DNA from: a virus
Virus record (IMG/VR): IMGVR_UViG_3300020152_000260
Span: 1 to 39,805 of that record
Reading direction: 5' to 3' (one strand)
DNA length: 39,805 nucleotides
The translations under genes were made by a program, and so were the position numbers. Within the stretch, counting starts at the first letter, position 1. Every line of letters begins with the position of its first letter. Below the pieces are notes generated by a model. The model made no database searches and was not told the DNA's origin. It saw only the letters and a program-made list of their open reading frames with translations. Shown here in pieces: positions 1-39,805 of this stretch.

Positions 1-93
1 AAACTCAATGGCATTCCCCGCTTGGCTCAGGTTATCGAGGGAGTCGTGTTCAAGGACGGAGTTCGGGAAGACGCCGAGAAAATCGCCGCCTGA
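1..93 (+). CDS. IS256-family transposase, C-terminal end (partial)
   Basis: An open frame enters from the left edge and stops at TGA 91-93. The last 30 residues include KLNG, then LAQVIEGVVFKDGV, then a short acidic tail ending in AA. This agrees with my memory of the C-terminus of IS256/Mutator-type transposases (W-x-KLNG...VI-GV-F-DG). A terminal-repeat-like sequence follows 10 bases after the stop, as expected for an IS end. Only the tail is in the window, so activity cannot be judged. The family call rests on pattern memory and could be wrong. Confidence 0.6.
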   Translation, partial: KLNGIPRLAQVIEGVVFKDGVREDAEKIAA

Positions 94-102
94 GTCCGCC
101 CC

Positions 103-127
103 GTACACAAAATTTGACCATTACTCC
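103..127. repeat. Putative terminal inverted repeat of the IS256-type element
   Basis: The sequence GTACACAAAATTTGACC followed by ATTACTCC lies just after the transposase stop and marks the point where the gene on the minus strand loses its expected reading. IS256-type ends often carry an AT-rich core of this kind. The matching left repeat and target duplication are outside the window, so the exact boundary (about 127/128) is approximate. Confidence 0.5.
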
Positions 128-221
128 GGAATATCTCCAGCACCCGCCTCCCATCATCGGGCCGAACTATGAATGCGAAACGGACGGGCCTTAATCTAAG
201 ATGCGCATTGATACGGGACAT
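128..221 (-). pseudogene. N-terminal fragment of an uncharacterised gene, interrupted by the IS element
   Basis: On the minus strand an ATG at 221 is preceded directly by AGGAGAG. It encodes about 31 residues starting MSRINAHLRLRP and continuing RFAFIVRPDDGRRVLEIFR before the reading enters the IS end. I recall large uncharacterised proteins beginning with a RINAHLRLRPxRFxF motif, but cannot name a function. The good ribosome site and protein-like sequence argue that a real gene was cut by the IS. It lies downstream of the head-morphogenesis gene in the same direction, so it could be the last gene of the leftward phage operon or flanking DNA. Confidence 0.5.
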
Positions 222-342
222 CTCTCTCCTGTTGCCAATTTCAGACTCTGAGACTTTGGCCAATATTGTAACGCTTCCCATACTTTGCGCTTGGCGTCAC
301 CGCAGGCTCCAACATAAGGGAGTCTTTCTCCCAATAAGTCGA
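222..342. other. Short intergenic stretch with a weak hairpin
   Basis: This holds no convincing gene. A five-base-pair hairpin (GGGAG, loop TCTTT, CTCCC) at 318-332 follows the stop of the head-morphogenesis gene in the leftward direction, but lacks a T-run, so it is at best a weak terminator. No transposase-site motif like that at the prophage right end is visible. Confidence 0.3.
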
Positions 343-1248
343 TTAATCAATCACTAAAAGTCCGCTCGTGGCCATATCCGCTTTTGTCGGATTCAGCCCG
401 ATCTCCTCCTCGCTGAAGGGCTTCTTTCCGGGAATCGAAACGTCCCAGCTCTCCATAAAAGGTAGCATCACACAGCCGCAATTGATGGTTTCCGAGGCGG
501 GCGCCTTGGGATCGTGGGGGTACATGAGCTGATGCCCGCCGATGATAAATGGCCGATCACGCGGCTGGATTTGCCCGTCCGCGGCATCGTGTTGCGGCCG
601 CGAGTGAATCTTTCCCGATCGGCGCCATTGTTTCTTGAGTCCCGGAACCGTGTCGCCGGCCTGCTGTAGCCGTTCGTGGGCGGCCGTCGCGAAAACCCGG
701 CCGATTTCGGTTCTGACGATCGTCGTCGCCCGCCTCCGGGACTGCTCCTTCAGCAGCTTGGTGATATTTGCAATCGCATCGCCGGGCGACTGTCCGCCGA
801 TCACCACCAAGCCGAGCTCGCCGTTGATCTTGGCTGCGGCGCTCGAGGCCACATCCTGAATCCGGTCGGTCATGAACGTCCGCATCGCCACAAGCGGCCT
901 GGTATCCAGCATCGGCAGCTCGCCGATGATGCGGATGCCTCCGGCTTCCAGCGGTTTTTCGATCATGGCCTGCCCCAGCGCCCACGCCTCGCCGGATTTC
1001 GTGGCGATCACCCCGGCCGATTTCGCGCCCAGGGCCGCCAGCGCCGTCTGGATCTCCTTTTGCAGCTGCGGTAGATACCACTGCTGATAATCGCTCGGCT
1101 GTCCGGCCAGCAACGCCTTAATCTGAGCGGCGACATCGTTCAGCAGCGCGACAATCTCATCCCGCGTCCCCTTTAACAGGCCGGTACGCGCCTTTATCAC
1201 CTGCGCCCGGGCCTTTTTGAAGCGCCGATCACGTTCCTTCCCGGTCAT
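343..1248 (-). CDS. Phage head morphogenesis protein (Mu F / SPP1 gp7 family)
   Basis: This 301-residue protein matches the SPP1 gp7/Mu F minor head family, which sits at the portal and helps head assembly and DNA delivery. Visible features are a basic helical N-terminus, a long helical middle, the segment TIVRTEIGRVFATAAHERL, and a C-terminal region ending in NCGCVMLPF, the cysteine-rich signature of the family. Its start overlaps the end of the portal gene by four bases, which implies translational coupling. It is complete, and is the last intact gene of the leftward late block. In Mu the protease gene would follow next, but here that gene is at 21.9 kb on the other strand. Confidence 0.88.
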   Translation of the reverse strand: MTGKERDRRFKKARAQVIKARTGLLKGTRDEIVALLNDVAAQIKALLAGQPSDYQQWYLPQLQKEIQTALAALGAKSAGVIATKSGEAWALGQAMIEKPLEAGGIRIIGELPMLDTRPLVAMRTFMTDRIQDVASSAAAKINGELGLVVIGGQSPGDAIANITKLLKEQSRRRATTIVRTEIGRVFATAAHERLQQAGDTVPGLKKQWRRSGKIHSRPQHDAADGQIQPRDRPFIIGGHQLMYPHDPKAPASETINCGCVMLPFMESWDVSIPGKKPFSEEEIGLNPTKADMATSGLLVID

Positions 1249-2687
1249 GGGCTATCGGCTGAATCGTCCGGCGGCTCGGTAAACACATCATCCTCTGCAG
1301 TTTTCGCGGCCTCCTTCTTCGCGGTCTCTAGCTCCGCCTCGGCATCGATCTCGACACCGAGCCGTCCGGCGATCGCGTTAATGAGGGAAACCGCCGTGGC
1401 CACCGTGATGAACTGTCGATCGACCGCGAGCGAAGCAGCCATCACGACTTGCTGCAATGCCGCCGCGTATTTCGTCGTATCGCGCGCCGTCATCTCTGGG
1501 AAGGCTGCCTCCACGTTCCATGCCTCCTCGGAAAAATCGGGCTCACCTTCCTCGCGTGCTATGGCCTTCTGGCGCAGCACGTATCGGCCGATCGATTCCA
1601 GGATGTACTTGATCATCCGCTGGCGCATGGACAGTACCTTAAAGGTCGGCTCGCCCATGCTCTCGCCGGTCGCCCGGTTCACGTCGCCTCCCCCGCCGTA
1701 CCAATGCTCCGGCACGGTCGCTCCTCCGAGCACATGGTTGCGGAACAGCCGGGCGTTTTCGCTCGAATCCTGTGCCTTCAGATCCGGCGTAACGGCTTGC
1801 CATACCTCCGCATCATTGTGCACCCGCACCGATCCGGGCGGCGGCGGATGAACCTCCTTTGACCGCTGTTTTACCTCGTCCGGTGTCGCCCCGGTGAGCG
1901 TCACATCCCAAAGAAACGCTCGCATAAAGCTGGCGCGGTCCAGTTCGCCGAATAAGAACTGCTCGTAGCCGTCCAGCCAGTCGGTTTGCGCCAGGAGGTC
2001 GGAGCGCCCGCGGCGACCGTTGGACAGATCGTTGATGGTAAAATAAAACGCCTCGCCGTCGCTGAACGTCTGGCGGATCTCCTGGGTGCGCGCGCCGAAC
2101 ACCTCTTCCGGCCCGTTGATGATGGTGCGGTAGCGGCGGGCCACGCCCTTCTTGTCCTTCACCGTCACGATCCCGATCACCTGGGAGCGGTTGTCCGGAT
2201 CGGTCACCACCGTTTCGATCAGCGCCGGGTCCAGATAGCCGAGCCGGATATGACCGTTCATCTCGTTGATGAACGTCGGGTAACACTGCTCGCCGTAGAG
2301 CGCCAGCTCCCGAACCTTCTGCGGCAGCTTTAGATCCATCTCGTTGATCGGGTCCTTCCAGAACCGATCGAGAACCTTTTGATTATCTTCATCCTTGACC
2401 GTGAGCTGCACGCCTTCGGCCAGCAAGTAGGCCACGGGAAGCTCGATCAGCCGGTTTGCCAGCAGATTGGACTCCCAGAGATACAGCGCCATGTCCCGCA
2501 TGCGCTTCTGGGTCATGGGCGATAGGTCCCGATCGACGTCCCCGGTCAGCCGGCGCCATTGATCCTCGTCATTGTCGACGGTCACCCCGACCGCCTCGCG
2601 GAATTCGGTTTTTGCCGGCGTCGAAACGGCCTCTCGGAAGGCCGAAAACCCGTTTATGACGCGATCGAGAATATCGGTGAATGCCAT
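1245..2687 (-). CDS. Phage portal protein (DUF935, Mu gp29 type)
   Basis: A 480-residue protein of the DUF935 portal family. Portal proteins form the dodecameric ring at one head vertex through which DNA is packaged and ejected. Supporting segments are LANRLIELPVAYLLAEGVQ, the central GRRGRSDLLAQTDWLDGYEQF, and GGGGDVNRATGESMGEP followed by a long helix, all in the expected order. Length is close to Mu gp29. It lies 12 bases after the large terminase stop and overlaps the downstream head gene, the usual packaging-operon arrangement. Confidence 0.9.
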   Translation of the reverse strand: MAFTDILDRVINGFSAFREAVSTPAKTEFREAVGVTVDNDEDQWRRLTGDVDRDLSPMTQKRMRDMALYLWESNLLANRLIELPVAYLLAEGVQLTVKDEDNQKVLDRFWKDPINEMDLKLPQKVRELALYGEQCYPTFINEMNGHIRLGYLDPALIETVVTDPDNRSQVIGIVTVKDKKGVARRYRTIINGPEEVFGARTQEIRQTFSDGEAFYFTINDLSNGRRGRSDLLAQTDWLDGYEQFLFGELDRASFMRAFLWDVTLTGATPDEVKQRSKEVHPPPPGSVRVHNDAEVWQAVTPDLKAQDSSENARLFRNHVLGGATVPEHWYGGGGDVNRATGESMGEPTFKVLSMRQRMIKYILESIGRYVLRQKAIAREEGEPDFSEEAWNVEAAFPEMTARDTTKYAAALQQVVMAASLAVDRQFITVATAVSLINAIAGRLGVEIDAEAELETAKKEAAKTAEDDVFTEPPDDSADSP

Positions 2688-2699
2688 CGTTACCCCTGT

Positions 2700-4232
2700 C
2701 TACTGCCTTATTACCCGGGCGAACATCCGGCCCAGTCGACCCAACGGGCTGCGGGTCCGATACGCATCGGGGACATAAGCGTCCCTTACCTGCTCGGCAT
2801 CGCCGGCCGTTTCGCCGGCTGGCGGTTGGCCTTCCTGAACCGTGGCGAACGTCGCCAGCAAACCGGCAATCCCGGAGTCCGCGTGCCGTTTCTTGCCATC
2901 GGCGCCGCGCAGCTCCACATCGTCGCCGATCTTGGCCACGCCCTTGATCACACGAAATGCCCGGTAATCGGTCAGGATGTCGGCGTGCTTCGGGATCACC
3001 CAGGTGCGGTCCTCGAAATGCGCCTTGAGCCTGGGCGTATTCTCCCGGTACCACTCCAGGGACAGCATCACTTTGGTAATACGGCCGGGATAACGTTGCA
3101 AGGCAACTTCGGCGAGATATTCGCCGTTGCCGCGGCCGTCGAGCGCGCCGTGGCGGAACCGCGGAAGCCGGTCGGCGATATAAAAGAGAATCTGTTTTTG
3201 CTGCTCGAACGGGATATTCCGCAGCTCTACCACGAATGGCGTGCGATAACTGAGATTGGCGAGTTCCGCCAGCGGCCAGATCACCGTCAGATCCCCGGAG
3301 CGGCCAAAATCCTCGCCGAAATAATGCTGTGCGTTCGGATCGAGCTGCGCCAGCAACGGCGCCAGATGCTCCTCGCACCAGTCCTGCGTCTCGGCCTTGC
3401 GGATGTGCTCGGGTTGCAGCGTGAACGAATCCGGCTGGCTGAAGCGCAGCACCGGAATGCCGTCCTCCATGCAGCTTTCGATCAGCGCCCGGGTCAGGAA
3501 CGCCCCCGATCCGGACGCCGGTACCACGTCCAATTCTTCCGCGGCATCGTCGCCATAAAAGGCGTAGGTTTCCGCGATCCAGGCCGCCTCCGCCTCGGGC
3601 GACCATCCCCGGCCGAGCTTGAGGCAGATCCGCTTGAAGAGGCCCTGTTTCACCGCTTCCTGGAACTCGATCCGATGCAAGCTGTACGGCTTTTTGCCCG
3701 CCCGGGTATCGAGCACCAGTTCGTTGAACGGATTCTGCTCGCCGTTGTGGGAGCTGATGACCCGGACCTTGCCGCCCCACATCAGGAGCGCCAGCGCCGC
3801 CTTCATCAAGCCGGGCAGATCGTCGTGGAATGCGGCCTCGTCAATGATGACCACGCCCTGCTTGCCGCGGAGGTTCGAGGGCCGTGACGACAGTGCGGTT
3901 GCACGGAACCCGGACGCGAAACGAATCACAAAGGTCAGGATGTCTTTGTCTTCATCCTTGAAAATCTCCTCCTGCATTTCCCCCGCGGCGAGCTGGTAAT
4001 GCTTGGCCCAAAACGCCACGTCGCCAATGAACTCCATGGCCATATCTTTGTTGTAGCCGATGTACCAGGTATCGTCGCCGCCTGCATTCGGGCTGGAGGC
4101 CCCGGTCAACGCGGCTTCGGACGCTTCGCCCCAGGTGAGACCCACCCGCCGCGATTTCTCGGCGAGCTTCACCGGGCTCGGATCGGCTACCCAGGCTTGC
4201 TGATAGGGAAGGAGGACGGCGGGAGCGCTCAT
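2700..4232 (-). CDS. Terminase large subunit (Mu gp28 type)
   Basis: A 510-residue packaging motor ATPase/nuclease. Near the N-terminus SRRVGLTWGEASEA (about residues 27-40) fits the degenerate Walker A of Mu-type terminases, and VVIIDEAAFHDDLPG (about 127-141) is Walker B with the catalytic glutamate. The segment HYFGEDFGRSGDLTVIWPL in the second half looks like the start of the RNase H-like nuclease domain. It would cut and package phage DNA with flanking host DNA headful-wise, as in Mu. It overlaps the small subunit gene by four bases. Confidence 0.92.
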   Translation of the reverse strand: MSAPAVLLPYQQAWVADPSPVKLAEKSRRVGLTWGEASEAALTGASSPNAGGDDTWYIGYNKDMAMEFIGDVAFWAKHYQLAAGEMQEEIFKDEDKDILTFVIRFASGFRATALSSRPSNLRGKQGVVIIDEAAFHDDLPGLMKAALALLMWGGKVRVISSHNGEQNPFNELVLDTRAGKKPYSLHRIEFQEAVKQGLFKRICLKLGRGWSPEAEAAWIAETYAFYGDDAAEELDVVPASGSGAFLTRALIESCMEDGIPVLRFSQPDSFTLQPEHIRKAETQDWCEEHLAPLLAQLDPNAQHYFGEDFGRSGDLTVIWPLAELANLSYRTPFVVELRNIPFEQQKQILFYIADRLPRFRHGALDGRGNGEYLAEVALQRYPGRITKVMLSLEWYRENTPRLKAHFEDRTWVIPKHADILTDYRAFRVIKGVAKIGDDVELRGADGKKRHADSGIAGLLATFATVQEGQPPAGETAGDAEQVRDAYVPDAYRTRSPLGRLGRMFARVIRQ

Positions 4233-4750
4233 GCCACGATCCCGAGGATCTCGCGCCGGATCGTGTCGACGGCCTCCGCAGAGAGACCGCCTTGCCTTGC
4301 AACCGAGGCGACCTTTTCGGCGGCCGACTTCGCCTTGGCCTGAACCTCCGCCTGGTACTGCTTCTGCTTCACCGAGGCATTCGAAAGCCGAGCCACCATG
4401 ATGCCGATATCCTTGAGATTGACCTCCTTGTCTTCATCGCTCAGGTTGACCAGCACGTCGAACGCCTTTTGCTGCACCAGCCGGATCAGCGCCTCATTCA
4501 TGGCGTTGCCCTCGTCCGGCGCGGCCTCGGCGATGGCCTTGGCCTGCTCGGTCGCGACTTTTAGCGCGGAAATACGCTGCTCGAACTCCTGGCCGTACTT
4601 GTGAATGGCTGACTTGCTGATCTCGTAACCCTGATCGGCTAGCCATTCTGATAGCGCCACATAACCGGAAAACCCCGCTTCGAGCAGGCGCCGGTCGAGC
4701 TCCGCTTTAACCGGATCGGGCAACTGTAAAACGGCGGAACGTGGAGGCAT
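4229..4750 (-). CDS. Terminase small subunit-like protein (DUF3486, Mu gp27 type)
   Basis: A 173-residue protein of the DUF3486 family. The N-terminal part (residues 1-50, with SGYVALSEWLADQGYEISKS followed by AIHKYGQEFE) resembles a helix-turn-helix DNA-binding module, and the rest is helical with several stretches likely to form coiled coil. In Mu this position (gp27) is assigned to the DNA-recognition subunit of the packaging enzyme. It overlaps the large-subunit start and follows the gp26-like gene closely, which supports the assignment. Confidence 0.88.
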   Translation of the reverse strand: MPPRSAVLQLPDPVKAELDRRLLEAGFSGYVALSEWLADQGYEISKSAIHKYGQEFEQRISALKVATEQAKAIAEAAPDEGNAMNEALIRLVQQKAFDVLVNLSDEDKEVNLKDIGIMVARLSNASVKQKQYQAEVQAKAKSAAEKVASVARQGGLSAEAVDTIRREILGIVA

Positions 4751-4768
4751 AAACGGCCTTTCCTTGTT

Positions 4769-5080
4769 TTACCCACATGCCGGGCGCGTAATCCCGACAT
4801 CCTCCATGGTCGGGTTCTCCAGATAGTCGATGCCTTTCGGCAGCAGCTTGCCCTCCCAGAACTCGCGCCCCTCCGTCAGCTCGATATAGCCTTTGTCGCT
4901 CAAATAGGTCAGGGCCTTGCGCACATCGCCTTGGGACGCCTGCAAATCGGCATCGGTCAATACGTCGGCCAAGAGACCGTCGCCGACCGGATAGGGATAG
5001 CCCGCTTCGAGGGTCTTCAAAACCCGGTAACGGATCATCTTGATCCGCGCCATCTGAAGTCTGTCGTTCAAGGTTGTCAT
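4769..5080 (-). CDS. Mu gp26-like winged-helix protein
   Basis: A 103-residue protein resembling Mu gp26. It is small and mostly helical, with a pattern like a winged helix: IRYRVLKTLEAGYPYPVG, then GDVRKALTYLSDKGYIEL followed by a beta-wing-like stretch and a short acidic tail. Its role in the virion or packaging is not established. It lies directly before the small terminase gene, where gp26 is found in Mu-like phages, and overlaps the preceding membrane-protein gene by four bases. Confidence 0.75.
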   Translation of the reverse strand: MTTLNDRLQMARIKMIRYRVLKTLEAGYPYPVGDGLLADVLTDADLQASQGDVRKALTYLSDKGYIELTEGREFWEGKLLPKGIDYLENPTMEDVGITRPACG

Positions 5081-5481
5081 CGCTCACGTTCTCCGATCAG
5101 CCGCTCCAGGCGGACGTTCAAGGTGTTGAGTTTCTCGCTGAGGGCGTCTTGCTTGGCATCGATCACTGCGGCGAAGCGAATCCAGTCTTCGCGCTGGACA
5201 TAGGTCCTAGGCAGTTCGGCCTTAAGTTGCAGCAGCTCTCGCTCGACCTGTTGCCACTTCCTGTTTTCGTTGGCCGCTGCGGTTTCAAGGACGGCAAATT
5301 TGGTATCCCAATGTTTTTGCCCCTCTTCGCGCGCCAGCGCCTGAGCACTGAACCGTTCGTCCAGGCGTTTCTCCACTTGGCCCAGCAGTACCTTGCCGCC
5401 TGCGAATACGGCAGCGAAAAACGAAAACAGCAGCCCCGCCAGAAAGGTCAGGAGTGCCCAAAATTCAATATGCAAAGTCAT
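5077..5481 (-). CDS. Small membrane-anchored coiled-coil protein (DUF2730-like, possible lysis accessory)
   Basis: A 134-residue protein with one N-terminal transmembrane segment (about residues 7-28, WALLTFLAGLLFSFFAAVFA) and then a long charged helical region likely to form coiled coil. This layout is that of DUF2730-like Mu phage proteins and also of inner-membrane spanins. It sits in the late block between a DksA/TraR-type protein and the terminase genes. A role in spanning the periplasm at lysis is inference only. Starts and stops overlap neighbours by four bases on both sides. Confidence 0.6.
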   Translation of the reverse strand: MTLHIEFWALLTFLAGLLFSFFAAVFAGGKVLLGQVEKRLDERFSAQALAREEGQKHWDTKFAVLETAAANENRKWQQVERELLQLKAELPRTYVQREDWIRFAAVIDAKQDALSEKLNTLNVRLERLIGERER

Positions 5482-5711
5482 TCATACCTCTTCTCTTCAG
5501 CCTCGCGGACTTCCTGGCAGCCGACGCACCGCACCGCCTTCGGAACGATCCCGAGGCGGTCGCCGCCGATCGGCGCGCTGCAGTCGCAGCACACCACGCC
5601 GTCGGCCGTGACGATTTGCGCCTCTCCGGACGCTTCGCCCGCCAGGGAATTCCGGAGAGCAATTGCCCGGTCCATCTCCTCGTACGCCTGCGCGCGATCC
5701 GCGTCATCCAT
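5478..5711 (-). CDS. TraR/DksA-family zinc-finger protein
   Basis: A 77-residue protein with a four-cysteine zinc finger, C41-x2-C44 ... C62-x2-C65, in the context CDCSAPIGGDRLGIVPKAVR and RCVGCQ, diagnostic of the short TraR/DksA family. A helical N-terminus with acidic residues precedes it. Such proteins bind the RNA polymerase secondary channel and modulate transcription, and short phage-borne versions are common in Mu-like late blocks. Overlaps the next gene by four bases. Confidence 0.85.
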   Translation of the reverse strand: MDDADRAQAYEEMDRAIALRNSLAGEASGEAQIVTADGVVCCDCSAPIGGDRLGIVPKAVRCVGCQEVREAEEKRYE

Positions 5712-5729
5712 CGAACGGCTCCAGCCAGA

Positions 5730-6056
5730 TCACGGCGAGGGTTTTTCCGGGTCCTGAATCTGCCGCAGCGTCTCGGCGACGACGGCGCGCAGTTGCGATT
5801 CGTCGACCTCGACCGCTTCCAGGGTGGCCGGCGGGCCGGCGGTACCCATCCCCGCGCGGAGTGCGATGAACGACAACCCTTCGAGGATTTGCTTGGCCGC
5901 CTCACCCAGCGCCATATCGCCGGTCAGCCATAGAATCAACGCCGAAACGGCCGTGAGGCCGCCGAGCAGATAGGTGCGTTTGCCGCAGAGCGCACCGCCG
6001 TTCAGGAGGTGCCTTCGAGCCGCCAACTTTTCGTCCGGAGAGAGAGGAACCATCAT
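5730..6056 (-). CDS. Small membrane protein, holin candidate
   Basis: A 108-residue protein starting with two adjacent methionines. Residues about 29-45 (TYLLGGLTAVSALILWL) form one clear hydrophobic segment and 55-70 a second weaker one, followed by an acidic tail. The size and place after the endolysin and lipoprotein genes fit a holin or lysis accessory, but no family-specific motif is visible, so this is inference. No strong ribosome site is seen before the start. A perfect ten-base-pair hairpin lies just upstream at 6084-6107. Confidence 0.5.
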   Translation of the reverse strand: MMVPLSPDEKLAARRHLLNGGALCGKRTYLLGGLTAVSALILWLTGDMALGEAAKQILEGLSFIALRAGMGTAGPPATLEAVEVDESQLRAVVAETLRQIQDPEKPSP

Positions 6057-6083
6057 GGATGTCTCATGTTGGATTCAGCCCAG

Positions 6084-6107
6084 CCCGCCGGGGAACTCCC
6101 CGGCGGG
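6084..6107. other. Strong GC hairpin in the lysis region
   Basis: CCCGCCGGGG (6084-6093), loop AACT, and CCCCGGCGGG (6098-6107) form a perfect ten-base-pair stem with a four-base loop. It lies between the lipoprotein gene (ending 6214) and the next gene (starting 6056). There is no T-run on either strand, so it is more likely an attenuator, RNA-stability element or processing signal than a classic terminator. Confidence 0.65.
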
Positions 6108-6213
6108 GGGCGCTAGTGTCTAGCCGCGGGTGCCGACAGAGGCTACGTACCCCCGGTTTAGTCGGATACCGAGGACCTAACCCACACCCGAGCATCGGCC
6201 GATCGGGTATTCG

Positions 6214-6639
6214 TTACGCCGGCACCGGTCCAGGGTCGTCGCCGGGGTCGGACTGATGGCAGGCCATGCAGTCAGATCCCGGCGGTCTGCCGTCGGCCAC
6301 GTGAACGCCGGTGGGTATACTGGGTGCCCGCCTATCCAGCAACGCCGCGGGGCCATCCGGCGGCGTGCCGCCTGGAGCTGGGGTAGTAGATGGAGCGGGC
6401 GCGGCTTGATCCTGTGCGCAATCGATCTTGACGGCGTTCGGGAACGCCTTGGCATTGACGGCGCTGCGGATGCCGGCCCGCTGATCCGCCGGCTGCGAGC
6501 AGTACAGCGTCACCGCCTCGCCCAAATAGCCCTGCACCTGGTTGACGGCGCTGCAGCCGGACATCAGGCCGATCGTCCCGATCACCAAAAAGCCGATCGC
6601 CCCGAGCAGGGAGATGCGAACACGAGAGAGTTTTGACAT
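6214..6639 (-). CDS. Phage lipoprotein of the lysis region
   Basis: The start at 6639 is chosen because GGAGG stands six bases before this ATG; a longer upstream reading lacks this and has no protein-like sequence. The 141-residue product begins with a basic stretch, a hydrophobic segment (LLGAIGFLVIGTIGL) and a lipobox-like MSGC, so it is probably lipidated after signal cleavage. The mature part contains LYCSQPADQRAGIRSAVNAK, a segment I associate with small Mu-phage proteins, then a proline-rich tail. An outer-membrane spanin role is possible but unproven. Confidence 0.65.
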   Translation of the reverse strand: MSKLSRVRISLLGAIGFLVIGTIGLMSGCSAVNQVQGYLGEAVTLYCSQPADQRAGIRSAVNAKAFPNAVKIDCAQDQAAPAPSTTPAPGGTPPDGPAALLDRRAPSIPTGVHVADGRPPGSDCMACHQSDPGDDPGPVPA

Positions 6640-6719
6640 AGATCCTCCGAATTTAGGTGCCGTTGATATCTCGATCTCACGGCGCCGCACCCAAAGCGCC
6701 CGATCGAGCCGAGAACGGG

Positions 6720-6914
6720 TTAACGCCGATATCGCTTCCAACCCTCGCGGCAAAACCATTCGGTCAGTCCGCCGGCCGGAATAGGTGAAAACGTCGTCTG
6801 ATTCAAAATACGTGCGGTATCCAACGCTTGGGCCAACGGCTTAGCGTCACCCTTGGTTATCAAAAGCTCGCCGGTAGCGAGTTCGGCAGCTACGACATAC
6901 TGTTTTGCGCTCAT
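6720..6914 (-). CDS. Small hypothetical protein downstream of the endolysin
   Basis: A 64-residue product beginning MSAKQYVVAAELATGELL. Its start overlaps the endolysin stop by four bases, the coupling seen throughout this operon, which supports it being real. No transmembrane segment or motif is evident. Function unknown. Confidence 0.5.
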   Translation of the reverse strand: MSAKQYVVAAELATGELLITKGDAKPLAQALDTARILNQTTFSPIPAGGLTEWFCREGWKRYRR

Positions 6915-7396
6915 GATCTCTCCAGTTGGATGTCACACAGATGATTGGCCAGAGGCTCCATTTCGCCGCCCAGCCAGGCCGGTACGTCGAAGCCGGGGCA
7001 AATTTTCTTGGCGAATTGGCGGTGGCCGCAGATTTGAATGCCGGGATGACGCTTTTGGATTGCCTGGACGTGCGCGCGGAGCGACTCCCATTGATGGCGG
7101 GTAAACCGGTCGGTGCCGATCAGACAGACGCCGATCGATACAGTGTTCATCCCCTGGCAATGTGCGCCCACCTCGGATTCGGACCGGCCGTTCCGCACCG
7201 CGCCGTTGGTGTAGATCACATAGTGGTAGCCGATATGCCGGAGCCGCGGCTCGTGGTGGCCGATATCGGCCGGATCGCGCCGAAAGCCGCGCTCCTTATG
7301 CCAGCGGTCGATATCCTCGGCCGTAAAATGCCGCCCATTGGGCGTTGCCGCGCAATGGATGATGAGGTGTGTGATTTTGGATTTGTCCCGCCACAT
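6911..7396 (-). CDS. Endolysin, N-acetylmuramoyl-L-alanine amidase (Amidase_2)
   Basis: A 161-residue peptidoglycan amidase that cuts between muramic acid and the stem peptide. ITHLIIHCAATPNG carries the first zinc ligand H14; GYHYVIYTNG and GAHCQGMN follow; H125 and C133 in GHRQFAKKICPGFD complete the zinc site. There is no signal peptide, so export depends on a holin. It is the first gene of the late leftward block. The only reasonable ATG (7396) has no Shine-Dalgarno sequence and lies nine bases after a TAATCT hexamer, which suggests a leaderless transcript. Confidence 0.9.
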   Translation of the reverse strand: MWRDKSKITHLIIHCAATPNGRHFTAEDIDRWHKERGFRRDPADIGHHEPRLRHIGYHYVIYTNGAVRNGRSESEVGAHCQGMNTVSIGVCLIGTDRFTRHQWESLRAHVQAIQKRHPGIQICGHRQFAKKICPGFDVPAWLGGEMEPLANHLCDIQLERS

Positions 7397-7397
7397 G

Positions 7398-7457
7398 GAG
7401 GGACAGATTAGGGGGACGGGGAAGCCGGGGGCAGATGAAGCGTTTCAGCGGGGATTT
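7398..7457 (-). promoter_or_regulatory. Putative Mor-dependent late promoter before the lysis/packaging block
   Basis: Read on the minus strand, positions 7457-7404 match 21543-21596 on the plus strand at 47 of 54 positions without gaps. The shared parts are a dyad (GCTGAAACGCTTCATC here, centre 7441.5), a CT-rich spacer and a TAATCT hexamer at 7410-7405. The expected start is near 7398, which puts the dyad centre at about -43.5, the position I recall for Mor in the Mu middle promoter. There is no -35 box, as expected for activator dependence. The dyad overlaps the mor stop codon. Confidence 0.75.
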
Positions 7458-7864
7458 TCGAGCAACCCGAACAAATCGGGTTGAGAATCGGGCTCTTCGT
7501 CCCGGTACCGGGCGGCGATGTTGGCCACCTGTCGCCAGGTGAGTCCGTATTCGCGGGCGACGTCCGCTTGGGTGCGGCCCTCCCGGAGCGCTTCTACGAT
7601 AGCGGCATCCCGGACGGCGCGCAATGCCCGCTCGCATTTGGGGATATCCAGCCACTCCAGGGCGAACCGGGCGCACAGGGTATAGCCGGCCTCGCCGAGG
7701 GTCTTGATCAAATGATGGTCCGGCTCCGGATTCGAGGGAAACCAGAGCCGCGTGCCGCCGTAGGCATTCACGAGCGCGAGCGCCGCCTCCAGGCCGGCGA
7801 CTTCGACGAACTCCTGCACGATCGGCGGCAGCAGAGCGTTATCCATCGGCCTGGTCAATTCCAT
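7445..7864 (-). CDS. mor: Mor-family late/middle transcription activator
   Basis: A 139-residue member of the Mor/C activator family. Visible are an N-terminal dimerisation-like region (LPPIVQEFVEVAGLEAALAL), the beta segment YGGTRLWFP, and a C-terminal helix-turn-helix (GRTQADVAREYGLTWRQVAN). Such proteins bind a dyad just upstream of -35 and recruit RNA polymerase to activator-dependent phage promoters. It lies between the last early gene and the endolysin, exactly the position of the Mu middle/late switch. A second possible start is the internal methionine at 7846. Confidence 0.88.
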   Translation of the reverse strand: MELTRPMDNALLPPIVQEFVEVAGLEAALALVNAYGGTRLWFPSNPEPDHHLIKTLGEAGYTLCARFALEWLDIPKCERALRAVRDAAIVEALREGRTQADVAREYGLTWRQVANIAARYRDEEPDSQPDLFGLLENPR

Positions 7865-8042
7865 CGATATCGTCGGTCTCGGCGAGCGCTTCGTGGATCC
7901 ACTGATTGCGCGCGATAACCCGGTCTTTGAGCATTAGCGGCGACAGCTTGTAGTAGTCCGGGATAGCCATGTCTCGCAGCCGTTTTACATCCGCCTCGAG
8001 GCGTTCGATTTTTCGGTGCAGGGCGTCTCGGGTCGATCTCAT
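7839..8042 (-). CDS. Small hypothetical protein between gemA and mor
   Basis: A 67-residue, charged, mostly helical product (MRSTRDALHRKIERLEADVK at the start). It overlaps gemA by four bases and mor by 26 bases. No known motif. Its position and coupling support a real early gene of unknown role. Confidence 0.5.
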   Translation of the reverse strand: MRSTRDALHRKIERLEADVKRLRDMAIPDYYKLSPLMLKDRVIARNQWIHEALAETDDIDGIDQADG

Positions 8043-8497
8043 GGTTGATGCCTGTCGGTTTGCGGGTTAACGGGTTTCTCCAGGCGCTTCGCCCACTGCT
8101 TCAGCTTATCGATCAGCTTGGCCGCCTGTTTCTCGTCCGCCCACTGCAACGCCTCGATGCCGGTCTCGCGCTTGACCCAGGCATTGAGCGCCGCTTCGGA
8201 CGGATCGCGCACCGCGCCCGCCTCGTGCAGCGCCAGCCACAGCGCCCGGATCTTCCGGTCCTGCGGCGCGTGGGCCAATCGGCGTTGCTCGCCCTTGGCT
8301 TTCGGTACCCGGACCTTGAAGCCCAGGCTCTTCATCCGCGCGAGCACGTCCTCCAGCTGGTGGACGCGCATTTCGGTGGTAGAAGTTAGGCCGGTGGTCG
8401 ATCGGAGCATCTCGCGATAGACCTCGTCCTCCAGCCGGAGCTGGCCCTTGCCGATGTGGATCAGCCGGATCAATCGAGCGCGGTCGTCTGCGCTCAT
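8039..8497 (-). CDS. gemA: GemA regulatory protein (DUF1018)
   Basis: A 152-residue protein of the GemA/gp16 family. The N-terminal segment RLIRLIHIGKGQLRLEDEVY followed by REMLRSTTG is the family signature, followed by a basic middle and WVKRETGIEALQWADEKQA near the C-terminus. In Mu, GemA modulates host gene expression and DNA topology during lytic growth. Its place just before the mor region matches other Mu-like phages. Coupled to both neighbours by overlaps. Confidence 0.88.
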   Translation of the reverse strand: MSADDRARLIRLIHIGKGQLRLEDEVYREMLRSTTGLTSTTEMRVHQLEDVLARMKSLGFKVRVPKAKGEQRRLAHAPQDRKIRALWLALHEAGAVRDPSEAALNAWVKRETGIEALQWADEKQAAKLIDKLKQWAKRLEKPVNPQTDRHQP

Positions 8498-8898
8498 CTC
8501 AACCGCTCCTTAATCCGTTGCAGTTCCACCTCGGGCAGCCCGAACTCGATCCTGAGCTGCTTCGAGAGCTCCGCGACTTCCTGTTTCAAGCCGTCCCGCC
8601 TGCGCTCCGCTTTGCGGAGTTCCCTGTGCACGGCGTCCAGCGTCTTCTTCGCCCGTTCGATCTCGACACGCAGCGCGCGGTGCTGCGTGTCGAAGCTGTC
8701 CGCCCGGCGCGCCACATTCAAAAGCCAGTTAAACGGTTCGATGATCGATCCGCAGTCCTTGCAGGCCAGCGTCCGGCTCCGCTCATCGATCACTAGTTGC
8801 CAATGGGCGCAGGACAGCGCGCGCTTGAGCCCGACCATCCGGAACATCCGGCGCGGCTTGGCTTCGGCGAAGTCGATAATGTTGGAATTAATTTCCAT
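8494..8898 (-). CDS. Hypothetical early protein with a possible zinc site and a coiled coil
   Basis: A 134-residue protein. C30-x-H32 and C46-x2-C49 (LACKDCGS) could form a small zinc site, and residues about 68-128 are strongly charged and helical (RALRVEIERAKKTLDAVHRE), consistent with a coiled coil. I do not recognise the family. It overlaps gemA by four bases and follows the DUF3164 gene closely. Confidence 0.65.
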   Translation of the reverse strand: MEINSNIIDFAEAKPRRMFRMVGLKRALSCAHWQLVIDERSRTLACKDCGSIIEPFNWLLNVARRADSFDTQHRALRVEIERAKKTLDAVHRELRKAERRRDGLKQEVAELSKQLRIEFGLPEVELQRIKERLR

Positions 8899-8912
8899 CG
8901 GAACTCACGATC

Positions 8913-9566
8913 TCACAGCGCCGCCATATCCAGCGCGATCTGGCTATACGGCTGATCGGGCGCCGTGCGCTCGTACAGCCGGATATACGCTTTACTTCCC
9001 ACCACCTGGTGCGAATCCTTCAGCGCCTGCATCGCGTTCTGCCAGTTGGGATCGTCGATCGACAGGCGCATCAGGGTGACGATGCGCGAGTAGTTGATGC
9101 GGCCGCGCTTGTCGGTCTGGAAGGCGTGCTCCACCAGGGCCTTGATTTCCGAGCGGCTGCCCGCAGACCATTTGTGGATGCACTGATCGATCAGCGCCTT
9201 CGCTGCGTGCATCTTCTCGTCGAAAATCATCTGGTCGGCGACGTTGATCTCCACCTTGTGGCGGCCGTCGAACGAGAGGAGCTGGATGTTGCCCTTGGTC
9301 CCGCCGATCTTCGCGTTGTACTGCTCCGCGGCGAGCTGCACGAACGCTTCCACATCGGCCGTGGCGCCGTGCTTGAAACCCTTGAGCAGCTCCTGGACGC
9401 GCTTGGCGCGGCTGACCAGCTCCTTCACCAGGCTGTCCTTCACTTTGTCGAGCTCGGAGACTTGCTCTTCCGGAACCAGGTGGCCAGCGCTGTTCGCGCG
9501 GTAGCCGGGCGGGATCGCCGCGGCCGGGTGCGGATCGGTCAGATAGGGATAGGCGTTTTCGGTCAT
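8913..9566 (-). CDS. DUF3164 family phage protein
   Basis: A 217-residue protein matching DUF3164, common in the early regions of Mu-like phages. Signature segments are YPYLTDPHPAAAIPPGYRAN near the N-terminus, GGTKGNIQLLSFDGRHKVEI in the middle, and SEIKALVEHAFQTDKRGRIN followed by YSRIVTLMRLSIDDPNW towards the end. The biochemical role is unknown. A GA-rich sequence precedes the start. It is separated from the upstream gene by about 70 bases that hold a dispersed inverted repeat. Confidence 0.85.
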   Translation of the reverse strand: MTENAYPYLTDPHPAAAIPPGYRANSAGHLVPEEQVSELDKVKDSLVKELVSRAKRVQELLKGFKHGATADVEAFVQLAAEQYNAKIGGTKGNIQLLSFDGRHKVEINVADQMIFDEKMHAAKALIDQCIHKWSAGSRSEIKALVEHAFQTDKRGRINYSRIVTLMRLSIDDPNWQNAMQALKDSHQVVGSKAYIRLYERTAPDQPYSQIALDMAAL

Positions 9567-9592
9567 GGTGGTCTCTCTCGTTAAATTCGTAT

Positions 9593-9625
9593 GTAGGGTG
9601 GGTTAGCCGGCAGGCGTAACCCACC
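9593..9625. repeat. Dispersed inverted repeat, copy 1
   Basis: GTAGGGTGGGTTAGCCGG continues to TAACCCACC; the arms GGTGGGTTA (9597-9605) and TAACCCACC (9617-9625) are perfect nine-base complements. A second copy with the same first 18 bases lies at 20582-20618. Such intergenic repeats are scattered in many proteobacterial genomes, so this is probably host-derived rather than a phage signal. Confidence 0.8.
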
Positions 9626-9637
9626 ATTTGGGTTAGG

Positions 9638-10150
9638 TCATTTCCGAAGCGCCGCTCGCGCTGCGGCCACCTTGCCGGCGGCATCCGCGGCGGAGATCGG
9701 CGCGCCGGTGCGTTGACCTTCCGCCCGGTGCTGGCGCTGTTCCTCGCGCATAGCTTCGGCCTTGGCCACCGCTTTCTCCCCGATCCCTACGATGATCTCC
9801 AGGAGATAACCGTGGCTTTTGAGCGGCAGGCTGAGCGGCTTTTTGGCGTGGCGGTTCTGGATTTCCTCCAGGGCGGCCGCCCACACTTCCTGCGGGGCCG
9901 GCCAGATGCGGCCGTCCCGGTTGATCTGCGCGTCCTTGATCTGCGGCAGCAGCTCCCCAAGCAGCGTGGCCAGCCGGTCCAGGGAAAGCTGGCGGGTTTT
10001 CGGGCGGAACAATGCGATGTACTGGATCAGCAGTTTCCCGAGCGGTGCCGGGAGCTGCAGTGCAATCTGCACCGCCTCCCGCGCGCCGTCGTGGGCTACC
10101 ACGATGTCCAGGCTCATCAGCGCCCCGCAGGATGGACAGGTCAGCTTCAT
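9638..10150 (-). CDS. Hypothetical early protein with N-terminal CxxC
   Basis: A 170-residue protein beginning MKLTCPSCGALMSLDI, with a single CPSC pair and no visible second pair. It then carries YIALFRPKTRQLSLDRLATL and a helical C-terminus ending in an Ala-rich basic tail. I have seen similar proteins in Mu-like phage early regions, but know no function. Overlaps the preceding small membrane-protein gene by four bases. Confidence 0.7.
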   Translation of the reverse strand: MKLTCPSCGALMSLDIVVAHDGAREAVQIALQLPAPLGKLLIQYIALFRPKTRQLSLDRLATLLGELLPQIKDAQINRDGRIWPAPQEVWAAALEEIQNRHAKKPLSLPLKSHGYLLEIIVGIGEKAVAKAEAMREEQRQHRAEGQRTGAPISAADAAGKVAAARAALRK

Positions 10151-10320
10151 CGTTTCGCCAAAGGGTAATAGTCGTCATCCGAAATCTCCTCGATGGTGTC
10201 CGCGACCAGTTCATGCTCGTCCGGCTCCGGCTCGTTCTGCCACCGGCCTAACACCCCGCTCAACACAAAGCCGATGAAGATACCAATGCTCAAAATAATC
10301 AGGATGCCGATCGCGATCAT
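10147..10320 (-). CDS. Small single-pass membrane protein
   Basis: The start at 10320 gives a 57-residue protein; a longer reading upstream is only the shadow of the next gene. Residues 2-24 (IAIGILIILSIGIFIGFVLS) form one strong transmembrane helix, followed by a highly acidic tail. It overlaps its upstream neighbour by four bases. Role unknown. Confidence 0.6.
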   Translation of the reverse strand: MIAIGILIILSIGIFIGFVLSGVLGRWQNEPEPDEHELVADTIEEISDDDYYPLAKR

Positions 10321-10643
10321 GGGTTTGCCCTCAGTTGGCCGAGTCCTAAAAAGCCGGTGGCTGGGCGAGCGCGGTTGTCTGGCTCGCGCCACTGCACCTT
10401 GCAGCCGTGATACGGCGCCGACCTTAAGACGTAGCGTTCTACGCCGTTTCCGCCGCGGCCGATCCACTCCCCACCGAGTTTCCGGCAGGCCGGCGACCAG
10501 TTGAGCGTCAGCACCGGTAGCCGTCCGAGGCACGAAACAGTCATCACCTCGATGCCGCGCGCGGCGAGATCCTCCGCCGCATCCGCCGCAAGGCGCATGG
10601 CGCGGGCGAGATTTCTATTTTTGTCGATGATGTTTTTCTTCAT
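10317..10643 (-). CDS. Small hypothetical early protein
   Basis: A 108-residue product starting MKKNIIDKNRNLARAMRLAA, with a helical Ala-rich first third and a basic Gly/Arg-rich end. No recognised motif. A serviceable ribosome site (GGTGTGAGA) is upstream. The overlap with the next gene supports it as real. Confidence 0.5.
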   Translation of the reverse strand: MKKNIIDKNRNLARAMRLAADAAEDLAARGIEVMTVSCLGRLPVLTLNWSPACRKLGGEWIGRGGNGVERYVLRSAPYHGCKVQWREPDNRARPATGFLGLGQLRANP

Positions 10644-10653
10644 CTCACACCCC

Positions 10654-10890
10654 TTAGTTCATCTTGGCTTTAACGTCGGCCTGAGCTTGCGCCAAGACCG
10701 CCGCCGGAATAGTCGCCGCCGAAAGCAGCAGCCGCCCGATCTCCAGCGCCTTTTCCGGCAATAGCTCAATCGCGCCGACCGGCAGGCGGGTTTTCCCCAT
10801 GAGTACTATCAGCACCGTCCCGCTGGTGGGAGATGCCGCCACTTGGACACCGTCGAGCGGGATGTTTTTGTTGTCGAATACCAGTTGCAT
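10654..10890 (-). CDS. Small hypothetical early protein
   Basis: A 78-residue product (MQLVFDNKNIPLDGVQVAAS at the start). It lies one base after the stop of the B-type ATPase gene, with AAGGAGG before its ATG, and therefore belongs to the transposition operon. No known domain is visible. Confidence 0.55.
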   Translation of the reverse strand: MQLVFDNKNIPLDGVQVAASPTSGTVLIVLMGKTRLPVGAIELLPEKALEIGRLLLSAATIPAAVLAQAQADVKAKMN

Positions 10891-10891
10891 G

Positions 10892-12085
10892 TCAGACCTC
10901 CTTAACCAGGTCCGCGCCGACTTTGGGCGCGCCGAGCTCGGCGGCGAGGTTGAGGCTGCCGGTGATCAGGTTGTTGACGGCCAGTGGGTAGAGGAGGCTT
11001 AGCCGGTCCCTGCGGTTTTGCTGGGTGAGGGTGAGCCGCGCGCGCACCGCGTCCAAGGCGTCCGGCTCGAACACCTCGGCCGGGTCCTTGCCGATCCGGC
11101 GGAGCTTGAACGCGACATAGTCCTCCAGCCGGGCATCCAAGGGCGGCAGCTCCACCACCTCGCAGCGCTGCGTGACTTCGCGCAGCTCCGGGTTGCGCTC
11201 GTCCAGACGCATGCGCAATTCCGGCTGGCCGATCAGGATGATCGATAAGAGCTTCGCGTGCCCGAGCTTCAGCTCGTAAAAGCCTTTCAGATGCTTCAGG
11301 GTCGGCGGCGCCAGCCGGTGGGCCTCATCCAGGATCAGGCAATGCCGGTTCCCGGCCTGGTGCGAGGCGATCAGGGCATCGTGCGCACGCGCTGTCTTGT
11401 TCTGGAGATCCGAGGGCCTGGGCGACGAGGGCGCGACCTTCCGCAGGATCGCGTCGAGGATGGCCCCGGCCTTGAGGCGCTTGCCCTTGGTGTCGTCGCC
11501 CTCCATTCCCACCACGTAGGGGCGGATGAGGGTAATCGACAACTCCTCCCGGACGATCCGGTCCTCGATATCGTCCGCCAGGGTCGATTTGCCCGCGCCC
11601 GATTCCCCGCACACGGCCAGAAAGCCGCCGTGCTTCGCGGTCTGGAACATGGCTTCCCGCACGTAGCGGATGTCGGGCGAGACGAACACGTCGTCGGTTT
11701 CCTGCACGTCGTCCGCGAAGGGATCGCGGAACAGACCGAAGTGCTTTTTCGCGGCTGGTGTCAGCCCTTGTTTTCGCAGTAACATAGAATCTTCCTCAGA
11801 TATGGCCCCGGTCTTTGCCGGAGCGATGTCAACCGGCTGGCGGGCGTTGCACCGCTCGTCAGCCACCTCTTCGAACAGCCCGCCCGCATCCCAATCCTCG
11901 TGCCCCAGGCGGGCTTTCAATTCATCCATGATTCGGTCCACCAGCACCGCCGTGCCCGGCGTCTTCGGCCATCGCCCGTGATTGCAGATCAGCGACAGCG
12001 TCGACCGGCTCACGTCGATCGCCCGCGCCAGCTCCGCGAGGCTAATGCCGTGCTCGGCGAGGACGGCTTTCAACTTAATGGCCAT
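10892..12085 (-). CDS. B: Transposition target-selection ATPase (Mu B type)
   Basis: The start at 12085 (MAIKLKAVLAEHGISLAELA) is chosen because it opens a helix-turn-helix as in MuB; the longer frame upstream is low-complexity and shadows two other genes. The 397-residue AAA+ ATPase has Walker A GESGAGKS (160-167), Walker B LILDEAH (250-256) and the sensor-like SIILIGQPEL. It would bind target DNA with ATP, activate transposase A and impose target immunity. It lies two genes downstream of A, and overlaps the small preceding gene by 11 bases. Confidence 0.92.
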   Translation of the reverse strand: MAIKLKAVLAEHGISLAELARAIDVSRSTLSLICNHGRWPKTPGTAVLVDRIMDELKARLGHEDWDAGGLFEEVADERCNARQPVDIAPAKTGAISEEDSMLLRKQGLTPAAKKHFGLFRDPFADDVQETDDVFVSPDIRYVREAMFQTAKHGGFLAVCGESGAGKSTLADDIEDRIVREELSITLIRPYVVGMEGDDTKGKRLKAGAILDAILRKVAPSSPRPSDLQNKTARAHDALIASHQAGNRHCLILDEAHRLAPPTLKHLKGFYELKLGHAKLLSIILIGQPELRMRLDERNPELREVTQRCEVVELPPLDARLEDYVAFKLRRIGKDPAEVFEPDALDAVRARLTLTQQNRRDRLSLLYPLAVNNLITGSLNLAAELGAPKVGADLVKEV

Positions 12086-12293
12086 GCCGTTTCCTCCCCG
12101 GCGTTGTCGCGAGGACGTGCCGGCGGGCCGTGTCGTTGATCTGCCAGATGGACTCGACGAAGCGGGTGGCCAGCGCCGCCGCGGGCGAAACGGTGTCCTG
12201 CTCCGACAGCGCCGGCTCGAACTCGACCTCGACGGCCACGTTGTCCGGGTTCTCCGCCAGCGGGTCGTCGCGCAGTTTGATGATGACGTCCAT
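12075..12293 (-). CDS. Small hypothetical protein before B
   Basis: A 72-residue acidic product (MDVIIKLRDDPLAENPDNVA at the start) with a basic C-terminal tail. It begins seven bases after the preceding gene and overlaps B by 11 bases. The tight packing supports a real gene. No motif recognised. Confidence 0.55.
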   Translation of the reverse strand: MDVIIKLRDDPLAENPDNVAVEVEFEPALSEQDTVSPAAALATRFVESIWQINDTARRHVLATTPGRKRHGH

Positions 12294-12299
12294 GGGCGC

Positions 12300-12680
12300 T
12301 TAGTCTTCCAGCCCCAGTTCCACTGCAAACCGGACGGCCACCGCCGCGACCTGGAGGGCTTCATCCACGGCCGAGGTCTCATCGTCCACCTTCACTTCGT
12401 CCCAGAGGTCGTCGAGCTCCTCCTGGATCAGTGCGTAGCCCTCGTGCAGGCTGTGTAACTCGGGAAATGTGGCGATCGACTTTTGCAGTTCGGTCCGAAC
12501 CTGGCGCAGCGCCCAGCCGATGGCGTCCATTCCCAGCCCCAGGATCTCGATGTTTTCGCCGGCCTCGAATGATTCCGACGCCACCTTGCCGACGGCATTC
12601 ACGACCTGCTCCACGGTTTCCGCCGGCACGCTGCCCTTCAATTCGTGAGCCACGGCCTTAACCAATTCGTCTTTCGTCAT
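12300..12680 (-). CDS. HU-like N-terminus fused to an NTP-PPase-like helical domain
   Basis: A 126-residue protein in two parts. Residues 1-50 (MTKDELVKAVAHELK, then VVNAVGKVASESFEAGENIE and ILGLG) follow the first half of HU/IHF proteins, stopping where the beta-arm would begin. The rest contains SLHEGYALIQEELDDLWDEV and an Ala-rich final helix, which resembles small MazG-like all-alpha proteins seen in phages (acidic EExxD motif). HU bends DNA and MazG-type enzymes hydrolyse nucleoside triphosphates, but neither activity can be assumed here. It sits between A and B. Confidence 0.6.
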   Translation of the reverse strand: MTKDELVKAVAHELKGSVPAETVEQVVNAVGKVASESFEAGENIEILGLGMDAIGWALRQVRTELQKSIATFPELHSLHEGYALIQEELDDLWDEVKVDDETSAVDEALQVAAVAVRFAVELGLED

Positions 12681-12693
12681 CGTCTAACCTCCT

Positions 12694-14472
12694 TTACTTC
12701 ACGATCGCCAGCTTCGGCTGGCGGGCTTCTCCCCGGCTCAGGCGCTCGGCCAGAGCGGGCAGTTCGGTTTCGGGGACACCCTCCGGGTACTCCCGTTGAA
12801 TCTGTTGGAGATGCTCCGGCCGCCACTCCACGCCCAGCCGCGCGCGCAGCCACTTGGCCGCTTGCACATGGTTGAGCGGGATCAGCTCGACCGTGGGCGC
12901 GGCGATTTGCAAATCGGTGCCGCGCTTCGCGAGGTAGGCCGGGAGCTCGGTTTCCTTGGCTTCCTTGTAGGGGTCGATCCGGCCGGCGAAAGATTGAAAA
13001 TCCTTTCGGTCCCGCGCCTTTTCATCGGCCTCCAGGGTCTTCGCGCCGCTGGCCCGCATCGAAATGCGCTTGCGGTTTTGGTCGGTCTCGGTGTCGCCGG
13101 GCGACTTGAACTCTTCGCCGATGGTCGCGGTGTTGGTCCTAAATCCCCATTCGCCATTGAGCGGGTCGACCGTGCCGGTCACGTCCAGCAGCTCGATGTG
13201 CCGCTCGTGCCCGTCGGCGTCCGTCACCACCGCCATGGCGCAGTCCTCGAACGGGTGCCAGTGCAGGAAAACGTCGCCCCGGACCATGACGCCCGGCACG
13301 TCCTTGACGCTCCAGGTGCGGCCCTTGAACTCGGCGGTCAGGTCGCCGCTCACCTTGCGCTTCTGCGGCTCGTCGGTCGCCAGGGAAAGCAGCACCGACT
13401 CGGGCTGGGTCTTGATCAGCTCGTGCTGGCGGATGTGCATCCAGGCGTCGAACCGGGTCATGCCGTGGCGGGTGTGGGGCTTGGTGGCGTTCCACCAGAG
13501 CTGGAACACCTCGGCCGCCTGGTTGAGCTGCTCGAAGCTCCGGATCGCGGAGCGCTGATCGCGGAGGCCGTGCTCGAAGGCCATTTCGACGCGGTTCTGA
13601 GCACCTTCGACGCTGCCCTTGGCCCTGGCGTTGCGCCGCTTGTTGACGATCAGGTGGATGCCGAGCCGGGTGCAGAAGCGCTTGACCAGTCCGCCGGCCG
13701 TGGCGCCGGGGTCGACCATCAGAATGGCCGGCCGGCCGTGGAACGGGTCGCTCGGGCTGGCCTTGGGCGCCATAGCCCAGGCCAGGAACCGGACGGTGTG
13801 CTCGGCGGTCTCGGCGTGCGGGTAATAGCGCCAGCGGATCACATTGGTGGCGTGGTCGGTCAGCACGTAGCGAATGACGCGCTTTTCCTCGATCGCCTTG
13901 AGGTTGTGCGGCTTGTTCTTGTAGTGCACGGCCGGGTCGAGTTCCTCGATCACCGCCCCGCCGCCCGGCAGGTAATAGAGCACGCAGACCGAGCCGTCCA
14001 CCTGCCAGACATGGTTCGGGTGGAGGCTCCTGAGCGATTGGTGCGGCGTCGGCCGGCGGAGCTGCTCCGGGTGCACCCCGTAGCCGCGAAGGGCGCGGGC
14101 GATCGCTGAATAGGATAAGGGCCGGATTTCGCCGGTCACGACGTCCAGCCGCTCCGCGCGGATCTCGCCGTTGGCCCGCAACACGTCCACCGCCGTTTCC
14201 AGGGTGCGCCCGCGTTTCTCGTTGAGCCGGTAACCCTCCATCAGGTAGGCGCTGACCGTGTCCGCTTCGGCGCGCGGCAGTTCGTAGTCGCCACGGTCCG
14301 CGCGCTTCTTTCGGTCGCTCACGGTCACCCGCTGCAGCAGCCGGTAGAACGCCGGTTTCGATAGGCCGAGTTCGGCGGCGCCGGCTTCGACGACCGGCCC
14401 CTTCTCGCTGTGCGGCGTCTCGGCCAGGCGCTTGGCGTAACGGTCGGCGACGCGGAGGCGGTGCAGGTCCAT
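12694..14472 (-). CDS. A: Mu-like DDE transposase A
   Basis: A 592-residue recombinase that binds the phage ends and performs replicative and integrative transposition. The N-terminus has helix-turn-helix-like DNA-binding segments. The RNase H-fold core shows D159 in HVWQVDG, D254 in ILMVDPG and E289 in GSVEGAQN, a D-D-34-E spacing closer to rve/IS481-like enzymes than to the wider spacing of MuA. A beta-barrel-like region (GRTWSVKDVPGVMVRGDVFL) follows, as in the Mu C-terminal fold. It lies in the B3/D3112-type order before B. Confidence 0.94.
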   Translation of the reverse strand: MDLHRLRVADRYAKRLAETPHSEKGPVVEAGAAELGLSKPAFYRLLQRVTVSDRKKRADRGDYELPRAEADTVSAYLMEGYRLNEKRGRTLETAVDVLRANGEIRAERLDVVTGEIRPLSYSAIARALRGYGVHPEQLRRPTPHQSLRSLHPNHVWQVDGSVCVLYYLPGGGAVIEELDPAVHYKNKPHNLKAIEEKRVIRYVLTDHATNVIRWRYYPHAETAEHTVRFLAWAMAPKASPSDPFHGRPAILMVDPGATAGGLVKRFCTRLGIHLIVNKRRNARAKGSVEGAQNRVEMAFEHGLRDQRSAIRSFEQLNQAAEVFQLWWNATKPHTRHGMTRFDAWMHIRQHELIKTQPESVLLSLATDEPQKRKVSGDLTAEFKGRTWSVKDVPGVMVRGDVFLHWHPFEDCAMAVVTDADGHERHIELLDVTGTVDPLNGEWGFRTNTATIGEEFKSPGDTETDQNRKRISMRASGAKTLEADEKARDRKDFQSFAGRIDPYKEAKETELPAYLAKRGTDLQIAAPTVELIPLNHVQAAKWLRARLGVEWRPEHLQQIQREYPEGVPETELPALAERLSRGEARQPKLAIVK

Positions 14473-14474
14473 GA

Positions 14475-15443
14475 TCAGTTCACCGTACCGGCTTGGGCGT
14501 TCTGTTCCGCGAGATCGGCGTTGATCTTCGCCCAGATCTCGCGGTCGTCGTCGCCGGCCGCTTCGCGGAAGAGCGAGACACCATCTTCGGCAGGCAGCAC
14601 GTCGACGTCCTTGCCCACCATCCGCGCCATGGAGACGATTTGACCTAAAGCCTGGGCGACCAGCAGCCGGGCGTGCTCTTGCTGCTCGGGCGTGTGTACA
14701 TCCAAAACGGCGACGATGCGGGCCATCAGGCCGGTTTGGATCTTCACCGCGATGGCGAGTGCTTCGTTCTGCAGGTCCAGGACGTAGCGCGAGGTGTGGT
14801 CCTCGGGCTCGGCGTACTGGCGCTTGTCCAGCTTGGTGGAGAGTTCGTCGATCTTCTCGTTCTTGGCCGCGATCAGCTTGGCTTTGGCGTCGAGGTCACC
14901 TTTGAGGTCAGCGAGTTGCTTCTGGTTATCGGTCTTGGCTTTGCGCAATGCGGCGCGGAGCTCGGTGGGCGACATGCGATCTATTTCATCCAGCTTCAGG
15001 CCGCGGACGGTTCCGCCTTCGCCCAGCTCTTGGATTTCATCGTCGTCAAGGGTCGCTAATTCGATGAGCTTGGTTTTGGATGGCGATTTCAAGCGCGACA
15101 CCAGCGTCGTATTTGCCAGCTTTACCGCTGCCGCCATCAATCTCTGCGCAGCCCTTGGGTGGATCCCGATCTGATCGAGCGTATTGAGCCAATCCCCATG
15201 CGGCTCGTGCTCTTTTAGCTGAACGAGCCGCCTGCCGGCTTCAAGCAAGGTCTCCGCGGATTGAGCGAGATAGAATCGAGTCTCTTGGATGACTCGATCG
15301 CGCTGGTACGGAATGATGTCGCCAAAGCGTTCGTCGATCTCGTGAGTCAGCGCGGTGTATTCCCTGGACACGTGCGCCAACTCGTTGCCGGCGTCCGTTA
15401 CCACGTGTTCGTCCAGCTCGGTCTCAGTGGGCTTTCTCGACAT
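14475..15443 (-). CDS. DUF3102-family phage protein upstream of transposase A
   Basis: A 322-residue protein. Residues about 50-115 (QETRFYLAQSAETLLEAGRR, then LVQLKEHEPHGDWLNTLDQ) match DUF3102, a family of plasmid and phage proteins with ParB-like helical features. A long charged coiled-coil region follows (KAKLIAAKNEKIDELSTKLD). It ends three bases before A, so the two are surely cotranscribed. A DNA-binding or partner role in transposition is only inference. Confidence 0.8.
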   Translation of the reverse strand: MSRKPTETELDEHVVTDAGNELAHVSREYTALTHEIDERFGDIIPYQRDRVIQETRFYLAQSAETLLEAGRRLVQLKEHEPHGDWLNTLDQIGIHPRAAQRLMAAAVKLANTTLVSRLKSPSKTKLIELATLDDDEIQELGEGGTVRGLKLDEIDRMSPTELRAALRKAKTDNQKQLADLKGDLDAKAKLIAAKNEKIDELSTKLDKRQYAEPEDHTSRYVLDLQNEALAIAVKIQTGLMARIVAVLDVHTPEQQEHARLLVAQALGQIVSMARMVGKDVDVLPAEDGVSLFREAAGDDDREIWAKINADLAEQNAQAGTVN

Positions 15444-15445
15444 GT

Positions 15446-15808
15446 TCAGTCTCCTAGTTGGGTCATCACGCGTTGTTTAGCTTGCTCGAATGAGCTAATG
15501 CCACCGGTCATCCGGGTAATCCGTTGCCGGGATTCCTCGATCCGCGCCGCGGCCGCATCGAGCGAATTCATGATCTGAATCGAAACCTGGGCTAGGCGGT
15601 GGCTGATCCGAATTCGCCCGGTCTCCGGAATCCGCTCCGCATAACCTTTGGCCTCCAGCGTCGCGACGTAGCGCGTGATTGCGCTAGCCGGAAATCCGGT
15701 GGCTTTGGCCAGCTCCGTCGGGCTGTAGCCGTGGATAAAGTTGCGCTCCAGGACCCGGAGCACGTCCAGGACCTTCTCGCCCGCCTCGACCGTTAGGGTT
15801 TTGCTCAT
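15446..15808 (-). CDS. IclR-like winged-helix regulator
   Basis: A 120-residue protein with an IclR-type winged helix: VLDVLRVLERNFIHGYSPTE, then LAKATGFPASAITRYVATLE and AKGYAERIPETGRIRIS as the wing. The ligand-binding domain of full IclR proteins is absent. A helical tail follows. It probably acts as a phage early regulator. Overlaps the upstream gene by four bases and ends three bases before the DUF3102 gene. Confidence 0.75.
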   Translation of the reverse strand: MSKTLTVEAGEKVLDVLRVLERNFIHGYSPTELAKATGFPASAITRYVATLEAKGYAERIPETGRIRISHRLAQVSIQIMNSLDAAAARIEESRQRITRMTGGISSFEQAKQRVMTQLGD

Positions 15809-16278
15809 TCATCACCTCCAAAATCGAGTTCGGGTTGCGCGTGTTTCGCCACGTTGCCGCGGTGCAGGGCCAGGCCCTCCATCGCGCTCTGAATGGCGGA
15901 CAGGGTCTCCGCTGCCTCGGCCTTGCCGCCGTAGAACCGGAGCAGGTTGCCGGTCGCGGCATTCAGCAGTTCCTGCAGTTCGTGGATGTCGCCGGGTTTG
16001 GCAGCCTTGCCCGTGGGGATGTCGATCACCAGCTTGCCGCCGGAGACCGCCAGCCAGTGGCTCACGTAATCGATGCCGCAGGCCATTTCGTAGGCCGGGA
16101 TCAGGCTCGCCGGCATGCGGCCGTTGCCGAGCCACTTGTAGAGGAGATCCGGCGAGACGCCGATCAGGTCGGCGATCCGCTCCACCGAGCGGTTGTGTTT
16201 CTCGCGGGCGTAGTCTTTAGAGAGCCTCAAGGCGTGCAAGAGGCTGGTCGGTTGGATGCGTTTCCAATTCCGGCTCAT
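15805..16278 (-). CDS. Early helix-turn-helix protein of B3/D3112-type phages
   Basis: The start at 16278 (MSRNWKRIQPTSLLHALRLS) is preferred over an upstream TTG; GGAGG lies about 12 bases before it, which is longer than usual. The 157-residue protein has a helix-turn-helix (NRSVERIADLIGVSPDLLYK) followed by WLGNGRMPASLIPAYEMACG, a pattern I associate with early regulators in D3112-like phages. It would act on phage early transcription, but target and sign are unknown. Confidence 0.7.
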   Translation of the reverse strand: MSRNWKRIQPTSLLHALRLSKDYAREKHNRSVERIADLIGVSPDLLYKWLGNGRMPASLIPAYEMACGIDYVSHWLAVSGGKLVIDIPTGKAAKPGDIHELQELLNAATGNLLRFYGGKAEAAETLSAIQSAMEGLALHRGNVAKHAQPELDFGGDE

Positions 16279-16395
16279 GTTCGGAAATGACCTCCCGGAG
16301 TCCTTTCCAAACAAAATCCTAATTTCGCTCTATGCAACAACTTTTCGCCCTGTAAAAATGCCCCCGTCGCAAACAACACAACGGGGGATATCCTC
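16279..16395. promoter_or_regulatory. AT-rich gap with hairpin before the small plus-strand gene
   Basis: No gene on either strand. The arms CCCCCGT and ACGGGGG (about 16361-16387) can pair across a 13-base loop, and the second arm carries the GGGGGAT that serves as ribosome site for the plus-strand gene at 16396. This could restrict its translation. A leftward promoter for the gene at 16278 might also lie here, but no convincing boxes are seen. Confidence 0.4.
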
Positions 16396-16650
16396 ATGAG
16401 CGCCGAGGAATTCAATGAGTTGGCGGGCCGGATCGAGGGCCTGAGTATTGCCGTCATGTTTCTGGCGGCCGAACTGGAGCATGAAGCGGTCATCAATGGC
16501 CCCCGGTATTGCGAGGTAATGCGGGGGATGGCAAGCAAGCTAAGCTTTGATGGGGGGCACTTGGCGGCGACTCAACGCACGCTTCGGGAGATGGCAAAGC
16601 GGATGGACGAGGCACGTAGTCAACGCCGATCGTCGGTTGATCGAACCTGA
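16396..16650 (+). CDS. Small conserved-looking protein, opposite to the early operon
   Basis: An 84-residue product (MSAEEFNELAGRIEGLSIAV at the start, INGPRYCEVMRGMASKLSF in the middle) with good protein-like composition and a GGGGGAT ribosome site whose stem may be hidden in a hairpin. It is transcribed against the flanking leftward early genes, lying between ner and the next regulator. Function unknown. Its orientation matches c and the cargo, so it may be expressed in the lysogen. Confidence 0.6.
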   Translation: MSAEEFNELAGRIEGLSIAVMFLAAELEHEAVINGPRYCEVMRGMASKLSFDGGHLAATQRTLREMAKRMDEARSQRRSSVDRT

Positions 16651-16682
16651 ATCCGAGGATGTGGTCTTTCATGGCGAGTTCC

Positions 16683-16889
16683 TTACTTTTTGTCGTCATA
16701 CCGGCCGGGCCAGAGTTTGGAGAGCGGCAGGTCAGTGACGCGGGAAATTTCTGCCGCAATCCGGCGAGACGAGGAACGGCCATAGATCACGTGGCCCACA
16801 GTGGTCTTGCTAACCCCCAGGGTTTGCGCAATTTTCGTTTGGCTGCTACCGGCCTTTTCCAAAGCCGCCTTGATATCGGCTGGATGCAT
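16683..16889 (-). CDS. ner: Ner-like early regulator
   Basis: The start at 16889 is chosen because AAGGAG lies six bases upstream; the longer frame to 16952 runs through a palindromic control region. The 68-residue protein (HPADIKAALEKAGSSQTKIA, QTLGVSKTTVGHVIYGRSSS, ISRVTDLPLSKLWPGRY) matches the Ner/Nlp helix-turn-helix family in motif and length. Ner limits early transcription and turns off the c promoter during lytic growth. It is divergent from c and is first in the leftward early operon, as in Mu. Confidence 0.9.
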   Translation of the reverse strand: MHPADIKAALEKAGSSQTKIAQTLGVSKTTVGHVIYGRSSSRRIAAEISRVTDLPLSKLWPGRYDDKK

Positions 16890-17030
16890 GACGACTCCTT
16901 GTCTGAGGTTGGCGCGCAACTCATGCGCATGAGCAATGGCATGCATGGTCATCTCTTTTTTTGCCTAAAGAGGGTTACTTGATCCGGTTATTTATCAGGG
17001 TGTCCGCAATTATGAGAACTATAATTCTCT
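16890..17030. promoter_or_regulatory. c/ner divergent control region with palindromic operators
   Basis: This 141-base region separates the divergent c and ner genes. A perfect 14-base palindrome CTCATGCGCATGAG is at 16920-16933, close to the ner start. Two overlapping dyads sit at the c start: AATTAT/ATAATT at 17008-17026 and GAGAA/TTCTC at 17014-17029. TATAAT at 17020-17025 is a perfect -10 box for c. These are likely Ner and c binding sites; which protein uses which cannot be told from sequence. Confidence 0.7.
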
Positions 17031-17435
17031 ATGTCAACGAGTGAAGAGAAGTTTTTATCTCTTTCGGCAGGCCGACTTAAGGAGGAGCGAAAACGCTTGG
17101 GTTTAACCCAAGAAGCGGCTGGTACGGCTTGCAATGTCAGCCGCGAAATCTGGGGCAAATACGAGCGGGGGCAGGTTGTTCCTGGAGGAGAAGTTTTGTT
17201 CTCATTTGCCGCTGCGGGCGCGGACGTGCAATACATCCTCACCGGCGTGCGGACGGTGGGCATGACGGAGCCGCCGGGCGGATACGAGCTGACGCCGCGC
17301 AAAAAGAAGCTGCTCGAACTGATCGAAATGCTCGATGAATCCGGGCAAGAAGAGATTCAGGAAAAGCTTGAAAAAATTAAACGAATGAAGGAGCTAGAGC
17401 GAGAACTGGCCGACCTCAAGAAAAATGCAAAGTAG
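17031..17435 (+). CDS. c: c-type phage repressor, XRE helix-turn-helix
   Basis: A 134-residue protein with an XRE helix-turn-helix: RLKEERKRLGLTQEAAGTAC, then NVSREIWGKYERGQVVPGGE (residues about 15-55), and a strongly charged C-terminal helix likely to dimerise (EEIQEKLEKIKRMKELEREL). It lacks a LexA-like peptidase domain. The ATG lies five bases after a TATAAT box and has no Shine-Dalgarno sequence, so the mRNA is probably leaderless, as for lambda cI from its maintenance promoter. It is the repressor that would hold the early promoter off in the lysogen. Confidence 0.85.
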   Translation: MSTSEEKFLSLSAGRLKEERKRLGLTQEAAGTACNVSREIWGKYERGQVVPGGEVLFSFAAAGADVQYILTGVRTVGMTEPPGGYELTPRKKKLLELIEMLDESGQEEIQEKLEKIKRMKELERELADLKKNAK

Positions 17436-17583
17436 GGCAAGGTAAGTTAAGGCTGTCACATGGATGATGCAGTGAACTATTCACGTTTGAGACGGGTGTA
17501 ACGTGAATTTGTCACTGATGAGACGACTAAACTTCGGTAGAAGTCGTCAGGGGTTCTAATTATTTCCAAGAAGTGGGGGGCGT
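17436..17583. promoter_or_regulatory. Operator-like pair at the entrance of the cargo block
   Basis: No gene. GTGAACTATTCAC (17472-17484) is an inverted repeat of GTGAA/TTCAC around three bases. GTGAATTTGTCAC (17503-17515) is a second copy with one mismatch in the right arm. Their centres are 31 bases apart, about three helical turns. The inner arms TTCACGTT (17480-17487) and AACGTGAA (17500-17507) are also perfect complements. The site lies just downstream of c and before the nuclease gene. Confidence 0.6.
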
Positions 17584-18741
17584 ATGGACTTTAAAGAACG
17601 GTTATCCAGGCATGTCGAACACGTCACAAATGTCGGAAGTCATTGCGATTCCGAGGAAACCACCAAGCAGGCGCTAATTCTCCCGGTACTGGATATCCTG
17701 GGGTTCAGTCCCTACGACCCGACCCGAGTTAAAGCAGAATTCTGTGCTGATGTCCCTGGCGTAAAGGCCAACGAGCGTGTGGACTACGCGCTATTTTGCA
17801 ACGGCGTCCCCGTGATGTTCGTGGAGGCGAAAAGCTTCAGAGAAAACCTCACCAATCATGCGCCGCAGCTGGCCCGCTATTTCAATGCGACGCCGGAGGT
17901 CACGATCGTAGCGATCACCAACGGCCGCGAGTGGCGTTTTTTCACAGACCTGAATAACAAAAACGTCATGGACAAAGAGCCGTTTTTCACGGTTGATTTC
18001 CTGGGCCTGTCTGCGACCGATATTGAGCAACTGAGCCGCTTTCGGCACGATCATTTTCAACCGGAGGCCCTCCGTACGCTGGCGGAAGAAAGTGTCTACC
18101 TGGCTGCGTTCAAGACCGTTATCAAAAAGAGCATCCTGGAATGTGACGCCGATTTCGTCCGTTACGTCGTCGGTAAGTCAACGATTCAGCGAACATTAAC
18201 GGCCAAGTTTATCGAGAGCATCACACCGATCGTCAAACAGGCCGTCGCCCAAACCATGAGTGACATGGTAGTGAACAGCCTATCGGCGCCCCCCGCGACG
18301 GAGCCCGTTCCGGAAGCCCCCTTACAAACCCATGAAGAAGTCGATGTGATCGACTTGCTGAACAGCAAGATCGTTACGACGGCGGCCGAACGTAAACTGC
18401 TCGCTATCGTCCAGGAAATCCTGCCGGGTGAGCCGCTATCCGGGAAGGATACGGAAAGTTATTTCACCGTGCTTTATCAAAACAAAACGAATCGATGGCT
18501 GCTTAGATATAGCGGAGACAAAAAGCGTCCCTCGATCCAGTTCATCATGGATCTGACACCGCAACACCTGACGGAGATCCGCCGCGCCGGCTTGGAGGTC
18601 GGTCCTGGAAATCAAATCCTAATCGATAAGCCGGAAAACCTCATGCGCATCACCGGGCTGCTATTCGACGCTCTGGCTTATTGTCAAAACGACGAAAACT
18701 TCAAACTTAAGAAAGGTAGTCCGATAGAAGCGAGCGCGTAG
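17584..18741 (+). CDS. PD-(D/E)XK nuclease-like protein of the HsdR N-terminal type
   Basis: A 385-residue protein without the helicase of a real type I restriction subunit. Its N-terminal third fits the HsdR_N fold: SEETTKQALILPVLDILGF with E24/E25, D67 in RVDYALF, E81-x-K83 in VMFVEAKS and Q95 in APQLARYF, followed by VAITNGREWRFF. The remainder includes a helical region and a C-terminal domain (SYFTVLYQNKTNRWLLRYSG). Standalone proteins of this type occur near defence genes. It would cut DNA or bind it, but activity is unproven. Base composition is lower in GC than the phage structural genes, suggesting separate acquisition. Confidence 0.75.
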   Translation: MDFKERLSRHVEHVTNVGSHCDSEETTKQALILPVLDILGFSPYDPTRVKAEFCADVPGVKANERVDYALFCNGVPVMFVEAKSFRENLTNHAPQLARYFNATPEVTIVAITNGREWRFFTDLNNKNVMDKEPFFTVDFLGLSATDIEQLSRFRHDHFQPEALRTLAEESVYLAAFKTVIKKSILECDADFVRYVVGKSTIQRTLTAKFIESITPIVKQAVAQTMSDMVVNSLSAPPATEPVPEAPLQTHEEVDVIDLLNSKIVTTAAERKLLAIVQEILPGEPLSGKDTESYFTVLYQNKTNRWLLRYSGDKKRPSIQFIMDLTPQHLTEIRRAGLEVGPGNQILIDKPENLMRITGLLFDALAYCQNDENFKLKKGSPIEASA

Positions 18742-18788
18742 CTCGACGACCGGGCTAATGTAGTAAGGCGCAAAAAATACTATCAACA

Positions 18789-19580
18789 ATGGCAAAGCGA
18801 TCAGTTCCAGAACAACCAAAATCGGCAAATTTGTCACCCCAACAAATGAAAGCAGCCATTCCGAGACTTGAGCGACGGATTGGCGAATTGAGGGCGGTCG
18901 ATATATCAACGATTCAGGGACGTGAACCTTTCCTTAAAGCGTTGGAAGACAAAATTGATGACACCTTAGTGGAGCTTTTCGGAAAAGATACGGTTGAGTA
19001 CAGACGTTTTTACGTATGGTCGCTCGATAAAAGATCACTGAGAGCAGGATACAAGGCACCTATTTCCGAGGTGCGCGAGGGCTACAGGCGCGGAATTGAT
19101 GAGGCGATCTCAAACCTCCAAACAATAATCGAGCTCTTTAAGGAGAAGCTACAAGACCTCGGCGAAACACCAGAGGGGCGTGCCGTCCGAGCTTTCGAGG
19201 AATTGGATATCCATCCGGAAATCGAGCGAGCAGTAGGAAAGCTGTTCCACGACGGTCATTACGCTAATGCCGTTGAGGATGCCTGCAAAGTACTCGATCA
19301 TCTCGTGAAGATGAGAAGCGGTCGGTACGAGCTATCTGGAACTGAACTCATGCAGACGGTATTTAGCCCAAAAGCGCCGGTGCTTCGATTCAGCGATCTG
19401 CAGACAGAAACCGATCGTAGTGAACAACAAGGAATGATGTATCTCTATGCCGGGGCGATGTTGGCTCTCCGGAATCCTCGGGCTCACGATCTGATTCAGG
19501 ATGATCCAGAAAAGGCTCTCGAATACATTGGGTTTCTTAGTCTCTTAGCAAAGTCGCTCGACAGGGCAAGTAAGGAGTAG
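18789..19580 (+). CDS. TIGR02391/Ymh family protein with HEPN-like motif
   Basis: A 263-residue protein. The C-terminal half (ELDIHPEIERAVGKLFHDGH, then YANAVEDACKVLDHLVKM and SGTELMQTVFSP) is the Ymh/TIGR02391 domain. It ends with LALRNPRAHD, where R228-N229...H233 gives the R-x4-H motif of HEPN ribonucleases. The helical N-terminal half is of unknown role. HEPN proteins with this motif often act as RNA-cutting toxins in abortive infection, so a defence role is plausible. It follows the nuclease gene by 47 bases in the same direction, and is noticeably AT-richer than the phage core. Confidence 0.75.
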   Translation: MAKRSVPEQPKSANLSPQQMKAAIPRLERRIGELRAVDISTIQGREPFLKALEDKIDDTLVELFGKDTVEYRRFYVWSLDKRSLRAGYKAPISEVREGYRRGIDEAISNLQTIIELFKEKLQDLGETPEGRAVRAFEELDIHPEIERAVGKLFHDGHYANAVEDACKVLDHLVKMRSGRYELSGTELMQTVFSPKAPVLRFSDLQTETDRSEQQGMMYLYAGAMLALRNPRAHDLIQDDPEKALEYIGFLSLLAKSLDRASKE

Positions 19581-19662
19581 TGTCCTCGCGGACATTTGGG
19601 GCTTTCGAATGATGCGTAGCCGCAGAGCAGGCTAAGCCTGTGGATTTCTTATCGGGGGGTTA

Positions 19663-20571
19663 ATGTATAGCTTTGAAACCGTTCATCATATTGAATATAC
19701 GACACGGGAGGCGGTGCCCGTCACGGAAATCATTAAGTCACTCCAGGGGTTCGACAAGGTTGTCCGTGAGCTTCCCAACCTGGCGAATGCCTTAGTCTTG
19801 GACGGTGCTATTGTCAAGGTCGAGCTATACGTACAAGAAATCGCGACCGGATCTCTTATCGAAGATTTCATTTTGCGATTCTTCTTCAAGGACGAAGAGG
19901 GCTTCCATGCGTGGATAACAACACTTCGAGAAAAAACCGGGATGGAAAATAGCAAAGTGGCCACGGTAGTGATCGGCGGCCTTTTAACGGGGGCTCTTGT
20001 TTACGGTGTTTCTCTGGCGTTGCCCAAAGATGCCCCTGAGGCCGCCACGGCGACCATCAACGGCAATCAAAATAACGTCATTCACTTTGTCGCCGAGACC
20101 TTGAACGTCACCCCGGATGCCTTCAGGCAAATAATGGAAACATCAATCCGCGACAAAAAGATGTTGGCGCAGGGCGCGGTGCTGGCGGTACATCCGGCAA
20201 AATCGGACAAGGAAGCCACCATCGTCGTCGATAACAACGAGCAGACGATCATTGAGGCAAAAACGATACAAGCCGCTCCCGAGCGCTTCGATCCGCCACA
20301 ACCAGAAAGTAAGGTTGAGGAGTTCAGCCGTGCTTTTATTCAAATCAGGGCCACGGATTTGGATAACGAGAAACAGGGCTGGCGCTGCATTGTCCCCGGA
20401 TTGTCGGAAAGTCGGGTCAAGATGGTCCTCGATCCAACGGTAGACCGGACCAAGCTGGCGCGGGAGGTTTCGGTGATGGCGAACATTGCCGTCACGTCCA
20501 AATTCAACCCCGAGAAAAGGCAGTATCAAATGACCGAAGTGTTTCTGCGCGATTGGGAGCCAGTCAAATAG
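19663..20571 (+). CDS. Uncharacterised one-TM cargo protein
   Basis: A 302-residue protein I do not recognise. Residues 1-95 form a mixed alpha/beta cytoplasmic-like domain containing GSLIEDFILRFFFKDEEGF. One transmembrane helix follows (about 98-120, KVATVVIGGLLTGALVYGVS). The rest is soluble, with TATINGNQNNVIHFVAE after the membrane and a beta-rich C-terminus. No signal peptide. It is the third plus-strand gene after c and may be a membrane component of the same cargo set. An exclusion or effector role is inference only. Confidence 0.65.
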   Translation: MYSFETVHHIEYTTREAVPVTEIIKSLQGFDKVVRELPNLANALVLDGAIVKVELYVQEIATGSLIEDFILRFFFKDEEGFHAWITTLREKTGMENSKVATVVIGGLLTGALVYGVSLALPKDAPEAATATINGNQNNVIHFVAETLNVTPDAFRQIMETSIRDKKMLAQGAVLAVHPAKSDKEATIVVDNNEQTIIEAKTIQAAPERFDPPQPESKVEEFSRAFIQIRATDLDNEKQGWRCIVPGLSESRVKMVLDPTVDRTKLAREVSVMANIAVTSKFNPEKRQYQMTEVFLRDWEPVK

Positions 20572-20581
20572 CCCGTAGCCT

Positions 20582-20618
20582 GTAGGGTGGGTTAGCCGGT
20601 ACCCCGGCGTAACCCACC
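20582..20618. repeat. Dispersed inverted repeat, copy 2
   Basis: The first 18 bases are identical to the copy at 9593, in the same orientation. The arms GGTGGGTTA (20586-20594) and TAACCCACC (20610-20618) pair perfectly; only the central bases differ. It lies just after the one-TM cargo gene and could mark the edge of an acquired segment. Confidence 0.8.
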
Positions 20619-20656
20619 GATTTCAGCGTTTTTATTTTGGGGGGAAATGTACAATC

Positions 20657-20857
20657 ATGAGTGGTGATGAAAAGAAGCCGCCTGCTAAGAAACATGACGG
20701 CAAAGGAACTGACAATTTCACTCGGCGGGATTCTTCCACTGGGCGTTTTATTTCAACCGGGCGTGTTATTAAGGATTATCCTCGAACGATAGTTCACGAC
20801 AAGACTGTGAGTCCGAGCATTCCTCATCCACCCGAACGGCCCCCGAAAAAGAGGTGA
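20657..20857 (+). CDS. Small basic hypothetical protein
   Basis: A 66-residue, lysine- and proline-rich product (MSGDEKKPPAKKHDGKGTDN at the start, STGRFISTGRVIKDYPRT in the middle), probably disordered. GGGGGGAAA precedes the start. It stops three bases before the SLATT-like gene, so the two are cotranscribed and might be functionally paired. No family recognised. Confidence 0.5.
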   Translation: MSGDEKKPPAKKHDGKGTDNFTRRDSSTGRFISTGRVIKDYPRTIVHDKTVSPSIPHPPERPPKKR

Positions 20858-20860
20858 ACC

Positions 20861-21343
20861 ATGGCTGAACTGACCTCCCATCAAATCCTGCTCCGGGTGC
20901 GCCTGTCGGCGCGCTATCATCAGCAGCGCCGCCGCGTGTATCTGCGCCGGGCACGGTGGGCGGCTTATTTCAACATTGCCGCGAGCCTCGGCATGGTGGC
21001 CGCGGTGCTGAAGGACGCCCCGCTTTGGCTACAGCTGGGCCTGCCCTTTGCGATTACCCTCTTTACCCTGGCGGATACCTTATTCGGATGGACCGCCCAA
21101 GCGTTCGACCATCAGGCGCTTTACCGCCGCTGGATGGAGGTGGAGCGCTGGCTGGTCGGTTCTGAGCTGTCGGACGAAGGGGATCTACGCGAAGCGATGC
21201 AGCGCATCGTGGCGATCGAAGCGGACGAACCGCCGGAAAACCGATTTGCCGTCGACCTCTGCGACAACGAGCTGCTGCGTGCTGAGGGCCATGAACCGCA
21301 TCACGCGGTCGGGTTTCTGGGCCGGCTGGCGGCGGCCGTATAA
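20861..21343 (+). CDS. Two-TM SLATT-like membrane protein
   Basis: A 160-residue protein. A basic amphipathic N-terminal helix (RVRLSARYHQQRRRVYLRRA) is followed by two close transmembrane helices (about residues 33-50 and 55-75), then a helical cytoplasmic tail with RRWMEVERWLVGSELSDEGD. This layout is that of SLATT-domain proteins, predicted pore-forming effectors of nucleotide-signalling or conflict systems; similar small proteins are also known in Mu-like phages. No partner nucleotide-synthase is nearby. It is the last gene before the late head promoter. Confidence 0.6.
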   Translation: MAELTSHQILLRVRLSARYHQQRRRVYLRRARWAAYFNIAASLGMVAAVLKDAPLWLQLGLPFAITLFTLADTLFGWTAQAFDHQALYRRWMEVERWLVGSELSDEGDLREAMQRIVAIEADEPPENRFAVDLCDNELLRAEGHEPHHAVGFLGRLAAAV

Positions 21344-21542
21344 ATCAGGCGCTCAAAGCAAACTGCATCAAAACCGGAACAAAATCCCTCTAGCCGCCAC
21401 AGCCGCGCGACACCCTGTTACGCGCGGCATACGCCTATCCGAATCCGCCGCGCGGCCCCCGGAGGCGTTATAACGCTCCGTAACGCTATCGTCAGTCGAC
21501 ACCGGAAACCCATTCCGGTTATGCTGATATCGCGCCCCTCAT
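21344..21542. promoter_or_regulatory. Non-coding spacer before the late head promoter
   Basis: About 200 bases without a gene. It holds a perfect palindrome GCGTTATAACGC at 21463-21474 and, overlapping, the direct repeat TAACGCT at 21469 and 21479. If the left arm of the prophage is inverted, the inversion junction must lie in this stretch, but no phage-end signature is seen in it. Confidence 0.5.
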
Positions 21543-21602
21543 AAATCCCCGCTGAAACGTTTCAGCTGCCCCCGTTTTCCCTGTCCCTTTAATCTGCGTT
21601 CC
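21543..21602 (+). promoter_or_regulatory. Putative Mor-dependent late promoter of the head and tail operon
   Basis: A perfect 16-base palindrome GCTGAAACGTTTCAGC (21551-21566, centre 21558.5) is followed by a CT-rich spacer and TAATCT at 21590-21595. The expected start is near 21602, with the dyad at about -43.5. The 54 bases from 21543 match the pre-endolysin element at 47 positions. No -35 box. The first head gene starts 32 bases downstream of the expected start. It lies where Mu has its late promoter before the protease gene. Confidence 0.78.
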
Positions 21603-21633
21603 CATCGATGTTCATCATCCTGGAGCGCAGCCG

Positions 21634-21921
21634 ATGTCCGACGCCACTAACACCCCGAACGAATCCGAAAAGCCCGTCGAACTGACGAAGGCTCAAGCCG
21701 CGGCCTTGGTTTTCCGCGAAGTCCCTGAGCTGGGCGATGACGGAAAGCCGACCGGCAAGGTCGCCCAGAAACGGGTAACGGCCGATGAGGTGTTCGCCTT
21801 CAGCGACTACGGCACGCATGTGGTCGTGGTGACGGTCGACGGCCGGAAGCTCCGCGGCGACAAACCGAAACCTGCCCTGAGCAAAGTCGAAGGGGCCGAA
21901 GCCAAGAAGGCCGGCAAGTAA
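21634..21921 (+). CDS. Small protein at the start of the head operon
   Basis: A 95-residue acidic protein with TGGAGCG before its start. The middle (AQAAALVFREVPELGDDGKP followed by VTADEVFAFSDYGTHVVVVT) looks folded. The tail contains PALSKVEG, produced by the bases CCTGAGCAAAGTCGAAGG, a well-known dispersed repeat in bacterial genomes, so the C-terminus was probably extended by a repeat. It shares the ATG/stop overlap with the protease-capsid gene. Function unknown. Confidence 0.6.
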   Translation: MSDATNTPNESEKPVELTKAQAAALVFREVPELGDDGKPTGKVAQKRVTADEVFAFSDYGTHVVVVTVDGRKLRGDKPKPALSKVEGAEAKKAGK

Positions 21922-24221
21922 TGGCCGTGCGAATCCCCGAGTCCGGTCTCCAGGGCGCGGCGCTCCGCGAGGCGGCGACGTCCGAGTTCCGGCAGATCAT
22001 CGAATTGGTCCGCGCGGCGCTGGCGAAGAAGGTGTACTCGGAAAGCCCGGAGCGGGCCTATGTCCACATCGAGGCCATCTACCCCGATCGGGCGATCTGC
22101 GAACGGGACGGCCGCTACTGGGCCTACCCCTACACGCTGAACGACGACAACACCGTCGCGATCGGCGAGCCGCTTGAAGTTATCGAGCAATACGTCCCGG
22201 TCACGCTGCGCGAATCCCGCTGCTTTATCGAAGCCGCCGAGAACGGCCGCTGGCTGATCCGGGTCATCCGCGCCGGGCTCTCGCTCAATAAGAATTTCTA
22301 TCCCGATGCCGTGCTGCGCGAAGCGGCGCCGCTGTTCGAGGGCGCGCGGGTATTCGCCAAAAGCGACGACGAGCACATCAAGGGCGGCGGCAAGGACGTC
22401 CGCAATCTCTTGGGACGGCTGGTCGAGGCCAAGTTCTCGGCCGGGGCCATGCCCGACTGCGGCGAGCTGCGCGCCAAACTGGAGCTGATCGAGCCCGAGG
22501 GCGAGGTGGCCGTGAAGCTCCGCGAAGCGCATAGCCGCGGCATGGGCGATCTGTTCGGCTTCTCGATCGACGCCGAAGGCTCGGCCAAGGCCCAGCTGCA
22601 CGAGGGCCAGCGCGTCAAGGTCGCCCAGAAAATCAACAAGGTCAATTCCGTGGATCTGATTGTCGAGCCGGGCGCCGGCGGACAGTTGATCCGTCTCGTC
22701 GAATCCGTCCACCCCGAGGAGCCAGACATGGCATTACGCGAACGCATGATCGAGGCGGTGAAGGCCGCCCACAACGGGCAGCTGCCCGCCAACCTGAATA
22801 CCAATGACGACGCGGCGCTGGAAACGGCGTACCGCGAGGCCGTCGCTTCGAATAAACCCACGACGACGCAAGCAGGCTCCGCCGCCGGTGCACCGGCGGC
22901 GGCCGACCTTGGCGCGATCGAGGAACGTATCCGCATGGTCGAGGCCCGTGCGAGCGCCCGTGTCGCGATCAGCACCTCTAACCTGCCGCAACCGGCGAAG
23001 GACAAGCTGCTGAACGATTTCGCCGCCCGCGAACGCTTCGTCGAAGCGGACGTCACGGCCGCGATCAACGCCGAGCGGGAGTACCTGGCCCGGTTCACCG
23101 AGTCCGGGAAGCCCGTGCTCCATTTCGGCGAGGTTCGTGTCGAGGATCGGGCGGAAAAGCTGGCCGGCATGCTCGACGCCTTCTTCGATCCCGCTCATAA
23201 GGATCATCGGGCGACGCAGAGCTTCAAGGAGTGCTACATCGAGATCACCGGCGACCGCCGCGTGTCCGGACGTTTGGGGGATTGCAACCCGACGCGGCTG
23301 CGCGAGGCAATCGGAGCCGAATTCGCTGAATTCCGCGAATCCTTGACCACGGCGAGCTGGGCCAACGTGCTGGGCTCCTCAATCACCCGGCGGATGATTG
23401 CCGATTACCAGCAAACCGGTCGCTATGACGTGTGGCGGCGCTTGGGTAACGTGGTGCCGGTCGGCGATTTCCGCATCCAGGAGCGCACCCGCTTCGGCGG
23501 CTATGGCGATCTTCCGGCTGTCGCCCAGGGCGACCCCTACGCGTCACTCACCTCGCCGACTGACGAAAAGGCAACCTATGCGGTCACCAAACGGGGCGGC
23601 ACGGAAGATGTGACGCTGGAGATGATCCGGAACGACGACGTCGGCTCGATCCGGCAGATCCCGGTCAAGATGTCGCGGGCGGCAAAGCGGACGCTGAGCA
23701 AGTTCGTGCTCGATTTCCTGGCCACCAATCCTACCATTTACGACTCGGTGGCCCTGTTCCATGCCACTCACGGCAACCTCGGCGCGGCGGCGCTGTCCGC
23801 GACTACGGTTGCGGCCGGGCGCCTTGCCGTCCTCAAGCAGACAGAATTGAGCTCCTCCGATCGTATCGGCATTCCGCCGGTGAATCTCTGGGTGCCCTTC
23901 GATCTGGAGGAAGGCGCGTTCGAGCTGTTCCGTCGCACCACCAACAACGACACCGATTTCGTCGAGTCGTTGCAGATGAACGTGCTCCCGGTCTGGTACT
24001 GGAGCGACGCCAACAACTGGTTCCTGTCCTGCGACTACAACGAGGTGCCGACCGTCGAGATCGGCTTCCTCGACGGCAACGAGGAACCGGAGCTGTTCGT
24101 CCAGGACAGCCCGACCGTCGGCAGCCTGTTCAGCAACGACAAGATCACCTACAAGATCCGGCACATCTACGGCGGCAACGTCCTGGAGTACCGGGGTCTG
24201 TACGGCGCGATCGTGGCGTAA
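21921..24221 (+). CDS. Prohead protease / major capsid protein fusion
   Basis: A 766-residue protein. Residues 1 to about 269 form a prohead protease: H152 in SDDEHIKGGGKDVRNLLGR and S215 in LFGFSIDAEG are the likely catalytic pair. From residue about 270 a scaffold-like helical region leads into the major capsid protein, recognised by SLTTASWANVLGSSITRRMI, LFHATHGNLGAAALS and the C-terminal KITYKIRHIYGGNVLEYRG. The capsid forms the head shell and the protease matures it. An in-frame ATG at 22728 (residue 270) has GAGGAG six bases upstream, so the capsid part may also be made separately. Confidence 0.9.
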   Translation: MAVRIPESGLQGAALREAATSEFRQIIELVRAALAKKVYSESPERAYVHIEAIYPDRAICERDGRYWAYPYTLNDDNTVAIGEPLEVIEQYVPVTLRESRCFIEAAENGRWLIRVIRAGLSLNKNFYPDAVLREAAPLFEGARVFAKSDDEHIKGGGKDVRNLLGRLVEAKFSAGAMPDCGELRAKLELIEPEGEVAVKLREAHSRGMGDLFGFSIDAEGSAKAQLHEGQRVKVAQKINKVNSVDLIVEPGAGGQLIRLVESVHPEEPDMALRERMIEAVKAAHNGQLPANLNTNDDAALETAYREAVASNKPTTTQAGSAAGAPAAADLGAIEERIRMVEARASARVAISTSNLPQPAKDKLLNDFAARERFVEADVTAAINAEREYLARFTESGKPVLHFGEVRVEDRAEKLAGMLDAFFDPAHKDHRATQSFKECYIEITGDRRVSGRLGDCNPTRLREAIGAEFAEFRESLTTASWANVLGSSITRRMIADYQQTGRYDVWRRLGNVVPVGDFRIQERTRFGGYGDLPAVAQGDPYASLTSPTDEKATYAVTKRGGTEDVTLEMIRNDDVGSIRQIPVKMSRAAKRTLSKFVLDFLATNPTIYDSVALFHATHGNLGAAALSATTVAAGRLAVLKQTELSSSDRIGIPPVNLWVPFDLEEGAFELFRRTTNNDTDFVESLQMNVLPVWYWSDANNWFLSCDYNEVPTVEIGFLDGNEEPELFVQDSPTVGSLFSNDKITYKIRHIYGGNVLEYRGLYGAIVA
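22722..22730 (+). promoter_or_regulatory. Internal ribosome site and start inside the protease-capsid gene
   Basis: GAGGAG stands six bases before an in-frame ATG at 22728, exactly at the boundary between the protease and the scaffold/capsid region. Starting here would give a 497-residue product. Mu also makes its scaffold from an internal start in the protease gene, so this is a known strategy; use of this site is inferred. Confidence 0.5.
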
Positions 24222-24236
24222 CCCGGGCAACCGCGC

Positions 24237-24917
24237 ATGGCGCTCTCCGACTATCAAGCCCTGGTGCCGAAGCTGGTCCGCGATACCGCGGGGAAGCTCG
24301 CGAGCGGCGATATCGACCAGGCGATTGCCCTGGCGGTCACCCGCTACAGCAAGGATCGGCCGCGGCGCACCGTCGTGGACCTCAACGTCGCGGGCGGCGG
24401 GAACCTCCTCGACCTGCCGGCCGGGTTCGAAGCGGAGTTCAGCGCCATCGTCAGCCTGGAATACCCGATCGGGCAGGTGCCGCCCGCCTTCATCGGCGCC
24501 GATCAGTACGATCTCTACCAAAGCCCGTCCGTGGCGAAACTAATGCTCCTGTCGGCGGTGCCGGCCGGGGCGGTGCTGCGGCTGACCCATACCCGCCGGC
24601 ACGTCGTGTCCGCCTCGGAGGACACGATCCCGGTCGATGACCGCGAGCCGGTGGCGAGCTGGGCGGCCGCGATCGGCTGTGAAGAGATCGCGAGCTATTA
24701 CGCCAATAACAGCGAGCCGACCATCCAGGCCGACCGGACCGACCAGCAAGGCCCGGCACGGGAATACACCCGGCGAGCCAAGGAACTCCGGCAGCGGTAT
24801 TTGGCGGAGCTCGGCGTCGAGGACAAACGGAATTCAGCGGCCGGCGAAGTCGTGAACTGGAACCTGGGGAACAGCCTGGGCCGCGACCGGCTCACCCACC
24901 CGAACCGGTACCGCTGA
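24237..24917 (+). CDS. Head-tail connector-like protein
   Basis: A 226-residue protein in the position of a head-completion or connector protein, immediately after the capsid gene. It is helical at both ends (MALSDYQALVPKLVRDTAGK; EYTRRAKELRQRYLAELGVE) with a beta-rich centre. I recognise no catalytic motif. Its stop overlaps the next start, so expression is coupled. Confidence 0.65.
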   Translation: MALSDYQALVPKLVRDTAGKLASGDIDQAIALAVTRYSKDRPRRTVVDLNVAGGGNLLDLPAGFEAEFSAIVSLEYPIGQVPPAFIGADQYDLYQSPSVAKLMLLSAVPAGAVLRLTHTRRHVVSASEDTIPVDDREPVASWAAAIGCEEIASYYANNSEPTIQADRTDQQGPAREYTRRAKELRQRYLAELGVEDKRNSAAGEVVNWNLGNSLGRDRLTHPNRYR

Positions 24918-25441
24918 TGGAGATCGCGATCGAGTTGGAAGGTTTCGGGCAGTTCCAGGAACTCTGGCGCCAGGCGCCGGAAATTGCCGACCGGGAGTTC
25001 CACGCGGCCATGGAGGAATCGCTGGCGCTGCTTCAGCGGGAAGTGGTGGAGGCGACACCCACCGGCGCTTATGGGCTCCTCCGGAAAAGCATCATCGCCC
25101 GCGAGCCGCAGCGGCTGTCCGACGGATTGATCGGCGTGGTGGATGTGCAGGACGCCCAGGGCAAGTTCGGCTCGGTGCTGAATTATGCCGTGGCCGTCGA
25201 GCTCGGCACCCGGCCGCACTTCCCGCCGGTCGAACCCTTGATCGATTGGGTCCGCGAGAAGCTCGGCGTCGATCGGGATGAAGCGCCAGGCGTCGCCTTC
25301 CGCGTCGCCCGGAAGATTTCCCGCACGGGCACGAAAGGCGCGCACATGTTCGAGCGCACCATGAAGGCCCAGCGGGCGCAGGTGCAACAGATTTTCAGGC
25401 GAGCCGTGCAGCGAATCGTCCAGCAACTGGGGGGCCAGTAA
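24917..25441 (+). CDS. HK97 gp10-like tail completion protein
   Basis: A 174-residue protein. The segments LLQREVVEATPTGAYGLLRK and NYAVAVELGTRPHFPPVEPL are typical of HK97 gp10/virion-morphogenesis proteins, with the GT-P-H-x-PP turn. These join head and tail. It starts at the stop of the connector gene and ends four bases before the next. Confidence 0.75.
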   Translation: MEIAIELEGFGQFQELWRQAPEIADREFHAAMEESLALLQREVVEATPTGAYGLLRKSIIAREPQRLSDGLIGVVDVQDAQGKFGSVLNYAVAVELGTRPHFPPVEPLIDWVREKLGVDRDEAPGVAFRVARKISRTGTKGAHMFERTMKAQRAQVQQIFRRAVQRIVQQLGGQ

Positions 25442-25444
25442 GCC

Positions 25445-25909
25445 ATGGCCGATGCCATCCGCACCGCCATCGTCGCCAAGCTCAACTCGGTCGCCGATAT
25501 CGGCCGGGTGCACGCCTACGAGCGCTACGCCAACCAGATGGCGGACCTCTCGGCCCTCTATGCCTGGGATGCCGGCAGCGGACAAAAGCAGCTCCGCGGC
25601 TGGTTCGCGCGGCGGGTCGGAATCCAGGAATCGAAGCCTTCCGAGCCGACGTTTCGGGAAACCATCACCTGGCAGATCCGCGGTTACCTGGCGCTGTCCG
25701 ATGCCGCGGCAAGTGAGCTCGCCTTCGACGATCTGATCGATGCGATTCGGGCGGCCTTCCGGGCAGACGATACCTTGGGCGGGGCCGTCGCCACCTGCTG
25801 GATCGACGACGAGGCCGGCATTCAATCGGACGACGCCGGGCCCGTGTTATTCGCTAACGTGCTGTGCCATTCGGCGCGGCTGATTCTGAAAACGAGACGT
25901 TACTTTTAG
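25445..25909 (+). CDS. Tail terminator-like protein
   Basis: A 154-residue protein by position and size a tail terminator, which caps the tail tube. It begins with a helix (MADAIRTAIVAKLNSVADIG) and has a beta-rich centre (ETITWQIRGYLALSDAAASE) and an Arg-rich end. The call rests mainly on synteny between the gp10-like and tail tube genes. Confidence 0.6.
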   Translation: MADAIRTAIVAKLNSVADIGRVHAYERYANQMADLSALYAWDAGSGQKQLRGWFARRVGIQESKPSEPTFRETITWQIRGYLALSDAAASELAFDDLIDAIRAAFRADDTLGGAVATCWIDDEAGIQSDDAGPVLFANVLCHSARLILKTRRYF

Positions 25910-25918
25910 GAGCTGAAA

Positions 25919-26089
25919 ATGGCCAGCAAGACCGTACCGGAATCCCAGACCGCCACCGTGCCGAAGCGCGTCACGGTCGCGCTTAAAAAGCCCCATAGCC
26001 ATCAGGGCGTGGACCGTAAGCACGGCGAGAAGATCGACGTCACCGAAGCACAGGCAACGTGGCTCAAAGAGCTCGGCGTCATCGAATAA
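25919..26089 (+). CDS. Small tail-region protein (56 residues)
   Basis: AGGAG lies six bases before the ATG. The product begins MASKTVPESQTATVPKRVTV and ends in KIDVTEAQATWLKELGVIE. Such short proteins, with a beta strand and then a recognition-like helix, occur before tail tube genes in Mu-like phages. The clean ribosome site and lack of other coding sequence support it. Confidence 0.65.
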   Translation: MASKTVPESQTATVPKRVTVALKKPHSHQGVDRKHGEKIDVTEAQATWLKELGVIE

Positions 26090-26117
26090 CCCTTCCACGA
26101 ATCAGGCGAGGCTTTTT

Positions 26118-26885
26118 ATGCCACAAAACATCGTACTCGGCGCCGGCAAGCTCTACTTCGACCTCGAAGATGCCAACGGCAATCTGACCGGCGAGCGCTA
26201 TCTCGGCGACACCCCAGGCTTCACGGTCAACGTCCAGGCCGACAAACTGGAAGACTACGACTCGGACGGCCCGATCGCGGAAAAACACCTCGATATCGCC
26301 ACCCGCGTGAACCGATCGGCGCAGATCGTGGGCAAAGACATCTCGGGGGACAATCTGGCACTGTTCCTGATCGGCGATAAATCCACCGTCAACCAATCCT
26401 CCGGCTCTGTGACCGACGAGGCGCTGACCGTCAAGAAGGGCCATTACTACCAACTGGGCGCCTCCGCCAGCCGGCCGGCCGGGGTGCGCGACATCAGCAC
26501 GGTGGTAGTGACCGGCGCCGGCGGGACCCCGACCTACGTGGACGCGACCGACTACACCGTGGACCTCACCTTGGCGCGCCTGTACATCGAGTCCGGCGGC
26601 GCGATTGCGGACGATACCCCCCTCCTGGTGGACTATGCGAAGGTGGCGACGACCTGGGAAGAAATCGCCAGCAACAATCTCGGGGCCAAGAAAGGCGCAC
26701 TGCGCTTCATCGCCGATAACACGCAGGGCGAGAACCGAGACCTTTACATCCCGAAATGCGAGATGGCGCCCGGCGGCGAACTGGCCTGGAAATCCCGCGA
26801 CACCGTACAGCAAATGACCTTCGCCGTTTCGATCGGCAAGCGAGGCAGTTACGCCCAGGTGTACGTCAACGGCCGTCCGGCGTAA
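26118..26885 (+). CDS. Major tail tube protein
   Basis: A 255-residue protein. NIVLGAGKLYFDLEDANGNL and GERYLGDTPGFTVNVQADKL at the N-terminus, with DYDSDGPIAEKHLDI next, fit tail tube proteins of siphovirus-like Mu relatives. It is beta-rich, as needed for the tube hexamers. It precedes the frameshifting chaperone gene and the tape measure in the normal order. Confidence 0.75.
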   Translation: MPQNIVLGAGKLYFDLEDANGNLTGERYLGDTPGFTVNVQADKLEDYDSDGPIAEKHLDIATRVNRSAQIVGKDISGDNLALFLIGDKSTVNQSSGSVTDEALTVKKGHYYQLGASASRPAGVRDISTVVVTGAGGTPTYVDATDYTVDLTLARLYIESGGAIADDTPLLVDYAKVATTWEEIASNNLGAKKGALRFIADNTQGENRDLYIPKCEMAPGGELAWKSRDTVQQMTFAVSIGKRGSYAQVYVNGRPA

Positions 26886-26894
26886 GGAGGATTA

Positions 26895-27308
26895 ATGGAT
26901 TCGAACGAATTGAACGTGCTGGTGCCGGAACCCGTCCGCGTCATCGCCGGCGGCGAAACGGTCGAGGTATTGCCGCTCACCATCGGGCAGATTCCGGCCA
27001 TGGCCCGGGCGCTACGCGGGGTGCCATTCGGCTCGGAGGGCGATGTGCTCGACGTGCTGGCCCTCGTGGCCGACCACGGCGATGCGATCGCCGAAGCCGT
27101 GGCCATCGCCGTCCGCCGCCCGCGCCAATGGATCGACGGGCTGACGGCCGACGAGTTCATTCAACTGACGGCCGCCGTCATCGGAGTCAACGCGGGTTTT
27201 TTTACCCGCAGCGTGCTGCCTGCGGTGAGCGACATGATGACAAAGCTGGCTGGGGCGACGCTATTCAGCGACTCGTCGCACACGGACACCGCTGGCCCGA
27301 GATCCTGA
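26895..27308 (+). CDS. Tail assembly chaperone, short (frame 0) product
   Basis: A 137-residue protein with AAGGAGG before its start. It lies between the tail tube and tape measure genes, where lambda gpG-type chaperones occur. The centre LTADEFIQLTAAVIGVNAGF runs into seven T bases (27197-27203) read as GGT TTT TTT, an ideal T-TTT-TTT slippery site. Most ribosomes would finish this short form. Confidence 0.8.
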   Translation: MDSNELNVLVPEPVRVIAGGETVEVLPLTIGQIPAMARALRGVPFGSEGDVLDVLALVADHGDAIAEAVAIAVRRPRQWIDGLTADEFIQLTAAVIGVNAGFFTRSVLPAVSDMMTKLAGATLFSDSSHTDTAGPRS

Positions 27309-27451
27309 ACTATACCCGGCCGCAGGTCGAAGCGTTTCTCACGGCGATCGATCGGGCCGAAAAGCAGCGGCGGCGGGATTGGCTATTGCTGATGCGGGCT
27401 TCGCAAGCCTCGAAAGACGGCTTCCAGCAAATGCTCGAATGGCTGAAGTGA
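27203..27451 (+). CDS. Tail chaperone -1 frameshift extension (gpGT-like)
   Basis: A -1 shift at 27197-27203 carries ribosomes into a frame that is open to 27451, adding 82 residues to the first 103, for a total of 185. The added part is protein-like (WGDAIQRLVAHGHRWPEILN, YTRPQVEAFLTAIDRAEKQR, WLLLMRASQASKDG) and has no good start codon of its own. A six-base-pair stem CCGCAG/CTGCGG (27206-27225) starts two bases after the slip site. In lambda the long form recruits the tape measure. Confidence 0.78.
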   Translation, partial: YPQRAACGERHDDKAGWGDAIQRLVAHGHRWPEILNYTRPQVEAFLTAIDRAEKQRRRDWLLLMRASQASKDGFQQMLEWLK

Positions 27452-27646
27452 TTAGGCGCGGAGGCCGTGGATCAGGCCGAGCAGCAGGGCAACCGGCGAG
27501 ACGCGTTTAAAGACGATCCACAGCACGAAGGGCAAAAAGACGAAGAGCTGATAGCTCCGGGGCGACGCGGCCGTCGCAAAACACCACAGCAAGCCGAACA
27601 GGGCCGTCCAGCCGAACACGAAGGTCAATAACTGATCCCATTTCAT
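27452..27646 (-). CDS. Small two-TM protein encoded against the tail operon
   Basis: A 64-residue product. The start at 27646 (MKWDQLLTFVFGWTALFGLL) is preferred since the longer frame overlaps the tape measure start and is not protein-like. Two transmembrane helices (about residues 6-24 and 31-47) end in a short basic tail. It fills exactly the gap between the chaperone (stop 27451) and tape measure (start 27658), on the opposite strand. No clear Shine-Dalgarno sequence. It may be a lysogeny-expressed moron, such as an exclusion protein; this is inference. Confidence 0.55.
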   Translation of the reverse strand: MKWDQLLTFVFGWTALFGLLWCFATAASPRSYQLFVFLPFVLWIVFKRVSPVALLLGLIHGLRA

Positions 27647-27657
27647 TAGAAAGCGCC

Positions 27658-30327
27658 GTGGCAGATTACGAACTTGGTTTAAAGATACGCGTCGATGCAA
27701 AGACCGGCAAGGCGGAAATCGTCGGCGTCGGCGATGCGGTCAAGCGGTTGGGCGAGGAAGGCCGGCAATCCGGACAAAAGCTGAACCAAGGCTTTTCCGC
27801 CGCCCGCCAGGGCGTCCAATCGATCAGCCAGCAACTCGCAGCCGCGCGGCGCGATCTCATCGCCTTCTTTCTGATCGGCCAGGGCGCGCAGCTTTTTAAG
27901 GACTTCGTCGGCATTACCGACGCCGGCAAGAAGATGTCCGGGCAACTGCGCCAGGTGACCCAGGATAACGCCGATCTCGCGGCCGTTCAGGGTCGCTTGC
28001 TCCAGGTGGCCGACGATACCCGCAGCGCCCTTGATGCGACCGTAACGCTGTACGCGCGGGTGGCCCGCTCGACCAAAGAGCTCAACACGACCCAGCAGCA
28101 GAATCTCACCTTCACCAAAGCGATCAACGAATCGTTCCTACTGAACGGCAGCACGTCGGAGGAGGCGGCGAGCGGCGTCATTCAGCTCAGCCAAGCCCTG
28201 CAAAAGGGGCGGCTGAACGGCGACGAGTTCGTCTCGGTGATGGAAGGCGCGCCGTTGGTGGTCGAGGCCCTCCAGAAGCATCTCAAAGCCTCCAAGGAAG
28301 ATCTCTTCAAGTTTGCCGAGGAAGGCAAGATCACATCGGACGTGATCGTCAAGGCAGTGCTCGAAATGTCCGGCGAATGGGACCGGCAGTTCAAGCTGCT
28401 GCCGCGCACCGTGGAATCGGCGCTCACCCAGCTGAAGAACGACACGAGCGCGGCGTTCAAAGACATCGACACCTCGCCGCTAACCCGCTCGATCGACGAG
28501 TTCCGGGCCATCCTCACCGATCCTCAAACCCTGAAGGCGATCACCGGCTTTGCGCAAGCGATCGTGGATTCGATGGGCGTGGCGGCGAAGGCGTTGCAGA
28601 CATTCAAGGGCCACGGGGAAGAAGTCGTGGCGATCCTCGCAGCGATATCCGGTGCCAAACTGGGCAGCCGGTTCGGGCCGACCGGCGCGCTGATTGGCGG
28701 GACGGCCGGATTGCTGCTGTCACCGCGGATGGCGAAGGAAGAGGCCAAAGGGATCAAGGAACTCTCGACCGAATATGCCGCGACGATCAAGCGGATCGGC
28801 GAACTCAAACGAGCATCGGCGACGCCGGGCGCTCAGTTATCCGGCGCCAGCAGCGGATTGCAAAAGCAGTTGAAGGAGGCCGAGCAGAAAGCGGCCGAGC
28901 TGATGGCGCGCATCAAGGCCCAAACCCAGAAAACCGACACGGCATCCGGTGAACCCGGGCCGCTCGACCTCTCCAACATCCGTACGCTCCCGGTCAAACC
29001 CGCGAAAGAGAAAAAGCCGAAAGCCTCGCTCCTGGACGATGCCCGCCAGGAAATCCAGGCACGTCTGGAACTGCAGCGGGACGCGGCCCGGATCGAGCTG
29101 GAGGAGCAACGAGCCGGGTTCGAGGCCGGTGAAGCTGCGCTCGAACGTCAGTTGGATCAAAACCTGATCGATTACCGCACCTATTACACCCAGGTCGCCG
29201 AGCTCCGGCAGGCTGACCTCGACGCGCAGATCGAGGCCAAACAGCGCGAGATCGAGATTGCCCAGCAGGCCCGGGCCAACCTGCCCGCCGACCAGGGCAA
29301 AGCGTCCATCGAGCAGGCTCGGCTGCAAGGCGATATCGAACGACTGATGAGCGAAATCGGCCTCATTGAGGCGCAAAAGGGCGAGATCGTCGCCGAGGCG
29401 CAGGCGGAGATCGCGGGCCGCGATCGCAATTTGGCCGATCAGCTTGACCAGTTCAGGCTGAAGCTGCTGGAGCTTCAAAAGGACAAGATCAACCTGGCCG
29501 ATATCGTGGTCCCGCCGGAGCAGCAGGAGCTTTTCCAGGCGCGGCTAGCGGTGCTTCAAAATCAATATCGGGACTTCCTGGAGCAGCTTAAAGCCGCTGG
29601 TAATACCGAGGGTGTCCAGATCGTGCAGCAGGTGATCAATACCGAGGCGATCGAGGGCTTTAAGACCCAAACCGACCAAATGACCCAGTTTGCCCAGCGC
29701 TCGGCCGAGAACATGCAGGACGCCTTTGCCGACCTTCTGTTCGATCCCTTCCAGGACGATCTGTCCGGCATGGCGAAAAGCTTCTCGGACACGCTGCGCC
29801 GCATGGCGGCCGAGGCGCTGTCGCAGGATATCCTCGGGGCGCTTTTCGGGAACCAGTCGGGCGGCGCGGCGTCGGCCGCCGGCGGCCTGCTCGGCGGTCT
29901 CGGCGATCTGGCCAAGGGCGGCGGCGGGATCGCGGGGTTTTTCTCCAACCTCCTGATGGCGTTCGGTTTCGACGAAGGCGGCTGGACCGGCCCCGGCGGG
30001 CGGCTGCAACCGGCCGGCGTGGTGCACGCCAACGAATACGTCTTTTCGGCGCCCTCGGTCAACCGGCTCGGCGTCGGCTTCCTCGAAGCGCTGCACCAGA
30101 TGACCAAGGGCCCGAGCGTCCCGAGCTTCGGCGGCTACGCCAACGGCGGGCTGGTGGACCACATGGCCGCGGCCGCCGCGGGCCCGGCGCAGACCGGATC
30201 AGTCCGCATCATCAACACGATCGACCCGAACCTCGTCCACGACTACCTGTCGAGCCCGGCGGGCGAGAAGGTGATCGTCAACCACATCCAGCGCAATTCC
30301 GGGGCGATCCGGCAGATGATCAAGTAA
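27658..30327 (+). CDS. Tail tape measure protein
   Basis: An 889-residue protein starting with GTG. The region about residues 150-230 (FTKAINESFLLNGSTSEEAA, GVIQLSQALQKGRLNGDEFV, SVMEGAPLVVEALQKHL) is the tape-measure N-terminal domain. A long coiled-coil middle and a Gly/Ala-rich hydrophobic stretch near 730-770 follow. Its length sets the tail length; it passes into the host envelope during infection. The C-terminal DEGGWTGPGGRLQPAGVVHA and the FGGYANGGLVDH segments are typical of the family. Confidence 0.92.
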   Translation: MADYELGLKIRVDAKTGKAEIVGVGDAVKRLGEEGRQSGQKLNQGFSAARQGVQSISQQLAAARRDLIAFFLIGQGAQLFKDFVGITDAGKKMSGQLRQVTQDNADLAAVQGRLLQVADDTRSALDATVTLYARVARSTKELNTTQQQNLTFTKAINESFLLNGSTSEEAASGVIQLSQALQKGRLNGDEFVSVMEGAPLVVEALQKHLKASKEDLFKFAEEGKITSDVIVKAVLEMSGEWDRQFKLLPRTVESALTQLKNDTSAAFKDIDTSPLTRSIDEFRAILTDPQTLKAITGFAQAIVDSMGVAAKALQTFKGHGEEVVAILAAISGAKLGSRFGPTGALIGGTAGLLLSPRMAKEEAKGIKELSTEYAATIKRIGELKRASATPGAQLSGASSGLQKQLKEAEQKAAELMARIKAQTQKTDTASGEPGPLDLSNIRTLPVKPAKEKKPKASLLDDARQEIQARLELQRDAARIELEEQRAGFEAGEAALERQLDQNLIDYRTYYTQVAELRQADLDAQIEAKQREIEIAQQARANLPADQGKASIEQARLQGDIERLMSEIGLIEAQKGEIVAEAQAEIAGRDRNLADQLDQFRLKLLELQKDKINLADIVVPPEQQELFQARLAVLQNQYRDFLEQLKAAGNTEGVQIVQQVINTEAIEGFKTQTDQMTQFAQRSAENMQDAFADLLFDPFQDDLSGMAKSFSDTLRRMAAEALSQDILGALFGNQSGGAASAAGGLLGGLGDLAKGGGGIAGFFSNLLMAFGFDEGGWTGPGGRLQPAGVVHANEYVFSAPSVNRLGVGFLEALHQMTKGPSVPSFGGYANGGLVDHMAAAAAGPAQTGSVRIINTIDPNLVHDYLSSPAGEKVIVNHIQRNSGAIRQMIK

Positions 30328-31230
30328 ATGGCATACGAAACCGGCACGGCCGCGGGCCACTACGATTTGCTCGACAAGCTCCGGGCGTTCCTCAAAACCA
30401 ACGCGGCGCTGGTCGCGGCCGGGCAGGAATGGACCGAGCTCCGCTGGGACGGCGCGAGCGCCGAGCGGGAATCCATCCTTCAGGGGCCCGGGCTCTCCGG
30501 GATCGAGGAAATCTTCATCGGGATCAAGACCTACCAGTCGGTGCCCTTGGATTACTTCAACTGGCGGGTGGCGGCCTTCACCGGGTTCGTCTCGGGGAAC
30601 GATTTCTACCACCAGCCGGGCACCCCGAACACGGCGGGCACCCCGACCGGCGATCTCGCGGTGCCGCTGTACCAGAACAGCATTCCCTATTGGTTCGTCG
30701 GCAACGGCCAGCGGGCGATCGTCGTCGCCAACGTGCAGACCCAGTACCAGGCGTTTTATCTCGGGAAATGCCTCCCCTACGCCACCCCGGGCCAATACCC
30801 TTATCCGGTGGTCTGCTCCGGGATGCTGACCTCCGGCTCCGCGACGCGCTATGACAATACGGGCTATTCGACGCCGTTCAAGGGGGCGAGGGCCAATTTG
30901 AAGATGCGCTTCGTCGACGGCGTCTGGAAAGAGCCGGAGGTCTGGCCCTGGAACAACACCCAGAACCAGTTTCCGCTCGCGACGGGCCAGGGCGGGCCGC
31001 GCAACACCAACGCCGATTACACGCTCTCGCCCGGCTACTACGGGCTGCACCCGATCGTCCTGAACGACGCGGGGCCGAACCAATACGGCGAGCTCGACGG
31101 CGTCTATTGGCTCACCGGCTTCGACAACGCGGTCGAGAACACCGTGACGATCGGCGCCGACACCTACCTCGTGGTGCGCGACGTCTGGCGCACCGGGTTC
31201 ATGGATTTCTTCGCAATCAAGCTGGCATAA
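30328..31230 (+). CDS. Tail structural protein, paralogue 1
   Basis: A 300-residue protein that starts directly after the tape measure stop. The N-terminus (MAYETGTAAGHYDLLDKLRA) shares its pattern MAYxTGTA...L...FL-TN with the next gene, so the two are paralogues or share a docking module. It is beta- and aromatic-rich, with SVPLDYFNWRVAAFTGFVSG. The position suggests a distal tail protein. No enzyme motif seen. Confidence 0.65.
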   Translation: MAYETGTAAGHYDLLDKLRAFLKTNAALVAAGQEWTELRWDGASAERESILQGPGLSGIEEIFIGIKTYQSVPLDYFNWRVAAFTGFVSGNDFYHQPGTPNTAGTPTGDLAVPLYQNSIPYWFVGNGQRAIVVANVQTQYQAFYLGKCLPYATPGQYPYPVVCSGMLTSGSATRYDNTGYSTPFKGARANLKMRFVDGVWKEPEVWPWNNTQNQFPLATGQGGPRNTNADYTLSPGYYGLHPIVLNDAGPNQYGELDGVYWLTGFDNAVENTVTIGADTYLVVRDVWRTGFMDFFAIKLA

Positions 31231-31232
31231 CC

Positions 31233-32186
31233 ATGGCCTATCAAACAGGCACGGCGAACACCGCGGCGGCCCTGAAGTCCGCCTTTGAAACCTTCTTGAC
31301 CACCAACGGCTGGGCGCTCTCGGGCGGGGTGCTGAGCAAGGGCGGTTCCAACATCCGCTTGACCGATGTTTCAGCGTCCGGCAACCAGGTGCTCAGGCTC
31401 GAAGGCGCGAACAATGCCGCCTTCACCGTCGGCGTTTGTACGCAAGGGGCGAAGCTCATCGTCTCCGACGTTAACTGGCCGCTGACCTACCACTTCTTTG
31501 TCCACGCGAGCCCGGACACCGCGTTCTGTATCGTCAACTACAACGTCAACTACCACCAGTTCCTCGGCTTCGGCGACATCGACAAGCTCCACGCCAGCGC
31601 CTACACCGGCGGGAACTTCATTGCAGGGACCTGGGGCGACAACGGGGTGACCGGCAGCATCGGGTTCACGCCCCTGGCGAGCGGCTCCGCAACCTCGGTC
31701 GGCGACCTCTCGGGCGGGTTCAACGCGCTTTTTTGGAACAACACCAACCGCAGTGCCAGCGGTGGGACCTATGCCGCAGCATGTGCGAGCTTCCTCCACG
31801 CCGAGATCGACGGGGCCGTGTGGCCCGGCGACGGCGTCGAGGGCAGCCGTAGGCCGTCGTTCCCGCTCCACGCGGCGCCCTTGATGCAGCGCGGCGTTAA
31901 CGCCTGGAACCAGCAGGCGGTCTTGCTGCCGTTCCACCTCTGGCTCCCGCGCCCCTCGATCCCCGCCACCTACAGCTACCTCGGGGCCGTCGCCCACTGC
32001 CGGGCACTCCGGCTGGCCAACTACAACCCCGGCGACCTCATCACGATCGGGTCGGACCGGTGGAAGGTCTTCCCGTGGTTTTTGAAGGATGCGACGCACC
32101 CCGAGGCGGGCGGCAACGGCACCGGGACCCATTCCTGGGAATCGACCGGCGTCTACGGCTGGGCGATTGAATACGACGGGCCCTGA
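31233..32186 (+). CDS. Tail structural protein, paralogue 2
   Basis: The start at 31233, two bases after the preceding stop, gives a 317-residue protein beginning MAYQTGTANTAAALKSAFET; a longer upstream frame is a shadow of the previous gene. It shares the N-terminal pattern and a similar aromatic, beta-rich body (LTYHFFVHASPDTAFCIVNY) with paralogue 1. It belongs to the distal tail set of B3-type phages by position. Confidence 0.68.
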   Translation: MAYQTGTANTAAALKSAFETFLTTNGWALSGGVLSKGGSNIRLTDVSASGNQVLRLEGANNAAFTVGVCTQGAKLIVSDVNWPLTYHFFVHASPDTAFCIVNYNVNYHQFLGFGDIDKLHASAYTGGNFIAGTWGDNGVTGSIGFTPLASGSATSVGDLSGGFNALFWNNTNRSASGGTYAAACASFLHAEIDGAVWPGDGVEGSRRPSFPLHAAPLMQRGVNAWNQQAVLLPFHLWLPRPSIPATYSYLGAVAHCRALRLANYNPGDLITIGSDRWKVFPWFLKDATHPEAGGNGTGTHSWESTGVYGWAIEYDGP

Positions 32187-32189
32187 GGA

Positions 32190-33893
32190 ATGGCGGATTT
32201 TTCCGGCGGGGTGGCGGTTTCGGCGGGCTCGACCGTCGATCAGGATCATCTAGCCGACGCGCTGGACACCTTCACGGTCGATTACTGGCCGCCGCACGAA
32301 AGCGCCGCCGCGCCCGCGCTTTTATTCGGGACGTTGACCGATAACTTGCCGATCGCGGCCACGCCGTTCGCCCTGGGGGGTGCCGGCCTGGCAGTCTCGT
32401 TCTCGGACGATTGGTACCACCGCGTCCACCTCGTGCCGGCGGCCATCGCCCTCGGCAACCTGCTGTCCACCCAGACCCGCGAGGTGGAGGTGTGGAACGC
32501 CCATTTCTCGGGAAAACTGCTCTCCGCCATCAACGGGACCGGCACCGCCGGCCTGACGCTCACCGGTCCCGCCGATCCGCCGACGACCTTCGCCCCGCTG
32601 GAATCTCGGCTTTACGAGCTCCAGATCGCCAACACCGGGGCGCCGACAGTCGACGCCAGCTATGCGTTCTCGTTCCCGGGCGAAACGCCGGTGCTGCGGG
32701 TGACCGGCAGCCGGGTGACCATCTGGAAATTCAGGCCCAACTGGCGGCGCGAAGTGATCGAGCGCTGGGCTTGGCTCACCGATGTCCTGACGGCTTACGA
32801 CAATTCGGAGCAGCGGGTGAAGCTCCGCGGCAAGCCCCGCCGGGAACTCGAGTTCGAAGCGCTGGCGCAAGGGCCCGACCGCCAGCGGCTGGAGAATACC
32901 CTCTGGGGCTGGCAGCACCGGGTGTTCGCGGTGCCGGTCTGGATGGACCGGCGGCCGCTGCTCTCGAACGTGCTCGCGGGCGCCGTCACCCTGGCGGCCG
33001 ATACCGAAGGGGCGGAGTTCGAGGCCGGAGGGCTCGCGGTCCTCCTGGGCGAGGATACCGCGATCGCCGAGGCGCAGGAGATCGAGAGCGTCGCCGGCGG
33101 CCTGATCACCCTGAAGCTGCCGCTGCAACAGGACTGGCCGGCCAACACCCGGGTGTACCCGGCGCGGCTCGCCCGGATCGGCGACCGGCAGAGCCTCAGC
33201 CGGATCACGGCCGATATCGCGACCTTGGTGGTCAACTTCCGGCTGGAGGACGCGGGCGGCTGGCTGACGGCCGGGGATTCGGCGGCCACTTACCGGGGCC
33301 TCCCGGTGCTCGAGGACCGGCCGAACTGGGTCGCGCCCCTGGAAATCGCTTATCTCCACAAGATCGCCGCATTCGATTACCAGACCGGCCCGACCTTCGT
33401 CGAATACGAAGGCGAGATCCCGAATGCCATCCAGCAGTTCCGCTGGACGCTGGAAGGCCGTTCCGAGATCGACCGGCTGCGGCGCTGGCTCTACGCCCGG
33501 GCCGGCCGGCTGACCCCCTTCTGGTACCCGAGCCAAGCGCACGACTTCACGGTGATCCAAACGATCGGCGCCGCCTCGACCCAGCTGACCGTCACCCATT
33601 CGGGTTACAGCCTCTTTGCCAAGCAGCAGAACAGCCGCAAGGACCTCCGCCTCCAGGCGAGGGACGGCACGGTCTTCTACCGGCGGATCCTCGATGCGTC
33701 CGAGTTCTCGGATACCGTGGAGCACCTCCAGATCGACAGCCCCCTGGGCGTGAATCTCGATCCCGAGGAGATCCGGATCGTGTCGCTCATGGGGCTTTGT
33801 AGGCTCGACCAGGATCAAATCGAGATCGCCTGGCACACCGCCGGGGTGGCGGAATGCGCCCATGCCGTGAGGAGCCTCCATTATGACGTATGA
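32190..33893 (+). CDS. Large tail/baseplate structural protein
   Basis: A 567-residue protein between the paralogue pair and the DUF2163 gene. It is beta-rich throughout, with a conserved-looking segment TPFWYPSQAHDFTVIQTIGA near the C-terminus and NWRREVIERWAWLTDVLTAY in the middle. I associate this architecture with the distal tail of siphovirus-like Mu phages, but cannot assign a specific role. The stop overlaps the next start by 11 bases. Confidence 0.68.
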   Translation: MADFSGGVAVSAGSTVDQDHLADALDTFTVDYWPPHESAAAPALLFGTLTDNLPIAATPFALGGAGLAVSFSDDWYHRVHLVPAAIALGNLLSTQTREVEVWNAHFSGKLLSAINGTGTAGLTLTGPADPPTTFAPLESRLYELQIANTGAPTVDASYAFSFPGETPVLRVTGSRVTIWKFRPNWRREVIERWAWLTDVLTAYDNSEQRVKLRGKPRRELEFEALAQGPDRQRLENTLWGWQHRVFAVPVWMDRRPLLSNVLAGAVTLAADTEGAEFEAGGLAVLLGEDTAIAEAQEIESVAGGLITLKLPLQQDWPANTRVYPARLARIGDRQSLSRITADIATLVVNFRLEDAGGWLTAGDSAATYRGLPVLEDRPNWVAPLEIAYLHKIAAFDYQTGPTFVEYEGEIPNAIQQFRWTLEGRSEIDRLRRWLYARAGRLTPFWYPSQAHDFTVIQTIGAASTQLTVTHSGYSLFAKQQNSRKDLRLQARDGTVFYRRILDASEFSDTVEHLQIDSPLGVNLDPEEIRIVSLMGLCRLDQDQIEIAWHTAGVAECAHAVRSLHYDV

Positions 33894-34692
33894 CGCCCGC
33901 GAAGCCTCCGTCTGCGCCGGCAACCCGGCCGAGCTGTACGAGTTCCGCCGGGGCGCCGATTACTGGCGCTACACCTCGGCCGACGAGGACCAGGCCTACA
34001 ACAGCCAGACCTATGGCAAGACGCCGCTGACCCGCTCGGACGTGGAGGAATTGTCCGAACTGAACCGGATCAACCTCAAGATCACCCTCTCGCGGGACAA
34101 CCCGGTGGCGGAGCTGTTCCGGCTCTACCCGCCGGGTGACGTGGTCACCGTGACGATCCGGCGGAAGCACCGGGACGATGCCGAGGCGATCGTGATTTGG
34201 CTGGGGCGGGTCCTCAATTGCGAGTGGGCCGGGGCGGAGGCCGTGCTGCACTCGGAGCCCGCCTACACCTCCATCCGCCGGAACGCCCTCCGCCGGCACT
34301 ACCAGCGCCAGTGCCCGCACGTCCTCTACGGTTCTGCCTGCGGCGTCAACCAGGCCGCTTTCAAGATCAGCGGCGCGGTGTCGGGCGTCTCCGGCAGCAC
34401 GATTACCGTCTTGGCGGCCGACGCGCTCGCCGACGGCCATTTCGCCGGGGGCTTCGCGGCCTACGCCAGCGCGGGCGCGACCGAAAACCGGCTGATCACG
34501 AACCACGCCGGCGCGGTCCTGACCCTGGCGGCGCCGATCCTCGGCCTTTGGCTCGGCGACGCGGTCGATCTTTATCCCGGCTGCGACCATACGCTTTCGA
34601 CCTGCGCGGCCAAGTTTTCCAACCACCTCAATTACGGCGGGATGCCCTACATCCCCGAGAAGAACCCCTTCAACCTGAGCACGCTGTACTGA
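33883..34692 (+). CDS. DUF2163/BR0599-like minor tail protein
   Basis: A 269-residue protein with cysteine-rich signatures of the DUF2163 family: YQRQCPHVLYGSACGVNQAA in the middle and YPGCDHTLSTCAAKFSNHLN followed by YGGMPYIPEKNPF at the C-terminus. Such proteins form part of the tail tip hub, as in gene transfer agents where they bind metal. Overlaps its upstream neighbour by 11 bases, with the next gene directly after. Confidence 0.85.
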   Translation: MTYDAREASVCAGNPAELYEFRRGADYWRYTSADEDQAYNSQTYGKTPLTRSDVEELSELNRINLKITLSRDNPVAELFRLYPPGDVVTVTIRRKHRDDAEAIVIWLGRVLNCEWAGAEAVLHSEPAYTSIRRNALRRHYQRQCPHVLYGSACGVNQAAFKISGAVSGVSGSTITVLAADALADGHFAGGFAAYASAGATENRLITNHAGAVLTLAAPILGLWLGDAVDLYPGCDHTLSTCAAKFSNHLNYGGMPYIPEKNPFNLSTLY

Positions 34693-34693
34693 T

Positions 34694-34990
34694 ATGGAAA
34701 GCTTCGCCGATCAGATCCTCGAGCAGACGCCGATGATCCTCCTGGTGATGGGCTGGGACGATTTGATCTACATCGTCATCCTGGCGGCGACCACGGCGCT
34801 CAGCCTGGCCCTGGCGCCGAAGCCCCCCAAGCCGAAAGCCGCGACGCTCCAGGACTTCGACGTGCCGACGGCCGAGGAGGGGAGGCCCGTCCCGGTAGTA
34901 TTCGGCACCGTCACGGTCAAGGGACCGAACGTCATCTGGTACGGGCACCTAAGAACCAAGGCGATCAAGAGCAAGGGCGGGAAGAAATGA
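34694..34990 (+). CDS. Small tail-tip assembly protein
   Basis: A 98-residue protein with one hydrophobic helix (about residues 22-40, DLIYIVILAATTALSLALAP), then a Pro/Lys linker and a folded part EEGRPVPVVFGTVTVKGPNV. The latter resembles the N-terminal part of tail hub proteins, so it may be split from, and join, the large tip protein downstream. Four-base overlap with the next gene. Confidence 0.6.
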   Translation: MESFADQILEQTPMILLVMGWDDLIYIVILAATTALSLALAPKPPKPKAATLQDFDVPTAEEGRPVPVVFGTVTVKGPNVIWYGHLRTKAIKSKGGKK

Positions 34991-35175
34991 AGATCACGCT
35001 CGAACACGCGCGCGTGGTCGGCTACTGCGCCCGCGGCATGCGCGCCTTCGCGAAGCGCCATGGGCTCGATTGGGAACGGTTCCGGGCCGAGGGGCTGCCG
35101 GAGGAGGAGCTGCTCGAAACCAACGATGCCATGGCGGAACGCTGCGTCGAGGCGGCGCACGAGGCGGAGGACTGA
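34987..35175 (+). CDS. Small tail-region protein (62 residues)
   Basis: A short acidic helical product (EHARVVGYCARGMRAFAKRH, then GLDWERFRAEGLPEEELLE) placed between the tail-assembly gene and the tip protein and overlapping the former by four bases. I have seen similar short proteins at this place in Mu-like phages, but know no function. Confidence 0.6.
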   Translation: MKITLEHARVVGYCARGMRAFAKRHGLDWERFRAEGLPEEELLETNDAMAERCVEAAHEAED

Positions 35176-35178
35176 TCG

Positions 35179-37833
35179 GTGGGCTTCGGCGCCAAGAAGC
35201 AGACCGTCGGCTACAAGTATTACATCGGCATGCACCTGGCCGTCTGCCACGGGCCGGTGGACGCGGTCACCCAGATCACGGTCGGCGACCGGGTCGCCTG
35301 GACCGGCAACGTCACCGCCACCCAGGACATCGCGGTGAGCGCCGAGGGCCTGTTCGGCGGCGAGAAGCGCGAGGGCGGCGTCTCGGGGACCGTGGGCTTC
35401 AAGTTCGGCGATTCCGGACAGGCGCAGGACGCCTATCTCGCCGCGCGGCTCGGCGGCAACGTGCCGGCCTTCCGCGGCATCCTGAGCTTCGTCCTCAAGC
35501 AGGTCTACATCGGCACCAACCCCTACCTGAAGCCCTGGGCGTTCACGGTCAAGCGGCTGCCGGCGGCCGGCTGGTACGACGTAAAGCGGGATATCTCGGG
35601 CCACGCCAACGCGGCGCACATCGTCTACGAGTGCCTTACCAACCGCGACTGGGGCATGGGCTATCCCGCCTCGGCGCTCGACGATGCGGCGTTCAGGGCG
35701 GCGGCCGATACGCTCCACGCGGAAGAGTTCGGCCTCTCGCTCCTGTTCAACCAGCAGGGCCCGATCCACGAGTTCATTCAAACGATCATGGACCATATCG
35801 GCGGGGTGTTCCGGCTCGACAACCGGACGGGCCTTTTTACCCTCAAGCTGATCCGGGACGATTACACCCCGGCGGGCCTGCCGCTCTACGACGAATCGAA
35901 CGTCATCGCCTTGGACAGCTATCAGCGTGCCGCCTGGGGCGAAACGGTCAACGAGATCGTCCTGAAGTACACCAAGGCCAACGAGCAGGAAACCGCTATC
36001 ACCGTCCAGGACCTCGGCAACATCCAGGTGCAGGGGGCGGTGGTGTCGGAGACCGTGTCCTATCCCGGCATCCGGTCCGACGCCATCGCCCAGCGGGTGG
36101 CCATGCGGGAGCTGAAGGCCCGCTCCACCCCGCTGTCCAGGATCAAGCTGACGGTCAACCGGACGGCCTGGAACCTCCACCCGGGCGACGGGTTCCGGTT
36201 TTCCTGGGCCAAGCTCGGGTTGAGTGAGGTCGTCTACCGGGTCGGGTCGTTCCAGTCCGGGACGCTCCAGGACGGCAAGATCACCATCGAGGCGGTGGAG
36301 GACGTCTTTGGCCTTCCGACCAACGTCTACGCCGCGCAGCAGCCGGTCGGCTGGGTCTCGCCCAACAACAGCCCCACGGCGTCGCCCTACCGGGTGCTGT
36401 ACGAAGCGCCGTTCTACGACCTGGTGCGGCTGATGGGGCAGAACGATGCCGAAGCCTTGGCCGTCGATGCCGGATATCTCATCGCCGCTGGCGTTCGGCC
36501 GTCCGATGACGCCTTCAATTACGCGCTCCTGACCCGCACCGGCGCCGCCGCATACGCCGAGGCCGGCACCGGCGATTTCTGCCCGAGCTGCCTGATCGCG
36601 GCCGATCTGCCGCCCGCCGTCAGCAGCACGGTGGCCTACACGGATGGCGTGGACATGGAGGACGTCGCGGCGGGCGAATACGCCCTGATCGGCACCGAGC
36701 TCGTCGCGGTCACCGCGATCGCGCCGGATGCGGATCCCTCGACCGGCAGCATTACCGTCGACCGGGGCGTCCTGGACACCGTGCCGGTGGCACATGGCGC
36801 CGGAGCCCGGCTCTTCTTCGCCTATCACAGCCACAGCTACGATCCGACCGAGTACGCCGACGGCGAAGTGGTGGACGCCAAGCTGCTGCCCGTGACCGGG
36901 CTCGGCGCCCTGGCGGAAGGCGCCGCCCCGAGCAACAGCCTGACCCTGGACCAGCGCCCGGCGCGGCCGTATCCCCCCGGAAATTTCCAGCTGAACGCCG
37001 CTCGCTGGCCCATGGCGATCGCCGGCCCGCTGACCGTGTCCTGGGCGCACCGCGACCGCCGGCAGCAGACCGCCGGGTTCATCAAACAGGACGCCGGCAA
37101 CATCGGTCCCGAGGCCTCGGTGACCTATACCGTCAAGCTGTACAAAGAGGACGGCGCTCTGGCGAAAACCGCCGCCGGCCTGACCGGCACGAGCTACGCC
37201 TGGTCGACCGAATCGACCGATGCCGGGAGCTACCAGGGCAATCTCCGCGCCACGGTCGAAGGGGTGCGGGCGGGGCTGTCCTCGTGGCAGATCCAGGACC
37301 ATACCGTGGCCCGGGTCGGTTACGGCATGAACTTCGGTGAGTGGTGGGGCGGGTCCGGCGCGCTGAGCTTCGCGGGCTGGACCACTGCTTACCAGTATGG
37401 GGATTCCTTCGTGGCCGGGCCGGACTTGAACTCGCACCGTTATTGGCGCCTGCGCGCGTGGACCGATCTCTCGGGCTATCTCGAGGTCTCGGAAATCCAG
37501 CTTTGGTCGGGGGGCGCCAACCAGAACGCGGCGGCGACGGTATCGAGCAACCCGGTTCCCAATGGCGGAGCACTCGCGGATGTGCTGGACGACAACACCA
37601 GCACACGCTGCTATTGGACCGATGTCAGTTTGCCGATCATCACCTGGGACTTCGGTGGCTCCGGCATCGTTATCGACGGGGTCAAGCTCGGCGGCTTCGA
37701 CAACGGCTCGCGCTACCCGACCGGCTTCACGCTCGAGTATTCCGACGACAATGCCAACTGGTCGCTGAAAGCCGCGCCCAGCGGGCTGACCTACCCCGGC
37801 CACAACACGCTGTCGGCGCTCATTCCGGTGTAG
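35179..37833 (+). CDS. Tail tip / host-specificity protein with C-terminal discoidin-like domain
   Basis: An 884-residue protein with a GTG start. The N-terminal two thirds fit the central tail tip (gpJ/GTA hub-like): GYKYYIGMHLAVCHGPVDAV, YECLTNRDWGMGYPASALDD and the beta-rich DYTPAGLPLYDESNVIALDS. A fibronectin-like part follows. Residues about 750-884 (HRYWRLRAW ... EVSEIQLW ... VLDDNTSTRCYW ... TGFTLEYSDDNANWS) form an F5/8 type C (discoidin) fold that usually binds sugars. It probably contacts the host surface, and the C-terminal domain would define the receptor. Confidence 0.85.
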   Translation: MGFGAKKQTVGYKYYIGMHLAVCHGPVDAVTQITVGDRVAWTGNVTATQDIAVSAEGLFGGEKREGGVSGTVGFKFGDSGQAQDAYLAARLGGNVPAFRGILSFVLKQVYIGTNPYLKPWAFTVKRLPAAGWYDVKRDISGHANAAHIVYECLTNRDWGMGYPASALDDAAFRAAADTLHAEEFGLSLLFNQQGPIHEFIQTIMDHIGGVFRLDNRTGLFTLKLIRDDYTPAGLPLYDESNVIALDSYQRAAWGETVNEIVLKYTKANEQETAITVQDLGNIQVQGAVVSETVSYPGIRSDAIAQRVAMRELKARSTPLSRIKLTVNRTAWNLHPGDGFRFSWAKLGLSEVVYRVGSFQSGTLQDGKITIEAVEDVFGLPTNVYAAQQPVGWVSPNNSPTASPYRVLYEAPFYDLVRLMGQNDAEALAVDAGYLIAAGVRPSDDAFNYALLTRTGAAAYAEAGTGDFCPSCLIAADLPPAVSSTVAYTDGVDMEDVAAGEYALIGTELVAVTAIAPDADPSTGSITVDRGVLDTVPVAHGAGARLFFAYHSHSYDPTEYADGEVVDAKLLPVTGLGALAEGAAPSNSLTLDQRPARPYPPGNFQLNAARWPMAIAGPLTVSWAHRDRRQQTAGFIKQDAGNIGPEASVTYTVKLYKEDGALAKTAAGLTGTSYAWSTESTDAGSYQGNLRATVEGVRAGLSSWQIQDHTVARVGYGMNFGEWWGGSGALSFAGWTTAYQYGDSFVAGPDLNSHRYWRLRAWTDLSGYLEVSEIQLWSGGANQNAAATVSSNPVPNGGALADVLDDNTSTRCYWTDVSLPIITWDFGGSGIVIDGVKLGGFDNGSRYPTGFTLEYSDDNANWSLKAAPSGLTYPGHNTLSALIPV

Positions 37834-37860
37834 CGGCGTTCCATCACCTAAGGAGGCTAT

Positions 37861-38226
37861 ATGGCAGAACAGACGGGCCCGAATCTCGGGCTCAAACACG
37901 GCTGGAATCTCGGCGAGAGCGGCTGGCACACCGGCATGGACGCCAACCAGGTCCGGCTGGATACGATTGTCCAACTGAGCGTCCTGGATCGGGATTTGAC
38001 TGCACCGCCCGGCAGCCCGACGGCCGGCGACCGCTACCTCGTCGGCGCGGCGGCGACGGGCGCCTGGGCCGGGAAGGACGGGCAGATCGCCCTGTACTAC
38101 AACGGCGGCTGGGCCTTCTACGTGCCGAAGAAGCACTGGCTGTGCGTGGTCGAGGACGAAGCCAAGCTGGTCCGCTGCACGCAGGTGTCGCCGTCGATCG
38201 CGTGGAGCGCGGGGATTGCGATTTAG
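37861..38226 (+). CDS. DUF2793 tail fibre-associated protein
   Basis: A 121-residue protein with AAGGAGG upstream of the ATG. The core PPGSPTAGDRYLVGAAATGA followed by GKDGQIALYYNGGWAFYVPK is the DUF2793 module, found in tail fibre and tip proteins. It is last in the late tail operon. Confidence 0.85.
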   Translation: MAEQTGPNLGLKHGWNLGESGWHTGMDANQVRLDTIVQLSVLDRDLTAPPGSPTAGDRYLVGAAATGAWAGKDGQIALYYNGGWAFYVPKKHWLCVVEDEAKLVRCTQVSPSIAWSAGIAI

Positions 38227-38432
38227 AGCATCCGCGATTTAGCCCCATACGAGGGCGGCATAAAGCCAACGTTTATTAGAAATGAGAGGAAGCGGCTTCG
38301 GCGTGCGGTAACACGCCGAGGCCGCCCAACCCACAGAGCAGTCCTGTGAGCCAAGCCGAGGCTTCCCCGCCACGTACGCGGCAGGGGTAAGCCTAGTACA
38401 AATTTTCAAACCGTGGAAAAGGCTTACAGACC
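38227..38432. ncRNA. Highly structured non-coding region before the methylase gene
   Basis: There is no convincing gene. Three hairpins follow each other: (1) arms 38292-38305 and 38312-38325, 14 pairs with one G-U, loop CGGTAA; (2) CACAG/CTGTG at 38332-38348; (3) AGGCTT...AAGCCT enclosing CCCCGCC...GGCAGGGG, about 38359-38394. This exceeds a simple terminator and may be a structured RNA leader of the methylase or an independent RNA. No family recognised. Confidence 0.5.
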
Positions 38433-39269
38433 ATGCAAAACGAGAGTTATTCAACCGGACGGAGTTTCTTATCCTGGATCGGCGGCAAGTCACTCCTGGC
38501 CGACAGGATTATCCCGCTGATCCCGGAACACCATTGCTACTGCGAGGTATTCGCCGGCGCGGCCTGGCTGCTTTTTAAGAAGCCGGAGTCGGAAGTCGAG
38601 ATCATCAACGATATCAACGTCGAGCTCGTGACGTTGTACCGCGTGGTGAAAAACCACCTCGAGGAATTCATCCGGTATCTGAAATGGATGCTCGTGGCGC
38701 GGGAGGAGTTCGCGCGGTTCAATGCGGCGAATCCGGATACATTGACCGACATCCAGCGTGCGGTCAGGTTCTATTACCTGGTGAAAACCGGATACGGCTC
38801 TCGGATCAAGAACCCGACGTTTTCGGTCGGTACGTCGAGGCCCAGCAACTTCAACCTGCTGCGGATCGAGGAGGAATTGTCGGCCGCGCATCTCAGGCTC
38901 TCGCGGGTGTACGTGGAAAATCTCCCGTACCAGCAGCTGATCGAGCGCTTCGACAAGCCGCACACGTTTTTCTATGTCGATCCGCCGTACTACGGCTGCG
39001 AGGATTACTACGGCAAGGGAATCTTCGCCCGCGAGGATTTCGCGCGGTTGCGCGAGCAGCTCTCAGGGTTACAAGGCAGGTTCTGCCTCTCGATCAACGA
39101 TACGCCCGAGATTCGGGAGATCTTTGATGGCTTTCGGATGGTGGCAGTCCCGACGCGCTACAGCGTGGCCAACGGCAAAAGCAAGGCGGTGGGCGAGCTG
39201 CTGATCACGAACTACGATCCGGTTATTCGGCAGGGGGTCGATCAGATAAAAAAGCGGCGTAAACGATAA
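38433..39269 (+). CDS. DNA adenine methylase (D12 class)
   Basis: A 278-residue N6-adenine methylase. SWIGGKS (residues 14-20) and EVFAGAAWLLF (38-48) form the SAM-binding part, and DPPY (183-186) is the catalytic motif IV. The recognition sequence cannot be read from this; GATC is usual for the family. Phage-borne methylases protect phage DNA from restriction. It lies at the right end, where Mu keeps its DNA-modification gene mom. Its codon use and spacing suggest an accessory gene. Confidence 0.9.
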   Translation: MQNESYSTGRSFLSWIGGKSLLADRIIPLIPEHHCYCEVFAGAAWLLFKKPESEVEIINDINVELVTLYRVVKNHLEEFIRYLKWMLVAREEFARFNAANPDTLTDIQRAVRFYYLVKTGYGSRIKNPTFSVGTSRPSNFNLLRIEEELSAAHLRLSRVYVENLPYQQLIERFDKPHTFFYVDPPYYGCEDYYGKGIFAREDFARLREQLSGLQGRFCLSINDTPEIREIFDGFRMVAVPTRYSVANGKSKAVGELLITNYDPVIRQGVDQIKKRRKR

Positions 39270-39389
39270 GCCTATTTCGATCTGGCCGAGAATGTATTTT
39301 TACTGTGCGCGATTATGTTTCACAGTGTGAAAATCGATAAACGCCGATTTATCGCGCAAAATGTGATTCATTTATCGCGCGCGGCTTCA
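39270..39389. repeat. Prophage right end with putative transposase binding sites
   Basis: Two identical 11-base direct repeats ATTTATCGCGC lie at 39347-39357 and 39370-39380, 23 bases apart. An inverted relative GCGCGATTAT is at 39307-39316 and CGATAAA at 39335-39341. A dyad TTTCACAGTGTGAAA is at 39318-39332. The sequence ends in TTCA at 39386-39389, giving the CA terminus expected of Mu-type ends. ATCTG (39390-39394) would be the five-base target duplication. This is the pattern of transposase-site arrays at phage ends. Confidence 0.7.
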
Positions 39390-39805
39390 ATCTGGGAGTG
39401 AAGGAAATCATCGTTTGCGGCCATACCTATTGCGGGGCCATGCAGGCGCTGCTGAGCGGCCCGGAAAGCGTGGCCGACCTCCGGGCCGCTCGCGCTTGGC
39501 TCGGCCATGCCGAGGCGACCCGCCGGATCACCCGGGAAAATTACGCTCATCTGGAAGGCAATTCTCTCTTGACGGCCGCCGTGCAAGAGAATGTCTTGGT
39601 GCAATTGGAAAACCTGCGTACGCACCCCGTGGTTGCCGCAGGACTCGTCCGAGGGGCTATCAAGCTCTATGGCTGGGTTTACAAGATCGATAAGGGCGAA
39701 GTATTCGCCTATGTCCCTGAGCGTGGCCAGTTTCTCGCTCTGCCGGAGCACCCGTCCGTACCCGTCCCGTCCGCCATGCAGCTTGCCGTTACACGAATCA
39801 TCTAA
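39390..39805 (+). pseudogene. Beta-carbonic anhydrase, 3' part only, disrupted by the prophage
   Basis: The frame after the prophage end reads LGVKEIIVCGHTYCGAMQAL, the second zinc-site motif (H-x2-C) of beta-carbonic anhydrases, and continues to a normal family C-terminus. The N-terminal part with the first zinc cysteine and Asp/Arg dyad is missing, and only phage-end sequence stands upstream. It therefore cannot be active. A GTG at 39398 could start a fragment but this would be non-functional. It identifies the insertion target. Confidence 0.85.

Follow-up and report, generated by a model that had tools for sequence, protein, structure and literature searches.

Our analysis revealed that the DNA methylase gene of a Mu-like transposable phage is preceded by a conserved, structured leader RNA (type B), which we read with reasonable confidence as a bistable cis-acting element holding the translation of phage cargo off, the effect of its two states being deduced from sequence and predicted folds. 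Phage cargo genes, DNA-modifying enzymes and bacteriocins among them, share this widespread and apparently undescribed leader family, which probably keeps them untranslated until the right moment. The whole stretch of DNA that was analysed, referred to as the window, comprises the 39,805 bases of a virus record, and its PHROG matches (transposase, DNA-transposition protein, tail genes) identify a Mu-like transposable phage with the methylase at its right end, where Mu carries mom. Past the methylase, an ORF at 39398-39805 was read from the sequence as apparently host carbonic-anhydrase-like, which would fit host DNA flanking a Mu-like phage after integration. The search for Com (PF10122) gave no match in the window and was positive in B3, UMP151, TJ1 and Bise.

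All three hairpins described in the earlier note are present in the region upstream of the methylase (Table 1), namely a 14-pair stem with one G-U pair (P2; U38297-G38320), a short CACAG/CTGTG stem (P3) and a compound, bulged stem of 13 pairs (P5). The note was likewise right that a terminator U-run is lacking, as no intrinsic terminator-like site (hairpin followed by U-run) was found at 37850-38450. The element extends beyond these hairpins, reaching the ATG and including a fourth helix, P7, as well as a helix, P1, that competes with the third hairpin. The outermost two pairs of P2 overlap P1, and the 5' strand of P5 doubles as the 3' strand of P1. The segment 38284-38400 folds at -59.6 kcal/mol as compared with -41.6 +/- 3.6 in dinucleotide shuffles (z -5.1, 0 of 200 as good), and the fold reaches -70.4 when the rest of the leader is included (z -5.35, 0 of 200 shuffles).

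Table 1. Features of the methylase leader and its flanking genes, in window positions (R1, covariance model; A2 and A5, alignments; all as described in the text).
Feature	Position	Strand	Evidence
Tail-fibre-associated gene, last before leader	37861..38226	+	phrog_5363/7049
Whole conserved leader RNA, type B, up to methylase start codon (ATG 38433)	38283..38435	+	R1 119.1 bits; window is one of the 15 R1 training sequences
P1 5' strand GGAAGC; partner 38361-38366; excludes P5	38288..38293	+	covariation in A5 and A2
P2, 14-pair hairpin, hexaloop CGGTAA; arms 38292-38305/38312-38325	38292..38325	+	fold; covaries in A2
P3 hairpin CACAG/CTGTG; arms 38332-38336/38344-38348	38332..38348	+	A2 pairing
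P7 5' strand TGTGAGCC; partner is Shine-Dalgarno region 38421-38428; overlaps P3 3' strand	38345..38352	+	covariation
P5, 13-pair compound hairpin (6+4+3, bulged), palindromic tip CGTACG; arms 38359-38371/38380-38394	38359..38394	+	covariation
Shared strand GCTTCC; partner either P1 5' strand or P5 3' strand	38361..38366	+	sequence, covariation
P6, alternative hairpin: GTAAGCCT (P5 3' strand) with AGGCTTAC (Shine-Dalgarno region) once P1 frees the strand	38387..38427	+	P1-constrained fold
Shine-Dalgarno region AAAAGG and P7 3' strand	38417..38428	+	sequence
D12 class N6-adenine DNA methyltransferase (Dam-like), gene behind leader	38433..39269	+	PF02086 E 1.9e-29; PHROG 56 DNA methyltransferase E 1.4e-89

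Relatives of the leader were collected with R1, a covariance model made from 15 sequences whose structure was limited to P2, P3 and P5. Leaders of type B occur in the window, in L002, L013 and L072, and also in VP882, B3, Bise, KS9, KP12, phiHAP-1, MuM16-1, Lodos, Aval, UMP151 and Acba_23, with methylases that are only about 45-50% identical. Applied to whole phage records, R1 marked one place each in 15 out of 25, always the leader, and the gene behind it was one for DNA modification or com together with such a gene; the whole record of Mu gave no match. The held-out leaders L141, L143, L154, L156 and L157 matched R1 independently. Held-out members recognised by name include phiSHP3 (1.4e-8) and Lsp-JY19 (9e-6), with weak matches in L102, TJ1 and S1; held-out members at the same place had E-values of 1e-8 to 1e-27, and the weaker ones of 1e-5 to 0.1. 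Matches were also obtained in PAN70 (7e-27), in Komp_PAO1_1 (5e-23) and in a prophage on the plasmid pF010_1 (2e-17). A gene-blind scan of IMG/VR with a 19-base leader pattern yielded at least 80 loci, 54 of them R1 matches among the matches listed. A relative, in the form of a KP12-type leader, is present in 549 of 5426 complete genomes of E. coli and, among the matches listed, it usually touches a gene annotated as DNA adenine methylase. E. coli TW10573 (L278) has the leader without a methylase, and in E. coli JB2 (L279) an inserted sequence parts the leader from its methylase.

The type B leader family appears to have no earlier entry in Rfam 15 and no earlier description in the open-access papers covered by our search. 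No Rfam 15 family reached the gathering threshold in the window, eight relatives gave only a tRNA, and permissive thresholds returned nothing credible, the best candidate in the window being symR on the antisense strand with 24 of 61 bits. When the window leader and one leader of the second family described below (type A) were compared with phages by blastn, no matches were obtained; the relationship is visible only through the covariance model. In the open-access literature, to which the search was confined, no described leader of such kind was found.

Compensatory changes, which the earlier note had named as the evidence to be sought among relatives, were found in two alignments: A5, comprising 73 R1 matches (66 distinct, 36 of the 73 rows sharing one P5 tip), and A2, a small and diverse MAFFT alignment. 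Double-change cells in A5 numbered 45 for P1 as compared with 15.6 in shuffles, 51 for P5 as compared with 19, and 21 for P7 as compared with 5.4 (0 of 500 shuffles in each case; here and in the tests that follow, shuffle counts ignore the relatedness among sequences and are not probabilities). All six pairs of P1 covary, and each of the three helices stands above every slid register. Of these three helices, the R1 structure contains only P5, and fitting of the alignment thus did not extend to P1 and P7. In A2, none of 500 shuffles equalled P1, or P2, P3 and P5 taken together on double-change cells, and P7 was weaker than P1 (9 of 500 on double changes); P3 was paired in 84.9% of cells, with double changes in three of its five pairs. 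Across 32 clusters at 75% identity, the longest complementary runs that the strand 3' of P3 can form with the Shine-Dalgarno end summed to 210, as compared with a mean of 147 in shuffles (maximum 161). The covariation of P6 alone was not significant, and its status as an independent conserved helix is unsupported by covariation. The 3' end of the leader aligns poorly in some members, and P1 pairs badly in some, such as Acba_23 (1 of 6 pairs), Bise (2 of 6) and B3 (3 of 6).

P1 and P5 exclude each other, both needing 38361-38366, and P7 largely excludes P3, both needing 38345-38348. As local hairpins, P3 and P5 are compatible with each other, whereas simultaneous formation of P1 and P7 requires a pseudoknot. 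These mutually exclusive helices, together with the accessibility of the Shine-Dalgarno sequence in folds, lead us to propose a closed state made of P1 and P7 and an open state made of P3 and P5. According to this model, the leader would be the 5' part of the methylase mRNA; in the closed state P1 and P7 would build an H-type pseudoknot around P2 and hide the ribosome-binding site, and in the open state P3 and P5 would expose it. Conversion would permit translation of the first cistron; in the window this is the methylase, and many relatives have com in its place with diverse cargo behind it. The model presumes that the leader RNA is made and that its two states differ in translation. Potentially harmful cargo (DNA modification, bacteriocins) might in this way stay silent until late induction, and the flip might be brought about by a factor, a condition, or dimerisation of the RNA via the palindromic tip of P5.

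In nested folds at 37 C, which exclude the P1 and P7 pseudoknot, the Shine-Dalgarno sequence is unpaired with a probability of 0.18 in the free leader, 0.39 with P2, P3 and P5 enforced, and 0.06 with P1, P2 and P3 enforced; the nested-fold minimum of the window leader combines P2, P5 and P7, a mix of both proposed states. The value of 0.18 would equally suit an RNA thermometer or a passive structure that covers the Shine-Dalgarno sequence and merely sets a low translation rate, an explanation we consider rather unlikely given that P1 and P5, though exclusive, both covary, whereas a passive hairpin would need one of them.

The genes behind the leader are more varied than a regulator of the methylase would lead one to expect from the earlier note. 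A Com-like Cys4 zinc-ribbon ORF, recognised by its cysteine-spacing pattern, stands directly next to the leader in 43 of the 54 R1 loci among the matches listed, and the others in this set mainly have a D12 methylase or the contig end there. The leader is followed by com (PF10122) and then the methylase in B3, UMP151, TJ1 and Bise, by com and Mom (PF25680, E 2e-77) in PAN70, and by com and N6_N4_Mtase in pF010_1; the occurrence of Mom and N6_N4_Mtase behind the same RNA and com indicates that the regulator is not restricted to a single type of enzyme. Among the matches listed, 35 large downstream ORFs included 15 of D12, 6 of B_lectin, 3 of Colicin_M, 2 of alginate lyase, 2 of DUF642 and 1 of Mom. 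In VP882, KS9, Lodos, KP12, phiHAP-1 and others that retain the RNA, Com (PF10122) was absent in a search whose positive controls matched. Just upstream of the leader-com-methylase cassette of Pseudomonas phage Bise, a reverse transcriptase gene is annotated (L107:46-1077). The suggestion of a riboregulator is well supported, as the leader is kept directly upstream in unrelated phages with compensatory changes that include the ribosome-binding-site helix; its range of genes is wider than the methylase and takes in com, Mom, bacteriocins and others.

This diversity of cargo weighs against a ligand riboswitch, in which a small molecule (e.g., SAM, the obvious guess for a methylase) would stabilise one of the states. 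Two exclusive, covarying states beside a ribosome-binding site are what such a device would show, and type A leaders contain long invariant segments; however, the bacteriocins, lectins, alginate lyase and Mom found behind the same leader have no obvious common metabolite, SAM is unsupported, and no Rfam riboswitch matched, which makes a riboswitch unlikely in our view. Control by a protein, with Com or the encoded enzyme binding the leader either in autoregulation or in activation of the kind exerted by Com on mom mRNA, seems improbable to a similar degree. The frequency of Com-like genes next to the leader speaks for it, as does the example of Mu, where Com binds a hairpin beside the translation-inhibition structure (TIS) in mom mRNA (PMC6483171). 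Against it, the window, VP882, KS9, Lodos, KP12, phiHAP-1 and others keep the RNA without Com, and no more than 6 of the 32 sequences representing clusters contain the half-site GAGNNCC from the published SELEX motif; autoregulation by the enzyme is unlikely as the type of enzyme varies behind the same RNA. Enzyme autoregulation and a SAM riboswitch were dropped as candidates on finding the same RNA before com-Mom and com-bacteriocin operons.

Upstream of the leader no sequence is conserved across members, and at many Pseudomonas loci a GC hairpin with a T-run, resembling a terminator, lies a short distance before the leader, a context that would fit read-through from the late operon. The same context would be compatible with a processive-antitermination RNA or a trans-acting small RNA merely sitting before the gene, which we regard as quite improbable, considering that the RNA stops at the start codon and that a covarying helix pairs the Shine-Dalgarno region. 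The free phage small RNA proposed earlier likewise became less likely, as this stop at the start codon was seen in nearly every locus. A retroelement relic, also raised in the earlier note, can be practically dismissed, as the reverse transcriptase annotated upstream in Bise is the only one adjoining the leader among the phages inspected, Rfam gave no match, and compensatory changes maintain the RNA beside com or the methylase.

In most members, the tip of P5 (38373-38378 in the window) forms a perfect palindrome whose loop is self-complementary, reaching at least 8 bp in 61 of 73. The palindrome total over 32 clusters was 320, as compared with 173 in shuffles (maximum 210), an excess that is expected in part because the hairpin stem is itself an inverted repeat; the loop is the unusual part. 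The tip sequences vary and include TCGCGA, CACGTG, GTCGAC and GTAC, among others. It is possible that the tip serves RNA dimerisation or a dyad at the DNA level. A bolder version of the bistable leader, in which phages and tailocin-like loci would reuse a modular RNA lock before unrelated cargo and the concentration of mRNA would flip it through dimerisation at the P5 tip, is put forward as a long shot.

Relatives of the methylase in IMG/VR mostly have a structured leader too, usually of another sequence type than that of the window (type A, model R2). A 22-base type A piece alone was found in 38 places, 35 of them 38-105 nt upstream of a methylase relative; the other three lie before a DAM-like/GNAT fusion (L064), before a remnant (L051) and before a small ORF that contains cysteines and has N6_N4_Mtase behind it (L060). 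In bacterial genomes, 20 of 22 type A places precede a methylase or a piece thereof. In the type A alignment, P2, P3 and a long P5 are present together with P1, which acts as pseudoknot partner, and double-change cells number 38 as compared with 11.2 in shuffles; an extension of P1 competes with P5, and the P5 3' strand, as read from alignments, is complementary to the Shine-Dalgarno sequence. Both types have the order P1, P2, P3, P5, the shared strand, the Shine-Dalgarno complement and the same D12 methylases, but their sequences differ and neither model recognises members of the other type: R2 found no match at the window leader, R1 found no type A members, and R1 had no match in eight MAG genomes holding type A, a set with no positive control. 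Type A seems to be a second family with analogous anatomy and the same job, either convergent or distantly related. Two type A leaders, each with a methylase relative of its own behind it, are found on a single phage contig (L045:1832-1853 and 4655-4676). Structured-looking leaders before the methylase that fit R1 and R2 poorly (L003, L016, L146, L147, L150, L151 and L152, the last with a weak R1 score) may represent intermediates or further types.

If the type B leader acts as the proposed bistable element, it would add a widespread cis-regulatory RNA to the set known from phages, with a relative in roughly a tenth of the complete E. coli genomes, and one RNA family would bear on the open question of why Com-like genes precede so many kinds of unrelated cargo in the phages and tailocins of pseudomonads. 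According to a review, com stands before about 90% of the lectin-like bacteriocin genes found outside P. aeruginosa, where the role of Com "remains to be explored" (PMC6240691). The combination of com with bacteriocin cargo is common to that system and to ours, in which the type B RNA precedes com and then B-lectin or colicin M ORFs; in contrast, the passages of the review that were consulted describe the com gene and no structured leader. The phage-associated promoter element (PAPE) of Pseudomonas syringae lscB/lscC (PMC3899960, PMC3973379) is similarly a phage-derived com cassette before non-phage cargo. Unlike the loci described here, it keeps com without the type B RNA in pDC3000A and pHelB, as R1 had no match in the lscB leaders of either, and the published lscB transcription start is therefore no evidence for transcription of the type B RNA. 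In the lscB com leader of pDC3000A (L280:1365-1506), a hairpin and T-run resembling a terminator are found a little upstream of com.

The com-mom system of Mu differs from the type B leader in its layout, as the TIS of Mu is placed before mom at the end of com and the Mu com leader is short, whereas the type B leader occupies about 145 nt before the first gene, and Com is missing from many type B members, including the window. In other respects the two systems are alike: each concerns a DNA-modification gene that a Mu-like phage carries at its right end and whose ribosome-binding site is hidden, in our case by prediction, in RNA structure, com is a frequent neighbour of the type B leader, and Mom itself stands behind it in PAN70.
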